Below the pieces are notes generated by a model that was given only the letters and a program-made list of their open reading frames with translations, was not told the origin of the DNA and made no database searches. Below, piece by piece: positions 1-64,000 of a stretch of DNA of 64,000 nucleotides. The position numbers and the translations under genes were made by a program. Position 1 is the first letter of the stretch, and every line of letters begins with the position of its first letter. Source of the stretch: Paracidobacterium acidisoli (lineage in GTDB: Bacteria; Acidobacteriota; Terriglobia; Terriglobales; Acidobacteriaceae); NCBI RefSeq assembly GCF_003428625.2, contig NZ_QVQT02000001.1, positions 806,001 to 870,000 on the forward strand, in the 5' to 3' direction.

Positions 1-1776
1 AGGATTGATGGCGATGGAGCGCTCAAGCGCGGCCTGTGCCTGATCGAGCATGCCCTGGCGGGCGTATGCATTGCCGAGATCGGCGAGGAGCGCGCTGTCG
101 AAGGGCGGCGTGGACGACACCTGCTGCAGGACTTCCGCGGCGCGCTGATACTTTCCTTCGGTGAAGAGCACCTCGGCAAGCTCTTTCACGATGGGCCGTG
201 AGGCGGGCTTGCGGGATCGAGCCTGCTCCAGCCACTGCTCCGCCTCCGAAGCATTTCCGTCAGCGGCATAAGCGTTGCCGAGCGCGGCGAGAATTTCGGC
301 GGGAGCCGTTTTGTCCTGCCCGATGGCAGTCCGCAGCGCATGGATGTTGTCCGCGTTGCCGGGATTGCTTTCGACCTGAGCGGCGGCCAGGTACAGTGCA
401 TTCTTCGGCGTCTTCGGCAGCGAGGAGGGGTAGAAGAGGGCGAGCTTTTCGGCAGGCTGCGCTCCTTCTTCGGGCTCCTGCAGATGCGCCGTGAGATCGC
501 CCTGCGGGCGCTCACGCTGGATGTAGTGGTCGGTCAGCACGATGTTCACCGCGTATTGTCCGCGCCGTTGCGGCATGTGGCAGGAGATGCAGTTCTGCCC
601 GGCAGGCAACGCCACGGTGTGTTTGACCGACTGATGGCAGCTTTCGCAGATTTTTGTATAGCCGGGAATGGCCGCCGGGCCCTGCTTCTCGACATGAGGG
701 TTGTGGCAGGTAAGGCAGGTCATGCCGCTTTTGCGATAGCAGGCGGAAAAGACAAGACGATAGGCGGCGTCGGCGACCTTGAAGTCATTTTTGTGCTGCT
801 CGTTATCGGCGCGGTCGAAGTAGAGCTTGTAGTCGGAGAGCGGCCGGCCGGGAATATAGGAGAAGATGCCGCGATCGTAGCGGCGGCTGACGTTCTCTCC
901 CTGGCTGCCGCTGGTCGAGAGGTGGCACTCCATGCAGACTTCCATCTGCCGCTGGCGGCTGAGACGCGCGGGATTGACGATGGCGCTGCGCACCTGAAGG
1001 ATCGTCGATTTGTCGGAGCGCGCTGCGTCGACGTGTGCTTTGCCGGGGCCGTGGCAGCGCTGGCAGTCGATGCCTTCGGGGAGAGGCTTTTCAAAGATGG
1101 GCTCGCCGCTCTCCAGAATGTCGCGGCTTACGGCGGGGCGGGGATAGGCATCGTGGCAAAAGATGCAGTCGTAGGAGATGGCGCCGTGGAAGTCCTCCTG
1201 ATCGCGCTGATCGTAGCCGGGGGTCATGGCCCAGTGGCCGCCTTCTTCGGAGTACCAGCTTACGGGCAGCTGAATGATGCGTCCGTCGGCATCGCGATGC
1301 AGATAGCTGCGCGCCTGATCTCCGGAGCCGATGACGTAATCGACGCGCTCTTCGAGGACGTTCGCTTCTTTGCCGTCGGGACCGACCTGGTGGCGGCGCT
1401 GATAGAACGATCCGTCCCGCTCGACCATGGTGTACCAGGTATCGGAGCGCTGGTTGTACAGCGTGTTTTTGTGCTGGTAATCCTCGATGACTCCGGCAGC
1501 GGAGGGACTCTGAATGGATCGCCCCATGCCGGTATGGCTGAAGGTCTGCTCGACATCCTGGTGACAGGAGATGCAGACTGCGGGATCGACATAACTGTTT
1601 TCTGCCTCGACGGAAGCGGCGCGACGGTGATGATTCAAGCCCCACAGCACCGCAAGCAGAAGAAGCGCTATGACGGCGGCGACGGGCCACAGCTTTCGCA
1701 AATGCGAAGGCGTATTTTCGCCTCTTCCGCCGGCGGGACGGGTGGGTGGACGAGGTTTGTCGCGCTTTTTAGCCAT
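1..1776 (-). CDS. Multihaem cytochrome c / TPR protein, partial (3' end beyond the left edge)
   Basis: The frame is open from an ATG at 1776 to position 1 with no stop, so the C-terminus is missing. After a basic start (MAKKRDKPR) there is one hydrophobic segment near residues 32-48, which suggests a membrane-anchored, periplasm-facing protein. Seven CxxCH haem-binding motifs lie in frame, at about 1561-1575 (CISCH), 1153-1167 (CIFCH), 1051-1065 (CQRCH), 922-936 (CMECH), 703-717 (CLTCH), 634-648 (CESCH) and 577-591 (CISCH). From about 480 down to 1 the sequence becomes Ala-rich TPR helices (e.g. LGNAYAADGNASEAEQWLEQ). Multihaem cytochromes carry periplasmic electrons; the TPR part probably binds partners. 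The gene starts 14 bases after the NIF3-like gene ends, so the two are probably co-transcribed. The redox partner is unknown. Confidence 0.85.
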   Translation of the reverse strand, partial: MAKKRDKPRPPTRPAGGRGENTPSHLRKLWPVAAVIALLLLAVLWGLNHHRRAASVEAENSYVDPAVCISCHQDVEQTFSHTGMGRSIQSPSAAGVIEDYQHKNTLYNQRSDTWYTMVERDGSFYQRRHQVGPDGKEANVLEERVDYVIGSGDQARSYLHRDADGRIIQLPVSWYSEEGGHWAMTPGYDQRDQEDFHGAISYDCIFCHDAYPRPAVSRDILESGEPIFEKPLPEGIDCQRCHGPGKAHVDAARSDKSTILQVRSAIVNPARLSRQRQMEVCMECHLSTSGSQGENVSRRYDRGIFSYIPGRPLSDYKLYFDRADNEQHKNDFKVADAAYRLVFSACYRKSGMTCLTCHNPHVEKQGPAAIPGYTKICESCHQSVKHTVALPAGQNCISCHMPQRRGQYAVNIVLTDHYIQRERPQGDLTAHLQEPEEGAQPAEKLALFYPSSLPKTPKNALYLAAAQVESNPGNADNIHALRTAIGQDKTAPAEILAALGNAYAADGNASEAEQWLEQARSRKPASRPIVKELAEVLFTEGKYQRAAEVLQQVSSTPPFDSALLADLGNAYARQGMLDQAQAALERSIAINP

Positions 1777-1790
1777 CCCCGATTGAAGTA

Positions 1791-2684
1791 TCAGCCTTTG
1801 ACGGGGTGCTGCGGGTTCCAGAACGGTTCAGGCGTGGGGATATAGGCGACGGGCACTTCGGGGATGAACGATCTCAGCCAGTCGGCGCAGAGAATCATTC
1901 CCCCTTGTTCGGAGAGAACATGCCCCACGACGATGAGCGCCTTCTTCTGCCCCTCGGTGACGCAGTCGCGGGCGAACTCGACGAGCTCCCATTCGCGGGT
2001 TTCTCCGCAGATCAGCACGTCGACGTCGGGCCTGGAGATCATCGCGATACCTGGCTCCCTGCCCAGATAGCCCCAGCTGGCCTGAACGTGATGGACGGGC
2101 ATGCCGGGATCGCCGACGACACGCATGGTTCTCGCATGAAGGCGAGTCTGCATCTCCTGCGCAAATTTTGCAAGCGGCGTGCCGGGAAAGGTGAGGCGTC
2201 TGGGGTTGGAGGGGTCGTCGACATTCTTATCCCATCCAAGCTCGTGCGCCATGCCGGCGGCGATTCCATCGGGATGCCGCGCGTGCCAGTGATCGTGGAA
2301 GCGGAAGATGGCCATGTTGTGCTTCCGGATGAAATCGAGCTTGTACTGCAGAACAGGATTGCCCTGGATGTCGTCGGTCTTGTCCTGCTGCAGGTAGAAG
2401 GGCGTCTCATGACTAACGATCATGTTCTTTCCTTCGGCGGCAGCCCGCTCGATCACATCCTGCGTGGCCATCATGACGGAGGCGATTCCATTGACCGGCG
2501 TATTTTCATCGCCCGCGACGATGACATCCACCGTCGTCGCGCGCCACGGAATTCCCACCTGTTTCTGAATCCGTTTGACGACCTCTCCTGCGGTGAGTTT
2601 CGGCTGGGGAGTCTGCGCGACGGCGAGCTGAGAGAGAAAGGCGCTTCCTGCCACGACAAACTCACGCCGGGAGAGTGGGCTCAT
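1791..2684 (-). CDS. Tat-exported NIF3/DUF34-like putative metal-binding protein
   Basis: A 297-residue protein with a twin-arginine leader (LSRREFVVAGSAF, residues 4-16). The ATG at 2684 is chosen because GGAG sits six bases upstream; earlier in-frame TTG (2708) and ATG (2696) starts lack this. The body resembles the NIF3/DUF34 dinuclear-metal family. Likely ligand positions are H92 (IVSHETPF), the H130-D-H132-W-H134 cluster (FHDHWHAR), and H255/E259 (GHVLSEQGG). The family is widespread but its biochemical role is poorly settled, and most members are cytoplasmic, so a Tat leader is notable. It lies 155 bases after a TonB receptor and 14 bases before the multihaem cytochrome gene, on the same strand. 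Two relatives occur at 60777-62527. Confidence 0.75.
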   Translation of the reverse strand: MSPLSRREFVVAGSAFLSQLAVAQTPQPKLTAGEVVKRIQKQVGIPWRATTVDVIVAGDENTPVNGIASVMMATQDVIERAAAEGKNMIVSHETPFYLQQDKTDDIQGNPVLQYKLDFIRKHNMAIFRFHDHWHARHPDGIAAGMAHELGWDKNVDDPSNPRRLTFPGTPLAKFAQEMQTRLHARTMRVVGDPGMPVHHVQASWGYLGREPGIAMISRPDVDVLICGETREWELVEFARDCVTEGQKKALIVVGHVLSEQGGMILCADWLRSFIPEVPVAYIPTPEPFWNPQHPVKG

Positions 2685-2839
2685 TGACTGCTCCATTGCA
2701 GAGGGCAAGGGCTGCGCCTCACGATCTGAGATTGTGCTGCTGCGGGAACTTCATGCTGCTGCTGAGACGCCGGCTTCCCCGAAGGATCGAGGTTGCCGGC
2801 GTCCAGAGTACTGCGCTATGGCCGTGTCTTCTGAAGCGA

Positions 2840-5800
2840 TCAGAAGGTCAGGCGGCCGCTGAACTGAATGAGGCGAGGATTGCCGAGTGTGGTGCTCACA
2901 ATGCCGAAGGTGGAACTGCCCAGCTGCGTATTGGGATCGCCAAACTGTTGCCGGTTGAAGAGATTGAAGAATTCGGTTTTGAATTCGAAGTTCAATCGCT
3001 CCGCCAGAGGAATATTTTTGCTGACGGTGAAATCGTAGTTTGCGATTCCGTCGTCGCGCAGCGTGCTGTCAAGACGGCTTTCATTGCCGAACTGCCACTG
3101 AGGAGGCGGCGCAAACGCATTCGTATTGAACCACTTGTTCAGGCGCTGCACGGCACCGCCGTTCATCTTTTTCTGAACACCCGCGTTTACGTTCGGCCGC
3201 GAGCCGCCACCCTGCGAATCCGTAAGGTTGGTAGCGGTGGTGAGACCGAGAGGGAATCCGGACTGAAGGATGGTGATGCCATTCACCGTCCAGCCGCCGA
3301 TCACGCGATCCATCACCGGTCCGACATTACTGGCGAAGCGCTTGTTGTGTCCGAAGGGCAGCTCGAGCACATAGCTGATCACTGCGCGGTTGGGCACATC
3401 GAAGCTGGCGAGGCTCTGCTCGCCCTTCAGGTTGTTCCAGTCCTGCACGCCGGCTGTGCCGTGGCTTTCAAGCCAGCTGGTGAGCGTATCGGTATTGCTG
3501 ATGAGCTTGGACCAGGTGTAGGAGCCCTGCAGGACGCCTCCGTTTTTGAATCGCTTCACGATTCTTGTTTCGAGCGCAGACCAGTGCGAACCGCCACGCT
3601 GGCCCGCCGTATCCTGGAAGTTCTGGAACTGTGGATACGGACGCAGAAGCTGCCCTCGTGACACAGTTGTCGAAGAGAGCAGACCACTGGCGATGTGGCC
3701 GTAAAAGGGATTGGTTACCTGCTGGTCAAGAGCCGACGTCTGAGCAAGGTCCGCATCCGGCAACTGATTCAACTGGACCGTTGAATAGGAGAGATGCGTA
3801 CCCTTGGAGCCGGCGTAGGCGATGTCAAAGGCCCAGTCGTCGGGCAGCTGCTGCTGGAGCTCGAAGTTCCACTGCTGCGCGTATCCATACGGTTCATTGG
3901 GAATCGGCGAGGAGACGCTTTGACCTTCAAAGACACTCAGCTCGGCCGGATTGTGACCAATGGTTGGAACCAGTCCCTGCGGGAAGGGATTGCTGAGAGT
4001 AGCCGACGGGATGAGGCTCGATGTGCCGCCGACGGAAGATACCATCGAGGTGGTTGCCGCATTCACCGGCGACTGGAAGGGCGAGATGCTGTAGTTGATC
4101 ATGTCCGGCGGAATCCAGGAGAGACCGTAGCCGGCGCGGATGGACAGATTGTCGTTCGGAGACCAGGCCGCGTTCACACGAGGAGCAAAGAGCTTGTGAT
4201 GCCCTGCAAGCTGCGTGCGGTCCGGATAGGCAGAGCTGTTGACCAGCGCGATCTGTCCTTTGAGCGGCAGGCCAACCGCGGCGCCGAGCGGATCGGTCGC
4301 ATTGGGCTGCAGGATGGTCAGACGATCATGCTTCTCGGTAGAACCCTCCGGCCAGTCCCAGCGAATGCCCGGGGTGATGGTCAGACGGCGATTGACGGCG
4401 AAGGTGTCCTGCAGGTAGAGGGCTCCATAATACTGGAGCGAATCGACAGGAGCGACACCCGCGAGGGTACCGGTGGCCGGATACCCGAGGAAGAACGAAG
4501 CGAAGGCATATCCTCCCTGAGCTGAGGAGGACAGGTTTGAATTTCTTGCAGCAGTGAATCCTGGATCGAAGCTGAAGCTGCCGCCGGAGCTGGTGCCCTG
4601 CTCGAAGTTCCAGTCGTTGCGCCGCACCTCGCCACCGAACTTGAGCGTATGACGTCCGAGGATCTTCGTCATGCTGCCGGAGATCGAATAATCGTTGACG
4701 AAGGAGCGGTTGTAGGTGCCGCCAAAGCCGAAGAAGCCGGAGATGGACATGATCGGCGTGACCGGAATGGTCAACTGCGAGGCCAGAGCGGACCAGTTGG
4801 GGCCGAACGGAGCCAGAGGATCGCCGAACTGCTCCGGAACAAAACCGTCGGTAGCACGCACATAGGAGACGCGGAAGTCGCCGATGGTGGTGGGGTTGAA
4901 GGTATAGGTATCGCCGACGACGAAATCCTGATTGCCGGTGTAGCTGGCCAGGCCACCGTAGTGGGTGCCGAAGGGATCGGCCGGATTGCTGGTGCCGCTC
5001 CACCAGGTGTAGCGGGCAAAGAGGCGCTGCTTTTCGCTGGCCGTCCAGTCAATACGAGCGTTGTACTGCCTGGTATTGCCGCCGATGGTTTCATTGGTGG
5101 CGAAGTTGTTGATGGTACCGGGCAGATTCGGCAGCCCGTAGTAGGTCATCAACTGCTTTGCTGTAACGTCCAGACGGTCCATCGGAATCTGATTACCCGC
5201 GAAGGGCTGGCGAGGGATGGTCTGTCCTGGAGGGCAGGCCGGCGCTCCAGAGACCCCGCAGGTTGTGGTCGGATCGTAGATCTGCGACGAGATTTCGCCG
5301 AAGTCGCCGTTCCTCATGCGCTGCGTGGGGACTGTGGTGGTGATGGGGTTGCCTCTGCGGAAGGCAAATCCTTCCCACGAGAAGAAGAAGAAGACTTTCT
5401 CGTGTTTGATGGGCCCGCCGATGGTGGCGCCGTACTGGTTCTGCGTGAAGGCCGGCGTGGGCACATGGCCAAGGTCGTTGAAGTAGGTATTCGCGTTCAG
5501 GACGCGGTTGCGGATGTACTCATAGGCGCTGCCGTGAAAGGCATCCGTACCGGAGCGCGTCGCCATGTTGACAACACCGCCGGCGAAGCGGCCGAACTCG
5601 GCGCTGACCGCGTTGCTGTCCACGCGGAACTCCTGAACCGCGTCCTGCGTGGGGACCAGTGCCGGACTATTGATATAGGTGGTATTGAGCGGCACGCCAT
5701 CGAGATAAAAGGCGCTCTGGTTGGCCATGCCGCCGCCGATCTGATAGTTGCCGAAGCCGGTGTTGTTGGTCAGCGAGCCGTTGGACTGATTGCCCAGAGG

Positions 5801-6382
5801 GTTGCCGCTGACTGAGCCCTGCGGGATAACGCCCGGAGCCAGCTCAAGCAGGTTGAGCACGTTGCGTCCGTTGAGCGGCATCTGCTGCACGCGCTGGCCT
5901 TCGACAAGCTGGTTCAGAGAGCCGGGCTGCGTTTCGACCATCGGGGCCTGCGAGGTTACGTTCACAGTCTGACTGACATTGCCGACCTGCAGCGGCGCAT
6001 TGACGCGAACCGCGGCCTGCACGGTAACGGTGATCGAATCCCGCTTGAGGCGAGTGAATCCGGACTTTTGGAAGTCGACGCTGTAGTTGTCCGGCATGAG
6101 GTTCACGAACTGATAATTGCCGTTGGAGTCGGACTGCACCTGCTGGGTGGCCGCGGTACCGAGGTTGGTCAGCGTCACGGTCGTTCCGGGAACGGCGGCT
6201 CCGCTGGGGTCGGTAACGGTTCCAAGGATGGAGCCAAAGGTGGTTTGGGCGCCTGCGGATGATCCGGCAAGGATAAGTAACAGGACGGAGGTCATGCACA
6301 GGAAGAAGTGCAGAACCTTCATAGACCGATCGGGAGCGGTGATCCCGTTTCGGACGGGCGCGGCCGCCTTATCATTTTTCAT
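2840..6382 (-). CDS. TonB-dependent receptor, Oar-like, with carboxypeptidase-regulatory-like domain
   Basis: A 1180-residue outer-membrane protein. The ATG at 6382 follows a GGGAGG ribosome site six bases upstream, so this start is preferred over an ATG at 6475. A second possible start (MKVLHFF) at 6322 would bring the hydrophobic signal sequence to the N-terminus; cleavage is likely near residue 46 (AGA|QTT). Residues about 48-130 form a beta-sandwich regulatory domain (ILGTVTDPSGAAVPG), followed by a plug (PLNGRNVLNLLELAPGV) and a long barrel ending in GRLTF with a terminal Phe, as outer-membrane barrels do. Such receptors import large substrates, often glycans, using TonB energy. The substrate cannot be read from the sequence. 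It is probably the first gene of a unit with the NIF3-like and cytochrome genes. Confidence 0.9.
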   Translation of the reverse strand: MKNDKAAAPVRNGITAPDRSMKVLHFFLCMTSVLLLILAGSSAGAQTTFGSILGTVTDPSGAAVPGTTVTLTNLGTAATQQVQSDSNGNYQFVNLMPDNYSVDFQKSGFTRLKRDSITVTVQAAVRVNAPLQVGNVSQTVNVTSQAPMVETQPGSLNQLVEGQRVQQMPLNGRNVLNLLELAPGVIPQGSVSGNPLGNQSNGSLTNNTGFGNYQIGGGMANQSAFYLDGVPLNTTYINSPALVPTQDAVQEFRVDSNAVSAEFGRFAGGVVNMATRSGTDAFHGSAYEYIRNRVLNANTYFNDLGHVPTPAFTQNQYGATIGGPIKHEKVFFFFSWEGFAFRRGNPITTTVPTQRMRNGDFGEISSQIYDPTTTCGVSGAPACPPGQTIPRQPFAGNQIPMDRLDVTAKQLMTYYGLPNLPGTINNFATNETIGGNTRQYNARIDWTASEKQRLFARYTWWSGTSNPADPFGTHYGGLASYTGNQDFVVGDTYTFNPTTIGDFRVSYVRATDGFVPEQFGDPLAPFGPNWSALASQLTIPVTPIMSISGFFGFGGTYNRSFVNDYSISGSMTKILGRHTLKFGGEVRRNDWNFEQGTSSGGSFSFDPGFTAARNSNLSSSAQGGYAFASFFLGYPATGTLAGVAPVDSLQYYGALYLQDTFAVNRRLTITPGIRWDWPEGSTEKHDRLTILQPNATDPLGAAVGLPLKGQIALVNSSAYPDRTQLAGHHKLFAPRVNAAWSPNDNLSIRAGYGLSWIPPDMINYSISPFQSPVNAATTSMVSSVGGTSSLIPSATLSNPFPQGLVPTIGHNPAELSVFEGQSVSSPIPNEPYGYAQQWNFELQQQLPDDWAFDIAYAGSKGTHLSYSTVQLNQLPDADLAQTSALDQQVTNPFYGHIASGLLSSTTVSRGQLLRPYPQFQNFQDTAGQRGGSHWSALETRIVKRFKNGGVLQGSYTWSKLISNTDTLTSWLESHGTAGVQDWNNLKGEQSLASFDVPNRAVISYVLELPFGHNKRFASNVGPVMDRVIGGWTVNGITILQSGFPLGLTTATNLTDSQGGGSRPNVNAGVQKKMNGGAVQRLNKWFNTNAFAPPPQWQFGNESRLDSTLRDDGIANYDFTVSKNIPLAERLNFEFKTEFFNLFNRQQFGDPNTQLGSSTFGIVSTTLGNPRLIQFSGRLTF

Positions 6383-6493
6383 GTTTGCCTCCCGAATTTG
6401 TTTCAGTGATACGGATAATCCGGAAAAATCCTTTTTTTTCAAGTGTTTACTTCCCTGATGAAGAACTGAATTCATGGTTTACTTGCGGTAGCG

Positions 6494-6523
6494 AATATAG
6501 GGATGCGTAACAAGGGGTCACAA
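6494..6523 (-). promoter_or_regulatory. Candidate sigma-70 promoter for the receptor at 2840-6382
   Basis: On the minus strand TTGTGA (6518-6523) and TATATT (6494-6499) are separated by 18 bases, about 110 bases upstream of the start codon. The match is moderate and comes from inspection only. Confidence 0.35.
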
Positions 6524-6549
6524 TGGTACAAATGTTCCAATTTGCAGAA

Positions 6550-6569
6550 TGCGCAACAACTCTTGCGCA
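6550..6569. promoter_or_regulatory. Inverted repeat TGCGCAA-N6-TTGCGCA in a divergent promoter region
   Basis: A perfect seven-base inverted repeat (6550-6556 and 6563-6569) lies between the minus-strand receptor and the plus-strand kinase/regulator pair, about 30 bases upstream of the candidate receptor promoter. NarL-family regulators bind such short inverted repeats, so it may be a site for the adjacent response regulator. That link is inference. Confidence 0.4.
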
Positions 6570-6675
6570 AATTGCAATTCGTACATTTATGGACGGCGGC
6601 GTAAAAGCAGACGGCAAAATCCTGCCGTCCGCGAGCTGCCGGTAACCTCCGAACCCGATGCATCCAGGAGCCCCT

Positions 6676-7494
6676 ATGCCTTCGGCGAGCCGCGGTGCAG
6701 TGATCGCACTTCCCTTCCGGTGGAGCGCGCCGCACATCCTCCTGATGATTGCGGGAGTGCTGCTGATGGCTGCTGCGATTCATTTCGTGCTCGGCCGCCT
6801 GCGGTTATGGAGAGACCGGGCGGTTCTTGAAGAGCGCCAGCGTCTGGCTCTGGAGATGCACGACACGCTGGCACAGAGCTTTGCGGGAATCGGCTTTCAG
6901 CTGCAGGCGATGCGCGATGAGCTGCGGCTGAGCGAATCGCTTCGCATACAGGCAGACACCGCGCTGGAGATGGTACGGAGAGGTCATGAAGAGGCGAAGC
7001 GAAGCATTGCGGCGCTGCGCCCCGGCCTCAGCGGGAGCTCCGGCATGGCCGATGCGCTGCGGCGGGAGGCGGAGAGGCTAAGCAACGGTGGAGCGCTCGC
7101 GATCCGTGCCTCGATCGACGGCCAGGCGCGCCATCTGCCGCTGAACGTGGCCGATACGTTTTTCCGCATTGGACAGGAGGCAATCAGCAACTCGATTCGC
7201 CACGCCGGGGCCACACGCATGGATATCTCTCTTCACTTCGGGAAAGACGACGTGGCGCTCCTGGTAAAAGACGATGGCTCAGGATTCGAGCTGAACGCGC
7301 AGCATCAGGGCTTCGGAATCTGCGGGATGGCGAAGCGCGCCGACAGGATTGGCGCTCTGTTTGCGTTGTCGAGCGGAGCCGGAAAGGGCACGACGGTGAC
7401 GGTGACCGCACATTTGTCGTCCCGTCCTACTCTTCCGGAGCACGCGCGAAGAGCGGTGAAATATCTTTTGCGAACAGGGATACACACTTCATGA
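6676..7494 (+). CDS. Sensor histidine kinase, HisKA_3 (NarX/LiaS-like), short sensor
   Basis: A 272-residue kinase. The ATG at 6676 is preferred because AGGAG lies five bases upstream; an ATG at 6658 has no such site. There is a single membrane segment (about residues 21-40) followed directly by the dimerisation/phosphoacceptor helix EMHDTLAQSF, with the acceptor His at about residue 62. The ATPase domain shows an N box (EAISNSIRHAG), a G1 box (DDGSGF), and later G boxes (GFGICGM, GAGKGTTVTV). Related acidobacterial kinases usually carry a long periplasmic beta-propeller plus Y_Y_Y sensor before the membrane segment; here that part is absent. The gene overlaps the response regulator by four bases (ATGA), so the two form a translationally coupled pair. 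Confidence 0.9.
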   Translation: MPSASRGAVIALPFRWSAPHILLMIAGVLLMAAAIHFVLGRLRLWRDRAVLEERQRLALEMHDTLAQSFAGIGFQLQAMRDELRLSESLRIQADTALEMVRRGHEEAKRSIAALRPGLSGSSGMADALRREAERLSNGGALAIRASIDGQARHLPLNVADTFFRIGQEAISNSIRHAGATRMDISLHFGKDDVALLVKDDGSGFELNAQHQGFGICGMAKRADRIGALFALSSGAGKGTTVTVTAHLSSRPTLPEHARRAVKYLLRTGIHTS

Positions 7495-8135
7495 ACCATG
7501 CACTGGCATCCTCCCCGATTCGACTCGTCATCGTCGACGATCATCCCGTCGTCCGCGCCGGACTCAGCAGCATGCTGAGCAGGCAGGAAGACATGACCCT
7601 CGTTGCCGAGTTTGCAGGCGCGAGCCCGATGGTCGATTTTGTGTCGCATGCACCGGTCGATCTTGTGCTTCTCGATCTGCGTATGCCGGGCATGTCCGGC
7701 ATCGAGGCCATTCGCGCTCTGCGGCAGTCCTCGCCCGGAACGAAGATCGTGGTTCTGTCGAGCTTCGAGTTCGATGAAGAGATCTACCAGGCGGTGGAGG
7801 CCGGCGTCAGGGGGTACCTGCTGAAGGATATGTCCGGCGACGACCTGATGCAGGCGATCCGCGAAGTGTACGAGGGCCAATTATGCTTTCCGCGGCGCAT
7901 TGCCCAGCGCCTGGAAGACAGAAAGCGGCGAGCCAACCTGAGCCCGCGGGAGCGGGAGATTCTGGGCTTTGTGGCCAAGGGATTCACCAACAAAGAGATT
8001 GCCGCGGCGCTGCACATCAGCCAGTTCACGGTGCGAAACCACATCAATCATCTGACCTCGAAGCTGGAAGTCAGCGACAGAACGGAAGCGGCGTTCTTTG
8101 CGATCCAGACGGGGATACTTATGCTTTCGCACTGA
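7491..8135 (+). CDS. NarL/FixJ-type response regulator
   Basis: A 214-residue regulator with an N-terminal receiver domain (acidic pocket D16/D17, phosphoacceptor D62 in LLDLRMPG, conserved Lys in LLKDMSGDD) and a C-terminal LuxR-type helix-turn-helix (about residues 148-208: LSPREREILGFVAKG, NKEIAAALHISQFTVRNH). It is the partner of the kinase encoded immediately upstream. A likely target is the divergent region at 6383-6675, which holds an inverted repeat, but the sequence does not prove this. A strong terminator follows at 8189-8223. Confidence 0.95.
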   Translation: MNHALASSPIRLVIVDDHPVVRAGLSSMLSRQEDMTLVAEFAGASPMVDFVSHAPVDLVLLDLRMPGMSGIEAIRALRQSSPGTKIVVLSSFEFDEEIYQAVEAGVRGYLLKDMSGDDLMQAIREVYEGQLCFPRRIAQRLEDRKRRANLSPREREILGFVAKGFTNKEIAAALHISQFTVRNHINHLTSKLEVSDRTEAAFFAIQTGILMLSH

Positions 8136-8188
8136 CACGTCAGCCTGCGCGAAGAGATTTTGTTTTAAGCGCTGCCCGCCGCAAAATG

Positions 8189-8223
8189 AAAACGGCCGCC
8201 CGAAAGAATCGGACGGCCGTTTT
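8189..8223. terminator. Bidirectional intrinsic terminator
   Basis: Perfect ten-base arms AAAACGGCCG (8189-8198) and CGGCCGTTTT (8214-8223) flank a 15-base loop. With A-run and T-run ends it can act on both strands. It lies between the convergent response-regulator and receptor genes. Confidence 0.85.
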
Positions 8224-8251
8224 GCTGTTCTCTCTTCAGGAGAGGATGGGC

Positions 8252-11200
8252 TCAGAAGCTGGCACGTACGTGGAACTGAATCCGGCGCGGCGGCAGCTGG
8301 CTTGTGGCCTGTCCGAACAGAGAGCTGGACAGATCGGAGTTAACTGAGGTGAGGTTGGCGCGGTTGAAGATGTTGATGAATTCTCCCTTGCCCTCGAGCT
8401 GCAGCTTTTCGCCAAAGAACCACGGCACGTGGAAGAACTTGTCGAGGTTGAAGTCGACATTGTTGTATCCCGGCTGGTCGTAGGTATTGCGGCCGAGATC
8501 GCCTTCCGTTCCGAGCGCGGGTACCGGGAATGCGGACGCCGGAAATACTCCCTTGAGGAAGGCTCTTCTGGATTGCCCACCGACATGCGAACCAAAGGTG
8601 GGAACATTGGGCACATCGTAGTTCGATCCATCCGCGTTATAGTCGCCGCCGGAATTTCCGATGACCTGACCGGAGGAGTTATAGATCGGATTGAAGGCCG
8701 CGCTGGTATATACCGTGAACGGCAATCCGGTCTGCATAATCCACACACCGCCGAACTGCCATCCGCCGAGGGCGTTCCGCTTCCAGCGAGAGCCGTAGTC
8801 ATTGGGCACGGTCCATGTGCCGTCGACCGAGAACTGCTGGCGGATGTCGAAGTCGGCCCGGCCGCGCTGAGCAGAGAGGTTGCCATTCTGGATGATGTTC
8901 TGCGCAGCGCCGCTGGATGGAGTGATCTGGCCACTGTCGAGCGAACCGGACTGGCTGATCACGTCCAGCGCTTTGCCGAAGGTGTAGATACCGCGCAGGG
9001 CGACTCCATGATTGAGGCGGCGCTGCAGCATCGCAGTACCGTAGTTGCCAATGGAGTTGCCGTTGGAGGTGGCGTACTGTATCTGGCCGAAGTTCGGATT
9101 CAGCCGCGCCAGGGCTCCGTTATTGACGACCAGATCGCCAGCGAAGCGGTTGATGTCCTGATTGAAGACGGGCAGATGACGCGCCGCGGAGGCGGAGTAG
9201 TTCAGCTCAGCAACCCAGCCGCCGGGCAGCTCCTGCTGAATGCTGAGCGTCCAGTCGGTGACGGAGGTGAACTTGTAGTTGGGAGAGTAGCCGCCAAGGC
9301 TCGCCTTCTGACCGTCGATTCCGCCGCTGGGGTTGAGCACTACGTTGCTGGTGTCGACGACCGGGCAGACTTCAGAGAAGCCCGACGGCGCGCTGCAAAG
9401 CTGGAAGTCCGGCGTTTGCCCCTGCTGCACGCTGATGGACGGCGTGTAGAAGTTGGGCAGGTTGCCGGCAGTGATATCAGTGATGTGGATGTACGGCGGC
9501 TGATCCGAGAACATGCCGACGCCGCCACGCACCGCGGTGCGGCCGGTGCCGAAGACGTCCCATGAGAAGCCGATGCGGGGTGTAAGTCCCCAGACGTTCT
9601 GACCGAGAACATGATTGTTCTTCGCCAGACCGGCGGAGCCACTCGCGATCTGCTCGTCTGTGGTAGCGCCCGATCCGAAGCTGAAGTTTGTCAGCTGCGG
9701 GCTCTCGATGGAGAAGAAATTCGCCATCGTGTCATAGCGGACACCGGCATTCAGCGTAAGGCGCGGAATGACCTTCCAGTCATCCTGAACAAATACGCCG
9801 GTATACAGCGCGCGATAGCGGCGGTTGTAGGGGGCCTCGGCGTGCGTGAGCAGGCTGACCGGTGTGGAGCTGGCGGAGAATGCCTTGTCCTGGACGAAAT
9901 CGAGCAGGCTGTTGAAGTTATACGTAGGACGGTCAAACGCGCCGCTCTGCGAGTCGTTTTCGCGGATATTGAACTGCTCGAAGCCGAACTTGAGCGTGTG
10001 CGTTTTGATGGTCGCCGTCATCACGTCACGCCAGCCCAGTGTGGACTGCGTGAAATTGCCGGGGCCCCAGTTGGAAAAGCCCTGCAGACCGGTGACGTTG
10101 ATATAAGGAATGGCCATCGAGTCGGCGGCCAGATTCGAGCCATATGGGCGGATAATGTTCGCACCCACTTCGTTCAGAAGATGCGCGGAGAAGGTATGCG
10201 TCCAGTCGACATTGACGAAGTCGGAGCTGTTTGCCTGATTAGCATTCAGCACCGGACGCGGCGTTGCGGCTTCGGTGGTGTCGTAGGTACGAAGACCATC
10301 GACATACACGCGGTCGCTCTGATTGATGTAGTAGTCACCGCGAACGCTCCACTGATAGCCGTTCTTGGGCACGGAGTAACTGATGTTGGAGGTGCCGACC
10401 ACATTCAGATTCGCGGGGAGATTCGCCGGCGGCGCGAAGGCGCCGGGGGTTCCACCGTCAGAGGAGGGCTGCTCATACTGAGCGACTGTTTTGAAGCCGC
10501 TGGTCGGGAAGTTGAGTGGTGGAGCAGTGGTCAGAACCTGCGTTGCAACGGTATTCGGCAGATTGGTTTTGGCCCAGTTGTCGAAGTCCTGCGTTTCCAC
10601 GGTGTAGGAACCCGCGCTGGTGGTGCTGGAGCGGAGCACATCGATAGCGCCGAAGATGAAGAGCTTGTTTTTAATGACTGGACCGCCGAAGGTGCCGCTC
10701 ACCTCGTTGCGGCTGTAGGCGGGCACGGCGATCGGCTCAAACTCAGTACGGGATTCGAGGTCGTTGTTGCGGAAGTAGTAGTCGATGGTTCCGTGAAAGT
10801 CGTTGGTGCCGGACTTGGTGAACACGTCGACCGTGGCGCCGCCGTTTCTTCCCTTCGAGGCATCGAAGTCGTTGGTACGAATGTCGATCGACTGCACGAT
10901 CTCAGGGTTCGGCGAGATGGAAGTGCCGCCGCCGCGGGATGGCGTATTGGTGTATGCGCCATCGATCTGATATCCGTTCTGCTCCTGGCGCAGACCGGCA
11001 GCGTTGATGTTGATCGCGTATTCGTTCGTGTAGTTATCGCCGGAGGTGACCGCGGTTCCCGTCATGCCCGGGGTCAGGGACGCGAGGCCGTAGACGTTCT
11101 GGTCAGGCAGCGGCGTCTGCTGTACGGTCTCCGATCCGATGACCGATCCGGTCGTGGGAGTGACCAGGTCGAGCGCGACCTGGGAGGCGCTTACCGTGAC

Positions 11201-11551
11201 GCTGGTGGTCGCCTCGCCGACTTCGAGAGCCGGCGTGATGGTGCGAATCTCTCCCACCTGGAGCGCCAGGTCCTTCTGGTCCCAGGCTTTGAAGCCGTTC
11301 GCCTCAATGTGAACGGTATAGGTGGAGGCGGCGATGCTGTCGATGCGGAAGTAGCCGGCCTGATTGGTTGTGATGGTTCGCGATACGCCGATCTGAGTAT
11401 TCGTGACGGTTACTTTGGCGCCGGGGATGGCCGCACCCGACGGGTCCTGCACGGTGCCTTCAATACCACTCAGAAACTGAGCGAACGCAGATGATGCTCC
11501 AAGCCCTGCGAGAAACAACAGGACTAATGCTGTTCGTGTCACCCACCTCAT
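8252..11551 (-). CDS. TonB-dependent receptor, Oar-like, with carboxypeptidase-regulatory-like domain
   Basis: A 1099-residue receptor. The ATG at 11551 (MRWVTRTALVLLFLAG) is preferred because AGGAG lies nine bases upstream and the signal peptide then begins at residue 1; cleavage is likely near residue 24 (AFA|QF). The regulatory domain follows (GIEGTVQDPSGAAIPGAKV), then the plug (QTPLPDQNVYGLASLTPGM) and a barrel ending in RASF. It should import an unknown, probably carbohydrate, substrate through the outer membrane. Its upstream region is unusually informative: a near-consensus sigma-70 promoter with three LacI-like palindromes around it, one of them abutting the ribosome site. This suggests tight sugar-responsive control by a LacI-family protein that is not encoded in this window. 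Confidence 0.9.
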   Translation of the reverse strand: MRWVTRTALVLLFLAGLGASSAFAQFLSGIEGTVQDPSGAAIPGAKVTVTNTQIGVSRTITTNQAGYFRIDSIAASTYTVHIEANGFKAWDQKDLALQVGEIRTITPALEVGEATTSVTVSASQVALDLVTPTTGSVIGSETVQQTPLPDQNVYGLASLTPGMTGTAVTSGDNYTNEYAININAAGLRQEQNGYQIDGAYTNTPSRGGGTSISPNPEIVQSIDIRTNDFDASKGRNGGATVDVFTKSGTNDFHGTIDYYFRNNDLESRTEFEPIAVPAYSRNEVSGTFGGPVIKNKLFIFGAIDVLRSSTTSAGSYTVETQDFDNWAKTNLPNTVATQVLTTAPPLNFPTSGFKTVAQYEQPSSDGGTPGAFAPPANLPANLNVVGTSNISYSVPKNGYQWSVRGDYYINQSDRVYVDGLRTYDTTEAATPRPVLNANQANSSDFVNVDWTHTFSAHLLNEVGANIIRPYGSNLAADSMAIPYINVTGLQGFSNWGPGNFTQSTLGWRDVMTATIKTHTLKFGFEQFNIRENDSQSGAFDRPTYNFNSLLDFVQDKAFSASSTPVSLLTHAEAPYNRRYRALYTGVFVQDDWKVIPRLTLNAGVRYDTMANFFSIESPQLTNFSFGSGATTDEQIASGSAGLAKNNHVLGQNVWGLTPRIGFSWDVFGTGRTAVRGGVGMFSDQPPYIHITDITAGNLPNFYTPSISVQQGQTPDFQLCSAPSGFSEVCPVVDTSNVVLNPSGGIDGQKASLGGYSPNYKFTSVTDWTLSIQQELPGGWVAELNYSASAARHLPVFNQDINRFAGDLVVNNGALARLNPNFGQIQYATSNGNSIGNYGTAMLQRRLNHGVALRGIYTFGKALDVISQSGSLDSGQITPSSGAAQNIIQNGNLSAQRGRADFDIRQQFSVDGTWTVPNDYGSRWKRNALGGWQFGGVWIMQTGLPFTVYTSAAFNPIYNSSGQVIGNSGGDYNADGSNYDVPNVPTFGSHVGGQSRRAFLKGVFPASAFPVPALGTEGDLGRNTYDQPGYNNVDFNLDKFFHVPWFFGEKLQLEGKGEFINIFNRANLTSVNSDLSSSLFGQATSQLPPRRIQFHVRASF

Positions 11552-11564
11552 TCTTGCTGTCTCC

Positions 11565-11580
11565 TGGCAAACGTTTTCCA
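11565..11580. promoter_or_regulatory. LacI-family operator candidate 1 (TGGCAAACGTTTTCCA)
   Basis: A 16-base palindrome with one mismatched pair, centred on CG as in LacI/CcpA-family operators. It ends 13 bases upstream of the receptor start codon and abuts the AGGAG ribosome site, downstream of the promoter. Confidence 0.6.
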
Positions 11581-11587
11581 ACTTTTG

Positions 11588-11604
11588 CGTAATCGTTTTC
11601 TATG
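11588..11604. promoter_or_regulatory. LacI-family operator candidate 2
   Basis: Contains TAATCGTTTT (11591-11600), the same ten bases found in candidate 3. Its CGTTTT core lies 23 bases from that of candidate 1. The palindrome is imperfect, so it may be a weaker site. Confidence 0.45.
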
Positions 11605-11670
11605 TAGTCGATGTAACCGCTATCCTCTGTGTTTACGGGACTTGCGGAATGCATACAGCGAGGCATAGTC

Positions 11671-11700
11671 ACTATATGCACCCCCGGTTGCGAGTGTCAA
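11671..11700 (-). promoter_or_regulatory. Sigma-70 promoter for the receptor at 8252-11551
   Basis: On the minus strand TTGACA (11695-11700) and TATAGT (11671-11676) are separated by 18 bases. This gives an mRNA leader of roughly 110 bases containing operator candidates 1 and 2. Confidence 0.7.
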
Positions 11701-11723
11701 CGAATATTCACCTGTAACGGTCT

Positions 11724-11740
11724 AGCTAATCGTTTTAGCT
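11724..11740. promoter_or_regulatory. LacI-family operator candidate 3 (AGCTAA-N5-TTAGCT)
   Basis: A perfect six-base inverted repeat with a five-base centre TCGTT, 24 bases upstream of the -35 element. Its core lies 136 and 159 bases from those of candidates 2 and 1, each close to a whole number of helical turns. Apart from this site, nothing in 11741-11960 supports a gene. Confidence 0.55.
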
Positions 11741-11960
11741 GGCGCTGTTTACACGCGGAAGCATACAGAGGGCATGCCGGTGGACGGGATCATCCGGCGC
11801 CATTCTGCCACGAAAGATGTGCGTTTTCCCAGGCATTGCGGGCAGGTGATTCTGTGCTTCCGCTGCGGGCACGATCGCGGATCGCAGCATGCCGTGCTTT
11901 TTAGTCCCGCCGCCCCGGCGCAGCGGAGGCTGCACCGGCAGCGAGGGCATGCGGCGAGGC

Positions 11961-13073
11961 TTATACGTGCTCGCCGGGATTGAACTGACCGGCCAGAAGC
12001 TCTTCGCGAACATTCTTCAGAACGGCCAGAGAGCGCGTTACGCCGACTTCTCCGCTCAGCAGATGATCTTCGTTTTCGATGCTGAGCATACCGTCGTAGC
12101 CCACTTCCATGTAGGCCGCGATCACATCTTTCCAGAGGCTGGCACCGTGGCCGTAGCCTACGGCGCGGAAGAACTCCGACCCCTGCTGATCGTGCGCGGA
12201 GGAGGCGAAGTTCAGAACGCCGAAGCGGTCCACATTCTCCTGGAAGAAGGCCGTGTCCTTCATGTGAGCGTGATAGATGGCGCCCTGTTTGCCGAGGAAG
12301 CGGATGACTTCCACGGGATTGCACTGCTGCCAGAAGAGATGGCTGAGATCGCAGTTGGCGCCGATCTCTTCTCCCACGGCCTCGCGCAGGCGCAGCAGCG
12401 TGCGCGGATTGTAGACCACAAAATTCGGGTGCATCTCGAGCGCGATGCGGCGCACGCCATGATCGCGCGCGAACTTCACCGTCTCCTGCCAGTAGGGGAT
12501 GACGCGCTCCTTCCACTGCCATGCGAGCGCCTGGCTGTGATCGGGCGGCCAGCCGTAGACAACCCATGTGGGCGTGATGTCGGTGGGTGATCCGCCGGGG
12601 CAGCCGGAGAAGCCGACGACGGTGGGAATCTCAAGCATGCCTGCAAGCTGGATGGCCTGGCGAAACTGCAGCGCGAAGGCCGCGCCTTTTACCGGGTCGG
12701 GATGGAGCGCATTGGCGTGGCAGCTGATCGTCATGATCGGAATGCCGCGGTCGTCGAATTTTTTCTTCCACGCGCGCGCCTTCGCGGGATCGGCGAGCAG
12801 CTCGGGAACGGGACACTGCGGCGTGCCGGTATAACCGCCGGCGCCGATCTCTGCCGCTTCCGCGCCGAGGCTCACATATTTATCGAGCATTGCATCGAGC
12901 GACAGCGAGCGAAAGGGCGGATTGAAAACACCTATCGGCAATTTTTTGATGACGGGCCGGGGAGAGGTTTCGCTCTGCGCCTCGCGTGTTTGCCATGCTC
13001 CGGCGATGCGTGGCGCGGCTGCGATGGCTGCTCCGGCTGAGAGCGAACTGCCCAGAAATTTTCTGCGATTCAT
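11961..13073 (-). CDS. Tat-exported sugar isomerase/epimerase-like TIM-barrel protein
   Basis: A 370-residue protein of the xylose-isomerase-like TIM-barrel family. The ATG at 13073 follows GGAGG eight bases upstream and begins a Tat leader (MNRRKFLGSSLSAGAAIAAA). The four metal ligands typical of the fold are visible: E213 (ALEMHP), D242 (NCDLSHLF), H270 (HAHMKD) and E333 (SIENED). Cytoplasmic relatives isomerise or epimerise sugars; some relatives act as lyases on 3-keto-glycosides in C-glycoside cleavage. Export to the periplasm and divergent placement next to a Tat-exported Gfo/Idh/MocA oxidoreductase fit such an oxidation-then-cleavage role, but this is inference. The substrate is unknown. 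Confidence 0.85.
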   Translation of the reverse strand: MNRRKFLGSSLSAGAAIAAAPRIAGAWQTREAQSETSPRPVIKKLPIGVFNPPFRSLSLDAMLDKYVSLGAEAAEIGAGGYTGTPQCPVPELLADPAKARAWKKKFDDRGIPIMTISCHANALHPDPVKGAAFALQFRQAIQLAGMLEIPTVVGFSGCPGGSPTDITPTWVVYGWPPDHSQALAWQWKERVIPYWQETVKFARDHGVRRIALEMHPNFVVYNPRTLLRLREAVGEEIGANCDLSHLFWQQCNPVEVIRFLGKQGAIYHAHMKDTAFFQENVDRFGVLNFASSAHDQQGSEFFRAVGYGHGASLWKDVIAAYMEVGYDGMLSIENEDHLLSGEVGVTRSLAVLKNVREELLAGQFNPGEHV

Positions 13074-13139
13074 CCGTACTGCCTCCGGGGCGAATGCTAA
13101 CACACGAAATCCTGCCCTCTGCCCGGCAGAACGCCGTTT

Positions 13140-13168
13140 TTGGTAATCCTTTACTCGTCGGGTATAAT
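13140..13168 (+). promoter_or_regulatory. Sigma-70 promoter for the Gfo/Idh/MocA gene
   Basis: TTGGTA (13140-13145) and TATAAT (13163-13168) are separated by 17 bases. The start would be near 13175, leaving a leader of about 115 bases before the coding region. Confidence 0.65.
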
Positions 13169-13291
13169 TCGCCTCCGATTGCAAAATGCGCCGCAGCAGC
13201 ACTGCTTCGGCATGCGGCATTACGCCGGAAAGAGCCGGCGAACAACTCACAATCACCAGCCGGATTTCATCAGGAAATGAGGTTGTAACTC

Positions 13292-14452
13292 GTGACAACG
13301 ATGCTCAATCGCCGCAGTTTTATCATCGCAGGCGGACTTACTGCCCTGGCCTCAACGAGAGTACTGGGAGCGAATAACACGATTCGTGTTGGAGTGATTG
13401 GAGCCGGCGGGCGAATGAACAGCCTGCTGAATGCGGCCGATAAAGCGGGCCCTTTTCAGATTGTCGCAGTGAGCGACGTGTATGCGCCGCACCGCGATGC
13501 AGTGAAGGAGCGCTCAGGCGGCACGGCGACGACGCATCTGGATTACCGCGAGGTGCTGGGCCAGGATATCGATGCGGTGTTCATTGCCGCGCCGGATCAC
13601 TGGCATGTCCGGATGGCGGTGGACGCGCTGGCCGCGGGCAAAGATGTGTATCTGGAAAAACCGGTGACGCACACTATCGAAGAAGGCGCGACGCTCACGC
13701 ATGCGGTGCGCTCCGGAAAGCAGGTTTTGCAGTGCGGCATGCAGCAGCGCAGCTGGACGCACTTTCGCGATGCGGTCGATCTGGTGCAGGGCGGGAGCCT
13801 GGGCCGCGTAACCCAGGTGAGAACGTACTGGTGGCAGAACTACAGCCTGAACTGGGTGCCGAAGCCCATCGATGTGCAGCAGCTTGACTGGAAGCAGTGG
13901 CTGGGCTCGGCTCCGGACCAGCCGTTCAGCGAAGAGAAATACAATCACTGGCGGTGGTTCTGGAACTTCGGCGGCGGCGCGATGACGGATCTGTTCGCTC
14001 ACTGGATCGACGTGGTGCACTGGGCGATGAAATCGGATCAGGCGCGCGAGGCGCAGATGCTGGGCGACCGGTACATCTTCGAGCAGTGGGACTGCCCGGA
14101 CACGATTCAGGCGGCGTTTCGCTATCCGGGGTTCGATGTGGTCTACGAAGGGATGATGAGCTCATCGATTGACGACGGCGGTCTGGAGTTTCGCGGGACC
14201 GATGCAACTCTGAAGATCGACCGCAGCGGCTTTAAGGTGTATCGCGAAGGAGTGAAGGATAATCCGGTCGTCGAGGCGCACAGCTATCGCGACGGAACGA
14301 TCACGCACATGGAGAATTTTTTCGAGTGCATCCGGTCACGCAAGGACCCGAATGCTCCTGTTGAGGCTGGAGTGGCCTGCGCGCGGGCCGGCCAGCTTGG
14401 CAATCTGGCGTATCACCACAACGGCCGCGTGACGTGGCCGCTGAAGACCTAG
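13292..14452 (+). CDS. Tat-exported Gfo/Idh/MocA family oxidoreductase
   Basis: A 386-residue protein beginning at GTG 13292 (AGG nine bases upstream) or at the in-frame ATG 13301. The N-terminus is a Tat leader (LNRRSFIIAGGLTALAS), as in periplasmic glucose-fructose oxidoreductase, which is exported with its cofactor already bound. A Rossmann fold follows (VGVIGAGGRMNS), then the family motif E122-K123-P124 (LEKPVTH) and the catalytic-region segment GGGAMTDLFAHWIDVVHW. Members oxidise or reduce sugars with NAD(P). The divergent neighbour is a Tat-exported isomerase-fold protein, so the two probably act on the same periplasmic sugar or glycoside. The exact substrate cannot be read from the sequence. 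Confidence 0.9.
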   Translation: MTTMLNRRSFIIAGGLTALASTRVLGANNTIRVGVIGAGGRMNSLLNAADKAGPFQIVAVSDVYAPHRDAVKERSGGTATTHLDYREVLGQDIDAVFIAAPDHWHVRMAVDALAAGKDVYLEKPVTHTIEEGATLTHAVRSGKQVLQCGMQQRSWTHFRDAVDLVQGGSLGRVTQVRTYWWQNYSLNWVPKPIDVQQLDWKQWLGSAPDQPFSEEKYNHWRWFWNFGGGAMTDLFAHWIDVVHWAMKSDQAREAQMLGDRYIFEQWDCPDTIQAAFRYPGFDVVYEGMMSSSIDDGGLEFRGTDATLKIDRSGFKVYREGVKDNPVVEAHSYRDGTITHMENFFECIRSRKDPNAPVEAGVACARAGQLGNLAYHHNGRVTWPLKT

Positions 14453-14519
14453 GCGTAATACACAGCCGCGCTGTCTTCTGCGAATGGCGGCGGCGCGGCC
14501 ACCCTGTACGGAGGGTACT

Positions 14520-16001
14520 TTACTGAGCGGGTGCGGTCTTCTGCTCGACCAGCTTATAGCGGTTCCGCTCGATCTCTTTATGCAGCGATGACTGCTGCAG
14601 AGCGGAGAGGCGCTTAACGAGCGTCTGTACCTCTTCCTTCTGCGAGCCGTTTGCGGAGCGGCGCAGCGCGATGAGCAGATGATAGATTGCGCTTTCATCG
14701 GATGGATCGAACTGGAGAGTCTGGCGGCACTCTGTTATTGCCTGGTCATAGTTGCCGGCGTTCATGTAGAGGCTGGCCAGCAAGTCTCTTGCTTCGATGA
14801 AATCGGGCTTCAGCTTTACAGCCTGCCGGGCGGACTGAATCGCTTCCGCCGAAGTGGCGGCGGTGGCTCCCGGGCCTTCCGTATCGAGCAGCCTTGCGAG
14901 CACATAGTGCAGCCAGGGGCTTTCAGGATGCGCCTTCAGCTGAGCGCGTATCCGCAGCAGCGCCTTACTCCCTTTGTTCTGCTGCATCTCGGCCAGATCG
15001 ATGGCGTAGGCGCTGAGGCTCTGCGCGGAATCGAGCTGCTCCGCCGTGTTGAAGTCGGCCTCGGCTTTCTCATACTGCGCAATCTGCGCATAAAGCAGCC
15101 CGCGCGAGATATATAAGGACGAGTTTCCATGAATCCGCTGAAGACCGATGTTCAGCATGTCGATTCCAACCTGCCAGGAGCTGTGGCTGAGGCAGAGCGA
15201 GGCGAAGTTCAGGTAGTCATTCGGATTGGCGGGATCGAGGACGATGGCCTGCCGCAACAACTGGACAGCCTTCGGCGTATTGCCGGCCGCCTCATACGCT
15301 TCAGAAGCCAGGCTCAGAATGTCGGGGTCCGAGGGGCTGGAGGCGAGCAGCGGCTCGATGATTTGCACGGCTGCGTCGTTCTGCTTTGTTTCCACCAGCA
15401 GGATGGCGAGGTCGTACTTCGGCCAGGTCTGGCCGGGGAGAAGCGCAGAGAGCTTTTGAAATACGCCGACAGCGGTATCGGTCTGTCCTGTCTTTACGAG
15501 GCAGTCGCCATAAGCTCCCAGTGAATCAGGATGCGCTTCGACGGCTCCGGCGCTGAGACGGAACTGCTCGACGGCAGCTTTGCAGTTCCCCTGCTTTCTT
15601 TCAAGGCTGCCCAGCATTTCATGCGCTGTTTTATCTTCGGGGTCAGTCTTCAGGATCTTTTCGAGCAGAGGGATGGCGCGCGTGTCCTGCGCTGCATACA
15701 GGAGCTGCACCTCGCCCCTTAAGGCCGCGGGATACTCGGGAGAGATCTTCAGCGCGTGGCCGAAGGCATCGAGCGCTGACGGACGATTGCCTTCCATCGA
15801 AAAGACGATTCCTTCCAGGGTCCAGAGGCGGAAGTCTCCGGGCTGTGCGCGCAGTCCGGAGCGTATCTGCTGCAGGGCCGGCTCGTATTGTTGCGAGCGA
15901 ATCAGCGATTCGATGGATGCGATGGACGTTCCGCTGTTTTGTCCGTAGACGGCCAGAGAGGCGATGGACAGAAAAAGAATGATACTGCTGGAACGAAACA
16001 T
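14520..16001 (-). CDS. Exported TPR-repeat protein
   Basis: A 493-residue protein with an N-terminal signal sequence (MFRSSSIILFLSIASLAVYG) and about ten tetratricopeptide repeats over most of its length (e.g. LWTLEGIVFSMEGNRPSALD, HEMLGSLERKQGNCKAAVEQ). No enzymatic domain is visible. Such proteins are usually periplasmic scaffolds. It stands alone: the gene on its downstream side is convergent (67 bases away), and 224 bases with a hairpin separate it from the glycosidase-like gene upstream. I cannot assign a partner. Confidence 0.8.
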   Translation of the reverse strand: MFRSSSIILFLSIASLAVYGQNSGTSIASIESLIRSQQYEPALQQIRSGLRAQPGDFRLWTLEGIVFSMEGNRPSALDAFGHALKISPEYPAALRGEVQLLYAAQDTRAIPLLEKILKTDPEDKTAHEMLGSLERKQGNCKAAVEQFRLSAGAVEAHPDSLGAYGDCLVKTGQTDTAVGVFQKLSALLPGQTWPKYDLAILLVETKQNDAAVQIIEPLLASSPSDPDILSLASEAYEAAGNTPKAVQLLRQAIVLDPANPNDYLNFASLCLSHSSWQVGIDMLNIGLQRIHGNSSLYISRGLLYAQIAQYEKAEADFNTAEQLDSAQSLSAYAIDLAEMQQNKGSKALLRIRAQLKAHPESPWLHYVLARLLDTEGPGATAATSAEAIQSARQAVKLKPDFIEARDLLASLYMNAGNYDQAITECRQTLQFDPSDESAIYHLLIALRRSANGSQKEEVQTLVKRLSALQQSSLHKEIERNRYKLVEQKTAPAQ

Positions 16002-16159
16002 CGAGTGGCCGATCCTCCGGGCGATACCTTCCGAACAGTGTAACCGCTCGGCAATGGAGACCTGATCTGCCGGTGCAGACGAAGGACAGGTTGGTCGGAT
16101 GATTCAGAAGACGGCCTGCGATGTGCTGACGACTGCGTTATGTCGTCCTGCCGATTGCG

Positions 16160-16198
16160 CAACGGCGGCCAGTGAAGAGCTGACCGCCGTTGTTTTTT
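16160..16198 (+). terminator. Intrinsic terminator-like hairpin with plus-strand T-run
   Basis: CAACGGCGG (16160-16168) pairs with CCGCCGTTG (16184-16192), followed by six T residues on the plus strand. Both flanking genes are on the minus strand, so it has no obvious plus-strand gene to terminate. It may also serve the minus-strand gene that ends at 16226. Confidence 0.65.
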
Positions 16199-16225
16199 AT
16201 GCCGGGAACGACATGAGGGAATGGT

Positions 16226-18169
16226 TCAGCGCTCGAGCCAGACCACGGTGCCGCGCTGCACAGCAGGCAGCGTGAAGCGCACATCGTCACCCTGTTTCCG
16301 GCCGGTAATTTCGCTCTCGCTTCCCATAAAGGGCAGGACGTGCATCTTTGTTCCGAGGCTCGACGGAACGAGGACGCTTACCTCTGTCTGCGGAGTCGGG
16401 GTTGCGTTAACGCCCGCCTGCAGGCCGGTGAAGTTGGCGAAGTAGACATACGTTTTGTTATTGACACGGGCGACATGCCCCACCACGGTGCGAGGAGCTT
16501 CGATGCTGATGTCGAAGTGATTGTCGATGGCCTTCTGCAGCGCAGATGATGCATCGGCAGGGCGCTCGCCATCGAAGTGGCTGCTTGCCGCGTCGAGATA
16601 GGCACGCTCGGGGCTGTCAGGCAGACGGATCGCTCCGGCAATATCCTGCAGCTTTTCGTCGGGCTTTCCGGTCAGGACCAGTCGGCCGCTCTGTGCGAAG
16701 GTATGGAACGCTGCCGATTCTTCATCGCTTATGAAGCGGACATCGGGCAGGACAAGAGTGGGGCCGTGGAATGACGACAGGGTGCGAGGTGTGACGATCT
16801 GAAACTGGATATGGTTTTCCAGCAGATACAGAATGACACCCCGATAGGCGGCAACGAAATCCTTCGGACCGTAGTTGCGTGTCGTGTCAGAAAAATAGAC
16901 GCCGACATTGCCGAGCGGCGTGCGCGTATCGAAGAAGGTATGGTCGTGCGCGGCGATCCAGTGGAAGATCTCGCGGCGTGTCGGCGGATCGTTCGAGCCG
17001 GACATGACATGGCCCTTCGCATCCCAGAAATTCGCGCCCGCCATCAGCTCGGACATGGCGAGATTGAGCATGGCATCGTGCGGCTGAACGTGCGGCGCGC
17101 CATCCCATGAGTAGTTCAGAATCCATGTGGAACGATCACCGGCGAAGGCGCGGAAGCTGCGGATGCCCGCCTGATACATCATCCAGTCAAAGGGCGTGCG
17201 CGATGCCGCGGTGTGGTCTTCCCCTTCGCCGAACTCGTATTCGTGAGCGATGGCGTCTACATGAGCATAGAGCTGATAGACGTCAGAGCCGACGCGCGGA
17301 GCCGACTCCTCGATGCCGGGAAAGATCTCCGGGATGATGGAGATGTTGGGATTGACCTGCGTGGCGTTGGCGCGAATCTCGATGAGGAAGTCGGTGATGG
17401 TGCGGATGCGGAAGTCGACCCATTTGCGAAAGGCGGGATCGCTGAAGTCTCCGAGATGCACGTCATGCCTTGCATCGAGGCCGGTCTCGCGGCGGAAGGC
17501 TGCGACGGTCGCGTCGTCGAAGCTGGCCCAGCTGTCTTCCCATCCGGTGAAGTGCGTCATCCAGTAAGGAATGTCGATATAGATTCCATCGATGCCGGTA
17601 GCGGCGATCTGCCGGATGCGCTGCATGTAGAGTTTGCGCCAGTCGGGAGCGTATGGGCTTACCCAGACATCTTCCTCGCCCTTTCTGATCCAGAAGGCGG
17701 CTTTGTTGCCGAAGACAGCGGGCTGGCCGTCGATCTTTCGCTGCAGCCAGTCGGGATGCTCCTTCGCAACGGTATGCGGGCCATCTCCATTAGCCGTAAT
17801 GCACTCGGTGCCGGCGATGTAGACATAGGCTTTGTTGTGGTGCGCGTGCGCGGCGGCGGCGGCGCGGCGTATGGCCTCAAGCTTCTCTTCGGGATGGATC
17901 AGGCTTTCATAGCGGCCGGGGATGTCATTGTCGACCTCGATGCCGTAGACGCCATCGGCTTCGGCCTGACTGACGATGGTATCCGCGTTCTGCGGCGTGA
18001 GCGACCATGCAGCAATGCGAACATGCTGCAGCCATGCCCGCCCCGGGCCGCCGAATGTCTGCTCGGCGGAGGGTGTGGAGGATGTGGATGCGGGCGCGGT
18101 CTGACCAGACAGACCACACGCTGAAAAAAGGCAGACGGCTCCTGTGATCCAGAAAACTAAACGTTTCAT
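16226..18169 (-). CDS. Exported glycoside-hydrolase-like protein (GHL6/GH42-like architecture)
   Basis: A 647-residue exported protein; a signal peptide ends near residue 23 (LFSACGLSGQ), with a Cys that could make it a lipoprotein. The mature N-terminus (WLQHVRIAAWSLTPQNADTI) resembles the hypothetical-glycosyl-hydrolase 6 family. A TIM-barrel region follows (TGIDGIYIDIPYW; ISIIPEIFPGIEE), then a trimerisation-like alpha/beta region (TLVLPDVRFISDEE) as in GH42-type beta-galactosidases, and a C-terminal beta-sandwich. Catalytic acids cannot be assigned with certainty. It starts 43 bases after the stop of the receptor at 18212-21733 on the same strand, so the receptor and enzyme probably form one glycan-uptake unit. 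Confidence 0.7.
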   Translation of the reverse strand: MKRLVFWITGAVCLFSACGLSGQTAPASTSSTPSAEQTFGGPGRAWLQHVRIAAWSLTPQNADTIVSQAEADGVYGIEVDNDIPGRYESLIHPEEKLEAIRRAAAAAHAHHNKAYVYIAGTECITANGDGPHTVAKEHPDWLQRKIDGQPAVFGNKAAFWIRKGEEDVWVSPYAPDWRKLYMQRIRQIAATGIDGIYIDIPYWMTHFTGWEDSWASFDDATVAAFRRETGLDARHDVHLGDFSDPAFRKWVDFRIRTITDFLIEIRANATQVNPNISIIPEIFPGIEESAPRVGSDVYQLYAHVDAIAHEYEFGEGEDHTAASRTPFDWMMYQAGIRSFRAFAGDRSTWILNYSWDGAPHVQPHDAMLNLAMSELMAGANFWDAKGHVMSGSNDPPTRREIFHWIAAHDHTFFDTRTPLGNVGVYFSDTTRNYGPKDFVAAYRGVILYLLENHIQFQIVTPRTLSSFHGPTLVLPDVRFISDEESAAFHTFAQSGRLVLTGKPDEKLQDIAGAIRLPDSPERAYLDAASSHFDGERPADASSALQKAIDNHFDISIEAPRTVVGHVARVNNKTYVYFANFTGLQAGVNATPTPQTEVSVLVPSSLGTKMHVLPFMGSESEITGRKQGDDVRFTLPAVQRGTVVWLER

Positions 18170-18211
18170 CGTGAACTCTCGCTATGTGCAGACGGTGAGT
18201 GACCGTCCGGA

Positions 18212-21200
18212 TCAGAACTGATACCGCACACCGAACTGCGTATGGCGCGGCGTATAGCCTGCGGCGGTGGAGCTTACAATGCCGAAGGCCGAGTCTTCAT
18301 AGTCGTACGCCGGAAAGGCAAAGCGCGGCGTATTGGTGAAGTTGAAGAAGTCCGCGTGAATCTCAAGATTGCTCTCGCGGGGAAGCGAAATGCTCTTCAT
18401 GAACGAGACATCGAAGTTATGGATGCTGTCGGCGCGGATATTACTGAAGTAGCGCGGGGCGTTGCCGGGCTGCTGATCGCCGGGATCGGCGAAGCAGTTC
18501 TGATTGAGATATGGCTGATCGGTAAAGGCGGCGCGGTGCACGCTGATGCCGGTAAGCACCTGAGAGCAGACGACGTCGGGCCGCTGGTTACCGTCGGCAA
18601 TACGCGGACTCGACATGCTGATCGGCATAGGCTGGCCCGTCTGATACGTAAAGAGCGTGGAACCCTGCCATCCGCCGGCGATCGTATCGAGCCAGCGGCT
18701 CATGTTGCTGCCGATCAGACGGCCGCGGCCGACAGGCAGCTGCGTGACAACAGCTCCGGCCAGCCGATTGGTCGCATCGTTCGCACTTACCGACCACTCG
18801 GCCTTCAGATTGTCGAGCTCCTGCGGATTGCCGCTGTCAAGGTTTCCGACGAAGGCATTGAAGCCGGTGGAGGAGTTATCCTCGGCCTTCGACCAGGTGT
18901 AGTTGCCTTCGAAGGAGAGATAGCTGCCGGCACGCTTCTGGAAACGGACCTGCAGCGAGTTATACCAGGTCTGCGCAGCAAGCTTCGGCAATCCCTGGAA
19001 GGACCCGTCGAACTGCGGATAGGGACGCAGAAGGTTAATCTGCGGAATCTGGTCGTCGCCATAGCGGGATTCAGGCTCGTTAAAGATGGCTGACGTTCCG
19101 CTGAAGTACGGCTGAAACGGGTTGGTGACGAGATTGGCGAGCTCATCGCTCGTGTACTGACGGCGCACCGAGGAGGCAATGAAGTTACGATTGCTGGTGC
19201 TGGAGTAACCGCCCCACGGAAGATGCGTGCTGCGGCTGGCCGAGTAATCGATTCCAATAACGATCTTTCCTGGAAAGGCCTGCTGAACGCCGAGATTCCA
19301 CTGATAGATTTCAGCGTTGCGCGCCTTTTCGTAATCGAGATTGTTGCCGTTACCAAGCCCCCACTCAGCGAGCTTGCCGTACTTTGTTCCCTGTGGATCT
19401 TCAATGCCGGCGGGGAATGGATTTTCGAGCGTGGCGTAGCGGGTCACATAGTTGTTTTTGGTGAAGAAGACCGATGGGCTGCTGCTGAAGGCAGGACCAG
19501 GATACTGATAGTTGGTCGCTACGTTCATGCCGTAGTAGATTCCGGCGCCGCCACGAACTACCGTCTTCTCACTGACGGCGTAAGCGAAGCCGAAGCGCGG
19601 CGCGATGTTGTTGCGATCGACCGGAATATTGCGCTGCGAATTCGACGCGAAGACCGTAGACCCGAGAATGGGGCCGAGTGTGGGCACGGACATGCCTGAC
19701 TGCGCGGTGAAATCGCTGAACTGTTCCAGATTGTGGCGTTCGGTGTAGGGCGTGCTCCACTCGTAGCGGAGACCGAGATTCAGCGTGAGCTTTTCGGTGA
19801 TCTTCCAGTCGTCCTGCACATAAAAAGCGGTCTCGCGGGAGAGGTCGGCAACGGCGCGGCTTACGTTGATTCCGCCGGTGTCTCCGTAGCCGATGAGGAT
19901 GTTTGCGAAGGAGTTTCCCTGTGTGCCGTTGTCTGTGTCGTAGGGCGTGCCCGCGGTCACCAGCGGGTCGAAGCTGAAGTATCCGGTGGGGTAGTTTGGC
20001 TGGAAGAAGTTGTTATAGAAAAGGCGCTGCTCGCCGCCGAATTTGATGCTGTGCTTTCCGGGCGTCCAGGTGAAGGACGAGGAGTAATTCAGCAGAGTAT
20101 GAGCAAATTTCGTGTCGACGCAACACTGGCTGAAGAGCGGCGTGAAGCGGGAGTAGTCACCGTTTGAATTCGGCAGAATCGCGGGCATGCGCGAGATGCC
20201 GTTCTGATCGAGAGAAGAGGGGAAGCCAAAGGATGTGGGGTCGGGAGTCTTGGAGAAGGACGGTGACGCCACACGGTCGATGCCGAAGTGGCTTACCCAC
20301 AGAGTATTCGGCGTCGGCGTAAAGGTGTACTCGAGGCCGTCGTTGTAGACATCCGTGGTGTAGAAGTCACCGTCGTTAAAGATGTCGTCGAAGAACAGAG
20401 ACGGCGTGGAGCCATTGTTGTGCAGATAGCTGTAGCGTGCATTGATGCGCGAGCGGCTGCTGAAGTTCTGATCGAGCTTGGCATCGAACTGGATGTTATT
20501 GCCTCCCGACAGAATCACATTGCGGTAGTTATTTGTACCGATGCCCGGATCTCCCGGCAGGTCCGCTTTCGGGTAATAGTTGAGAATCTGTTGTCCGACA
20601 GGGTCGATTTCACCCTGTGGAATGGTGTTGTTGGCATAAGCGGGACGGCTGCCGTCGGGCTGCGTGAAGAACGGATCGAAGATCTGGTTCTGAACCAGAT
20701 TGCCGTTGACATCGTAGGACATCGTATTGGAGAAGTCGCCCGTGCGCTCGGCAGCCGTAGGCACGGTCGCAGTAATGTTGACGGGGCTGCGGTCGCGGGT
20801 GATCTCCATATCCACGAAGAAGAAGGTGCGGTCTTTGCGGACGGGCCCGCCGAGCGAAAAGCCGTACTGATCGTGCTGGTGATCGGGCACGGGGCCTGAG
20901 TTGAAGAAGTCGCGCGCGTCGAAGACGGAGCGCTGGCCGTACCACCATGCACTGCCGTGAAGCGTGTTCGTGCCGGACTTCATCACCGTGTTCACGATCG
21001 TGCCGCCGTTGTTGCCGTACTCGGCCGAGAAGCTGTTGTTCTCAACCTTGAACTCCTGGAGCGCTTCCACCGAGGGCTGGTAGTAGACGTTCGATGTGCC
21101 GCCTTCGCCCTGTTCCGGAGCGCTGGTGAGATTGCCGTCGAGGCGAATCTCCGCGGTCGCGTTGCGCTGTCCGTTGGAGACGAAGTTGGTACCGGCGGGA

Positions 21201-21733
21201 TAGGAATCGGCGACGCCGGAGCCTGTGGTCTCCGTTACGCCGCCGGCCAGAAAGGTAAGGCCGAAGGAGTCGCGGCCGACGAGAGGAATCTGCACCAGAT
21301 ATTTGCTGCCCACATCGGTGCCGAGGGTCGCGTCTTCTGAGTCGAGCAGCACAGGGACGGTGCTGACGGTGACGCTCTCGGTAACGGTGGCCGGACGAAG
21401 CGTGACATTGAGCGTGGCCTGCTGATTGACCGTGAGCGTGATGTTGTCCTGCTCGACGGGGCCGAAGCCATCCGCTTCAATCAACATTTTGTAGGTGGCC
21501 GGCGGCAGCGCGCGAAAGGAGTAGCCGCCTTTGGCATCACTGACCGCATTATGCGCAACGTTCGTGGCGACATCGGTCAGGGTGAGGCGCGCACGCGGTA
21601 TCAGTGCTCCGGCACTGTCGCTGACGTTGCCGCGCAGCACTCCCTCATTTATGGACTGAGCAAAAACGGGTGAAATTAACGCAAGCATGGCGACGGCCGC
21701 CAGCAGAAATCTGGTCCATCCGGGTATTCGCAT
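18212..21733 (-). CDS. TonB-dependent receptor, Oar-like, with carboxypeptidase-regulatory-like domain
   Basis: A 1173-residue receptor. The ATG at 21733 follows GGAGG six bases upstream; the signal peptide ends near residue 26 (VFA|QSI). The regulatory domain (VLRGNVSDSAGALIPRARL) occupies about residues 30-115, the plug follows (VQIPLVGRDSFGLTFLAGG), and the barrel ends in GVRYQF. A near-perfect promoter lies at 21809-21837. The next gene downstream (16226-18169) is an exported glycosidase-like protein in the same orientation, so the imported substrate is probably a saccharide. No regulator is adjacent. Confidence 0.9.
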   Translation of the reverse strand: MRIPGWTRFLLAAVAMLALISPVFAQSINEGVLRGNVSDSAGALIPRARLTLTDVATNVAHNAVSDAKGGYSFRALPPATYKMLIEADGFGPVEQDNITLTVNQQATLNVTLRPATVTESVTVSTVPVLLDSEDATLGTDVGSKYLVQIPLVGRDSFGLTFLAGGVTETTGSGVADSYPAGTNFVSNGQRNATAEIRLDGNLTSAPEQGEGGTSNVYYQPSVEALQEFKVENNSFSAEYGNNGGTIVNTVMKSGTNTLHGSAWWYGQRSVFDARDFFNSGPVPDHQHDQYGFSLGGPVRKDRTFFFVDMEITRDRSPVNITATVPTAAERTGDFSNTMSYDVNGNLVQNQIFDPFFTQPDGSRPAYANNTIPQGEIDPVGQQILNYYPKADLPGDPGIGTNNYRNVILSGGNNIQFDAKLDQNFSSRSRINARYSYLHNNGSTPSLFFDDIFNDGDFYTTDVYNDGLEYTFTPTPNTLWVSHFGIDRVASPSFSKTPDPTSFGFPSSLDQNGISRMPAILPNSNGDYSRFTPLFSQCCVDTKFAHTLLNYSSSFTWTPGKHSIKFGGEQRLFYNNFFQPNYPTGYFSFDPLVTAGTPYDTDNGTQGNSFANILIGYGDTGGINVSRAVADLSRETAFYVQDDWKITEKLTLNLGLRYEWSTPYTERHNLEQFSDFTAQSGMSVPTLGPILGSTVFASNSQRNIPVDRNNIAPRFGFAYAVSEKTVVRGGAGIYYGMNVATNYQYPGPAFSSSPSVFFTKNNYVTRYATLENPFPAGIEDPQGTKYGKLAEWGLGNGNNLDYEKARNAEIYQWNLGVQQAFPGKIVIGIDYSASRSTHLPWGGYSSTSNRNFIASSVRRQYTSDELANLVTNPFQPYFSGTSAIFNEPESRYGDDQIPQINLLRPYPQFDGSFQGLPKLAAQTWYNSLQVRFQKRAGSYLSFEGNYTWSKAEDNSSTGFNAFVGNLDSGNPQELDNLKAEWSVSANDATNRLAGAVVTQLPVGRGRLIGSNMSRWLDTIAGGWQGSTLFTYQTGQPMPISMSSPRIADGNQRPDVVCSQVLTGISVHRAAFTDQPYLNQNCFADPGDQQPGNAPRYFSNIRADSIHNFDVSFMKSISLPRESNLEIHADFFNFTNTPRFAFPAYDYEDSAFGIVSSTAAGYTPRHTQFGVRYQF

Positions 21734-21808
21734 TCAGGGCCTCCAAAGCGAATTGCACTTATGTTACGAATTAATATTTTTTCTATTTATTTATTTCGCA
21801 GTGGGCTG

Positions 21809-21837
21809 TTTATATTGCCCGGAAAAGGGGCTGTCAA
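21809..21837 (-). promoter_or_regulatory. Sigma-70 promoter for the receptor at 18212-21733
   Basis: On the minus strand TTGACA (21832-21837) and TATAAA (21809-21814) are separated by 17 bases. The leader is about 70 bases and AT-rich. Confidence 0.7.
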
Positions 21838-22063
21838 GCGGGAAATGGAAGGAATGAATCAGATTTTTGCGCTGTCTCGCAAGCCGGGACCAGCAGGAGC
21901 CGGAGGGGGCCGCGCAATGCCACAGGGCTGTGTTTCGCGGTGTTTTCAGGTATGGAGGTAAACCGGACTACCGAGCCCGGAGATGGGCCGGAGAGCAGCA
22001 GATGCACGCGACATGTGTTGCTTTGCAGCGTCTGCTTACGATATGAATGCTTTACCGGCAGGG

Positions 22064-22100
22064 AGCTTTCAGAAACGTGCCAAAGCTTTCAGAAACGTGC
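22064..22100. repeat. Tandem 17-base repeat, period 20
   Basis: AGCTTTCAGAAACGTGC occurs at 22064-22080 and again at 22084-22100. It lies in the 391-base non-coding stretch 21734-22124, between the upstream region of a receptor and the 3' end of the MFS gene. Besides this and the promoter at 21809-21837 I see nothing else there. Confidence 0.7.
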
Positions 22101-22124
22101 TGGCGGAAGGGCACTTTCCAAAGC

Positions 22125-23807
22125 TCATTCGAAGTACATTTCGATCTCTTCGAGGGTCTTTCCTTTGGTCTCGGGCAGGAAGAATGCCGCGGTGATGAAG
22201 TAAATTACCGTGCAGCCGGCCCAGAAGAAGAACATGGAAAAGTATCCGTAGTTGCCGACGGCCGGAAGGAAGACCGCGGCGATCAGCGTGGAGACACCCT
22301 GGTTGAGCAGCAGCGCGATGCCCATGCCGACGGAGCGGATGCGCATCGGCATCAGCTCAGAGAGGGCGAGCCACACCACCACGCCTGGTCCCACCGCATA
22401 CGACGCGATAAAGATGGCGAGGCATATAGTGATGAGCCAGCCGGTTCGCTCCGCGGGCACGGGCCCATAAAATGCCCGCTCAATGGTGAGGGGAGCATGC
22501 TGGGATTTGGCATCGGGCTGAATGTCGAGCGCGGCATCGCGGCTGTCGTTGAGGACCGTGGCGATGTGATCGCCGTCGCCGTAGGAGTAGAGCACGGTCA
22601 GCACCATGGCTTGCTTCTGCGGAGAAGGACCGAGCGTGGTCTCGTTCACCGGTATGGTCAGATGGTTGCCGGTCTCCGCAGCCTGGATGCGGCTCTTTAC
22701 GTCGACTCGCTGCGATTCAAAGCTGAGAAAGACAAAGCCGCCGGCCAGCAGCGACAGGACGATTCCGGCGGTGCCGATTTTAAGAAGAAAGGTTCGCCCT
22801 TTTTTTTCGACCAGGGCAACGGCCACGAGCGTCATGACGCAGTTGAGCAGCTTCACCACGACATCGCCCTGCGTGGCATGCGTGGCGGTCATGCCGGCCT
22901 GGCGGAGAATGACGACGAGAAAGCCGAGGACGGAGTTGATGCCGGTCGCCTGATTGAACGCAAGCACGATGCAGGCCAGGATGAAGGGGAGAACGTATTT
23001 CTTTTTCAGCAGCGAGCCGGCGTCGCGGGCGGCGGCCTTCCCTTCCCGGCTCTGATCCGGGGCCGAGGCCATCTCCTGCAGCGCCAGCTCGGCATCCTGC
23101 TCAGAGGCGGAGCGGCGGAGAGCGCGCAGAGCCTCTTCACGACGGCCGCGGCGCATGAGCCAGCGCGGACTTTCGGTGAGAAAGAAGGCTCCGGCAAAAA
23201 AGAGGAGGCCGGGATAGATGACGGCGAGAAACATGCCGCGCCAGGCGTGATTCTGCGCGGCACGAATCAGCTCGAGATTACCGGCGGCATGCGCAATCGT
23301 CGCCTCAGCCTGCCGCGTATAGAAGAAGCCGATGAAGGCCGCCAGCGCGATGCCGAAGGTGAGCATGAACTGGAAGACGGCGGTTCCCTGCCCGCGCCGG
23401 TTTGCGCCGAGCGATTCGGCAAGATACAGCGGAACAACGACGGCAATGACGCCGCCGCTCATACCCTGCAGCAGACGGCCGAGGAAGAGCGAGGTGAATC
23501 CCTGTGAGATGACGATCAGAACGACGCTGGCGACGAACATCGAGCCGCTGACGATCATGATCTTCTTTCGCCCGCACCAGTCGGCGAGCACACCGGCCAC
23601 CGGCGACGAGACCATGCTTCCGCCCAGCACGGCGGCAACGATCAGCGATGTCTGAGCGAGGTTCAGGTTGACGGTCTTGCTCAGATAGAGCAGCGCCGCG
23701 GCGATGATGCCCACATCGATGCCGTAGAGAAGTCCGCCCAGACCGGCGATGAAGATCACAAACCGGCCGTAGAGGCCGGCGCCTGATGTCAATTGCTCAG
23801 TAGCCAT
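22125..23807 (-). CDS. MFS sugar porter with large extracytoplasmic insertion
   Basis: A 560-residue inner-membrane transporter of the sugar-porter family, predicted to have 12 membrane segments. Family signatures are present: GRKK after TM2, WCGRKKIMI, ESPRWLM at the end of TM6, NQATGINSVLGF in TM7, and PETKGKTLEEIEMYFE at the C-terminus. Unlike typical members (about 460-490 residues) it carries roughly 95 extra residues between TM9 and TM10, an outward-facing loop (from SFESQRVDVKSR to GPVPAERTGW). It lies 60 bases after the amidohydrolase gene and downstream of the DeoR regulator on the same strand, so it is the likely cytoplasmic entry route for the sugar processed by the 26.4-32 kb enzymes. 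Confidence 0.9.
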   Translation of the reverse strand: MATEQLTSGAGLYGRFVIFIAGLGGLLYGIDVGIIAAALLYLSKTVNLNLAQTSLIVAAVLGGSMVSSPVAGVLADWCGRKKIMIVSGSMFVASVVLIVISQGFTSLFLGRLLQGMSGGVIAVVVPLYLAESLGANRRGQGTAVFQFMLTFGIALAAFIGFFYTRQAEATIAHAAGNLELIRAAQNHAWRGMFLAVIYPGLLFFAGAFFLTESPRWLMRRGRREEALRALRRSASEQDAELALQEMASAPDQSREGKAAARDAGSLLKKKYVLPFILACIVLAFNQATGINSVLGFLVVILRQAGMTATHATQGDVVVKLLNCVMTLVAVALVEKKGRTFLLKIGTAGIVLSLLAGGFVFLSFESQRVDVKSRIQAAETGNHLTIPVNETTLGPSPQKQAMVLTVLYSYGDGDHIATVLNDSRDAALDIQPDAKSQHAPLTIERAFYGPVPAERTGWLITICLAIFIASYAVGPGVVVWLALSELMPMRIRSVGMGIALLLNQGVSTLIAAVFLPAVGNYGYFSMFFFWAGCTVIYFITAAFFLPETKGKTLEEIEMYFE

Positions 23808-23867
23808 GAGAAAAAGAGGAAACCGGTGCTGCTGCCGTTATTCGTTTACCCCGCCTGAAAGGCCTCT

Positions 23868-24920
23868 TCAGCGCAGCAGGCGGAGAGCATTTTCACGGTA
23901 CACCATGCGCAGCACGTCGTCAGGCAAATCGAGACCATAAATATTCCACCGTCCCTGGCGCGAAGCGTGAGAAGGATACTCGAAGTATTCGTCCGCCGTC
24001 TCCAGAAAGCGGAAGTAGAGCCGGTACATGTGCTCTTCGGGCAGCAGATCGGAGCCGAAGAGGATGCGGTCGGGAAATCTCAGAAAGAGCTTTCGCGCCG
24101 AATATGGCTGCCGGCCCAGCTCCGATGCGCGCGCGCTGATATCGATCGACACATTGGGATACGTCTCGAGCAGTCTGGTGACGCGGGCCAGGTTTTCACC
24201 GCATTCGGCTACGTGCGCGGCCACGAACGCCGTCTTCGGATGGCGCGCAATCACGCGGTCGCGCTGGTCGAGAAGCTGCTGTTTGGAGTAGTGCGCGCCG
24301 TGAAATCCCCAGTCAGGATGCGCCGCCAGCTCTTCGTAACGCTCGTTGTGGGCGTCGATCGGCAGGAAGAAGGCGTCGGGGTCGGCGGTGTGGAACATGA
24401 CTGGAATGCCCAGCTCGGCTGCTTTGTCGAAGATCGGCGCGAGACGCTCGTCATCGATGCGCAGCAGCTCGCCGCTGCCGTCGCGCACGATCAGACCGAG
24501 ATCCTTCCAGAACTTGATGCCCTGCGCGCCGCGCTCGACCAGCCTCTCCAGCCGGTCGCAGGTGACGGAGGCGAAATCGGTCTTCTCGACGCCGGACCAG
24601 TCCATCCAGCCGATGGTTGCGAAGCGTTCGGGGCTGGCTGAATGGAATTTTTCGATCATGCGCAGCGCGGCTTCGCCGGTCTGCATGGTGATGTTCACAA
24701 TGCGCTCGATGCCGCAGGCGTCCATCACGCGCAGCACGTCATCGGGTTCGGTTGCGTCCAGATGGTTGTGATAGTCGATGACCGGGAAGCGCGCTTTGCC
24801 GATCTCATGCTCCTCCGCCGTCAGCATCGACCGCGGCTGAAAATCGCTCAGTGGAAGGGTTACCTCTGCCCTGGCGGTCACCATGGCGACGAACTTATCC
24901 TGCTCGGTCGGCGGAGTCAT
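23868..24920 (-). CDS. Amidohydrolase-2 family metal-dependent hydrolase
   Basis: A 350-residue cytoplasmic TIM-barrel protein. The ATG at 24920 (MTPPTEQDKF) follows a GAGGAG ribosome site; an ATG-type start further upstream at 24980 has none. Metal-site motifs are in order: H51-x-H53 (DYHNHLD), a Lys on a strand (GIKFWKDLG), His (VMFHTADPD), His (FVAAHVAECGEN) and a final Asp (ILFGSDLLPEE). This family covers decarboxylases, lactonases and uronate or sugar-acid hydrolases, and it is distinct from the NagA/AgaA deacetylases. Its place between the DeoR repressor and the sugar porter suggests a role in the same sugar pathway, perhaps as a lactonase, but the substrate cannot be determined. Confidence 0.8.
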   Translation of the reverse strand: MTPPTEQDKFVAMVTARAEVTLPLSDFQPRSMLTAEEHEIGKARFPVIDYHNHLDATEPDDVLRVMDACGIERIVNITMQTGEAALRMIEKFHSASPERFATIGWMDWSGVEKTDFASVTCDRLERLVERGAQGIKFWKDLGLIVRDGSGELLRIDDERLAPIFDKAAELGIPVMFHTADPDAFFLPIDAHNERYEELAAHPDWGFHGAHYSKQQLLDQRDRVIARHPKTAFVAAHVAECGENLARVTRLLETYPNVSIDISARASELGRQPYSARKLFLRFPDRILFGSDLLPEEHMYRLYFRFLETADEYFEYPSHASRQGRWNIYGLDLPDDVLRMVYRENALRLLR

Positions 24921-25065
24921 TCTCTCCTCATTCTGTTTCGAGTGAAAGCCTTTCCGTAGAAAAGCATCAGCAGAGCTCACTGTAATGAACGCTGAAGGCT
25001 CCGGTCAAACGAACTGAAAGGAAACGAAACTTTCGATAACCCGAAGGGATGGATAGAGAGCGGAC

Positions 25066-25869
25066 TCAGACGAGTGTGAGGACGATTCCCTGGCCGCGCA
25101 GGGCGTCCGCCGTCTCCTGAGGGAGGTTGCGATCGGTGATGACGTGATGAATGGCCGACGGCGGTACAATGCGCGACAGGCTGCGGCGGCTGAATTTGCT
25201 TGAATCGCATACGGCGATGACCTGGCGCGCGGCCTTCACCATAGCGCGATTGACACGGGATTCGAGGAAATTCGGGGTGGTGATGCCGACCTCGAGGTCA
25301 AATCCGTCAACGCCGAGAAACAGAATGTCGGCGTGCATCTCTTCCAGATTGTCTTCGGCCAGCGGGCCGACCAGCGAGAAGGAGTTCTTGCGCAGTGTTC
25401 CGCCGACCAGGATCACCTCGAAGTCGGTTCCGGCCAGCTCCGCCGCGATGTTCACCGCATTGGTGATGATGGTGAGCTGCTTAAACCGCTTGAGCCCCTG
25501 GGCGATTGCGGTCGTCGTCGTGCCGGAGTCGAGAATGATGCAGTGCCCTTCTTCCACCATCTTTGTGGCGGCGGCGGCGATCCGCTCTTTCTCGGCATAG
25601 TTGTGCTTCTGCTTTTCCTGCAGCGTGGGGTCGACCAGGGCGCTGGACTGAATGCGCAGAGCGCCGCCGTGGGAGCGCTGCACCAGCCCTTTGGACTGGA
25701 GGAAATCCAGATCTTTGCGGATGGTGATCTGGGATATTTTCAGCTCCTGAGAGAGCCTGCCGACCAACACTCTTCCCTGCTTCTGGATCAGTTCCAGAAT
25801 GTGCTGGCGCCGCTCGTCGATCAGCATATCCGGCTTTTCGCTGGATTGAACCTTCGCTTTGCCTCGCAT
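25066..25869 (-). CDS. DeoR/GlpR-family (AgaR-like) transcriptional repressor
   Basis: A 267-residue repressor starting at ATG 25869 (an upstream TTG at 25884 is possible; the ribosome site is weak). The N-terminal winged helix has the DeoR signature (ERRQHILELIQKQGRVLVGRLSQ, DLDFLQSKGLVQRSHGGA). The C-terminal sugar-phosphate sensor domain shows the expected ILDSGTTTTAIAQ, ITNAVNIAAEL and LVGGTLRKNSFSLVGP segments. DeoR members of this kind sense phosphorylated sugars. It sits between the amidohydrolase/MFS genes and the divergent kinase operon, and probably binds the paired GCTTAATATC direct repeats at 26376-26401. Confidence 0.9.
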   Translation of the reverse strand: MRGKAKVQSSEKPDMLIDERRQHILELIQKQGRVLVGRLSQELKISQITIRKDLDFLQSKGLVQRSHGGALRIQSSALVDPTLQEKQKHNYAEKERIAAAATKMVEEGHCIILDSGTTTTAIAQGLKRFKQLTIITNAVNIAAELAGTDFEVILVGGTLRKNSFSLVGPLAEDNLEEMHADILFLGVDGFDLEVGITTPNFLESRVNRAMVKAARQVIAVCDSSKFSRRSLSRIVPPSAIHHVITDRNLPQETADALRGQGIVLTLV

Positions 25870-26375
25870 GGACCCTGTGAGCAACCTCGTTCTTCTTGCG
25901 GAGATACGCCGCCTTTCAGGCAGACACGATCATAGACGAACGGCGGAAAGGATTCCACGGTTTTGGGCCGCAGGTATCCAAAGGCAAAAGTGCTCGCGCA
26001 GCCATCGCGCGGCTCACGGCGATCCGAATGATGCAGCAGCGGCGATGGCTCTCGTGATGATGAGAGCGGCTTCCCGGCGTGCATCTTCTTCGTGCAGTCT
26101 CCTGTCCGGCGCTGTTACAATCCCGATTCTGCGGGCGGGTTTCCGGAGCCCCGGCGGATGGGATATCGAAGAAAAGACGGCCTTCCGTGCTGATTCCGTA
26201 TGATTACGCTTTTTCAATGCCCTGTATGAAAGAAAATTAATCGCAATGCGTATATCAGGGACAGATAAGGCGGGAGGCGTTGCTTCTTTGCGCACAAACT
26301 TCCTTATAATTCAGGGCTCGCAGGATACATGCGCTGGATAGATGCTCCGAGGGCGCGTCTTCCCTACTGCATTTC

Positions 26376-26401
26376 GCTTAATATCTTTGTTGCTTAATAT
26401 C
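26376..26401. promoter_or_regulatory. Direct repeat GCTTAATATC x2, candidate DeoR operator
   Basis: Identical ten-base units at 26376-26385 and 26392-26401, 16 bases apart. The second overlaps the -35 of the candidate kinase promoter. They sit in the 582-base divergent gap 25870-26451, where no gene is supported. DeoR-family repressors often bind tandem direct repeats. Confidence 0.5.
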
Positions 26402-26418
26402 GTAATAAATGATAATTA
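26390..26418 (+). promoter_or_regulatory. Candidate promoter of the PfkB-GH-SIS-GatZ operon
   Basis: TTGCTT (26390-26395) and TAATTA (26413-26418) are separated by 17 bases, in a strikingly AT-rich patch 34 bases before the first gene. The -35 overlaps the second direct repeat. Confidence 0.45.
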
Positions 26419-26451
26419 TGCGGAAGATAGTTTCATTCTGGAGCCTGGTGG

Positions 26452-27453
26452 ATGTTTTCGTTTGACGTGACGATTGCCGGCGAGATCAATCTCGACCTGG
26501 TTCTCTACGGACTTGAGAAAGAAATTCCGGTGGAACGCGAGCTGCTTGCAACCGGTTTCGAGGTCACGCTGGGCAGCTCCTCGGCGATCCTTGCTCACAA
26601 TCTGGCGAGCCTGGGCATGGCGACGGGATTCATCACCCGGGTTGGACGGGATGAGCTGGGCCAGCTGGCGCTCGATCGCCTGGCCGAAAGCGGAGCGGAT
26701 GTATCGAAGGTCGTCAAAGCCACCAATGAGACGAAGACCGGAGTGACCATCCTGCTGGCGCATGGACGCGAGCGGCACATTCTCACCTATCCCGGCACGA
26801 TGTTCGAGATGACGCGCGCCGATCTCGACATTGAGTACCTTGCCTCGGCACGGCACTTCCATCTTTCGTCACTGTTTCTGCTGCCGGCCCTGCAGGCCGA
26901 TCTGCCGGAGCTGTTCCGCGAGCTGAAGTCGCGGGGGCTGACTCTGTCGCTCGATACGAATGACGATCCCGAAGACAAATGGAACGGCGTGCTGCCGCAG
27001 CTTCTTCCTTATATCGACCTTCTGCTGCCGAATAAGGATGAGCTGTGCCGCATGACGCGCCGGAGCAATCTCGACGAGGCGCTTGCCGAGATCTCCTCTG
27101 TTGTGCCGATCGTCGCGGTGAAGCGCGGCAGCGAAGGCGCGGTGGTGCAGAGCGGCAAAGACCGCATCGAGGTTCCCGGCATTACGGTTCAGCCTGTGGA
27201 TACGATCGGCGCGGGAGACAGCTTCAACGCGGGCTTTCTGGCTGCGTGGCTCTCCGGCTGCTCTCTTGAAGAGAGCGCGCGGGCAGGCAATATCACCGGA
27301 GCCTTCTCCACCGTGCAGTCCGGGGGCACCGAAGCATTTCGCGATCACAAAAAGCGGGATGAGTTTTTGCGGCAGCACCGATTTCCAGCCGTGCAAAGCC
27401 GCGCAGCGAAACGTTCTTCCATTTCCAATCATCCGGAGGCAGTCAGAGCATGA
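26452..27453 (+). CDS. PfkB-family carbohydrate kinase
   Basis: A 333-residue cytoplasmic kinase that phosphorylates a sugar or sugar phosphate with ATP. The PfkB signature is clear: the N-terminal substrate region (IAGEINLDLVLYG, LGSSSAILAHNLASLG) and the C-terminal signature starting at D250 (DTIGAGDSFNAGF), with D256 as the catalytic base. Next to AgaS-like and GatZ-like genes, the expected role is tagatose-6-phosphate or fructose-type sugar phosphorylation, but PfkB members cannot be told apart by eye. It is the first gene of the plus-strand operon; its stop overlaps the start of the glycosidase gene by four bases (ATGA). Confidence 0.9.
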   Translation: MFSFDVTIAGEINLDLVLYGLEKEIPVERELLATGFEVTLGSSSAILAHNLASLGMATGFITRVGRDELGQLALDRLAESGADVSKVVKATNETKTGVTILLAHGRERHILTYPGTMFEMTRADLDIEYLASARHFHLSSLFLLPALQADLPELFRELKSRGLTLSLDTNDDPEDKWNGVLPQLLPYIDLLLPNKDELCRMTRRSNLDEALAEISSVVPIVAVKRGSEGAVVQSGKDRIEVPGITVQPVDTIGAGDSFNAGFLAAWLSGCSLEESARAGNITGAFSTVQSGGTEAFRDHKKRDEFLRQHRFPAVQSRAAKRSSISNHPEAVRA

Positions 27454-29408
27454 GTGCTGCGCTGCGCACTTCTGAGCGGCATCTTCTTCGGGTGGCTGCG
27501 GCTGCTCTTCTCTCGACCGCGCTTTGCTTCGGGCAGGCTCCCGCGAAGACAACTGTGGCCAACAAAGCGCTGGCCGCGCATCTGGCCGCTTCTCAGGGTA
27601 GGCCGGAGCTGGTGATCGACAACCTCGCGGCTCATCGCACGGTCGAGATTCCGCGACTGTTCACGGTCACGCTGCATGACGGCAGCGTTCTGCAGCCTTC
27701 CGGTCTGACCTGGACGCATCCCTTTGCGGCGGAGAGCCCGGATGGCGCGGACGAGAAGGTTGTCTGCGCCGATCTGCACGATCCGAAGAGTGAAGCGGAT
27801 TTTCACTGGTGCCTGCTGGCACGCCCTGAAAGCAACTATCTGCGGGAGCGGCTCACCATTCACGCTCCGGCGCACGATCTTGCCATCACAGAGGTGCGGC
27901 TGCTGGACTTTCACGATGCGGATGCGCATGTCGCCGGATCGGTGAAGGGCTCGCCGGTCGCGGACGATCGCATGTTCTTCGGCTTCGAGCATCCGCTCTC
28001 ATGGAGCCGCGTCGAAGACGGTCATGTTGAGGCGGGCATCACGCGGGTTCTTCCGCTGCAGGCGAACCAGTCCGTTACGTACTCGGCGGTGATCGGAACG
28101 GCGCAGCCGGGGCAGATGCGACGCGCCTTTCTGGCATACATCGAGAGCGAACGGCCGCGTCCTTACAAGCCCTTTCTGCATTACAACTCCTGGTACGATA
28201 TCGGCTTTGAGAACCGCTACAGCGAGGCGGACGCGCTCGACCGCATCCACGCATTCGGGCGTGAGCTTGTCGAGAAGCGTCATGTGGAGCTGGACTCGTT
28301 TCTGTTTGACGACGGATGGGATAATCCAAACTCCTTCTGGGGCTTTAATCCGGGCTTTCCCGATGGCTTTACGAATGTGGCGAAGGCGGCAGAGGAGATT
28401 CACGCCGGTGTCGGCGTATGGTTTTCGCCGTGGGGCGGTTATGAAGAACAAAAGCGCGAGCGCGTCGCCTTCGGCAGAAGCCACGGGTACGAGATCATCA
28501 AGGATGGATTCGCGCTCTCCGGTCCGAAGTATTATCGCGACTTCTCCAAGGCCTGCCTGGAGATGGTGGACCGCTACAACGTAAACCAGTTCAAGTTTGA
28601 CGGCACCGGCAACGCGGACCGTGTCTTTCCGGGCTCGGCCTTCGACAGCGACTTCGACGCCGCCATTCATCTGATTCACCGCATTCGCGAAGAGAAGAAG
28701 GGCATCTTCATCAATCTCACGACGGGCACGTATCCTTCGCCCTTCTGGCTCTTTTACGCCGACTCGATCTGGCGCTCCGGTGAAGACCACTCCTTTGACG
28801 GAGTGGGCACGCCACGGCAGCGCTGGATGACCTATCGCGACGAGCAGACGTACCGGAACATTGTTCAGCGCGGTCCGCTCTTTCCGCTGAACTCGCTGAT
28901 GCTGCACGGGCTGATTTATGCGAAGCAGGCGAAGGACCTCGGCACCGATCCGGGGCACGATTTTGCGGACGAAGTCGAATCGTATTTTGGAAGCGGAACG
29001 CAGCTGCAGGAAATGTACATCACTCCTTCTCTGCTAAGCGATGCGGACTGGAACGAGCTTGCGTTTGCAGCGAAGTGGTCACGCAGCCATTCTGCGATTC
29101 TGAAAGACACGCACTGGATCGGCGGCGATCCGGGCAGGCTGCAGGCATACGGCTGGGCAGCGTGGGCGCCGAGCGGCTGGATCATCACGGTACGGAACCC
29201 GTCGAATGCCGCGCAGGATTTTTCACTGAACCTCAGAAGCGCGCTCGAACTCCCCGCCGGCGCGGCAAGCTCCTTCACCGTCAGCGAGCCGTTCCAGGCG
29301 CAGGGTGGAAGCGCGGCGCACTGGCAGGCTGAAAAGACAGTCGTGCTGCACCTGAAGCCGTTTGAAGTCCGCACCTTTGAATCGGAACCATCCACCGCAC
29401 GTCCCTGA
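27450..29408 (+). CDS. Exported clan GH-D (GH36-like) alpha-galactosidase / alpha-N-acetylgalactosaminidase-like enzyme
   Basis: A 652-residue protein with a signal sequence near the N-terminus (LLRVAAAALLSTALCFGQ). After a beta-sandwich domain comes a TIM barrel: SWYDIGFENRYSEADAL, FLFDDGWDNPNSFWGFNPGF, GVGVWFSPWGGYEEQ and NQFKFDGTGN, where D384 matches the nucleophile of clan GH-D. The likely acid Asp lies in the RSGEDHSFDGVG region. It resembles proteins sometimes annotated 'enterotoxin' in databases, which are GH36-like hydrolases. The gene is translationally coupled to the kinase before it and followed by AgaS-like and GatZ-like genes. This suggests that it releases alpha-linked galactose or GalNAc in the periplasm for the pathway encoded here. 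Confidence 0.75.
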   Translation: MSAALRTSERHLLRVAAAALLSTALCFGQAPAKTTVANKALAAHLAASQGRPELVIDNLAAHRTVEIPRLFTVTLHDGSVLQPSGLTWTHPFAAESPDGADEKVVCADLHDPKSEADFHWCLLARPESNYLRERLTIHAPAHDLAITEVRLLDFHDADAHVAGSVKGSPVADDRMFFGFEHPLSWSRVEDGHVEAGITRVLPLQANQSVTYSAVIGTAQPGQMRRAFLAYIESERPRPYKPFLHYNSWYDIGFENRYSEADALDRIHAFGRELVEKRHVELDSFLFDDGWDNPNSFWGFNPGFPDGFTNVAKAAEEIHAGVGVWFSPWGGYEEQKRERVAFGRSHGYEIIKDGFALSGPKYYRDFSKACLEMVDRYNVNQFKFDGTGNADRVFPGSAFDSDFDAAIHLIHRIREEKKGIFINLTTGTYPSPFWLFYADSIWRSGEDHSFDGVGTPRQRWMTYRDEQTYRNIVQRGPLFPLNSLMLHGLIYAKQAKDLGTDPGHDFADEVESYFGSGTQLQEMYITPSLLSDADWNELAFAAKWSRSHSAILKDTHWIGGDPGRLQAYGWAAWAPSGWIITVRNPSNAAQDFSLNLRSALELPAGAASSFTVSEPFQAQGGSAAHWQAEKTVVLHLKPFEVRTFESEPSTARP

Positions 29409-29485
29409 ATGCGTTACGCAGGCCGTGTGCATTGCTTGAACGAACCGGGTCGTCGGGCCCCACTTTTAGCAGGAGTCTGGAAAGC

Positions 29486-30673
29486 GTGAATCCTCTCACA
29501 TCGTTACTGAATCTGACCGCGGCAGAAAAAGAAAAGCTCGGCGTCGTTCATACGCCGCAGGAGATCGCGCAGCAGCCTGCAACCTGGCTTCGTACGTGGA
29601 ACCTTATCCGGGCTCGCCTTGAAGAGGTACGCGCCTTTCTTGCCTCGGCAGGAATCAATGCTGCGCGCAGCGAGCGGCCGGCGGTGTTTCTTGTGGGCGC
29701 GGGCACATCGGACTACATCGGGCACTCGCTGCACCATCTTCTGCGGCAAAAATGGCAGTGCGAAGTCACGCCGGTTTCGAGCACGGACCTGCTGATCAAC
29801 TTCTCCGATTACATTCTCGAAGACCGTCCGTATCTCTGGATCTCTTTCTCCCGCTCCGGCGACAGCCCGGAGGGGGTTGCCGTACTGGAGCGCGCGCTTG
29901 CCGAGCGTCCTCTCATCTCGCATCTTGTCGTCTCCTGCAACGCAGCGGGGCAGATGAGCCAGATGATCAAAGGCCGCTCGAACAGCTTCGGCATCACGCT
30001 CGAAGAGGAGACGAACGATCAGGGTCTGGCGATGACCAGCTCGTTCACCAACATGGTGATTGCGGGCCAGGCGCTGGCGCACGCATGGTCAGCGGAAGAA
30101 TACGAGCCGGTGATCGCAGCCCTCTCCGCTGCGGGCGACGCGTTTCTTCCCGTGGCCGCCGAAACCGCCTCGCATCTTGCAGAGCAGAAGTACCGGCAGG
30201 CGTGCTTTATCGGATCGGGCACGCTGACGGGAACGGCGATGGAGTCGGCGCTGAAGCTGCTGGAGCTTTCCGCAGGCAGAACCAAGACGATGTGGCAGGC
30301 CACGCTCGGGCTGCGTCACGGACCGATGGCGGCGCTCGACAGGGACACGCTGTTCGTCAGCTTTTTGTCGACGCAGAACACGCGCCAGAGATATGAGATC
30401 GACCTGCTGCGCGAGATCGAGCGGAAGCAGCTTACCGGCGCATCGCTTGCCATACTCGGGTGCGGAGCTTCTCCGCTGCCGCAGCCCGAGGCTACGCAGA
30501 TCGTGGCTCCGGAGGGGCACTGGTCTGTTCCCGACCTCTATCGCCCGGCGGTCGATACGCTCTTCGGGCAGCTGCTCGGGCTTTTCTTCAGCCTGCGCTG
30601 GGGACTTACGCCCGACTCGCCAAGCCCTAACGGCGCTATTACCCGCGTCGTTCAGCCTATTGGAATTTACTGA
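29486..30673 (+). CDS. agaS: SIS-domain sugar isomerase/deaminase, AgaS-like
   Basis: A 395-residue double-SIS protein. The GTG at 29486 is chosen because AGGAG lies ten bases upstream; an in-frame TTG at 29432 has no such site. SIS motifs are visible: FLVGAGTSDYIGHS (near residue 71), ISFSRSGDSPEG, IGSGTLTGTAMESALKLLELSAGRT and GLRHGPMAALD. AgaS proteins convert galactosamine-6-phosphate to tagatose-6-phosphate and ammonia. Placement directly before a GatZ/KbaZ-like gene (21 bases) and after a GH-D glycosidase fits this role. A galactosamine-specific function is inferred from family and context. Confidence 0.85.
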   Translation: MNPLTSLLNLTAAEKEKLGVVHTPQEIAQQPATWLRTWNLIRARLEEVRAFLASAGINAARSERPAVFLVGAGTSDYIGHSLHHLLRQKWQCEVTPVSSTDLLINFSDYILEDRPYLWISFSRSGDSPEGVAVLERALAERPLISHLVVSCNAAGQMSQMIKGRSNSFGITLEEETNDQGLAMTSSFTNMVIAGQALAHAWSAEEYEPVIAALSAAGDAFLPVAAETASHLAEQKYRQACFIGSGTLTGTAMESALKLLELSAGRTKTMWQATLGLRHGPMAALDRDTLFVSFLSTQNTRQRYEIDLLREIERKQLTGASLAILGCGASPLPQPEATQIVAPEGHWSVPDLYRPAVDTLFGQLLGLFFSLRWGLTPDSPSPNGAITRVVQPIGIY

Positions 30674-30694
30674 GAAGACTGCGACGAGCTCCGT

Positions 30695-31972
30695 ATGACG
30701 ACCTATTCCGGTTTCGATCTGAAGGACCTTGCGCATGAACGCGCGCAGGGTAAGTTTCCCGGCATTTACTCGGTCTGCTCCGCGCATCCGTGGGTGCTGG
30801 AAGCAGCGATGCGCAGCGCGCTCGATGACGAAAAGCCTCTGCTGATCGAGGCGACCTGCAACCAGGTGAATCAGTTCGGCGGCTATACCGGGATGAAGCC
30901 GAAGGATTTCTGCGCGTATGTCGAATCCATCGCAAAGCGTGTGGGCTTCCCGACGGAGCGGCTGCTGCTGGGCGGAGATCATCTCGGTCCGCATCCGTGG
31001 CGTCACCTTCCGGCCGCAGAGGCCATGAAAAATGCGACCGACCTGGTTGCCGACTTCGTTCAGGCAGGGTTCACCAAGATTCATCTCGACACGAGCATGC
31101 CCTGCGAAGGCGATCCGGTACCGTTTCCGGATGAGGTGATTGCAGAGCGCGCGGCGGCGCTGGCAAAGGTGGCCGAAGGCAGCGCGGGGCATGACCGGCT
31201 GCGCTATGTGATCGGTACAGAGGTGCCGACTCCGGGCGGATCGGTAGAAGAACTGTCGGTTTCCGTCACGCGCCCCGAAGCCTCAGAACAAGCGCTCTCT
31301 GTGCACCGCGAGGCCTTCTCCGCAGACGGTATCGACGACGCGTGGAAGCGCGTGATCGCTCTGGTGGTTCAGCCGGGAGTCGAGTTCGGGCATGAAGATG
31401 TGGTGGATTATGACGCGGCGAAGGCGCAGACGCTGTGCACGCTGCTCGGCAGGCATTCGGAGCTGATCTTCGAAGCCCACTCGACCGATTACCAGAAGCC
31501 CGAAGCCTATGCGCAACTGGTGCGGGACGGCTTTGCGATTCTGAAGGTCGGCCCCGCGCTGACGTTTGCGATGCGCGAGGCACTGCTGGCGCTCGAAGCG
31601 ATCGAACGATATACGGTTCCCGAAGGTCGCAGGTCGCATCTTGAAGAGACGCTGCAGCGGGTGATGAAAGCGCATCCGGAGAACTGGGAGCATCACTATC
31701 ACGGCGATGCGCTCACCGTGGAGCGTCTTCTGATCCACAGCTACAGCGACCGCGTCCGCTATTACTGGCACGATGCGGAGATCGCCGCTTCGGTCTCGCG
31801 TCTGATCGAAAACCTCGAGCAGGCTCGCATTCCGGAGACGCTGCTCTCTGCCTACCTGCCTGTGCAGTATGAGCGCGTGCGCGAGGGATCGCTCGAGAAT
31901 GCGCCCGTGGCGCTGATTCTCGATCAGATCATCACCGCGCTGCGGCCTTATCAGCAGGCCTGCCGGGGATAA
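30695..31972 (+). CDS. GatZ/KbaZ/AgaZ-like tagatose-bisphosphate aldolase-associated protein
   Basis: A 425-residue cytoplasmic protein of the GatZ/KbaZ family. Recognisable segments are KFPGIYSVCSAHPWVLEAAM, LIEATCNQVNQFGGYTGM, LLLGGDHLGPHPW (near residue 95), IHLDTSM, IGTEVPTPGG and IFEAHSTDYQ. In enterobacteria GatZ/KbaZ stabilises the catalytic class II aldolase GatY/KbaY that splits tagatose-1,6-bisphosphate. No GatY/KbaY gene is present in this window, so the partner is elsewhere or this protein acts alone. Last gene of the operon; a hairpin follows at 31994-32025. Confidence 0.9.
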   Translation: MTTYSGFDLKDLAHERAQGKFPGIYSVCSAHPWVLEAAMRSALDDEKPLLIEATCNQVNQFGGYTGMKPKDFCAYVESIAKRVGFPTERLLLGGDHLGPHPWRHLPAAEAMKNATDLVADFVQAGFTKIHLDTSMPCEGDPVPFPDEVIAERAAALAKVAEGSAGHDRLRYVIGTEVPTPGGSVEELSVSVTRPEASEQALSVHREAFSADGIDDAWKRVIALVVQPGVEFGHEDVVDYDAAKAQTLCTLLGRHSELIFEAHSTDYQKPEAYAQLVRDGFAILKVGPALTFAMREALLALEAIERYTVPEGRRSHLEETLQRVMKAHPENWEHHYHGDALTVERLLIHSYSDRVRYYWHDAEIAASVSRLIENLEQARIPETLLSAYLPVQYERVREGSLENAPVALILDQIITALRPYQQACRG

Positions 31973-31993
31973 TCCGCCGGTAGATATATATGG

Positions 31994-32025
31994 ACTGCGA
32001 GCAGGCCGGGATGGCTGCTCGCAGT
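31994..32025. terminator. Hairpin between convergent genes
   Basis: ACTGCGAGCAG and CTGCTCGCAGT form an 11-base stem around a ten-base loop. It abuts the stop codon of the amidotransferase gene. It has no long T-run, so it may act as a weak bidirectional terminator. Confidence 0.6.
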
Positions 32026-32729
32026 TACAGCCGCGACAGCCATCCGTTCCAGAAGCGCAGAGCCGCCTCTTCCAGAACCGGCGCAAAGATTTCGCTCTCC
32101 TGACGAATCTGCGGCACACAGATTCCCACGCCGGCCAGCTCGCAGGCGTGGCCCACGTACCAGCGCTCCAGCCCGCGGACTGTCACCTCCGGATGAAACT
32201 GCAGGGCAAGCGTGTGCTGCTCGATGGCGAAGGCCTGGTTCGGATAAAGCGCAGTCGCGGCGAGATGGCTGGCGCCAGGCGGCAGACTGAATGTGTCGCC
32301 GTGCCAGTGCAGAACATGCAGATCGGGAGCCAGAAGCTCGGCGAACTCAGGGTAGAGCAAGGCATCCGGACCTGCGTGGATTGGCCCCCAGCCGATCTCC
32401 TTCCCCTCTGAGCCAGGGTAAACGGCAGCACCGGCAGCGGCAGCGATGAGCTGAGCGCCAAGGCATATACCGAGCGTCGGACGCTTTTCCGCAAGGCGCG
32501 AACGGATCAGATCGATCTCCACATCAAGAAACGGATAGGCTTCTCCGTCATAGACGCCGATCGGGCCGCCAAGGACGATCAGCAGATCGGCATTCGCAAG
32601 CGATGGAGTGCGCAGATCGGCAGTACATGCGTCTGCTGTTTCGATCGCATAACCGGCCTGCGTCAGCGCGATTTCAAGCGATCCTGAATCTTCAAAGGGA
32701 ACGTGGGTCACTGCAACTGCGCTTCGCAT
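32025..32729 (-). CDS. Class I glutamine amidotransferase-like protein
   Basis: A 234-residue stand-alone class I glutamine amidotransferase (GuaA N-domain type). The catalytic triad is visible: nucleophile C89 (GICLGAQLIA), H179 and E181 (LQFHPEVTV); the oxyanion strand is LIVLGGPIGVYDG. CGGAG lies four bases before the ATG at 32729. Stand-alone members either supply ammonia to a separate synthase or act as peptidase-like enzymes on gamma-glutamyl compounds. It converges on the sugar operon and has no evident partner gene here. A 12-base palindrome lies 126 bases upstream. Confidence 0.85.
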   Translation of the reverse strand: MRSAVAVTHVPFEDSGSLEIALTQAGYAIETADACTADLRTPSLANADLLIVLGGPIGVYDGEAYPFLDVEIDLIRSRLAEKRPTLGICLGAQLIAAAAGAAVYPGSEGKEIGWGPIHAGPDALLYPEFAELLAPDLHVLHWHGDTFSLPPGASHLAATALYPNQAFAIEQHTLALQFHPEVTVRGLERWYVGHACELAGVGICVPQIRQESEIFAPVLEEAALRFWNGWLSRL

Positions 32730-32854
32730 AGGTCTCCGGCTCTTCGGTACACGGTCGGCACCAGAATTCGGGGAGGACCGAGACAGAGCGGCGGCGTCCG
32801 GAGGACGATTGCTGCCTCTCTTTGTCTCGATCTTCCAACTATAACCTGCAACTT

Positions 32855-32866
32855 AGCTGCGCAGCT
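32855..32866. promoter_or_regulatory. Palindrome AGCTGCGCAGCT upstream of the amidotransferase
   Basis: A perfect 12-base palindrome in the 223-base gap between two minus-strand genes. It could be an operator or just a structured spot; no regulator is evident. Confidence 0.3.
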
Positions 32867-32952
32867 TAATGCAGATACAGAAGAGATAAAGAAAGCCGGA
32901 GTGTGTCGCAAAACGAGACAGAATGGGAATGGAAAGTAGAAAGAGCCGGATA

Positions 32953-34305
32953 TTATTCGCCAAAACGCCAGGCGATGATTCTGGATGGAAGCGCTTCGGC
33001 GTCGAAGCTGCCTGTCCGGACCAGCAGCTCAAATGGCCGGAGCGTGCCGTTGCGCGACATCGTCTGCCGGATCATGGGACGCATCGCTGCGCTGTCCAGC
33101 AGCATATTTGCCGCGGCTTCTGTGCCGGCCATGTTCAGGCCTTCGATCAGAAGAATCCATCCGGAGCGGTCGAGATTGGGCAGCAGAGCCACGATGGCAT
33201 AGGTCTCGCGGGAGGGACCGTTCGGATCGGTGCGGTATGCGGCGGACTCTCCCTGAGCGGGATGGGCGTTGGAGATGTAGCAGTCGTTCACGCGGCGGCC
33301 GCAGACAAATTTAAAGTTCAGGCTGCTTTGCAGCAGGCCAACCCACGGGTCGGTATGGATGGCTCCCAGCAGGATGGCATTGCCGTTTTTCAGATCATCC
33401 ATCCGCAGGTCGCGGGCGTATCGCACGATCAGGTGATCGGGAACGACCTCCGGCAGATGCGAGAGCCTGGAGGTGATGTTCAGATCCACCATGCTGGTGT
33501 AGCGCTGGATGCGCAGATCGTTGAGGTTGCCCAGATCCATCCCCTTTACCTTAACGCTCGAGAGGTACTCGCCGCTCAGATAGCTGGTCAGGCTGACGGG
33601 CTCTTCGGTCAGGTTCTGCAGAATGCCGAGGCTGCTGTCTGCCGGCACAATGAACGTGTCGCGATCGCGCACAAAGATCGCGGACCAGAGAGGATTGGCG
33701 GGAGCGGCGTGAACCGTTGCCGGCGCGGTCTGCAGCTTCCAGCGGAAGGCCGCTGCGCCGAGCAGCAGCAGACCGATAGCGAGGCCGGCGAGGAACATGC
33801 GCCAGTCTGCTCTTCGCGGCGCGGCCGGGATGGGCAGATCGGGATGAGACTCGGCGGCGGTCTCCGGCTCTTTTGCGGCGGAGATTACGGTTACGACGGG
33901 CGAGGGCTCTTCCTTTGTCTTTCGGGCATGAAAGACAGGGATGTAGCCGCCCCGTGGAATCTCGATCCGGAACGGCTCGTCCTTCCCTTCCTTCTCGAAG
34001 TAGAGATTTAACCGTTTGCGAAGCTGAACCGCATAGTTGCGGACGATGTTGTCGTCGCCCGGGTTGTAACCGGGTGAGCGTCCGAAGACGCGCACGCCGA
34101 TCTGCTGCTCTCTGATTTCTTCGGTGCGGCCCAGCAGGTAAAGCTCGCAGATATCGAGCAGAAATTTCGGAAGAAATTCGGAGCGGGAAAAGATATCGCT
34201 GGCCGCGACGCGCTGCGCAAGCTGCCAGCGCGCATCGCCGGACAGCAACGCGCCGTTCACAGAAGCCGGAAATTGTGATGCAGGAGAACTCGCCGCCACC
34301 CTCAT
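32953..34305 (-). CDS. Membrane-anchored regulator with winged-helix-like N-terminal domain
   Basis: A 450-residue protein; the ATG at 34305 lies just after AGGTGG. The N-terminal domain (about residues 30-130) has the pattern QIGVRVFGRSPGYNPGDDNI, VRNYAVQLRKRLNLYF and FRIEIPRGGYIPVF. The same pattern precedes rhizobial adenylate-cyclase domains and resembles a winged helix. One membrane segment (about residues 168-189) leads to a roughly 260-residue extracytoplasmic domain of no recognised family. The layout recalls ToxR/CadC one-component regulators. It is divergent from the TonB receptor at 34762 and is its most likely regulator, but DNA binding is inferred. Confidence 0.7.
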   Translation of the reverse strand: MRVAASSPASQFPASVNGALLSGDARWQLAQRVAASDIFSRSEFLPKFLLDICELYLLGRTEEIREQQIGVRVFGRSPGYNPGDDNIVRNYAVQLRKRLNLYFEKEGKDEPFRIEIPRGGYIPVFHARKTKEEPSPVVTVISAAKEPETAAESHPDLPIPAAPRRADWRMFLAGLAIGLLLLGAAAFRWKLQTAPATVHAAPANPLWSAIFVRDRDTFIVPADSSLGILQNLTEEPVSLTSYLSGEYLSSVKVKGMDLGNLNDLRIQRYTSMVDLNITSRLSHLPEVVPDHLIVRYARDLRMDDLKNGNAILLGAIHTDPWVGLLQSSLNFKFVCGRRVNDCYISNAHPAQGESAAYRTDPNGPSRETYAIVALLPNLDRSGWILLIEGLNMAGTEAAANMLLDSAAMRPMIRQTMSRNGTLRPFELLVRTGSFDAEALPSRIIAWRFGE

Positions 34306-34496
34306 ACTCCACCTGCGGTAGACGATAAAGTTTCCGGAAAATGCGGAAAAATCAGAATCCGGCCACAAATCAACCGAGTAAGAACGCTTTTTATTATGCG
34401 TGTACAGGTTTAAACACAGTTAAAAAGTAGTTGCCGCATCGGCCAAATATTCCCTGCCGACATTCCTTCCGTTGCGGAGCTTAGACACTCGGCTTT

Positions 34497-34700
34497 CCAC
34501 CCCGGTGGATGCCGGAGGGCGTGCTCCACGGTGAAAACACCTTCCGCTGCTGTGGCATACCTCCGATGATGAAGGCGTTTCGCCAGGACGCCTTCCCCCT
34601 TCCTGATGTGCTGTCCAGGCAAACAAATGCGGTGTATGAACATGCGGTGAATTTGCCGGACAGCGGTTTCTGCTCGCCAACAGCCACAAAAAAAGAGCAG
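34497..34700 (+). promoter_or_regulatory. Hairpin-rich leader upstream of the 34762 receptor
   Basis: The 456-base gap 34306-34761 holds several inverted repeats in series: CCAC/GTGG at 34497-34508, GGTG-AAAA-CACC at 34530-34541, GAAGGCGT/ACGCCTTC at 34571-34595, and CTGCTC/GAGCAG at 34670-34700. These could fold as a structured mRNA leader. No known riboswitch class is recognised and no clear promoter is seen. Confidence 0.3.
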
Positions 34701-34761
34701 CCCCGCGGATCTTTATCCCAACCAACCAGGACGCTCGACAACGAAAAGCAAGGAGAACAAC

Positions 34762-37700
34762 GTGTCAGCTCACAAAGCAAAATTTCCCCGATGGTATGCA
34801 TGGGTTGTATGTGCATGGCTCGTCGCGGGTGCCTGCGCGTATGCGCAACAGGATTCTGGAGGCATTCTTATCGCTGTAACCGACGCTTCAGGGGCGACGG
34901 TCGGAAGCGCGGCGGTCGATGTTACCAATAACGGAACGCAGGCCCATCTGCACGGCACCACCAACAGTATCGGCACGTGGACCGCTACTCCGTTACCGCC
35001 TGGAGATTATCGTGTCACAGTGGCGCAGCCGGGATTCGAGACCGCGGTGGTGGACCACGTTGTGGTCGAGATTCAGCAGAACACCCGTGTACCTGTCTCG
35101 CTCGCGGTAGGAAATGTGAAGGAGAACCTGGTGGTCACGGCGCAGGCTCCGCTGCTGCAGACCGAGAACGTTGCGCTGGGGCAGACGCTCAGCGGCGTAC
35201 TGAAAGACGATCTTCCGGTCAGCGATCGCGACTTCAATCGTCTGGCGGTGCTGACGGTCGGCGTGAATTACTCGACCCCCTCGGGCCCGCGCGATACGGC
35301 GAGCGGCGCATTTGCCGCAAACGGAGTTTCGCAGTACCAGAACAACTATGTTCTGGACGGCACGGACAACAACAGCTATGACCAGAATGTGAACGAGGGC
35401 CGGACCTTCGCGATCGAGCCCTCGCTCGATGCCATTGCCGAGTTCAGGGTGGAGACCAATGCGTACTCCGCGGAGTTTGGACGCGACGGCGGCGCGGTGG
35501 TCAACGTCATCACCAAATCGGGCAGCAACAACTTTCACGGCTCGGGCTACGAGTACTTTCAGACCAGCGACTTCAACACCAACGACTTCTTCAACAAGGC
35601 ACAGAGCATCGGCAAGACCGACTACACGAAGAACATCTTCGGCGCATCGGCCGGCGGTCCGGTATGGCTGCCAAAAATGTACGACGGTCACGACAAGACC
35701 TTCTTCTTCGCCGATTTCGAGCGCCAGCCTTACCGCTCGCCCGGCGCTCAGAATAAGGGACTCATTCCCACGGCGAATGAAGCATCCGGGGATTTTGTGA
35801 GCGGTGCGACTATTTACGACCCGATGACCAATCAGCCGTTCGCGAACAATACCATTCCGTCCGGCCGCATCAGCGCGGTCGCGAAGAAGATTGCGGCGGC
35901 GATTCCTCAGCCCAATATCTCAGGCAACGGGAGTTTCAATTACGTCCACAACGACCCCATCAGCAACGACGACAATCGCGTCGCCGTGCGCATCGACCAT
36001 CACCTGTCGCCGAACGATACGATCTTCGGGCGGTACCAGTATCAGCACCAGAGCGAGCCGGCGCTGGGTCTCTTCTCGGGGACGATTCTTACCGGCGATG
36101 TGAGCAACACGGCCAGCGCGCAGGGCGTGGTTGCCGGCTGGACGCACATCTTCGGGCAGCACATGATCAACGACGCCCGCTTTGGCTGGACGCGGCTGAA
36201 CTGGATCACTGCGCCGGTAGACGGAAACCAGAACATCAATCAGAGCGTCGGCATTTCGGGCGTGCCGCTGCAGGGCGGTCTTGCCGGCGGCCTGGCCACC
36301 ATTCAATTTACCAACAGCAACCTGAGCGGCTTCGGCGGCGGCTATTCGGAGCAGGATCTGAACGGAACGTACCAGGGCGCGGATACGCTGACCTGGACCA
36401 CCGGACGGCACACCATCAAGCTGGGCGGCATGTACCGCTGGGTCTTTCTGCTGAGCTCCGCCAGCTCCTTCGCTCCGAACGGGCAGTTTAACTTCGACGG
36501 CCATTACACGGCGCACTATACCGATGGCGTTGCCGATCCGGGAACGGGCAATCCCTACGCCGATTTTCTGCTGGACCTGCCGCAGGTGGCGCAGATCTCG
36601 GCGATTCACACCAACGACTACCAGCGCCGCGCCTACTCGCTCTTCGGTGAGGATTCGTACAAGCTCTCACCGAAGCTCACCGTGAACTTCGGGCTGCGCT
36701 GGGATTACGTCACGCCGGTATGGGAGGCGCATAACCACGGAACCGCGCTCAACCCGGTCACGCACGTGCTGAACATTCCCGGTTACACGGGATCGTTCCC
36801 GACGGCGACGCAGGCACAGATCAACAAGGGCATTCTCATCCTCAACACGCATTCCAACCGCTACTTCGGCGTGCAGCCGGATCATCATGACTTCGGACCG
36901 CGCTTCGGCTTCAGCTATCTGATGACGTCGAATACGGTCTTCCGCGCAGGCTACGGCCTGTACTTCGGCCCCGAGCAGCTTGGCCCGTTCGGACAGCCGA
37001 GCGCCGGCTTCTCCACGCCGTTTCTGCTGGAGGATACCTTCACGGTGCCTGATTCGAACCCGGCGACCGTCAATACCGTCACCATGGATTCGGGCTTCCC
37101 GTCTTACGCACTGACCAACCCGGGAGATCCGACGCTGTATGCGATGGCTCCTGGCTTCCGCACGCCCTACTTCCAGCAGTGGAATGCGACGCTGCAGCGG
37201 CAGGTCACGAAAGACAGCTCGCTCGATGTCTCCTATATGGGATCGAAGACCACGGCGATGTATGTCACGAACGACTGGAACATTCCCGCTCCTTCTGTCG
37301 ATGGAGCGGTTCCGTATGCAGACCGGCAGCCCTTTCCGAGCGTGGACGCGAACGGGAACCTGATCGCGGGCAGCCCGATTCAGGGCCCTTCGAACCAGGG
37401 AATGGGCAACTACAACGCGCTCGGCATCAAGTTCCAGGGGCACTTCCGCAATGGACTGACGCTGATCAGCGCGTATACATGGAGCCACGATATCGACGAC
37501 ATCACCAACTCGGGCCTGAGCGTGGGCAATAACGGACGCGCCAGCTACCCGTATCAGCAGCTCACACTGCAGCACGGCAACTCGGACTGGGATATCGCCG
37601 ACCGCTGGGTCACCGCGTTTCAGTACGACCTTCCCTTCGGCCGCGGCAGGGCCTTCGGCAGCAATCTGAACCGGGTGGCGGATGCCTTCCTGGGCGGATG

Positions 37701-38184
37701 GCAGACCGGCGGCATTCTGACCGTGGAGAGCGGCCCGTGGTACACCGTGAACCAGAACTACGACAGCGCTCACAATGGATTTATCTGCGGAACCTGCGAG
37801 CAGCGCCCCGATGCCGTGCCCGGCCAGGACGCCAACCGCGGCCCCCGCAAGGTCGATCCGAACAACAACACCGTTCACTGGTTTAACATTCAGGCGTTTA
37901 CACAGGCCGCCAACGGCACGGTGGGCGATCTGCGCCGCAATACGGTGGCCGGACCGGCGTTCCGGAATTACGATGCCTCGCTCGGCAAGCTGTTCACGCT
38001 GCGGGAAGGCATGACCTTCCAGATGCGCATGGAAGCCTATAACTCAACCAACACCACCAACTTTCTGACGACCAGCGGAAGCACCAGCCCTTCGGGCTTC
38101 TATCTGGGCAATGCCAACTTCGGCAACCTGACGGCAGACCGCGGCGGACGTACCGTACAGCTGGCGGGCCGCTTCGTCTTCTGA
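34762..38184 (+). CDS. TonB-dependent receptor, Oar-like, with carboxypeptidase-regulatory-like domain
   Basis: A 1140-residue receptor starting at GTG 34762, six bases after AAGGAG. The signal peptide ends near residue 28 (AYA|QQD). The regulatory domain (GGILIAVTDASGATVGSAAV) is followed by the plug (LPVSDRDFNRLAVLTVGVNY) and a barrel ending in LAGRFVF. The plug and early barrel include the frequent AEFGRDGGAVVNVITKSGSN segment. It is divergent from a membrane-anchored regulator and followed by an exported PHP phosphoesterase. The substrate is unknown. Confidence 0.9.
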   Translation: MSAHKAKFPRWYAWVVCAWLVAGACAYAQQDSGGILIAVTDASGATVGSAAVDVTNNGTQAHLHGTTNSIGTWTATPLPPGDYRVTVAQPGFETAVVDHVVVEIQQNTRVPVSLAVGNVKENLVVTAQAPLLQTENVALGQTLSGVLKDDLPVSDRDFNRLAVLTVGVNYSTPSGPRDTASGAFAANGVSQYQNNYVLDGTDNNSYDQNVNEGRTFAIEPSLDAIAEFRVETNAYSAEFGRDGGAVVNVITKSGSNNFHGSGYEYFQTSDFNTNDFFNKAQSIGKTDYTKNIFGASAGGPVWLPKMYDGHDKTFFFADFERQPYRSPGAQNKGLIPTANEASGDFVSGATIYDPMTNQPFANNTIPSGRISAVAKKIAAAIPQPNISGNGSFNYVHNDPISNDDNRVAVRIDHHLSPNDTIFGRYQYQHQSEPALGLFSGTILTGDVSNTASAQGVVAGWTHIFGQHMINDARFGWTRLNWITAPVDGNQNINQSVGISGVPLQGGLAGGLATIQFTNSNLSGFGGGYSEQDLNGTYQGADTLTWTTGRHTIKLGGMYRWVFLLSSASSFAPNGQFNFDGHYTAHYTDGVADPGTGNPYADFLLDLPQVAQISAIHTNDYQRRAYSLFGEDSYKLSPKLTVNFGLRWDYVTPVWEAHNHGTALNPVTHVLNIPGYTGSFPTATQAQINKGILILNTHSNRYFGVQPDHHDFGPRFGFSYLMTSNTVFRAGYGLYFGPEQLGPFGQPSAGFSTPFLLEDTFTVPDSNPATVNTVTMDSGFPSYALTNPGDPTLYAMAPGFRTPYFQQWNATLQRQVTKDSSLDVSYMGSKTTAMYVTNDWNIPAPSVDGAVPYADRQPFPSVDANGNLIAGSPIQGPSNQGMGNYNALGIKFQGHFRNGLTLISAYTWSHDIDDITNSGLSVGNNGRASYPYQQLTLQHGNSDWDIADRWVTAFQYDLPFGRGRAFGSNLNRVADAFLGGWQTGGILTVESGPWYTVNQNYDSAHNGFICGTCEQRPDAVPGQDANRGPRKVDPNNNTVHWFNIQAFTQAANGTVGDLRRNTVAGPAFRNYDASLGKLFTLREGMTFQMRMEAYNSTNTTNFLTTSGSTSPSGFYLGNANFGNLTADRGGRTVQLAGRFVF

Positions 38185-38202
38185 TCGCTGATGTAAAACC
38201 CT

Positions 38203-38237
38203 GCTTCGCCTGTCCGATCGTTTCGAACAGGCGAAGC
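38203..38237. terminator. Hairpin after the receptor gene
   Basis: GCTTCGCCTGT (38203-38213) and ACAGGCGAAGC (38227-38237) form a perfect 11-base stem with a 13-base loop, 19 bases after the stop codon. There is no T-run, so termination efficiency is uncertain. Confidence 0.6.
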
Positions 38238-38356
38238 GAACTCTCTTCAGAATGTATTTTCTTTTTCCGTTCTTACTGCGGATACTTTGCCCGCTTACTT
38301 TGTAAGTGACTCCCTCCATTTCCCGATAACTTCACTCCGAGTTGCTATCCGACGAT

Positions 38357-39853
38357 ATGCTGCGATTCTTTCCTGCGATCCTGATCCTTCTTTCCGGCCT
38401 CGGCTTCGGCATGCCCGCAGCGGGGCAATCCGGCACAGCGGCGAAACCCGACCTGGTGCTTCGGAAGACGATTCGCTACACCGACTATCACCATCTGATG
38501 TCGATCCCATTCGACGTTCCTGCCGGCACGGTGCGCATCAGCATGCGCTTTTCGTATACCGGACAGGAACAGCGCACCGCTCTGGATATGGGTATCCAGG
38601 GGCCGGAGGGATTTCGCGGCTGGAGCGGCGGCGATAAGGACGGGTTCACGCTCTCGCTCGCCGATGCGACGCCCTCATATCTGCCTGGGCCAATCTCACC
38701 CGGCAGATGGAGACTCCTGCTCGGCGTTCCGAATATCCGGCCGGGCGTGGTCTCGGAGTTTTCCGCACAGGTGTATTTCGATCGCTCCGTTGCGGAGGAG
38801 ATGCGCGACCCGCTGCTGCAGCTCCGCGTACGATCCGGCCCAGGATGGTACCGGGGCGATCTTCACATGCACACGGCGCACAGCGACGGCGCATGCAAAA
38901 GCCAGAACGGACGGATGGTTCCCTGCCCGCTCTTTCGCACCGTGGAAGACGCCGCGGCGCGCGGCCTGGACTTCATCGCCATCACCGATCACAACACCGA
39001 ATCGCATTACGACGACGAGCGCGAGCTGCAGCCGTACTTCGACCGTGTTCTGCTGATGCCGGGGCGCGAGATCACGACGTATCAGGGACACGCCAATCTC
39101 TTCGGAACGACGCGATTTCTCGATTTCAGAATCGGGACGGATGAGGTTCCCAATCTGAATGCGATGCTGCGCAGAGTCTCGGGGCTCGGCGGGATCATCT
39201 CGATCAATCATCCTGCCGCTCCGAGCGGAGAGAACTGCATGGGATGCGGATGGCTGCCGGAGTCCACGGTGGATTATCACCTGATCCAGGCGGTGGAGGT
39301 GGTGAACGGGCGCAATGCCGATGGCGCCAGAAGCGGCGTGGGCTTCTGGGAGAAGCTGCTGAACGAGGGAAACCATCTTACGGCGATCGGCGGAAGCGAC
39401 AATCACGACGCCGATATCGCGATTCCGGGACCGGGCTCCATCGGCTATCCGACGACGGTCGTTTACGCTGACAATCTCTCGACGCCGGCCATTCTGGATG
39501 GCATCCGCGCGGGGCATGTATTTGTCGATACCGAAGGGACCAGAGATCGCCTGCTGGAGTACTCCGCCACAGCGGGCGGCCACACGGCGATGATGGGCGA
39601 TGCTCTGGAAGTGAAAGACAATGCTTCGATCCACATCTCTGTACATGTGAAAGGCGCAGACGGCGCGCGCCTGGCGCTGATTGCCGATGGCGTCGAACAG
39701 CCGGCGACTCCGGAGATGACGATCCACGGGAATGATGTGCGGACGGCCCTCGATGTGGCCGGAAGCACAGCGCACATGTGGATTCGGCTGGAGGTGCGCA
39801 ATGATGCGGGACACAGGCTGCTGATCGGCAATCCTGTGTACCTGTCGCACTGA
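38357..39853 (+). CDS. Exported PHP-domain phosphoesterase (CehA/McbA-like)
   Basis: A 498-residue exported protein; the ATG at 38357 starts a signal peptide (MLRFFPAILILLSGLGFG), and a TTG at 38342 is an alternative. The N-terminal third is a beta-rich domain. The PHP motif begins near residue 169 with GDLHMHTAHSDG, followed by DFIAITDHNTESHY, LMPGREITTYQGHANLFG, IISINHPAAP and AIGGSDNHD, which supply the metal ligands. CehA/McbA relatives include carbaryl hydrolase, and many exported members have unknown substrates. It follows a TonB receptor on the same strand, separated by a hairpin, so co-regulation is possible. Confidence 0.85.
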   Translation: MLRFFPAILILLSGLGFGMPAAGQSGTAAKPDLVLRKTIRYTDYHHLMSIPFDVPAGTVRISMRFSYTGQEQRTALDMGIQGPEGFRGWSGGDKDGFTLSLADATPSYLPGPISPGRWRLLLGVPNIRPGVVSEFSAQVYFDRSVAEEMRDPLLQLRVRSGPGWYRGDLHMHTAHSDGACKSQNGRMVPCPLFRTVEDAAARGLDFIAITDHNTESHYDDERELQPYFDRVLLMPGREITTYQGHANLFGTTRFLDFRIGTDEVPNLNAMLRRVSGLGGIISINHPAAPSGENCMGCGWLPESTVDYHLIQAVEVVNGRNADGARSGVGFWEKLLNEGNHLTAIGGSDNHDADIAIPGPGSIGYPTTVVYADNLSTPAILDGIRAGHVFVDTEGTRDRLLEYSATAGGHTAMMGDALEVKDNASIHISVHVKGADGARLALIADGVEQPATPEMTIHGNDVRTALDVAGSTAHMWIRLEVRNDAGHRLLIGNPVYLSH

Positions 39854-39885
39854 GGCGCAGTGCGCTTCGAACAGACACTGCGCCT
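39853..39885. terminator. Bidirectional hairpin at the end of the cellulose operon
   Basis: AGGCGCAGTG (39853-39862) and CACTGCGCCT (39876-39885) form a perfect ten-base stem. It lies between the convergent PHP and bcsC stop codons. There is no strong T-run. Confidence 0.6.
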
Positions 39886-39891
39886 GCGCGC

Positions 39892-42800
39892 TTACGGAAC
39901 CTGCAGCGGACGGAAGCCCTGCGTGGGGAAGAGACCGGTGGGGCCTGTCTCTTCGCTGGCAGGCTGAGGCCGGATCATATACCGCACGAAGAAGCCGACC
40001 TTGTTGCTGGCGTAGTCGCGGCTGTTGTTGAAGTCGAGATAGGCGCCCGCGTACCAGTGCTCGGCAATGGCGTAAGAGCCCTCGGCATCGAGGGTGTAGT
40101 TTCCGCCCACATTCGTCGCTTCGGGATAGTAGGGGTTGCCGCGCTCCGTCTGAAGAACCAGATCGAGCGGATAGTAGGGGGTCGAGTCTTCCTGGAAGGC
40201 CTGCACGCCCAGGCTGCCCGTCAGCCGGTAATGGAACTTCACGCCGCGATGGCCGTTGAAGGTGAACGGAATGCCGGCCAGCATGTACGCGGCGGGACTG
40301 AAGTATCCGCCCTGCCCATAGGTGAAGTAGCGGAGGTTGTGGTCGTAGTGCATGCCGAAGAAGTTCATGCCCAGACTGAGGCTGCCGTATTCGGGCCGGT
40401 GCCACACGGCCCAGTAGGCACCGGCATCGCCGTCGATGCGGCGATTGTCCTGCACGTGCAGACCGGTGATGTACTGGCCTCCGCCCTGGATGTACCAGCC
40501 GGAGCGGTTGTCTCCAAAGGCGACCTGCAGATCGCCGCCGGTGGTCATCACTCCGCCCCAGGCATTGCCAGGATAGGTAGCGGACTGGCTGCCCAGATCG
40601 CGCAGTCCTGAGTAAGAAAGCTGCGTATCGAGGATGGGATCGCGCGCAAGGGTGAGCGTAAAGTGCGAGGACGGAGGATGAACGAGGAGACCGCCCGTCA
40701 CATTTTCAATAAGGAAGCCGTGCGGGGTATAGCCGATGCTGGCTCCGAAGAAGGGCGTTCTCAGCTGGAACTCTCCACCAATGCCGGCGGAGGACTGAAG
40801 ATAGGGCACACTGTCTGCGGTGAGCGTGCCTTCCTGAAAGGTTGTGTTGCTGATCGCCTGGCCGGAGTTCAGGATGACGGGACGGGCGATCACCGTCGTC
40901 CGTATGTCGGGACCCAGCATGTTCGAGCCTTCGATCTGCGCGGTGTAGATGGCGAGACGGTCATACCCAGGCTGTCCGCTGCGATAGTCGACACCGGAGG
41001 AGCCGCCGAGCCATCCGCTGGCTGCGCCCTGGAGAACGGCAAGCTGATCTTCAATCTGCTCGCGCTCGGTCTTCGGCTGCTTCACCGGAGTGACGGGACC
41101 GGTAAGTGGCGGCAGCTCAGACGAGAGCGTGCTGCTGTTTGCGGATGAGCCGTTCAGGAAGCTGCCGCTCTGCGCAGGCAGCACGGGCAGGGGCTGAAGA
41201 TTATCGGGCAGCCCATCCTGCTGATTGCCGTTTTGCCCGCTGATATTTTGTCCGCTGATGCCGCGGACGGCGGCCTGAAGCTGGCCGGCGGAGTTCGCAT
41301 CGTCGGTTGAGCGGCTCAGAGGCAGAGGCGTGCTGTCCTGCGATGTGAGAAGATGCTCGGGCTGCACGCGGACGGAGACCGGCCTGAGGTAGTCCACGGA
41401 GGAAGAGACGGTGTCACGCTCCAGAGGAATATAGGCCAGGCGGTGTGCGCTGCCGGTGTCCTGCACGGCGCGGGCGCGGGGAGGAGCGGGGATATCATCC
41501 ATCGAAGCGACGGGCATCGAAGCTCCGGGCTGCGCGTAGGATGGCTGCGCGTCTTCGCGATCGGCTCCGCTTTCATCGGCCGGCATCATGGCGCGTGTTT
41601 GGCTGTCGGCGCTTTCGATTCCGGAAGCATCCGCAGGCCCGAGATCGTCAGGCTGCGCCTGAGCATCGGAGCGGCTGAAGCCGCCGGCGGTACCGGCACT
41701 TTGCGGATTCGTCCGGGAGGGACGAACTTCGGAGAGACGATCTTCGGAGGCATAGCCGCTGAGCGAAGAGACCCGGTCCTGGGAGGTGCGCAGCGGCTGC
41801 GCGTCCGGCCCGGACTGGGCAAAGTCACCCAGTGTCGGCTCATGTGCTTCGGGCGCATTCTGCCAGGAGATGTCGAGATTGCGATCGGGCTGTGCTCCCT
41901 CAGACGGCTCGCTCAGACGCGATGCGTGCGCACCCGGAGCCAGAAGCTGCATAAGCCGCTGGCCCGGGGAGGGCTGATTTCCAGGCAGAGCCGGATTGCC
42001 GGGATTGCCGGGCTGCATGAAGATATCCGCCGGCGACGAAGGCCCCATGGCCTGCAGGGCCGCGCGGTAATAGGCGGCGGCACGGTCGTTGTTTCCGCGC
42101 GCCTGCTCGTACTGAGCGGCCATCTTCAGAATGGTGGGATCGCTTCTGAAGCGGTCGAGCGCGCTCTGAAGCCACGCCTGGGCGTGATTCATGTCGCGGG
42201 CGGCGAGCGCTGCGCCGATGGCTCCCTGGCACTGCGGCAGCGTGGCGTGATCCATGTCGAAGGTGGCGTAGATGGCCACGGCCTGCTTCGGCTGTCCGGC
42301 CTTGAGATACACCGCGGCGAGCGCGTTATAGATATCAGGATTTTTGGGGAAGGTTTCGGCGGCGGAGACGAGAATGGCCAGGGCGCGGCGCTGATCTCCG
42401 GCGGCCAGCAGAGCATTGGCCTGCTGCACGCTCCAGGTGCTCCACAGGCGGTGAAACTCCGCGAGCTGGCTGTTGGTCATGTCGGGAAAACCGGCGAGGC
42501 CGGAGACGAGGGTGTAGAGCTTTGCATAATCACCCGCCTTCAGCAGCAGCCAGCCGTACTGAGTCTGCGTGTCGACCGGCTCGTCCGCATTCTGATCGCT
42601 GTAGATGCGGGCGATCTGCGCAAAGGTCTTCAGCGCCGTCTGCGTCTGGCCGATTCCGGACTGAATGGAGGCGAGCGTCTGCAGGTAGGCAGGATCTTCT
42701 TCGAGGCGCAGGCGAACGGATTCCGGCATAGAAGCGAGCTCACGGAATGCCTCGCGGTCACGGTTCATGGAATGCAGCGCATTGAGCAGCCCGCGCCATG

Positions 42801-44664
42801 CCTGCTGGCTGACGGGGTTCCGGTTGATCTCGCGAAGATAGATGACGGAGGCCTTCTGCTGATCGCCCTCGGCCGAATAGACATCGGCGAGCTGCAGCTC
42901 GATGGCGGACTGCGCCGGCGGCTGGAGAGAGATCGCTTTTTCAAGGTATTTCTGCGCGCGGCTCCACTCCTGGTGCGACTGGTAGATCGAACCAATGAGC
43001 ACGAGGAAGGAGGGGCTGTTCTGCTGCTGGTCGAAGACGGACTGGGGCATGCTGCCCACGGTGGCCAGCGCGCCGTCATCGTCGCCGGTCTGATGCTGAG
43101 CGGCGATCAGCGAAAGCCAGGCGCCGGAGTTTTCGGGGTCCTGCGCGACCACCTGGCGGTAGAGCCGGATGGCGGGCTCGTATTTTTTCGCGGTCAGCAG
43201 AAGGCCCGCGTACTGCATCTGCTTCTGCACGGGCATATCACGGCCTTCGTTCGGGAAAGGCAGGGCCAGCGCCTTCTGGATAACGCGATCGGAGTCAGCC
43301 TTGCGGCCCAGCGCGAGGTCGTCCTGCGCGAGGGCGCGCAGATAATCCGGATTGCTGCCGGCGAGCTGCGCGCGAACGGCGGCGGGCATGCGGTCGCTGA
43401 CATCGAGTGCCGCCTGGGCGTTGCCGGCGGAAGACTGCGCGAGGAACAGGCCCAGCCACGCTGTCGGGCGCGAAGGTGCGGCATGTACGGCTCGCTCAAA
43501 GGTGTCGGCTGCTTCGGCGTAATCGCCCGACTGCGTCAGCGCGCCGGCGAGGCCCTCCAGAGCATCCGCGCTCGAAGGCCTGAGAGCAAGAGCGGCCCGA
43601 TAACCGTCGGTCGCCGATGCGGTGTCGCCGGCTTTCAGGGCGGCACCGACCTGCGTCATCTTCTGCCAGAAGTGAGCCGTGCCAATCGCGCCTTCCAGTC
43701 CTTTTTCTCCGGCTGCCTGAGCGCGCTCGAGGTAATCGGCAGCGGAGGCAAAGTTCTGCTGGCGCATGGCGATATAGCCGAGGCCGCTGAGAGCGCGGGC
43801 GTTGCCGGGCTTCCGGTCGAGCAGGCTTTGAAACTGCTGCCTGGCCTCGTCGAGGCGGCCGGCGTTGAGATTGCGATAAGCCGCAGCCTCCAGCGGATCA
43901 CCGGCGGGAACCTTCGGAGCGGGTTCACGCTCACCGGCTGTTTCGGACGCCGCTGCGGCGTTCTGCGCTCCGGCATTCCAAACCTCGGCCTGCTGCAGGG
44001 CGTTTTTCGCGGCGGGCACGCTGTCATAGCGGCGGAGGATGGCGATTCCTTCGGTGCGGGTCTTGGCGTCGTAGGTCAGGACGCGGCCCAGGGTGACGGC
44101 ATAAGAAGAATCGGCGGGAAACTGCTTCGACAGCCGGCGCAGCCCTTCGATCGCGCGGGCCCGCTCCTCGGGAATCGCGGCTTCGGTGTCGTAGTAGGCG
44201 AGGGCGTTGTTTCCGGCAGGAGGATTGTCGCCAAAGAGATTACGATAGATGCGCATCGCATCGGCATACCGGCCGGCCTGGGCCAGGCGTCCGGCCTCGA
44301 TGACCTGTGCCGACTGCGTCTTCAGGCTGGGCATGGCCTGGATCTGAGAGATATCGGCGGCATTGCCTCCGGCGGCGCGCAGACGGTCAAGGTAGGTTTT
44401 CGCTTCGTCGGTTTTGCCGAGCTGCATATCGGCTTTGGCGATGCCAAGCAGGGCTTCGCGATTGTTCGGATCGGCGAGCAGCACCTGCTGCCAGGTCTGG
44501 ACGGCGATGTCGAGGTGACCACCGGTGGCGAGCGAATGCGCTTTGTCGAGCAGCATTCTTTCCGCGGGGCCCTGCGCGAAGAGCGAAGCAGAGGGAAGGA
44601 TCAGTCCTGCCGAAACAACGGCCAGCAGGAGCTTCCGGCAAACGTTGCGGTTTACTTTTTCCAT
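39892..44664 (-). CDS. bcsC: Cellulose synthase operon protein BcsC (TPR + outer-membrane barrel)
   Basis: A 1590-residue protein. GAGGG lies four bases before the ATG at 44664. A signal peptide (LLLAVVSAGLILPSASLFAQ) is followed by about 900 residues of TPR repeats spanning the periplasm, then a Pro/Ser/Gln-rich linker (about 900-1190). The C-terminal BcsC barrel shows the usual YRSGQPGYDRL, FFGASIGYTPHGFLI, NRSGWYIQGGGQYITGLHV and FGMHYDHNLRYFTYGQGGYF segments. In other bacteria it forms the cellulose exit channel in the outer membrane. It is longer than E. coli BcsC (about 1150 residues), mainly in the TPR and linker parts. Its start overlaps the bcsZ stop by 13 bases. Last gene of the operon. 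Confidence 0.95.
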   Translation of the reverse strand: MEKVNRNVCRKLLLAVVSAGLILPSASLFAQGPAERMLLDKAHSLATGGHLDIAVQTWQQVLLADPNNREALLGIAKADMQLGKTDEAKTYLDRLRAAGGNAADISQIQAMPSLKTQSAQVIEAGRLAQAGRYADAMRIYRNLFGDNPPAGNNALAYYDTEAAIPEERARAIEGLRRLSKQFPADSSYAVTLGRVLTYDAKTRTEGIAILRRYDSVPAAKNALQQAEVWNAGAQNAAAASETAGEREPAPKVPAGDPLEAAAYRNLNAGRLDEARQQFQSLLDRKPGNARALSGLGYIAMRQQNFASAADYLERAQAAGEKGLEGAIGTAHFWQKMTQVGAALKAGDTASATDGYRAALALRPSSADALEGLAGALTQSGDYAEAADTFERAVHAAPSRPTAWLGLFLAQSSAGNAQAALDVSDRMPAAVRAQLAGSNPDYLRALAQDDLALGRKADSDRVIQKALALPFPNEGRDMPVQKQMQYAGLLLTAKKYEPAIRLYRQVVAQDPENSGAWLSLIAAQHQTGDDDGALATVGSMPQSVFDQQQNSPSFLVLIGSIYQSHQEWSRAQKYLEKAISLQPPAQSAIELQLADVYSAEGDQQKASVIYLREINRNPVSQQAWRGLLNALHSMNRDREAFRELASMPESVRLRLEEDPAYLQTLASIQSGIGQTQTALKTFAQIARIYSDQNADEPVDTQTQYGWLLLKAGDYAKLYTLVSGLAGFPDMTNSQLAEFHRLWSTWSVQQANALLAAGDQRRALAILVSAAETFPKNPDIYNALAAVYLKAGQPKQAVAIYATFDMDHATLPQCQGAIGAALAARDMNHAQAWLQSALDRFRSDPTILKMAAQYEQARGNNDRAAAYYRAALQAMGPSSPADIFMQPGNPGNPALPGNQPSPGQRLMQLLAPGAHASRLSEPSEGAQPDRNLDISWQNAPEAHEPTLGDFAQSGPDAQPLRTSQDRVSSLSGYASEDRLSEVRPSRTNPQSAGTAGGFSRSDAQAQPDDLGPADASGIESADSQTRAMMPADESGADREDAQPSYAQPGASMPVASMDDIPAPPRARAVQDTGSAHRLAYIPLERDTVSSSVDYLRPVSVRVQPEHLLTSQDSTPLPLSRSTDDANSAGQLQAAVRGISGQNISGQNGNQQDGLPDNLQPLPVLPAQSGSFLNGSSANSSTLSSELPPLTGPVTPVKQPKTEREQIEDQLAVLQGAASGWLGGSSGVDYRSGQPGYDRLAIYTAQIEGSNMLGPDIRTTVIARPVILNSGQAISNTTFQEGTLTADSVPYLQSSAGIGGEFQLRTPFFGASIGYTPHGFLIENVTGGLLVHPPSSHFTLTLARDPILDTQLSYSGLRDLGSQSATYPGNAWGGVMTTGGDLQVAFGDNRSGWYIQGGGQYITGLHVQDNRRIDGDAGAYWAVWHRPEYGSLSLGMNFFGMHYDHNLRYFTYGQGGYFSPAAYMLAGIPFTFNGHRGVKFHYRLTGSLGVQAFQEDSTPYYPLDLVLQTERGNPYYPEATNVGGNYTLDAEGSYAIAEHWYAGAYLDFNNSRDYASNKVGFFVRYMIRPQPASEETGPTGLFPTQGFRPLQVP

Positions 44665-45782
44665 GGGACCCTCAGTGTTCCGTCCGGAGCGAACCGAAAC
44701 TTCTGTTCCTGCCAGCCAAAGACAAAGAGTGCGAGATTCTGGTCGTAGTACCGTGGCGGAGTGCCGAGCAGCCCGCTTGACGGGTCGAACTGAGCTAAAA
44801 CATTTTGTTCCAGACGGCTCACAGTCACCCGGTCTCCGGAACTTCTGAAAAAAGGTATAAAAACGGCCGAGAAGCTTACCGGGACCGACGCACTGACCAC
44901 ATTGCCGTCGGCGGCCACGATTTCAGGCGGCGCAGGATGCGTCTTCACATACTGAAACGCGGGCGCAAACACCTTCTCGAGACGAGCGGCTTCCGGTGTC
45001 TGCCGGTCCGTCATTCCAGCCCAGAGATAGACGCGTATGGCGTCGTAGCTGCCACGCGCTGTTCCTCCAGCCGGTCCGCCTGCCGGGAAACAGCTTTTCA
45101 CGCCGCATTCTACCCAATCCATGGCATAGCCTGCAGGACTTGTCTGCTGCAGCCAGCCGGGAAGAGCCTGAGCCATCTGGCGCCAGGGCCCTCCCGGGGC
45201 AAAGTGATCGGCGGCGGTGAGCAGCGGAAGGGGCAGATAGCTCGGGTTCAGAATCCAGCGGCCCGCCTCAGTATGAAAGCCGGTGCGGCCCGGCAGAAGG
45301 ACCGTGCCGACATTTGGGATAGTCGAGACTTCCTCACGCACGATGAGCGACAGCAGCGCCCGGCCGGTTTTATCGTAGTCCGGCTGATGCCACAGCTCTC
45401 CTGCCTCGATCAGGCTGTAGGCGATCCAGAGATCGGCATCGGCGGCTGAGTTGGGATCGAGCACACCCCAGGAGCCGTCATCCTTATGCCCCCAGCTCCA
45501 GGCGGGCAGGTTCTTTGCCAGATCGTTGTCGGCCAGATTCTGCCCGGTCCATCTGACGATCCGCTCGAAGGAGTCACGGTCGTTGGCGACCAGAGAAAAG
45601 AACATCGCATAGCTCTGGGCCTCGGACGTGGTCATGGAGTTGCGGTCGGGATCGATGACACGGCCCTGCGAGTTGAGAAAGCGCGCGGCGTAGTGATCCC
45701 AGTACGGCCAGCCGCTCTGCGCCTGGGCGAGCGGCGCGCCGAGGAGGCCGATCCATGCCAGGGACAGCAGAAGCGATCTCAT
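44652..45782 (-). CDS. bcsZ: Periplasmic endo-beta-1,4-glucanase BcsZ (GH8)
   Basis: A 376-residue exported GH8 enzyme. The ATG at 45782 overlaps the bcsAB stop by four bases (ATGA), so translation is coupled. Signal peptide MRSLLLSLAWIGLLGAPLAQ. The proton donor E54 sits in TTSEAQSYAMFFSLVAND, as in E. coli BcsZ E55. Other GH8 segments are WSWGHKDDGSWGVLD, DADLWIAYSLIEAG and YDAIRVYLWAGM, the last carrying the probable base. It trims glucan chains in the periplasm during cellulose export. It lies between bcsAB and bcsC as in many bcs operons. Confidence 0.95.
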   Translation of the reverse strand: MRSLLLSLAWIGLLGAPLAQAQSGWPYWDHYAARFLNSQGRVIDPDRNSMTTSEAQSYAMFFSLVANDRDSFERIVRWTGQNLADNDLAKNLPAWSWGHKDDGSWGVLDPNSAADADLWIAYSLIEAGELWHQPDYDKTGRALLSLIVREEVSTIPNVGTVLLPGRTGFHTEAGRWILNPSYLPLPLLTAADHFAPGGPWRQMAQALPGWLQQTSPAGYAMDWVECGVKSCFPAGGPAGGTARGSYDAIRVYLWAGMTDRQTPEAARLEKVFAPAFQYVKTHPAPPEIVAADGNVVSASVPVSFSAVFIPFFRSSGDRVTVSRLEQNVLAQFDPSSGLLGTPPRYYDQNLALFVFGWQEQKFRFAPDGTLRVPWKK

Positions 45783-48700
45783 ATCTGCTGCGCCTTTAAG
45801 CGGGCCTGGGAACGGCGGTCGATCCACATCTTCGCCCAGGGAACGATGAAGAGGCCGAGAACGAAGGTGAGAACCACGATCAGCCACGGGAACGCCCGCA
45901 GGCAGTAACGTACATACGACCACCAGGGCAGGCGGCCGACGTGATAGACCTTGTCGCCCAGGCGGTATGAGGAGAACTCGCTTCCGTGCAGGACGCTGAC
46001 CGACTGGCCGATGTCGCCGGACATCGAGGACTTCCAGAAGGCGGCCGCGAAGGGAGCGGCGGAGTCCGGGCTGCGGAGAGTGATGGTCACGACGGAGCGG
46101 CTGGAGCTCCAGGGAGATTCGATGCCCTCGAGCAGCGCGTCCGGAAACTGGCCGATGCTCTCGAGCAGGCCGTCGCGCTCCTTCGACTCGTCCATGCGCC
46201 ACCACCAGTTCGGACGCATCTGCGCGACCTGCCACCAGGCATGCCGAATCGCGGAGAAGATGCCGCCGGTGTCCTTGATCGAGAGGCCGTCTTCTTTGAT
46301 CGCGACCGGCAGATGCTGATTGAGCTGGGCGAAGGCGGGCTGATCGCCGGGGGTGCCGATAACCAGATAATCAGCGTTGGCGGCGAGGCCGGTGGGGTCG
46401 GCAACGGTGACGCGCAGTGCGGGATAACCGGTCTGCTCGCCGAAGTAGGCCAGCAGCGCCAGATAAAGCCCGGTCTCCGCCGGGTCAGGTTCGGCGGGCA
46501 GAACGATGCGGGTCTGCGAGAGATCGGCGAAGCGGGTGAACGGGAATCCGGCATTGGCAAAGAGCTCCAGGTTCGGCATCTCGGCCCAGTGCTTGAAGCC
46601 GCGAAGATCGAGGAACGAGCTGCGCAGAATGGCTCCCTGCAGATTGATGGGAGGGGTGTCCTGGCAGTTCCCCATTTTGGCGATCTGGAAGTAGAAGTTG
46701 AAGAGAAAGGTGTTCGCGAAGGGCCGCATGTCGACCAGCGGAACCTCGACGTTATAAGAAAGCGTCCGCTTCGGGTTGTTCTGGTGCGGCAGCGGCAGCT
46801 CGTTCGCCAGCGATCCGTTGGCGCTGACACGAAGGGTCGAGGCATTGGCGAGCGAAATGGCGTTGTAGCGGTAATCCAGATGCAGAAGCAGGTTCTGCAT
46901 ATCGCCGTAATAGATGTCCGGCGGCACACGCAGGTAGACGGGCAGGGGGCCGGAGCCGTCACTCTGCAGCTCGGCGGTCTGCGAGTAGTCCCAGAGCGAC
47001 GAGACACGATCCGTATGCAGCCAGAGCGGAGCATCGTCGGCCTGGCGCGCAGGAGGAAGCTGGAAATCGCTGATCAGGACGGTGTTGCCCTGGAGCATCG
47101 CATTTCCCATGGCAATGGCGCGGGCCGCGGTCAGAAGCTGGTCCGGATCTTCTCCGGCAAGGACGAGGACCTTTCCAAAGGGATCGGAAGGATTGGTACG
47201 CACGGCCACGATGGGTCCGGCGGTCACGATGTTCAGGCCGGCGGGCATCGCGGACGGATTGTCCACGAAGAGGATGACGTTCCCTCTGGGAAGTGTGCCG
47301 CCGACGGTTACAGGAAAGCTCAGCGGCCTGGATTTTGCGAGCACTCCGAACCAGGAGGCGATGACACCGGCGGCCTCAAGCGTGTGACGGCCAGGCGCGG
47401 CGGCAAAGGCAAAGGGAATGGAGGCGGAGGCACTGCTGACGGAGCCGTCATAAAACGGCAGCGGCAGCAGCTTGAGATCGTCGCCAAGCGCGAGGAGCGA
47501 GCCACTGACGTCGATGCTCGACGTATCTTCGACGCGGCCCCACAGCGTGGTGTTCGCGGGGTCTTCGCACTGCTGGGTGTAGTGGCCGACAAATTCAAAG
47601 GCCAGAACGTTGTTGCGCACCAGCAGCTCGGCCGGCAGAGGGATGGTGGTGTTCAACTCATTCTGGATGTTTCCCGTGTTCTGAGGAACAGGAATGGTCG
47701 TCACCAGCGTGCCGTTGAGAAAGACGCTCAGATGGCTGAGCTGCGCGATCAGTCCGGGAGAAAAGGCGTACTGCAGCTTCAGAGTGGCCTGCTGCGCGAC
47801 ATCCGTCTGCGGCAGCGAAAACGGAATGTTGCGCGAGGCGGCGACACCGCGAAAGACGATGGATTCGGGAATACCGATATCTTTCAGCGAGAAGGTGGAG
47901 TGAAAGGTGCCGGAGGCCATCGCCGGTGCGGGCGCACTCTGAGGCGTCTGCGCGCGCAGAGCTGTTACGCCGGCAAGCAGCACCGCGAACAGAACCATCG
48001 CGGCCCTTGCACCGGCGGCGGCCATGCCGGTCGCTTTTCTACGCGGAATCAGCGTGCCCAGGGCATAACCGACGCCCCGCACGGAGAGGCGGACGAGACG
48101 CGCGAAGCTGCGCAGCGGCTGATCGGGCTCGCGGTGCTCTCCACGGCTCAGCCAGGTATCGGCGCCGGAGTAAAGAACGAGGGTGAGAAGCTCTTCTTCT
48201 TCGAGAGAGAGCGGCGCGTATTTGATGCGCAGCTCGAGGCCGTCCGAGCCCACGATCATGGCCGGGAAGACTGCCTGCTGGCGTCGCAGAGGATACACAA
48301 CCTGGATGCGGGAGTCCTGAGCGGGAATGAGCGGCTCTTCCAGACGGATCAGCGAGCCGCCGAGCGACATGTCCTGCGATTCGCCGAAGATGACTCTGCC
48401 GTCGGGCAGCCGCAGCTCGACCGGCATGTGCAGATTGATGCGGACATCGGTTCGTACCTGCCGCGCTTCGAAGGCAGCGGCATTTGCCGTTCCGATAATG
48501 ACCATATTGAAGAGAATCCAGAAGACGTTCATCGCGACCGTTCCGGGATGGCCTGCGTCCCAGTAGAGGAAGCGGATGGGCGCGATCAGCAGCGCAAGCA
48601 CGTTCAGAAGGATGAGAAATACATACGGACGGGCGATGCGGGAGTCGAAGTAGCTCTTGTTCACGATGCCGCCCTTGGCCGTGACATTAAACTTACCCAG

Positions 48701-50242
48701 CTTCGGGTTGACCAGAGCCAGAACCGTGGGCCCCAGAATGTACGGAGCAAGGACCGTCTCATACACCTCGTTCCAGAAGGAGTGCCGGAATTTGCCCTGA
48801 ATCCGGAAGTTGGTGATGTTGGACAGAAAAAGATGCGGCATGGCGTAGGCCAGAATGGCAAGCCAGTGCCCCGGAATATTGATGTGTCCCAGCAGCATGT
48901 ACACCAGCGGCGCGGTGAGGAAGACAAGGCGCGGCACGGCATAGAAGAAGTGGATCATCGCGTTGAAGTAGCAGAGCCGCTGCGGCCATTTGAGACCGCG
49001 CGCGAAGAGAGGATTGTCCGTCCGCAGCACCTGCACCATGCCGCGCGCCCACCGGATGCGCTGGCCCACGTGGCTGGACAGGCTCTCCGTGGCCAGTCCG
49101 GCGGCCTGCGGAATGTTGATATATGCCGTGTTCCACCCGTTCATCTGCATGCGCAGAGAGGTGTGCGCGTCTTCTGTAACTGTCTCGGTGGCAATTCCGC
49201 CGACCTGATTCAGCGCGGTGCGGCGCAGAACGGCACAGGAGCCGCAGAAGAAGGTCGCGTTCCAGAAGTCGTTCCCGTCCTGCAGGACGCCGTAAAACAG
49301 CTCTCCCTCGTTCGGAATGACCATGAACTGATTCAGATTCCGCTCAAAGGGATCGGGCGAGTAGAAGAAGTGCGGCGTCTGCAGCATGCCCAGTTTTGCA
49401 TCCTTCAGGAACCAGCCGAGCGTGACCTGCAGAAAGCTGCGCGTCGGCACGTGATCGCAGTCGAAGATGGCGACGTAGGGCGAATCGAGAACCTTCAGCG
49501 CGTGATTGATGTTGCCGGCTTTGGCGTGTTTGTTGTCTTTCCGGGTGATGTAGCCGATGTCGGCTTCTTCGCAGAATCGGCGGAACTCGTCGCGGCGTCC
49601 GTCGTCCAGCACGTAGACATGGAGCTTGTCTTCGGGGTAGTCGATGTTCATCGCGGCAAAGGCCGTCGACCGCACCACGGAGAGCGGCTCGTTATAGGTG
49701 GGGATCAGAACGTCGACATGTGGCCATTCCTCAAGATTCTTCGGCAGAGGCATCGGCGGCCGGTGGAGCGGACGGATGGTCTGAATGTAGCCGAGATACA
49801 GAACGACAAACGCGTATGCTTCCGCCGACAGGAGCAGCAGCATGAATCCAACGTTGACGAGCCCGATGTGCAGGATGCCCTGCGAGGCGATGGTCTCCGA
49901 TACGGTAAAGATTCTCCACCAGGCATAGCGCGCGGTCGCCAGCATGGAGGCAAACATCAGAGCAAGCGTGACGCCTTCGGAGTCGGAGATGCGATGAATG
50001 AGATACGCAAGGAGGATGGTGAGGATGCCGAGGACACCCTGCTCCGGCCATCTGAAATTGATGGTGACGCACTCAAATGCCAGAAAGAGGAGAATGCCGT
50101 AAACAAGGATGCGGGCGACGCTCGCTGTCAGGCTGGATCGGGTTCCAAGAGAATTCCACTGCTCCAGTACCTGTTTCACCGCTCCATCCACCGCTGAACA
50201 GATCTCGCTCCCTGGCGGACGGGCGATACTCTTCTGAGCCAT
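45779..50242 (-). CDS. bcsAB: Fused cellulose synthase BcsA-BcsB
   Basis: A 1487-residue single reading frame joining the catalytic subunit BcsA and the periplasmic partner BcsB. BcsA part: N-terminal membrane helices; the GT2 domain with VLDDGRR (near residue 212), DCDHV (near 261), FFCGSCA, TEDAH (near 356) and QRIRWARG (near 394); then a PilZ domain with RTDVR (near 597) and DMSLGG (near 628) that binds c-di-GMP. A hydrophobic segment near residues 745-760 (AAMVLFAVLLAGVTALRA) then acts as an internal signal and leads into the BcsB carbohydrate-binding region, with one C-terminal membrane helix (FPWLIVVLTFVLGLFIVPW). Such fusions are known in acetic-acid bacteria (AcsAB). Overlaps bcsQ by 67 bases. 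Confidence 0.95.
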   Translation of the reverse strand: MAQKSIARPPGSEICSAVDGAVKQVLEQWNSLGTRSSLTASVARILVYGILLFLAFECVTINFRWPEQGVLGILTILLAYLIHRISDSEGVTLALMFASMLATARYAWWRIFTVSETIASQGILHIGLVNVGFMLLLLSAEAYAFVVLYLGYIQTIRPLHRPPMPLPKNLEEWPHVDVLIPTYNEPLSVVRSTAFAAMNIDYPEDKLHVYVLDDGRRDEFRRFCEEADIGYITRKDNKHAKAGNINHALKVLDSPYVAIFDCDHVPTRSFLQVTLGWFLKDAKLGMLQTPHFFYSPDPFERNLNQFMVIPNEGELFYGVLQDGNDFWNATFFCGSCAVLRRTALNQVGGIATETVTEDAHTSLRMQMNGWNTAYINIPQAAGLATESLSSHVGQRIRWARGMVQVLRTDNPLFARGLKWPQRLCYFNAMIHFFYAVPRLVFLTAPLVYMLLGHINIPGHWLAILAYAMPHLFLSNITNFRIQGKFRHSFWNEVYETVLAPYILGPTVLALVNPKLGKFNVTAKGGIVNKSYFDSRIARPYVFLILLNVLALLIAPIRFLYWDAGHPGTVAMNVFWILFNMVIIGTANAAAFEARQVRTDVRINLHMPVELRLPDGRVIFGESQDMSLGGSLIRLEEPLIPAQDSRIQVVYPLRRQQAVFPAMIVGSDGLELRIKYAPLSLEEEELLTLVLYSGADTWLSRGEHREPDQPLRSFARLVRLSVRGVGYALGTLIPRRKATGMAAAGARAAMVLFAVLLAGVTALRAQTPQSAPAPAMASGTFHSTFSLKDIGIPESIVFRGVAASRNIPFSLPQTDVAQQATLKLQYAFSPGLIAQLSHLSVFLNGTLVTTIPVPQNTGNIQNELNTTIPLPAELLVRNNVLAFEFVGHYTQQCEDPANTTLWGRVEDTSSIDVSGSLLALGDDLKLLPLPFYDGSVSSASASIPFAFAAAPGRHTLEAAGVIASWFGVLAKSRPLSFPVTVGGTLPRGNVILFVDNPSAMPAGLNIVTAGPIVAVRTNPSDPFGKVLVLAGEDPDQLLTAARAIAMGNAMLQGNTVLISDFQLPPARQADDAPLWLHTDRVSSLWDYSQTAELQSDGSGPLPVYLRVPPDIYYGDMQNLLLHLDYRYNAISLANASTLRVSANGSLANELPLPHQNNPKRTLSYNVEVPLVDMRPFANTFLFNFYFQIAKMGNCQDTPPINLQGAILRSSFLDLRGFKHWAEMPNLELFANAGFPFTRFADLSQTRIVLPAEPDPAETGLYLALLAYFGEQTGYPALRVTVADPTGLAANADYLVIGTPGDQPAFAQLNQHLPVAIKEDGLSIKDTGGIFSAIRHAWWQVAQMRPNWWWRMDESKERDGLLESIGQFPDALLEGIESPWSSSRSVVTITLRSPDSAAPFAAAFWKSSMSGDIGQSVSVLHGSEFSSYRLGDKVYHVGRLPWWSYVRYCLRAFPWLIVVLTFVLGLFIVPWAKMWIDRRSQARLKAQQI

Positions 50243-51348
50243 GCTGCCAGTCTGCTGTAGTCGTTTACGACTTCCGAATCGGGTGCATGATCCGCCGCGG
50301 TCATTCTGCTGGCGATGGCGTCATCCAGTTCCTGGCTGTAATGAATGGTGACGGGCAAAAGACGATCTCCGCACTGGCGGGAGACCAGCTCCCGCGCCTG
50401 CTGGTCTCTCGGACTCTGCTCATTGAACAGATTGAAGACATATACAGGCTGAGGAACATTCATTCCTTTGGCCAGCATGGCGCTGACGGAGGCTTCAATC
50501 CGCGAAACCGTAAGAATGGAGTTCAGATCGGTGAGCAGCGGCACGAGCAGGACACTGCATTTGCAGAGAATCTGAGGCAGGATGCTCATCGATGCCGGGC
50601 CGAGATCGAAGACAACCCGCTGCGCCGACTGCATGGCGGAGCGAACGGCATCGTCGAGCCACGCCGAAGAGATTCCATCGGTCTCGCCCACGACCCGCAT
50701 CGGCGGGTATTGCCCGTCGGGGTCCACAAAGGTACGAATGCCGGGGCGAAGATCGCTGGAGCCGAAGTAGAAGGGTAAAAGTCCGCTTCCGGAGGCGTCG
50801 ACGAGGAGAACGCGCTCGCCCATAGAGCAAAGAATGCGGCCGAGATTTGCGGAGATCGTGGTCTTCCCTACTCCGCCGGCCAGCGAGTAAATGGCCATGG
50901 CGGGAGGATAGATTCTGCCATCGGCCAGAGGGCTTTCCTGCACGGGAGTGGAGCCCGGATGAATGCCGGCGGCGGAAAAGAAGACCGGCACAGCAGGCGG
51001 CTGCGGCCTTTCGGGAGCAGGCTGAGATGCAGCATGCGCATGGGCAACCGGAGCTTTTTCCTCGGAAGCGGCAGAATCTGCACAAGTTACCGGGGATGGG
51101 GTAACGGATTTCCCCGTCTCGGGCAGGTCATGATGCAGATCAATATCTTCGATCAGCGCCGTGGCCGCCGCAGACTCGGCAACCTCCAGGCTTTCCGGGG
51201 ATAATATCGCGGCCTTCCGGTGCAGGGTTCGATTCCTGGAGAAGCTGCGGTAAGGGCTGTCTTCCACATGAGCCCATGAATAAAGCCGCGCTACATCGCG
51301 GGCAAGCTCATCGGCTTCCGTCAATCCTGTGTGCTTATCTTCTCCCAT
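50176..51348 (-). CDS. bcsQ: BcsQ-like MinD/ParA ATPase of the cellulose operon, with N-terminal extension
   Basis: A 390-residue protein; AGGA lies before the ATG at 51348. From residue 150 it is a MinD/ParA-type P-loop ATPase: AIYSLAGGVGKTTISANL (Walker A K162), VLLVDASGSGLLPFYFG, VVFDLGPAS. The signature Lys that precedes GG in most ParA proteins is replaced by Ala157. In E. coli BcsQ is needed for cellulose secretion at the cell pole. The first 50 residues carry a conserved-looking patch (ARLYSWAHVEDSPYRSFSRN) resembling the N-terminus of accessory proteins of beta-proteobacterial bcs operons; I mark that comparison as tentative. Residues 75-145 are a low-complexity Pro/Ala linker. First gene of the operon. 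Confidence 0.85.
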   Translation of the reverse strand: MGEDKHTGLTEADELARDVARLYSWAHVEDSPYRSFSRNRTLHRKAAILSPESLEVAESAAATALIEDIDLHHDLPETGKSVTPSPVTCADSAASEEKAPVAHAHAASQPAPERPQPPAVPVFFSAAGIHPGSTPVQESPLADGRIYPPAMAIYSLAGGVGKTTISANLGRILCSMGERVLLVDASGSGLLPFYFGSSDLRPGIRTFVDPDGQYPPMRVVGETDGISSAWLDDAVRSAMQSAQRVVFDLGPASMSILPQILCKCSVLLVPLLTDLNSILTVSRIEASVSAMLAKGMNVPQPVYVFNLFNEQSPRDQQARELVSRQCGDRLLPVTIHYSQELDDAIASRMTAADHAPDSEVVNDYSRLAAWLRRVSPVRQGARSVQRWMER

Positions 51349-51450
51349 CCTGGCATCCTCGTCATTGTTCCAAGCACAAATCCATGGAGCCGGATCTCGA
51401 GCCCGGTGTAACTTTTGGTGACTATGGTACTGCCTTTCACTCTCGAGGTA

Positions 51451-51480
51451 ACTGTATCGTTTCTACACAGCGCCAGGCAA
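51451..51480 (-). promoter_or_regulatory. Candidate promoter of the bcs operon
   Basis: On the minus strand TTGCCT (51475-51480) and TACAGT (51451-51456) are separated by 18 bases, giving a leader of about 95 bases before bcsQ. It sits in the 351-base divergent gap 51349-51699, where no gene or riboswitch is recognised. Confidence 0.4.
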
Positions 51481-51699
51481 CAATTTGCTGCAGTATCCCT
51501 CCGGATTTCTCCTGCCAGCTCAGCCTGATGAGAGGTAGATTTCAGTTACGTCATCATGGAGTAATATTCGCCGATCGATGGTAATACCCCTCAAACCCTG
51601 TGAGCGAAAAAGAGATTCTTCTGTCAGGCCTGAACAGGCATAAATGACCATGTCCGAAAACCGCGAGTTTCCTGCTTTTACGGGTGCGAGAATCCGTAT

Positions 51700-53196
51700 A
51701 TGGAACTGCCTGGCCGTGAAGTCTGTTATCGCGCTTTGCAGAGCCGGGACACCCGTTTCGATGGCCTGATCTTCGTCGGCGTCTCGTCGACCGGAATTTA
51801 TTGCCGGCCGGTCTGCCCGGCGCGTACGGCGAAATTTGAGCACTGCGCGTTTTTCGGCTCGGCGGCGGCGGCACAGGATGCCGGCTTCCGCCCCTGTCTG
51901 CGCTGCCGTCCGGAGACGGCTCCGGACCTGGCCTCGTGGCGGGGGACATCGAATACCGTCTCCCGCGCGCTGGCGCTGATTGCTGAGGGGGCGCTGGATG
52001 GGGACGAAAACAGCGTAGACAGGCTGGCGGAGCGTCTGGGGGTGGGTGAACGGCAGCTGCGACGGCTGTTTCTTCAGCATCTGGGAGCGCCGCCTGTCTC
52101 CGTGGCACAGACGCGGCGGGTGCTTTTCGCAAAGCAGCTGATTCACGAAACCAGCATGCCGATGACGGAGGTGGCGATGGCCGCCGGGTTCGGCAGCCTG
52201 CGGCGATTCAACGAGACCTTTCGCGAGCTGTTTCAGCGCCCTCCCAGCGCGCTGCGCAGGAAAAGCGCTTCAAAGAGCGCGGGGAACGATGTTCTTCTGC
52301 GGCTGCGTTATCGCCCGCCCTATGACTGGGAGAATATGCTCGCCTTTCTGCGGGCACGGGCGATTCCCGGCACGGAAGTAGTGGATGACAGCCGCTACCT
52401 TCGCGCCATAGAAGTGGATGGAGCCGCGGGCAGCGTGGAGGTGACGCACCTGCCGGACCGGCAGAGCCTTGGAGTCAGAATCCGCTTCCCCGATGTGCGC
52501 GCGCTTCCGGCAATCGTTGCGCGGGTGCGGCGGCTGTTCGATCTGGGAGCGGATATCGGGATGATCGACGATCATCTGTCGCGCGATCCGGCGCTGGCGC
52601 CTCTGGTGGCGCAGCGGCCGGGGCTGCGGGCGCCGGGTGGATGGGACGGCTTTGAGACCGCGATCCGCGCGGTACTGGGTCAGCAGATCAGCGTGGTGGC
52701 CGCGCGAAAGCTGGCCGGGCAGCTCGTCGCCCTGCATGGACAATCTGTGCCGGAGCCATTCCGTATCCATTCCGGTCTGTCTCATACCTTTCCGGCGGCG
52801 AAGGCGCTGGCTTCGGCTTCGTCGATCGGACTGGCGATGCCGGCTGCGCGCCTTACCGCTCTGAAGGCGGTTGCCGAGGCATCGGTGGCTGACGCGAATC
52901 TCTTTCGCCCCTTCGGCGGCATTGAAGAGACGGTTACGCGGCTGCGCGCGATTCGCGGAATCGGTGAGTGGACCGCGCACTACATCGCTCTTCGCGCAGT
53001 GCGCGAGATGGATGCCTTCCCGGCCGCGGATATCGGACTGCTTCGCGGCGTGGCTTCCGTGGTTGGAGAGAAGACGACGCCGGCGAATCTTCTGGCTCGC
53101 GCTGAGGCCTGGCGGCCGTGGCGCGCCTATGCGGCGCAGCACTTGTGGGCCGCCGCCGGAAACGCGGGAGCAAGCCAGACGCCGGCATTGCGCTGA
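51700..53196 (+). CDS. Ada-AlkA fusion: methylphosphotriester-sensing regulator / DNA-3-methyladenine glycosylase
   Basis: A 498-residue fusion protein. Residues 1-75 are the Ada N-terminal zinc domain: C35, C39, C66 and C69 (GIYCRPVCPAR; RPCLRCRPE), with C35 as the methyl acceptor. Residues about 85-190 form an AraC-type helix-turn-helix (LAERLGVGERQLRRLFLQHL; MTEVAMAAGFGSLRRFNETF). From about residue 195 on is an AlkA-type glycosylase with the HhH motif AIRGIGEWTAHYIAL and the likely catalytic D444 (PAADIGLLRG). It senses alkyl damage to the DNA backbone and excises alkylated bases. The Ada C-terminal O6-methyltransferase domain is missing, and is supplied by the Ogt gene just downstream. 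The start is ATG 51700; its ribosome site is weak. Confidence 0.9.
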   Translation: MELPGREVCYRALQSRDTRFDGLIFVGVSSTGIYCRPVCPARTAKFEHCAFFGSAAAAQDAGFRPCLRCRPETAPDLASWRGTSNTVSRALALIAEGALDGDENSVDRLAERLGVGERQLRRLFLQHLGAPPVSVAQTRRVLFAKQLIHETSMPMTEVAMAAGFGSLRRFNETFRELFQRPPSALRRKSASKSAGNDVLLRLRYRPPYDWENMLAFLRARAIPGTEVVDDSRYLRAIEVDGAAGSVEVTHLPDRQSLGVRIRFPDVRALPAIVARVRRLFDLGADIGMIDDHLSRDPALAPLVAQRPGLRAPGGWDGFETAIRAVLGQQISVVAARKLAGQLVALHGQSVPEPFRIHSGLSHTFPAAKALASASSIGLAMPAARLTALKAVAEASVADANLFRPFGGIEETVTRLRAIRGIGEWTAHYIALRAVREMDAFPAADIGLLRGVASVVGEKTTPANLLARAEAWRPWRAYAAQHLWAAAGNAGASQTPALR

Positions 53197-53247
53197 CGCG
53201 CGGGACGCAGCGCGATGCAGCCCTGTGAAATTAAAGAGGAGGAACCG

Positions 53248-53745
53248 ATGAGCCTTGCTTACAAAACGATGGAATCGCCCGTGGGGAAGCTGAAGCTGGT
53301 GGCGAGCGACGAGGGGCTGGTTGCGGTGCTGTGGCAGAACGACAGGCCGAACCGGGTGCGGCTCGATGAGCTTAAGGAGAATGGGCAGCATCCGGTGCTT
53401 CTTGAAACGGAGCGGCAGCTTCAGGAATATTTCGCCGGGAAGCGAAGGACGTTTTCGGTTGCACTGGATATGCGAGGCACTCCCTTTCAGAAGAATGTGT
53501 GGGAGGCGCTGCTGGCTATTCCCTTCGGCGAGACGCGAAGCTATGCGCAGCTGGCGAAGCGGCTGGGAAATCCTCAGGCAACGCGGGCGGTGGGAGCGGC
53601 GAATGGCAGAAACCCGATCTCCATCATCGTGCCCTGCCATCGCGTGATCGGATCGTCGGGAAAGCTTACGGGGTTTGCGGGCGGACTGGAGACGAAGGCT
53701 CATCTTCTCCATCTGGAAGGAAAAGAGAGCGGGCTGTTCCACTGA
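53248..53745 (+). CDS. ogt: Methylated-DNA-protein-cysteine S-methyltransferase (Ogt)
   Basis: A 165-residue O6-alkylguanine-DNA alkyltransferase. The ATG at 53248 has GAGGAGG five bases upstream. The active-site motif IIVPCHRVIG carries the acceptor C130; the Asn-Arg region is VGAANGRNP and the recognition helix YAQLAKRLGNPQATRAVG. It removes O6-alkyl groups by suicide transfer to its own Cys. It lies 51 bases after the Ada-AlkA gene in the same direction and completes the alkylation response that this fusion lacks. Confidence 0.95.
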   Translation: MSLAYKTMESPVGKLKLVASDEGLVAVLWQNDRPNRVRLDELKENGQHPVLLETERQLQEYFAGKRRTFSVALDMRGTPFQKNVWEALLAIPFGETRSYAQLAKRLGNPQATRAVGAANGRNPISIIVPCHRVIGSSGKLTGFAGGLETKAHLLHLEGKESGLFH

Positions 53746-53794
53746 CACGGATCTGCACAATGAGTGACGGCGAAGGAAGATGGGAGCGCGAAGG

Positions 53795-53816
53795 GCAGAC
53801 CTTATATAAGGTCTGC
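53795..53816. terminator. Perfect 22-base palindrome between convergent genes
   Basis: GCAGACCTTAT followed directly by its reverse complement. It can form a hairpin on both strands and lies between the ogt and sulfurtransferase stop codons. There is no T-run, so it could also be a protein-binding site. Confidence 0.55.
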
Positions 53817-53837
53817 GAGAGAAGCATACTGCCCCAG

Positions 53838-54677
53838 CTATTCACCTTTTTCGATCACTGCTTCGGGATGCTGCGCATATTCAGACCATGAGCCGTCGTA
53901 CAGGCTGATGTACTTCGCTCCGGCAAGCTGAAGCCCGAGCGCGACGACGGCGGCTGTGACTCCGGAGCCGCAGGTGGTGGTGATCGGCTCTTCCAGGTTC
54001 ACCTCTTTGGAGAAGAAGTATTCGCGGAGCTTTGCGGCGGGCTTTAACCGGCCGGCTTCGAGCAGATCTGTATACGGAGTGCTGACCGCGCCTGGCATGT
54101 GGCCGGAGCTGAGGCCAGGACGCGGCTCGGGCGATGCTCCGGTGAAGCGGCCCGCGGAACGCGCGTCGAGAATCTGTGCATGCTCGGTGATCATCTGCTG
54201 AATCGCGGAGAAGTCTTTCACCGCGGCGCTGTTCAGCCGCGCATGAAACGCAGCAGGCGCGCGATCGACAGGGCCGGCCTGCACGGGAAGACCGGCTTCC
54301 ACCCACGCACGCAGCCCGCCATCGAGCACGCTGACGTGCTGCACACCGAAGGTGCGCAGCATCCACCAGGCGCGGGGCGCGGAGAACATGCCTTCCTGCT
54401 CATAGACGACGATCGACATCGCATCGCTGACGCCAAGAGACGCCATGCTGAGGGAGAATCTCTCAGGCGTGGGGAGCATGTGCGGCAGCGATGTGGAGTG
54501 ATCCGACAATTCTTCGATATTGAAAAAGATCGCTCCCGGTATGTGCCCGGCAAGATACCGCGCGTGAGTATCGGCAGGGGGTACGGCTCCGACCGGCGGA
54601 AGGGTCGCATCGAAGACGGCAAGATCACGATCACTGAGATGTTCCGCCAGCCATGCGGGTGTCACAATCGGATGCAT
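53838..54677 (-). CDS. Sulfurtransferase, 3-mercaptopyruvate/thiosulfate (rhodanese) type
   Basis: A 279-residue tandem rhodanese-domain protein, the usual length for this family. AGGAG lies eight bases before the ATG at 54677. The N-terminal inactive domain contains HARYLAGHIPGAIFFNIEEL; the C-terminal domain ends its active loop with C236 in TTCGSGVTAA, close to the CG(S/T)GVT motif of mercaptopyruvate sulfurtransferases. It transfers sulfane sulfur to thiols or cyanide. It stands alone: convergent to ogt and followed upstream by an unrelated plus-strand IclR gene. Confidence 0.9.
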   Translation of the reverse strand: MHPIVTPAWLAEHLSDRDLAVFDATLPPVGAVPPADTHARYLAGHIPGAIFFNIEELSDHSTSLPHMLPTPERFSLSMASLGVSDAMSIVVYEQEGMFSAPRAWWMLRTFGVQHVSVLDGGLRAWVEAGLPVQAGPVDRAPAAFHARLNSAAVKDFSAIQQMITEHAQILDARSAGRFTGASPEPRPGLSSGHMPGAVSTPYTDLLEAGRLKPAAKLREYFFSKEVNLEEPITTTCGSGVTAAVVALGLQLAGAKYISLYDGSWSEYAQHPEAVIEKGE

Positions 54678-54941
54678 TCGTCACTCTCCTGGTCCGTCTT
54701 TGTGCTTCTTTCTTTTGTGCCAACGATCGTTACACGTTCAGAGGATGCTGTCTTCGCCGAGAGAACATATCTTCCTGAGCACTTTCGGCGATGGCCCATT
54801 TACTCTGCTGCGGCAGGCGCCCGGGCCGCGCGGCTTCGTATAAAGTCTGAGCAAGTCCATATAAATGCTACAATCCCCGTGTAATCAGACAAAAATACCG
54901 TCGATGCAGGACAGCACGGTACGACTTTATCCGGGAAATAC

Positions 54942-55730
54942 ATGCCTGAGAAAAAAACCGCACAGGTGGCAACGGTGCAGAGTCTGGACCGGGGGCTTGC
55001 CATATTGCAGGCCATCGCGGCAACCGAACACCCTGTTTCACTTGGCCAGGTAGCCGAGCTGATGGATATCGATCGCAGCACGGCATTCCGCCTTTTGCAT
55101 ACCCTCAAACGCCGTGGATTTCTGGCGATGCCCGCGGGGCGGAAAGACTACATTCTCGGATCGACGATCTGGGTTCTTCATCATCACTACAACTGGAACA
55201 AGATGCTGGTGAAGGTGGCCAGCAACCAGCTGAAGAAGCTCTCGTCGCAGACCAGGGAGACAGCGCACATCGCGATCCGCGAGGGCAAGCAGGCTTTGTT
55301 CGTGGACTGCGCGGCTGCGAACCATATGGTCGCGGTCTCAAGCCGTATCGGCGAATTTCTGCCGCTTTACTGCACGGCGCACGGCAAGGCGTTGCTGGCC
55401 GACGCGGATGAGCATGAGCTGAAGCAGCTGTTCGGCACGCGTCCGCTGCGCAAATATACAGAAGGCACGCTGTCGACCCTTGCAGAGATCGTCAAAGATC
55501 TTTCCGTAATCAACAGGCAGGGCTTCGCCATCGACGATGCGGAGTTTTCGCCGGACCTGCGCTGCATTGCGGCACCGATCCGCGTGGGCGGGGAGATCAT
55601 CGGCTCGATCGGCATCTCCGCGCCGATTCTTCGCGTAACGCCGGAAGCAAACCGCATCAACGCGGAACGAGTCTCCGATGTAGCCATCAAGTTAGGAGAG
55701 ATTCTGGCCGCGCTGCAGGAAGACGAGTAA
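54942..55730 (+). CDS. IclR-family transcriptional regulator
   Basis: A 262-residue regulator. The N-terminal winged helix (SLDRGLAILQAIAATEHPVS, DRSTAFRLLHTLKRRGFL) is followed by the IclR effector domain (LKKLSSQTRETAHIAIREGK, LPLYCTAHGKALLADA, GFAIDDAEFSPDLRCIAAPI, IGSIGISAP). IclR proteins respond to small organic acids or sugars and control their catabolism. It precedes a TonB receptor in the same direction, 319 bases away, and is its probable regulator; this rests on position only. Confidence 0.95.
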   Translation: MPEKKTAQVATVQSLDRGLAILQAIAATEHPVSLGQVAELMDIDRSTAFRLLHTLKRRGFLAMPAGRKDYILGSTIWVLHHHYNWNKMLVKVASNQLKKLSSQTRETAHIAIREGKQALFVDCAAANHMVAVSSRIGEFLPLYCTAHGKALLADADEHELKQLFGTRPLRKYTEGTLSTLAEIVKDLSVINRQGFAIDDAEFSPDLRCIAAPIRVGGEIIGSIGISAPILRVTPEANRINAERVSDVAIKLGEILAALQEDE

Positions 55731-55814
55731 CCTGCCACAACGGAATATAGCTCCCTTCCCGCTCAATAACACAGCAGGATCGCAACACATTTCCTCAGTC
55801 AGATTTGAGTCAGG

Positions 55815-55841
55815 CTCCGGCGCGTTCTATTTCCGCCGGAG
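55815..55841. terminator. Hairpin after the IclR gene
   Basis: CTCCGGCG (55815-55822) and CGCCGGAG (55834-55841) form a perfect eight-base stem with an 11-base loop in the 319-base gap 55731-56049. No T-run follows. Confidence 0.45.
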
Positions 55842-55901
55842 GTGCCATCCACGACGAAGGACGATGATGGCTGAAGCGGATTGCGGCCAGAGCGTGGACC
55901 G

Positions 55902-55920
55902 AGACAGCTTTTATCTGTCC
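55902..55920. promoter_or_regulatory. Inverted repeat GACAG-N7-CTGTC upstream of the 56050 receptor
   Basis: A perfect five-base inverted repeat (55903-55907 and 55915-55919) with an AT-rich centre, 130 bases before the receptor. It could be the operator of the IclR regulator encoded upstream. Confidence 0.3.
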
Positions 55921-56049
55921 GTAACGCAATGGGCCAGAGCATTCCTTAGCATCTTTGCATGAGTTGATTTGCGCAGCGCATGCATGCCCGGTACAGGCGA
56001 CTTGCTTCGCGAATCGACACGAGAACAGATCGTAAATAAAGAGACCAAT

Positions 56050-59049
56050 ATGCCGCGTCGTATATTTTTTCTGATCGCCGTCATTGTGACGTGCTTTGCC
56101 GGACGTGGCGCTGCGCAGGTCGACCGTGCCAGCCTTACCGGAACCGTAAAAGACCCCGCGGATCGAAACATTCCCGGGGTGACGGTGACGGCAACGCAGC
56201 TTGCCACCGGGCAGCAGTTCACGACGACGACTTCAGCCAGCGGCACCTATGATCTTGCCGAGCTTCCCATAGGCTTCTACCGCGTGGTTTACAGCGCGCG
56301 CGGCTTTCGGGATAACGTGATCGATGCGGTGGAGCAGACGGTGGGCCACACGCGGACGCTGGACGTGATGCTTTCGGTCTCCGGCGGCGCAGAGCACGTT
56401 CAGGTCTCCGACGTGGGCGACCAGTTTGACCGAACTTCTGACACGCTTGGCGCGCGCATCGAGCAGCAGCAGGTGCGGCAGCTTCCGCTGAACGGAAGAA
56501 ACTGGTCGACGCTGACGGCGCTGGTTCCGGGCGCAGTCGATACGGGAGGCAGCAATCAGCGCAGCATCCGCTTCGCCGGGCGCGGGCTGGACGATAACAA
56601 CTTCACGTACGACGGCATCGATGCGACGAATATCGTGAACCAGGCGCAGCAGCCTTTTGTGCGGCTGGCGATTCCGACAGCGGCGATTGAAGAGTTTCGC
56701 ATCGATACGATGCTGTTTACCGCCGAAGACGGAAGCACGCCGGGAGGCCAGATCGCCGTAGTCTCGCGGACGGGCACAAACGAGCTGCACGGCGAGCTCT
56801 TCGAATTTCTGCGCAACGATGTCTTCGACGCGCACAGCCCGCTCGATCCCGCAGGAATACGCAAACCGGCATTTCGCCTGAACCAGTTCGGCGGCAGCCT
56901 CGGCGGCCCCGTTCGCCACAATCGGACGTTCTACTTCGCCACATATGAAGGACTGCGCCAGGTACTGGGCCAGACGCTCACCGGCCTGGTGCCGAGCGAT
57001 TCATTTCGCGCGCAGGTCTCGGAGACCAGCCCCGCGCTGGTCCCGATTCTGGGGGCTTATCCACATGGCAGCATCGAGTCGGAGAGCGATCCGCAGGTGG
57101 CCGTGTTTACCGGCTCAGGACGCCAGCTCGATCATGAGGATTCGGCGGTTCTGCGGCTTGATCATCGCTTTACAGAGAGTGACTCGGCGTACCTGCGATT
57201 TAATTTCGATGCTTCCGCGAGCGACGCGCCGATGGCGGAGAGCTCGACCTATCTCAATGACAGGCAGCTTGTCACTTCGCGCCCGGTGAACGGCGAGGCG
57301 GAGTTTCTGCATGTCTTTTCCATGCACCTGATCAACGAATCGAAAGTCGGCTTCAACCGCGGCAATGTGTACACCACGGATCAAAGCGTGCTGCAAACCC
57401 CTTATGCCATCTCGGTCTCCGGCTTCACGACGCTTTCCGGGAACGAATACAAACTCGGTGTCGGCAACTCGTTTTCCTATATCGATAACCTGACATGGAG
57501 CCGAGGAACCCACACGCTCAAGAGCGGCGTAGAGGTGCGGCGCATCCAGCTGAACCAGGGAAACACGCCGAACGGCACCATCACCTTCAGCTCTGCATCT
57601 TCTTTTCAGAACAACGCGGTGAGCTCAGCGACCTATGCAGCCGAGCTGCCCGTGAATGGTCTGCGCAAGACGGAGGTCTACTCCTATATTCAGGATGAGT
57701 GGAAGCTGCGCCCAAACCTGACGCTCAACCAGGGCGTGCGCTACACCTTCTATAACGTCTTCCACGAAATGCTGGGCCGCGCTGTTCCCTTCGAATTCAG
57801 CACATGCGGGCCGCAGGGATTTTGCCCGGCCGGCGCGAGCTTCAGCAATCCAAACACGCTGGATATCGATCCGCGGCTTTCCATCGCCTGGGCACCGGCG
57901 CGCTTCGCGAATAAAACCGTGATCCGCAGCGGCTTCGGCATCTATCACGGTGACGGACAGCTCGACGATCAGAACTTCCCGATCAGCAATGAGATCAAAC
58001 AGTACTCGCTCAACTCCATTGCCGGACTTAGCTATCCGGTGACGCCCTTTCTCAGCAGCGTTCCGGGCATTGTCGCGGCGCGAGAGGCCGACCGCAACCG
58101 CAAAGATATGTATGTCACGCAGTGGGGCCTGTCTGTTCAGCAGGCGATGCCGGGCAGCGTTGTCGGCACGCTCTCGTATGTGGGCAGCAAAGGAACCTAC
58201 CTGCTCGATACGACTTACATCAACCTTAAAGATCCGGTGACGGGGCTGCGTCCGTACCCCGTCTTCGGGCAGATACAGGGGCGCGGCAACCGCAACAGCA
58301 GCTCGTATGAAGGAGTGGTTCTCAGCCTGCGACGCACCTTTACACGCGGGCTGCTCGTCTCGGCGAACTATACGCTGTCACATGAGATCGATCAGGATGC
58401 GGCCGGGGGCGGTGATTCCGACTTTCCGCAGAACCCTGCCTGTCCTTCGTGCGAGCGGGCCTCGGGAGATTTCGATGTGCGTCATGGTCTGAATGTAAAT
58501 GCGGTCTATGACCTTCCCTTCGGGCGAGGGCGCGCTTTTCTGAATACACCCGGCTTTGCCGGAACTGTCTTCGGATCGTGGTCGCTCACGAGCATCGTTG
58601 CGGCGCGCTCCGGTCTGCCGATCAACATCACGGAAGACCGCTCCAGCAGCTCCGTCGCTACGGGATATACCACGAGCCAGCGCCCCGATCGCGTTGCCGG
58701 CACTTCGCTCACGCCGGCTGGCGGCCGCACGCGTCTCAACTGGATCAATGCGTCGGCCTTCGTGCCTGTGCCGGATTCCGAATACGGCGATACCCCGCGC
58801 AATGTCGACCGCGGACCCGGCCTGTGGCAGGCTGACCTGGGTGTGCTGCGCGAGATTCCACTGGGAGACCGTGCGCAGGTACAGTTCCGCGGCGAGGCGT
58901 TCAATCTGTTCAACCGCGCACAGTGGAGCCTGCCGCTGGCTGACTCCTCGACCAGCACCTTCGGCCAGATCGTCAGCGTGGTCAATGCCGGCCCGGTCGG
59001 CACGGGAACTCCCCGACAGATGCAGTTTGCGCTGAAGATTCAGTTTTAG
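56050..59049 (+). CDS. TonB-dependent receptor, Oar-like, with carboxypeptidase-regulatory-like domain
   Basis: A 999-residue receptor, the shortest of the five here. The ATG at 56050 begins a signal peptide (MPRRIFFLIAVIVTCFAGRG) cleaved near residue 22; an in-frame ATG at 55969 is less likely. Regulatory domain (LTGTVKDPADRNIPGVTV), plug (LPLNGRNWSTLTALVPGAVD) and barrel ending in ALKIQF. It carries DGIDATNIVNQAQQ and the TGTNELHGELFEFLRNDVFD region found in this family. It sits between an IclR regulator and a sugar-type SDR dehydrogenase, so the imported compound is probably a sugar or sugar acid. Confidence 0.9.
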   Translation: MPRRIFFLIAVIVTCFAGRGAAQVDRASLTGTVKDPADRNIPGVTVTATQLATGQQFTTTTSASGTYDLAELPIGFYRVVYSARGFRDNVIDAVEQTVGHTRTLDVMLSVSGGAEHVQVSDVGDQFDRTSDTLGARIEQQQVRQLPLNGRNWSTLTALVPGAVDTGGSNQRSIRFAGRGLDDNNFTYDGIDATNIVNQAQQPFVRLAIPTAAIEEFRIDTMLFTAEDGSTPGGQIAVVSRTGTNELHGELFEFLRNDVFDAHSPLDPAGIRKPAFRLNQFGGSLGGPVRHNRTFYFATYEGLRQVLGQTLTGLVPSDSFRAQVSETSPALVPILGAYPHGSIESESDPQVAVFTGSGRQLDHEDSAVLRLDHRFTESDSAYLRFNFDASASDAPMAESSTYLNDRQLVTSRPVNGEAEFLHVFSMHLINESKVGFNRGNVYTTDQSVLQTPYAISVSGFTTLSGNEYKLGVGNSFSYIDNLTWSRGTHTLKSGVEVRRIQLNQGNTPNGTITFSSASSFQNNAVSSATYAAELPVNGLRKTEVYSYIQDEWKLRPNLTLNQGVRYTFYNVFHEMLGRAVPFEFSTCGPQGFCPAGASFSNPNTLDIDPRLSIAWAPARFANKTVIRSGFGIYHGDGQLDDQNFPISNEIKQYSLNSIAGLSYPVTPFLSSVPGIVAAREADRNRKDMYVTQWGLSVQQAMPGSVVGTLSYVGSKGTYLLDTTYINLKDPVTGLRPYPVFGQIQGRGNRNSSSYEGVVLSLRRTFTRGLLVSANYTLSHEIDQDAAGGGDSDFPQNPACPSCERASGDFDVRHGLNVNAVYDLPFGRGRAFLNTPGFAGTVFGSWSLTSIVAARSGLPINITEDRSSSSVATGYTTSQRPDRVAGTSLTPAGGRTRLNWINASAFVPVPDSEYGDTPRNVDRGPGLWQADLGVLREIPLGDRAQVQFRGEAFNLFNRAQWSLPLADSSTSTFGQIVSVVNAGPVGTGTPRQMQFALKIQF

Positions 59050-59079
59050 CGTGCTGGAGAAAAGCGGAGCCGCGGCATT

Positions 59080-59832
59080 CTAATAGGTCGCTCTGCCTCC
59101 GCTTACATCGAAGACGGCGCCGGTGGTGAATGAGTTTTCATCGGACACGAGCCATGCAACCATCGCAGCGATTTCATCTACCTCGACAAAGCGGCCGCGA
59201 GGGATCTTGCCGAGCATGTAATCGATGTGCTCCTGGGATATCTGATCGAAGATTGCGGTGCGTGCTGCCGCCGGTGTGATGCAGTTGACGGCAATGTTGC
59301 TCTTCGCTGTTTCCTTGCCCAGGGATTTTGTCAGCGCAATCACGCCGGCCTTGGAGGCGCTGTATGCCGATGCGTTTGGATTTCCTTCCTTGCCGGCGAT
59401 GGATGCGATATTGACGATGCGTCCGTAATTCTGACGAAGCATGTGGGGAAGAACAGCGCGGCAGCAGAGAAATACGCCGTTCAGATTGATGTTGATCACC
59501 CGATGCCAGTCTTCGACCGGATATTCCCACGTAGTGTGGTTTGGGCCCGCAATGCCCGCGTTGGCCACCAGAATATCGACCCGCCCAAACTTTTCGACCA
59601 CGGCCTGCGCTCCGCGATCGACCGATGAGGGATCGGTCACGTCAATCGTTCGGGGCTCAACGCTGCCGGTGGGCGAGAGCTGCGAGATGGCTCTTTCCAG
59701 AACGCTTTGATCGCGATCCCACAGCGAGACGGTTGCTCCCGACTGGATCAGCCGCTGGGTGATGGCAAATCCAATTCCCTGGCCTGCTCCGGTAACAATG
59801 GCGATCCGGTTCTTCAAGTCGATCTGATTCAT
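59080..59832 (-). CDS. Short-chain dehydrogenase/reductase (SDR), sugar-type
   Basis: A 250-residue classical SDR starting at ATG 59832 (59850 is also possible). The cofactor motif TGAGQGIG (residues 14-21), NAGIAG (91-96) and the catalytic S144, Y157 and K161 (YSASKAG) are all present. D39 at the end of the second strand suggests preference for NAD. The sequence resembles dehydrogenases of sugar or 2-keto-3-deoxy-sugar-acid pathways, but I cannot fix the substrate. It converges on the TonB receptor gene. Confidence 0.9.
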   Translation of the reverse strand: MNQIDLKNRIAIVTGAGQGIGFAITQRLIQSGATVSLWDRDQSVLERAISQLSPTGSVEPRTIDVTDPSSVDRGAQAVVEKFGRVDILVANAGIAGPNHTTWEYPVEDWHRVININLNGVFLCCRAVLPHMLRQNYGRIVNIASIAGKEGNPNASAYSASKAGVIALTKSLGKETAKSNIAVNCITPAAARTAIFDQISQEHIDYMLGKIPRGRFVEVDEIAAMVAWLVSDENSFTTGAVFDVSGGRATY

Positions 59833-60094
59833 CCTGTGCTCGTTCCCCATAGAGTGACCTGCACTGCAGCTATAAATCATAAATCGCAAACAAGCATATC
59901 AATGAACGGGAGATGTCTGCGCCGCTCGCGTCCGCATCGGCTCCCGCGGTGCGTATCCGGAAAGCGACCGCCTTAACTATGGCCACTTTTATATACAACG
60001 AGAAATACGCGCACGGTAGTATCCGAGAGAGTCAACCTGCACAGATTCAGCGACCGCGCTCTGTGCCTGCCGGAACCATGCTGGAGGTATATCG

Positions 60095-60544
60095 GTGAAG
60101 AATCTTTTTGAAGCCACCACGGTTGATGAAATCAAAGAGCGGATCGAGCGCCTCAGACCCGACAGCGAGAGAAGATGGGGAAAGATGAGTGTCGCGCAGA
60201 TGCTGGCGCATTGCTCTGCCTGGATGGAGCTGGCAGCCGGATTGAAATCTTCGCCGCGCAGCCGGATCGGGCGCATCTTTGGACATCTCGCAAAACGTTC
60301 GGTTCTGGGGGAAGAACCGGTCCGCAAAAATATGCCCACGGACAAAATTCTGCTGATAGAGGATGAGCGGCCATTCGCAGACGAGAAGGTGCGCCTGCGG
60401 AACTGGGTCGATCGCTTTTCTGCGAACGGCCGGGAGGGCTGTACGAAGCATCCACACAGCTTTTTCGGCTCCATGACTCCTGACGAGTGGGCCATGATGG
60501 GCTACAAGCATCTCGATCATCATCTTCGGCAGTTCGGCGCTTAG
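60095..60544 (+). CDS. DUF1569 family protein (DinB-like fold)
   Basis: A 149-residue protein starting at GTG 60095, seven bases after GGAGG. The DUF1569 pattern is clear: RWGKMSVAQMLAHCSAWMEL near residue 28, and HSFFGSMTPDEWAMMGYKHLDHHLRQF at the end. The spaced His residues (near 40, 139 and 143) match the metal site of DinB-like four-helix bundles. The biochemical role of the family is unknown. It stands apart from its neighbours. Confidence 0.85.
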   Translation: MKNLFEATTVDEIKERIERLRPDSERRWGKMSVAQMLAHCSAWMELAAGLKSSPRSRIGRIFGHLAKRSVLGEEPVRKNMPTDKILLIEDERPFADEKVRLRNWVDRFSANGREGCTKHPHSFFGSMTPDEWAMMGYKHLDHHLRQFGA

Positions 60545-60776
60545 GCCTTTCGAGGCACTTTATGCCGGTTTGTAAGCCGCAGCACTGAGACCCGCTCGTG
60601 ATACCGGTTGCATCATGGAAGAAGCTGTATCGAATCGTGAGAGCCATATTCTCCGAAGTAAGAAAAATACTTTGAGAGCAAAATTTATTATGAATATCGT
60701 GTTTCGCAGAGATTATTATGTTGTTGCTCACGAACCAGTGACAGTTATCCCTCTGACCCGGTGAAAGCAGGAGCTC

Positions 60777-61730
60777 ATGCACCAGATCTCACGACGCAGG
60801 TTTGTCGCGCTTACGGCGGCCGGCATTGCGGCCACACCGCTGGCGGCGATGGCACGCCCGATCGGCGGCGCGGTTACAGCGCAGGATGTCGTCGATCGCA
60901 TCAAGAAGAACATCGGCGGCGACTGGACTTCGGAAACGGTCGACACGTTCAAGACCGGCGATCCCTCAACCCCTGTGACGGGTATCGTCACCACGGCGCT
61001 CGCATCGCTCGATGTGCTTGGACATGCGGTAAAGACTGGCGCAAACCTTATCATCACCTGCGAGCCGACATTCTTTTCCAAAGCCGACACGCCAACCCCT
61101 CCGGTCAGACGCCCCTTCGGACTCGGCGGCCCCGGCCGCAGCGCTCCGCCTGAAACCCCATCTGCTCCGCCTCCGCCAGATCCGGTTTTTACGGCCAAGG
61201 ACGACTTCCTCAGGAAACACAACCTCGTCGTGTGGCGCTTCTCCGATCACTGGCGCCTGCGCACTCCCGATCCGTACTCGCAGGGACTCGTCGATGCATT
61301 CGGCTGGTCGAAGTTTGCCGGGTCCGGCGATCCAGGACATGTTTCTATCCCTGAAACCTCACTGGATGCGCTTGTTTCGCACGTGAAGAAATCCCTGAAC
61401 TCTCGCGGCGGCATGCGCATCGTGGGCGACTCGAAGCTGCGCGTGCGGAAGGTCGCATTCCTTCCGGGATCGACTCCGATTCAGGCGTCGATCGCGACGC
61501 TTCCCGGCGTGGACACGATCATTGCCGGCGAGGTGCGCGAGTGGGAATCCGTTGAGTATGTGCGTGACACCGTGGCGCTCGGCGGAAAGAAGGCGCTGAT
61601 CCTTGTGGGCCGTATCGTCTCGGAGAATCCCGGGATGCAGGTCTGCGCGCAGTGGCTGAAGACTATCGTTCCCGAGGTCGCATCGACATGGGCTCCCGTC
61701 GGCGATCCGTACTGGAGGCCAACCTTATGA
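60777..61730 (+). CDS. Tat-exported NIF3/DUF34-like protein with substituted metal-ligand positions
   Basis: A 317-residue protein with a Tat leader (ISRRRFVALTAAGIAA). It aligns with the NIF3-like proteins at 1791-2684 and 61727-62527 along its length (e.g. VVDRIKKNIGGDW; DDFLRKHNLVVWRF; GRIVSENPGMQVCAQWL). However, positions that are His in both relatives are changed: C95 (ITCEP), S156 (FSDHW), R160, and R279 (VGRIVSE); only H158 and E283 remain. Residues about 105-137 are a Pro/Gly-rich insertion absent from the others. It may have lost or altered metal binding. It overlaps the next gene by four bases (ATGA), so both are made together. Function unknown. Confidence 0.75.
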   Translation: MHQISRRRFVALTAAGIAATPLAAMARPIGGAVTAQDVVDRIKKNIGGDWTSETVDTFKTGDPSTPVTGIVTTALASLDVLGHAVKTGANLIITCEPTFFSKADTPTPPVRRPFGLGGPGRSAPPETPSAPPPPDPVFTAKDDFLRKHNLVVWRFSDHWRLRTPDPYSQGLVDAFGWSKFAGSGDPGHVSIPETSLDALVSHVKKSLNSRGGMRIVGDSKLRVRKVAFLPGSTPIQASIATLPGVDTIIAGEVREWESVEYVRDTVALGGKKALILVGRIVSENPGMQVCAQWLKTIVPEVASTWAPVGDPYWRPTL

Positions 61731-62527
61731 GCACGCTGACTGCTGGCGAAGTCGTTACCCGCATCAAAGCCAATCTCGGCTTCCCGTGGAGGAGTACGAC
61801 CTACCGCGATACCTTCAAATTCGGCGGCCCCGAAACAGTTGTTACCGGGATTGCGACGACCATGTTCTGCTCGTACGACGCGATCAAAAGCGCCTCCGAG
61901 GCAGGCTGCAATATGCTCATCCCGCACGAGGACACGTACTGGAACGATCGCGACGACCTGTCGATCGTAAGCGGCGACCCGGCCTATAAGCTCAAGGTCG
62001 ACTTCATGCGCGAGCACAACATTGTCATCTTTCGCATGCACGATCACATGCACGCGCGCCGGCCCGATTTTATTTACGTCGGTCTCGCACGCGCCCTGGG
62101 ACTCGAAAACCAGTGGGAGACGGCGCCACAGTCGCACCACTTCAACCTTCCACCGATCACACTCGGCGAGCTGGCGTCCACGTGCCAGAAGCGGCTCGGC
62201 GACAGAGCGCTGCGTGTTGTGGGTGATCCGGCGGCGAAGGTGAGCCGCCTGCATCTCGGCGTGGGCTACGCTACGCCATCCATCAACAGCCCCGACGTGG
62301 ATGTCGTTATCAGCGGAGAGCAGCAGGAGACCGACGGCTTTCTCGACAGCCCATCTTATGTTCTCGACGCCACGACACTGGGAATTCCAAAAGGATGGAT
62401 CATGCTGGGCCACAACGTGTCGGAAGAGCAGGGCATGCTCGAAATGGCTCAGTGGGTCAAATCGATCACTCCGGAGGTTCCCGTTCAGCTCGTCAGAAGC
62501 GGCGAACCCTTCTGGGCGCCGAAGTAA
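61727..62527 (+). CDS. Cytoplasmic NIF3/DUF34-like putative metal-binding protein
   Basis: A 266-residue protein without a leader. The ATG at 61727 overlaps the preceding stop (ATGA). All likely metal ligands seen in the 1791-2684 protein are kept: H67 (IPHEDTYW), H105-D-H107-M-H109 (RMHDHMHAR), and H229/E233 (GHNVSEEQG). NIF3/DUF34 proteins bind two metal ions in a hexameric ring; their reaction is not settled. It is coupled to an exported paralogue with degraded ligands. The pair is followed by a hairpin and a convergent aminotransferase gene. Confidence 0.75.
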   Translation: MSTLTAGEVVTRIKANLGFPWRSTTYRDTFKFGGPETVVTGIATTMFCSYDAIKSASEAGCNMLIPHEDTYWNDRDDLSIVSGDPAYKLKVDFMREHNIVIFRMHDHMHARRPDFIYVGLARALGLENQWETAPQSHHFNLPPITLGELASTCQKRLGDRALRVVGDPAAKVSRLHLGVGYATPSINSPDVDVVISGEQQETDGFLDSPSYVLDATTLGIPKGWIMLGHNVSEEQGMLEMAQWVKSITPEVPVQLVRSGEPFWAPK

Positions 62528-62572
62528 AACTGTCCACTCCTTCATTCCGCGTTATTTTGTCGCGGGAAGTAC

Positions 62573-62602
62573 CCTCCAGGCCGTAAATTCCCGGCCTGGA
62601 GG
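62573..62602. terminator. Hairpin between convergent genes
   Basis: CCTCCAGGCCG (62573-62583) and CGGCCTGGAGG (62592-62602) form a perfect 11-base stem with an eight-base loop, 45 bases after the NIF3-like stop. No gene is supported between 62528 and 62769. Confidence 0.65.
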
Positions 62603-62769
62603 AAATGCATGACGGTCTCCGACTACTGGACAGTGAGACTCAGGTTGATTGTCTGCGACAGGCTTCCGGTCGAAGAGGAGCATTGGAAGAGTGTTCGATG
62701 CTTGTGGAAGATATCAGGAATACACCTGAAGAGAACGCTCTCTCCCTGGACAGAAAGAGAACCGTATTT

Positions 62770-64000
62770 TCAGTCTGGGCGATGTTTCTCTTTGCCTGCT
62801 CCATAAGCGGCTTCGGTCATCTGCTGATCCGATGGGTCGGTCTCGCGGGGAGAGAACGCATGCAGCGCTGCCTCGATGACATCCAGCCCTTCGTTCAACT
62901 CGCCTTCTGAAATCACCAGCGGCGCAAGCAGGCGAATTACGTTTCCATGCGTGCCGGCAGTCACCAGAATCACTCCATGCTCGCAGGCATAGCGCGTGAT
63001 CTCTCTCGTCAGCTCTGTTGCAGGCTCTTTCAGGCTGCGGTTTCTGACCAGTTCGATGGCCTGCATACTTCCCAGACCACGTACGTCTCCCACGCAGGAA
63101 AAGCGCGCCTGCCACTGCCTCGCGCGCGCGCTGAAGATTTCTCCGATCCTGACAGAGCGCTCGCACAGATGTTCTCTCTCGAAGAGATCGAGAGTCGCCA
63201 GCGCGGCCGCACACGCAAGCGGATTCCCGCCAAACGTTCCGCCTAAAGCGCCTGGCATCGAGTGATCCATAATCTCAGCCCGCCCGGTGATTCCCGCAAT
63301 CGGCATACCGCTCGCAATGCTCTTTGCCGTCAGCAGAATGTCCGGCTCCAGTCCGAAGTGCTCGCATGCAAACATCCGTCCCGTCCGCCCGAACCCGGTC
63401 TGTATCTCGTCCGCAACAAGGACAATTCCGTGAGCGTCGCAGATTCTTCGCAGCTCGGGCAGAAACGCCGGAGGCGGCACAACGAAGCCGCCCTCGCCCA
63501 GTACCGGCTCAATGATGATTGCAGCAACCATCTCCGGTGAAACGCGATTCACAAATAACTCGTTCAGGGTGTCCAGTGTTCGCTCGACACAATACTCCGG
63601 AGATATCGAGGCTCCATCACGATAGGGATTGGGATAAGGAATTCTGTAAACGTCTTCCGCAAAGGGCCCAAAACCTGTCTTGTAGGGCTTCATCTTGCTC
63701 GTAAGAGACATGGCCATATAGGTGCGGCCATGAAACGCATCGTCAAAGCAAATGATTGCAGGACGCGACGTATATTCTCTCGCGATCTTCACCGCATTCT
63801 CGACGGCCTCTGCGCCGCTGTTCACGAAAAAAGTGCGCTTGGGAAAGCTTCCGGGAGTCAGCACATTCAGCCGCTCGGCCAGCCTGACGTAGCTTTCGTA
63901 CGGCGCAGCCATAAAACAGGTATGCAGAAAGAGAGACGACTGCTTCTGTATTGCCTCGATGACGGCAGGATCGGCATGCCCGCCATTGACGCATCCAATG
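62770..64000 (-). CDS. Class III PLP-dependent aminotransferase (GabT-like), partial (5' end beyond the right edge)
   Basis: About 410 codons are visible and the frame remains open at 64000, so the N-terminus is missing. The visible start (IGCVNGGHADPAVIEAIQKQ) matches the early region of 4-aminobutyrate aminotransferases. PLP-site features are present: FVNSGAEAVENAVKIAR, FDDAFHGRTYMAMSLT, ADEIQTGFGRTG, and the Schiff-base Lys in LTAKSIASGMP. The family moves amino groups from omega-amino acids such as GABA to a 2-oxo acid. GABA is the usual substrate for this subgroup, but others (5-aminovalerate, taurine) remain possible. Confidence 0.9.
   Translation of the reverse strand, partial: IGCVNGGHADPAVIEAIQKQSSLFLHTCFMAAPYESYVRLAERLNVLTPGSFPKRTFFVNSGAEAVENAVKIAREYTSRPAIICFDDAFHGRTYMAMSLTSKMKPYKTGFGPFAEDVYRIPYPNPYRDGASISPEYCVERTLDTLNELFVNRVSPEMVAAIIIEPVLGEGGFVVPPPAFLPELRRICDAHGIVLVADEIQTGFGRTGRMFACEHFGLEPDILLTAKSIASGMPIAGITGRAEIMDHSMPGALGGTFGGNPLACAAALATLDLFEREHLCERSVRIGEIFSARARQWQARFSCVGDVRGLGSMQAIELVRNRSLKEPATELTREITRYACEHGVILVTAGTHGNVIRLLAPLVISEGELNEGLDVIEAALHAFSPRETDPSDQQMTEAAYGAGKEKHRPD

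Follow-up and report, generated by a model that had tools for sequence, protein, structure and literature searches.

A probably exported NIF3 pair in Acidobacteriota: a Tat-leadered pseudoenzyme and its leaderless, ligand-intact paralogue as a probable hetero-oligomer

One of the questions raised by this locus is why two NIF3 paralogues, one with an export leader but a dismantled metal site and the other leaderless and intact, are encoded in overlapping genes, and where their products work. NIF3/DUF34 is a near-universal protein family whose function is not agreed. The window analysed here is a 64,000-nucleotide stretch of the Paracidobacterium acidisoli genome, in which gene A (60777..61730, + strand, 317 aa) and gene B (61727..62527, + strand, 266 aa) share an ATGA start/stop overlap (61727..61730, + strand). 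GGAGG, the ribosome-binding site of B, lies within A, 5' of the ATG of B (61714..61718, + strand), and the 4-nt overlap is found in 10/10 Acidobacteriaceae pairs. In the window the pair is neighboured by genes for an IclR regulator, a CarboxypepD-type outer-membrane receptor, an SDR, a DUF1569 protein and an aminotransferase. A third NIF3 copy (1791..2684, - strand) is unpaired and stands outside the pair, and is used only for comparison. The preliminary description of the locus, whose coordinates, overlap and residue numbers were all exact on re-check, saw in A a ligand-lost copy coupled to an intact paralogue but working in a different compartment. The coupling is borne out here; the separate compartments are probably wrong.

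All three proteins belong to the family, with PF01784 (DUF34_NIF3) scores of 48.9 bits for A, 40.2 for B and 54.5 for the 1791-2684 copy against a cut-off of 23.4. Their TIGR00486 (YbgI_SA1388 equivalog) scores of 28.9, 32.4 and 37.4 bits lie far below the cut-off of 130.55. A profile of the subfamily matches XynX (PDB 9g9u) with an E of 1e-78 over 255 positions, which places it in the XynX-type subgroup, and it also aligns with SA1388 and YbgI; A and B each lack one XynX-type motif set. AlphaFold2 models, built as single chains, reached a pLDDT of 88.6 and a pTM of 0.84 for A and a pLDDT of 91.6 and a pTM of 0.88 for B. In Foldseek the top match was XynX 9g9u both for the A model (E 3.9e-26) and for the B model, and the top 20 matches of both models are exclusively NIF3 structures, so that both have the NIF3 fold. 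A profile search of the source genome found four DUF34_NIF3 genes, all of the XynX type, and no ordinary YbgI/YqfO-type cytoplasmic copy. The fourth gene (G000:C3:5735-6613) has a Tat-type leader and intact ligands.

In bacterial NIF3 structures the dinuclear metal site consists of five His, one Asp and one Glu, its conserved residues being given in PMC1779786 and PMC8469502; A does not have this set. The His residues that the preliminary description had listed in the 1791-2684 protein (H92, H130, H134 and H255) and in B (H67, H105, H109 and H229) do correspond to C95, S156, R160 and R279 in A. By profile alignment, C95-E96 falls on the YbgI HH motif, with C95 (61059..61061, + strand) in place of its first His, and R279...E283 falls on the YbgI GHHATE motif, with R279 (61611..61613, + strand) in place of the GHxxSE His. 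By way of a B-SA1388 alignment, the H and the D of the HTNLD-type motif correspond to S156 and R160; S156 (61242..61244, + strand) replaces a metal-site His, the first of HDHWH, and R160 (61254..61256, + strand) replaces a metal-site His that is Asp in canonical NIF3. The substituted residues thus lie on the metal-site motifs of YbgI and SA1388 and not outside them. All four His positions are lost in A, which retains the bridging Glu, E283. B retains the XynX-type ligand set H67, E68, H105, H109, H229 and E233, a variant of the canonical set.

The two sites also differ in how they are conserved. The main survey holds 30 class-I pairs, in which A is Tat-leadered and degenerate and B is leaderless and intact (30/30); the B of L102 is cut by a contig end, which leaves 29 complete B proteins. 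The metal ligands of B are invariant across these 29, including H67 (61925..61927, + strand), H105 and H109 of the intact motif H105-D106-H107-M108-H109 (62039..62053, + strand), in which D106 is constant as well, and H229 of GHxxSE (62411..62413, + strand). In the 30 A proteins, positions 95, 156 and 160 vary freely, with C, Y, S, H, A, G or L at position 95. R279 and E283 are fixed (30/30), D157 is present in 29/30 and H158 in 28/30. According to the preliminary description, absence of the substitutions from close relatives would have pointed to sequence error; the relatives carry the same kinds of substitution, and this doubt falls. By its model A is properly folded, although its metal site has been dismantled: a NIF3 member by fold and descent, yet not a canonical metal enzyme.

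The pair is kept together. A search of 398 genomes of the family turned up A orthologues in nine besides the source genome, with B adjoining in each, and a separate search for B returned the same ten genomes; B without A was not found in any of the 398. Protein identity is 66-76% to A orthologues and 78-83% to B orthologues, and in Acidobacteriaceae A has a median dN/dS of 0.14 and B one of 0.07, which shows strong purifying selection. Named relatives from a scan of species genomes extended the set; among them are Terriglobus albidus (L087 in strain DSM 26559), Terracidiphilus, Bryobacterales, Vicinamibacterales and a Gemmatimonadetes MAG. A replication by profile search in 399 class-level genomes gave 10 class-I tandems (7 new, 3 known), all with the same arrangement of leaders. 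The same adjacent pair is therefore known from about 37 genomes of Acidobacteriota and Gemmatimonadota (30 pairs of the main survey and 7 new ones). When the trait columns were left out of the tree, A and B each came out as a single clade (support 98 and 92), the two branching alike, and the distance matrices of A and B correlate at r=0.92, a value reached by 0/2000 permutations.

Several apparent departures were set aside. In L112 (around 6600-8700) B stands without a full A, but just upstream a C-terminal fragment of A is joined in frame to an unrelated protein, the result of a deletion or a misassembly. The supposed pair in L155 (G381) is a single gene split by a stop, and the TGA/TAA "stops inside" in L007 and L010 are the natural C-terminal ends. 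Separately, a record titled Rhodanobacteraceae (L098) has the same contig as G386, which is classed in the acidobacterial family of the window, and is probably a mislabelled bin.

Leaders were called by motif. The preliminary description had given A a Tat leader and a Pro/Gly-rich insertion, and both are present. The predicted leader, MHQISRRRFVALTAAGIAATPLAAMAR (60777..60857, + strand, with a putative cleavage site), shows the MHQISRRRFVALTAAG...AMA motif. The curated TAT model scores it at 11.2 bits, below its cut-off of 16.7, so the call is based on the motif and on how well it is conserved: I-S-R-R-x-F is unchanged in the 10 closest A orthologues, and a Tat-type leader is found in 30/30 class-I A proteins. 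The insertion (about residues 102-135; 61080..61181, + strand) is a low-confidence loop in the AlphaFold2 model and varies in length, with 27-34 columns in most Acidobacteriaceae and 9 in L065. Class-I B proteins begin right at the domain, without a leader; "Tat" leaders on B in L001, L093 and L038 proved to be an upstream frame inside A that was misread and has no hydrophobic stretch. TatC is encoded in the source genome (G000:C12:374137-374778, 239.8 bits).

The leader is not tied to the degenerate copy. In about 18 pairs of other architecture it is the intact copy that has the leader and the degenerate partner that is leaderless. Thus in class II (L066-L072) the degenerate, leaderless gene comes first and the intact gene with a Tat leader second, and in class IV (L075, L078-L081) the degenerate copy is again leaderless and the intact copy Tat-leadered. 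In L077 the order is inverted, with the intact, leader-bearing gene first, and the leader rule is unbroken; the one tandem of another kind in the replication set follows it as well. There are also arrays, such as L074 (3189-6939), where four NIF3 genes stand in a row in the order degenerate, intact, degenerate, intact, the degenerate copies leaderless and the intact ones with a Tat leader. Exactly one Tat leader per pair is found in all complete enzyme-pseudoenzyme pairs, although these are not independent tests of the rule, since leader loss takes only ~4 changes on the tree. One tandem of the replication set (L250) has both copies intact and both with near-identical Tat leaders; it is a duplication without division of labour and stands in contrast to the enzyme-pseudoenzyme pairs.

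Relatives without a partner always have a leader of their own. The 75 complete unpaired intact relatives of the main survey carry 54 Sec-type and 21 Tat-type leaders, the Sec leaders mainly in one clade, so that the constant use of Tat by the pairs partly reflects ancestry; leaderless proteins among these were 0/75. About 50 further unpaired genes of the replication set are leader-bearing, and all of the complete unpaired relatives, ~120 overall, combine intact ligands with a leader. The 1791-2684 protein is an example in the window itself: it has a Tat-type leader (MSPLSRREFVVAG), which the preliminary description did not mention, intact ligands and the REWE loop described below. A leader is thus absent only where a partner copy has one, as would be expected if the leaderless partner rides along. 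The statement that NIF3 members are normally cytoplasmic fails for the XynX-type subfamily of Acidobacteriota, essentially all of whose members bear a leader or are paired with a leader-bearer, and judging from the gene sequences export appears to be the rule there and not the exception. A literature search on exported NIF3 proteins, or on NIF3 in Acidobacteria, found nothing relevant. A more distant leader-bearing NIF3 group (L136, L137, L139, L140 and L278) has an Asp at the canonical metal-site position (HHDHE) and no EWE.

The metal site of SA1388 looks into the interior of the ring and receives two His from the adjacent subunit; Asp305 and His308 lie at the dimer interface (PMC1779786). 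In alignment, the GDIKHHD loop at this interface is matched by GEVREWE in A and by GEQQETDG in B. In A this is the loop A250-E257, AGEVREWE (61524..61547, + strand), and in B, where REWE would be expected, there is a B-specific loop, S196-Y211 (SGEQQETDGFLDSPSY; 62312..62359, + strand). From the alignment with SA1388, the REWE loop of A would be part of the dimer interface, close to the neighbouring subunit's metal site. In the unpaired relatives metal ligands and EWE occur together (74/75). The class-I pairs divide them: A keeps EWE and has lost the ligands, and B keeps the ligands and is without EWE in every B of the survey. AGE-REWE is invariant within class-I A, a constancy that is biased for some loci (L086-L112), which were found by the pattern AGEVREWE; REWE is also kept in 14 pairs found without a pattern and, in the replication set, by the class-I tandems, and the change of the loop on the B side is unaffected by this bias. 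In class II EWE is present in both partners and in class IV in neither, so the argument for a composite site is strongest for class I.

The reversed leader in other pairs, the lack of leaderless unpaired relatives and the complementary losses point to one complex with one leader. The reading that best fits our data, to which we give a probability of roughly 0.64, is that A and B form an obligate enzyme-pseudoenzyme hetero-oligomer that is assembled in the cytoplasm and exported by Tat on the leader of A, as a "hitchhiker". Tat exports folded proteins and can carry leaderless partners, and hitchhiker export is established for HybOC and PaoABC (PMC4273604). An exported NIF3 ancestor, with a metal site completed at the subunit interface, would have been duplicated; A would then have retained the Tat leader and the interface loop and lost the metal ligands, and B would have retained the ligands, lost the leader and changed the loop. 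Made together from overlapping genes, B would fold, take up metal and bind A in the cytoplasm, and Tat would move the folded A-B complex out by the leader of A. Formation of the complex, its co-export and its metal content are inferred from these patterns. Size counts against co-export, as Tat would have a large cargo in a folded NIF3 hexamer.

We more tentatively propose, at somewhat below even chances, a wider generalization: that the split of an interface-built XynX-type NIF3 into an enzyme and a ligand-less paralogue sharing a single Tat leader arose or was rearranged several times, with the class-I subunits supplying complementary halves of the site and the pseudoenzyme acting as export escort. 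How many times degeneration began independently is uncertain from the tree, in which class-I A is grouped with the other degenerate copies at weak support (86) and long branches come together.

One alternative is that the partners do work in two compartments, A as an exported, metal-free binding protein on its own and B as an independent cytoplasmic enzyme, with the overlap merely balancing expression. This would account for a B that is leaderless in all pairs, and the route by which B is co-exported is a deduction; moreover, the XynX chain in the PDB has no leader and the protein is described as a regulator of xylanase expression. Yet two independent proteins would not explain why the leader is flipped in the other kinds of pair, why complete unpaired relatives always bear one, why the pair is unsplit across 398 genomes, or why A and B have lost complementary parts of a site that spans subunits in SA1388. 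We consider this alternative unlikely.

Slightly less probable still, in our estimate, is that A carries B out and completes the ring in a structural or allosteric role while contributing no residues to the active site. It draws on the same evidence from leaders and pairing as the composite hetero-oligomer, and the absence of EWE from both partners of class IV and its presence in both partners of class II indicate that complementation in trans is not universal. However, class-I A keeps REWE invariant while three of the four His positions drift, and REWE is exactly what B has lost.

It is quite improbable that A is active by itself with a remodelled site, in a metal-free or mononuclear chemistry through R160, R279, E283 and C95. 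The purifying selection on A and the constancy of R279 and E283, and nearly so of D157 and H158, would agree with such an activity, but positions 95, 156 and 160 drift among unlike residues, unlike a catalytic site. Sequence error or a decaying pseudogene, for which no support was found, can be rejected, since ~37 genomes share the same state, A is under selection (median dN/dS 0.14), its frame is open and its model is well folded.

Another question is what the exported A-B complex would act on. Only Pfam-confirmed neighbour families were used, as antisense and shadow frames blurred the clustering. The neighbours of class-I pairs include glucuronoyl esterase homologues (L062, L088, L101, L103, L104 and L106), an acetyl xylan esterase (L065), 3-keto-disaccharide hydrolases and PQQ dehydrogenases. 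The class II loci (L066-L072) form a steady cluster of an outer-membrane receptor, an alpha/beta hydrolase, the pair, a GDSL esterase, a putative esterase and a PfkB sugar kinase. From this gene context it is a reasonable lead that the pair helps to handle oxidised sugars, or sugars from hemicellulose, outside the cytoplasm, and the complex would probably act there on a small molecule derived from hemicellulose or oxidised sugars; any particular substrate would be a guess. The pair sharpens the NIF3 question: which portions of the site are required, which subunit provides them and what substrate they serve. It would place a NIF3 branch outside the cytoplasm, beside hemicellulose-degrading genes, and offer a natural, recurring case of a pseudoenzyme retained both to partner its active paralogue and to escort it in export, the leader switching between the partners across lineages.

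By sequence and by fold, the nearest solved relative of A and B is XynX of Geobacillus (PDB 9g9u), which shares the THE, HDxWH, GExxEWE and GHxxSE motifs and a link to xylan use. Unlike the pair, it shows no leader in the deposited chain and has ligands and EWE in one chain, and we know of no degenerate partner for it. A table in PMC8469502 reports that XynX lowers xylanase (xynA) expression in Geobacillus. The canonical NIF3 proteins YbgI, SA1388 and YqfO, hexamers with a dinuclear metal site, have the fold in common with the pair and their metal-site positions align; where they have HH the XynX type has HE, and it has His in place of the Asp of HxxxD. They differ from the pair in that A is without all four His, and in that the pair consists of two paralogues and an export leader. 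HybOC (hydrogenase-2) and PaoABC resemble the pair in having a lone Tat leader on one subunit and a leaderless partner encoded next to it, but their subunits are unlike each other and carry redox cofactors, whereas A and B are paralogues, one of them a pseudoenzyme, and their export is predicted from the genes. In enzyme-pseudoenzyme paralogue heteromers an inactive paralogue is kept together with an active one under selection. Compared with such heteromers in general, what sets A and B apart is that the inactive partner carries the export signal, a task that in other lineages falls to the active partner.
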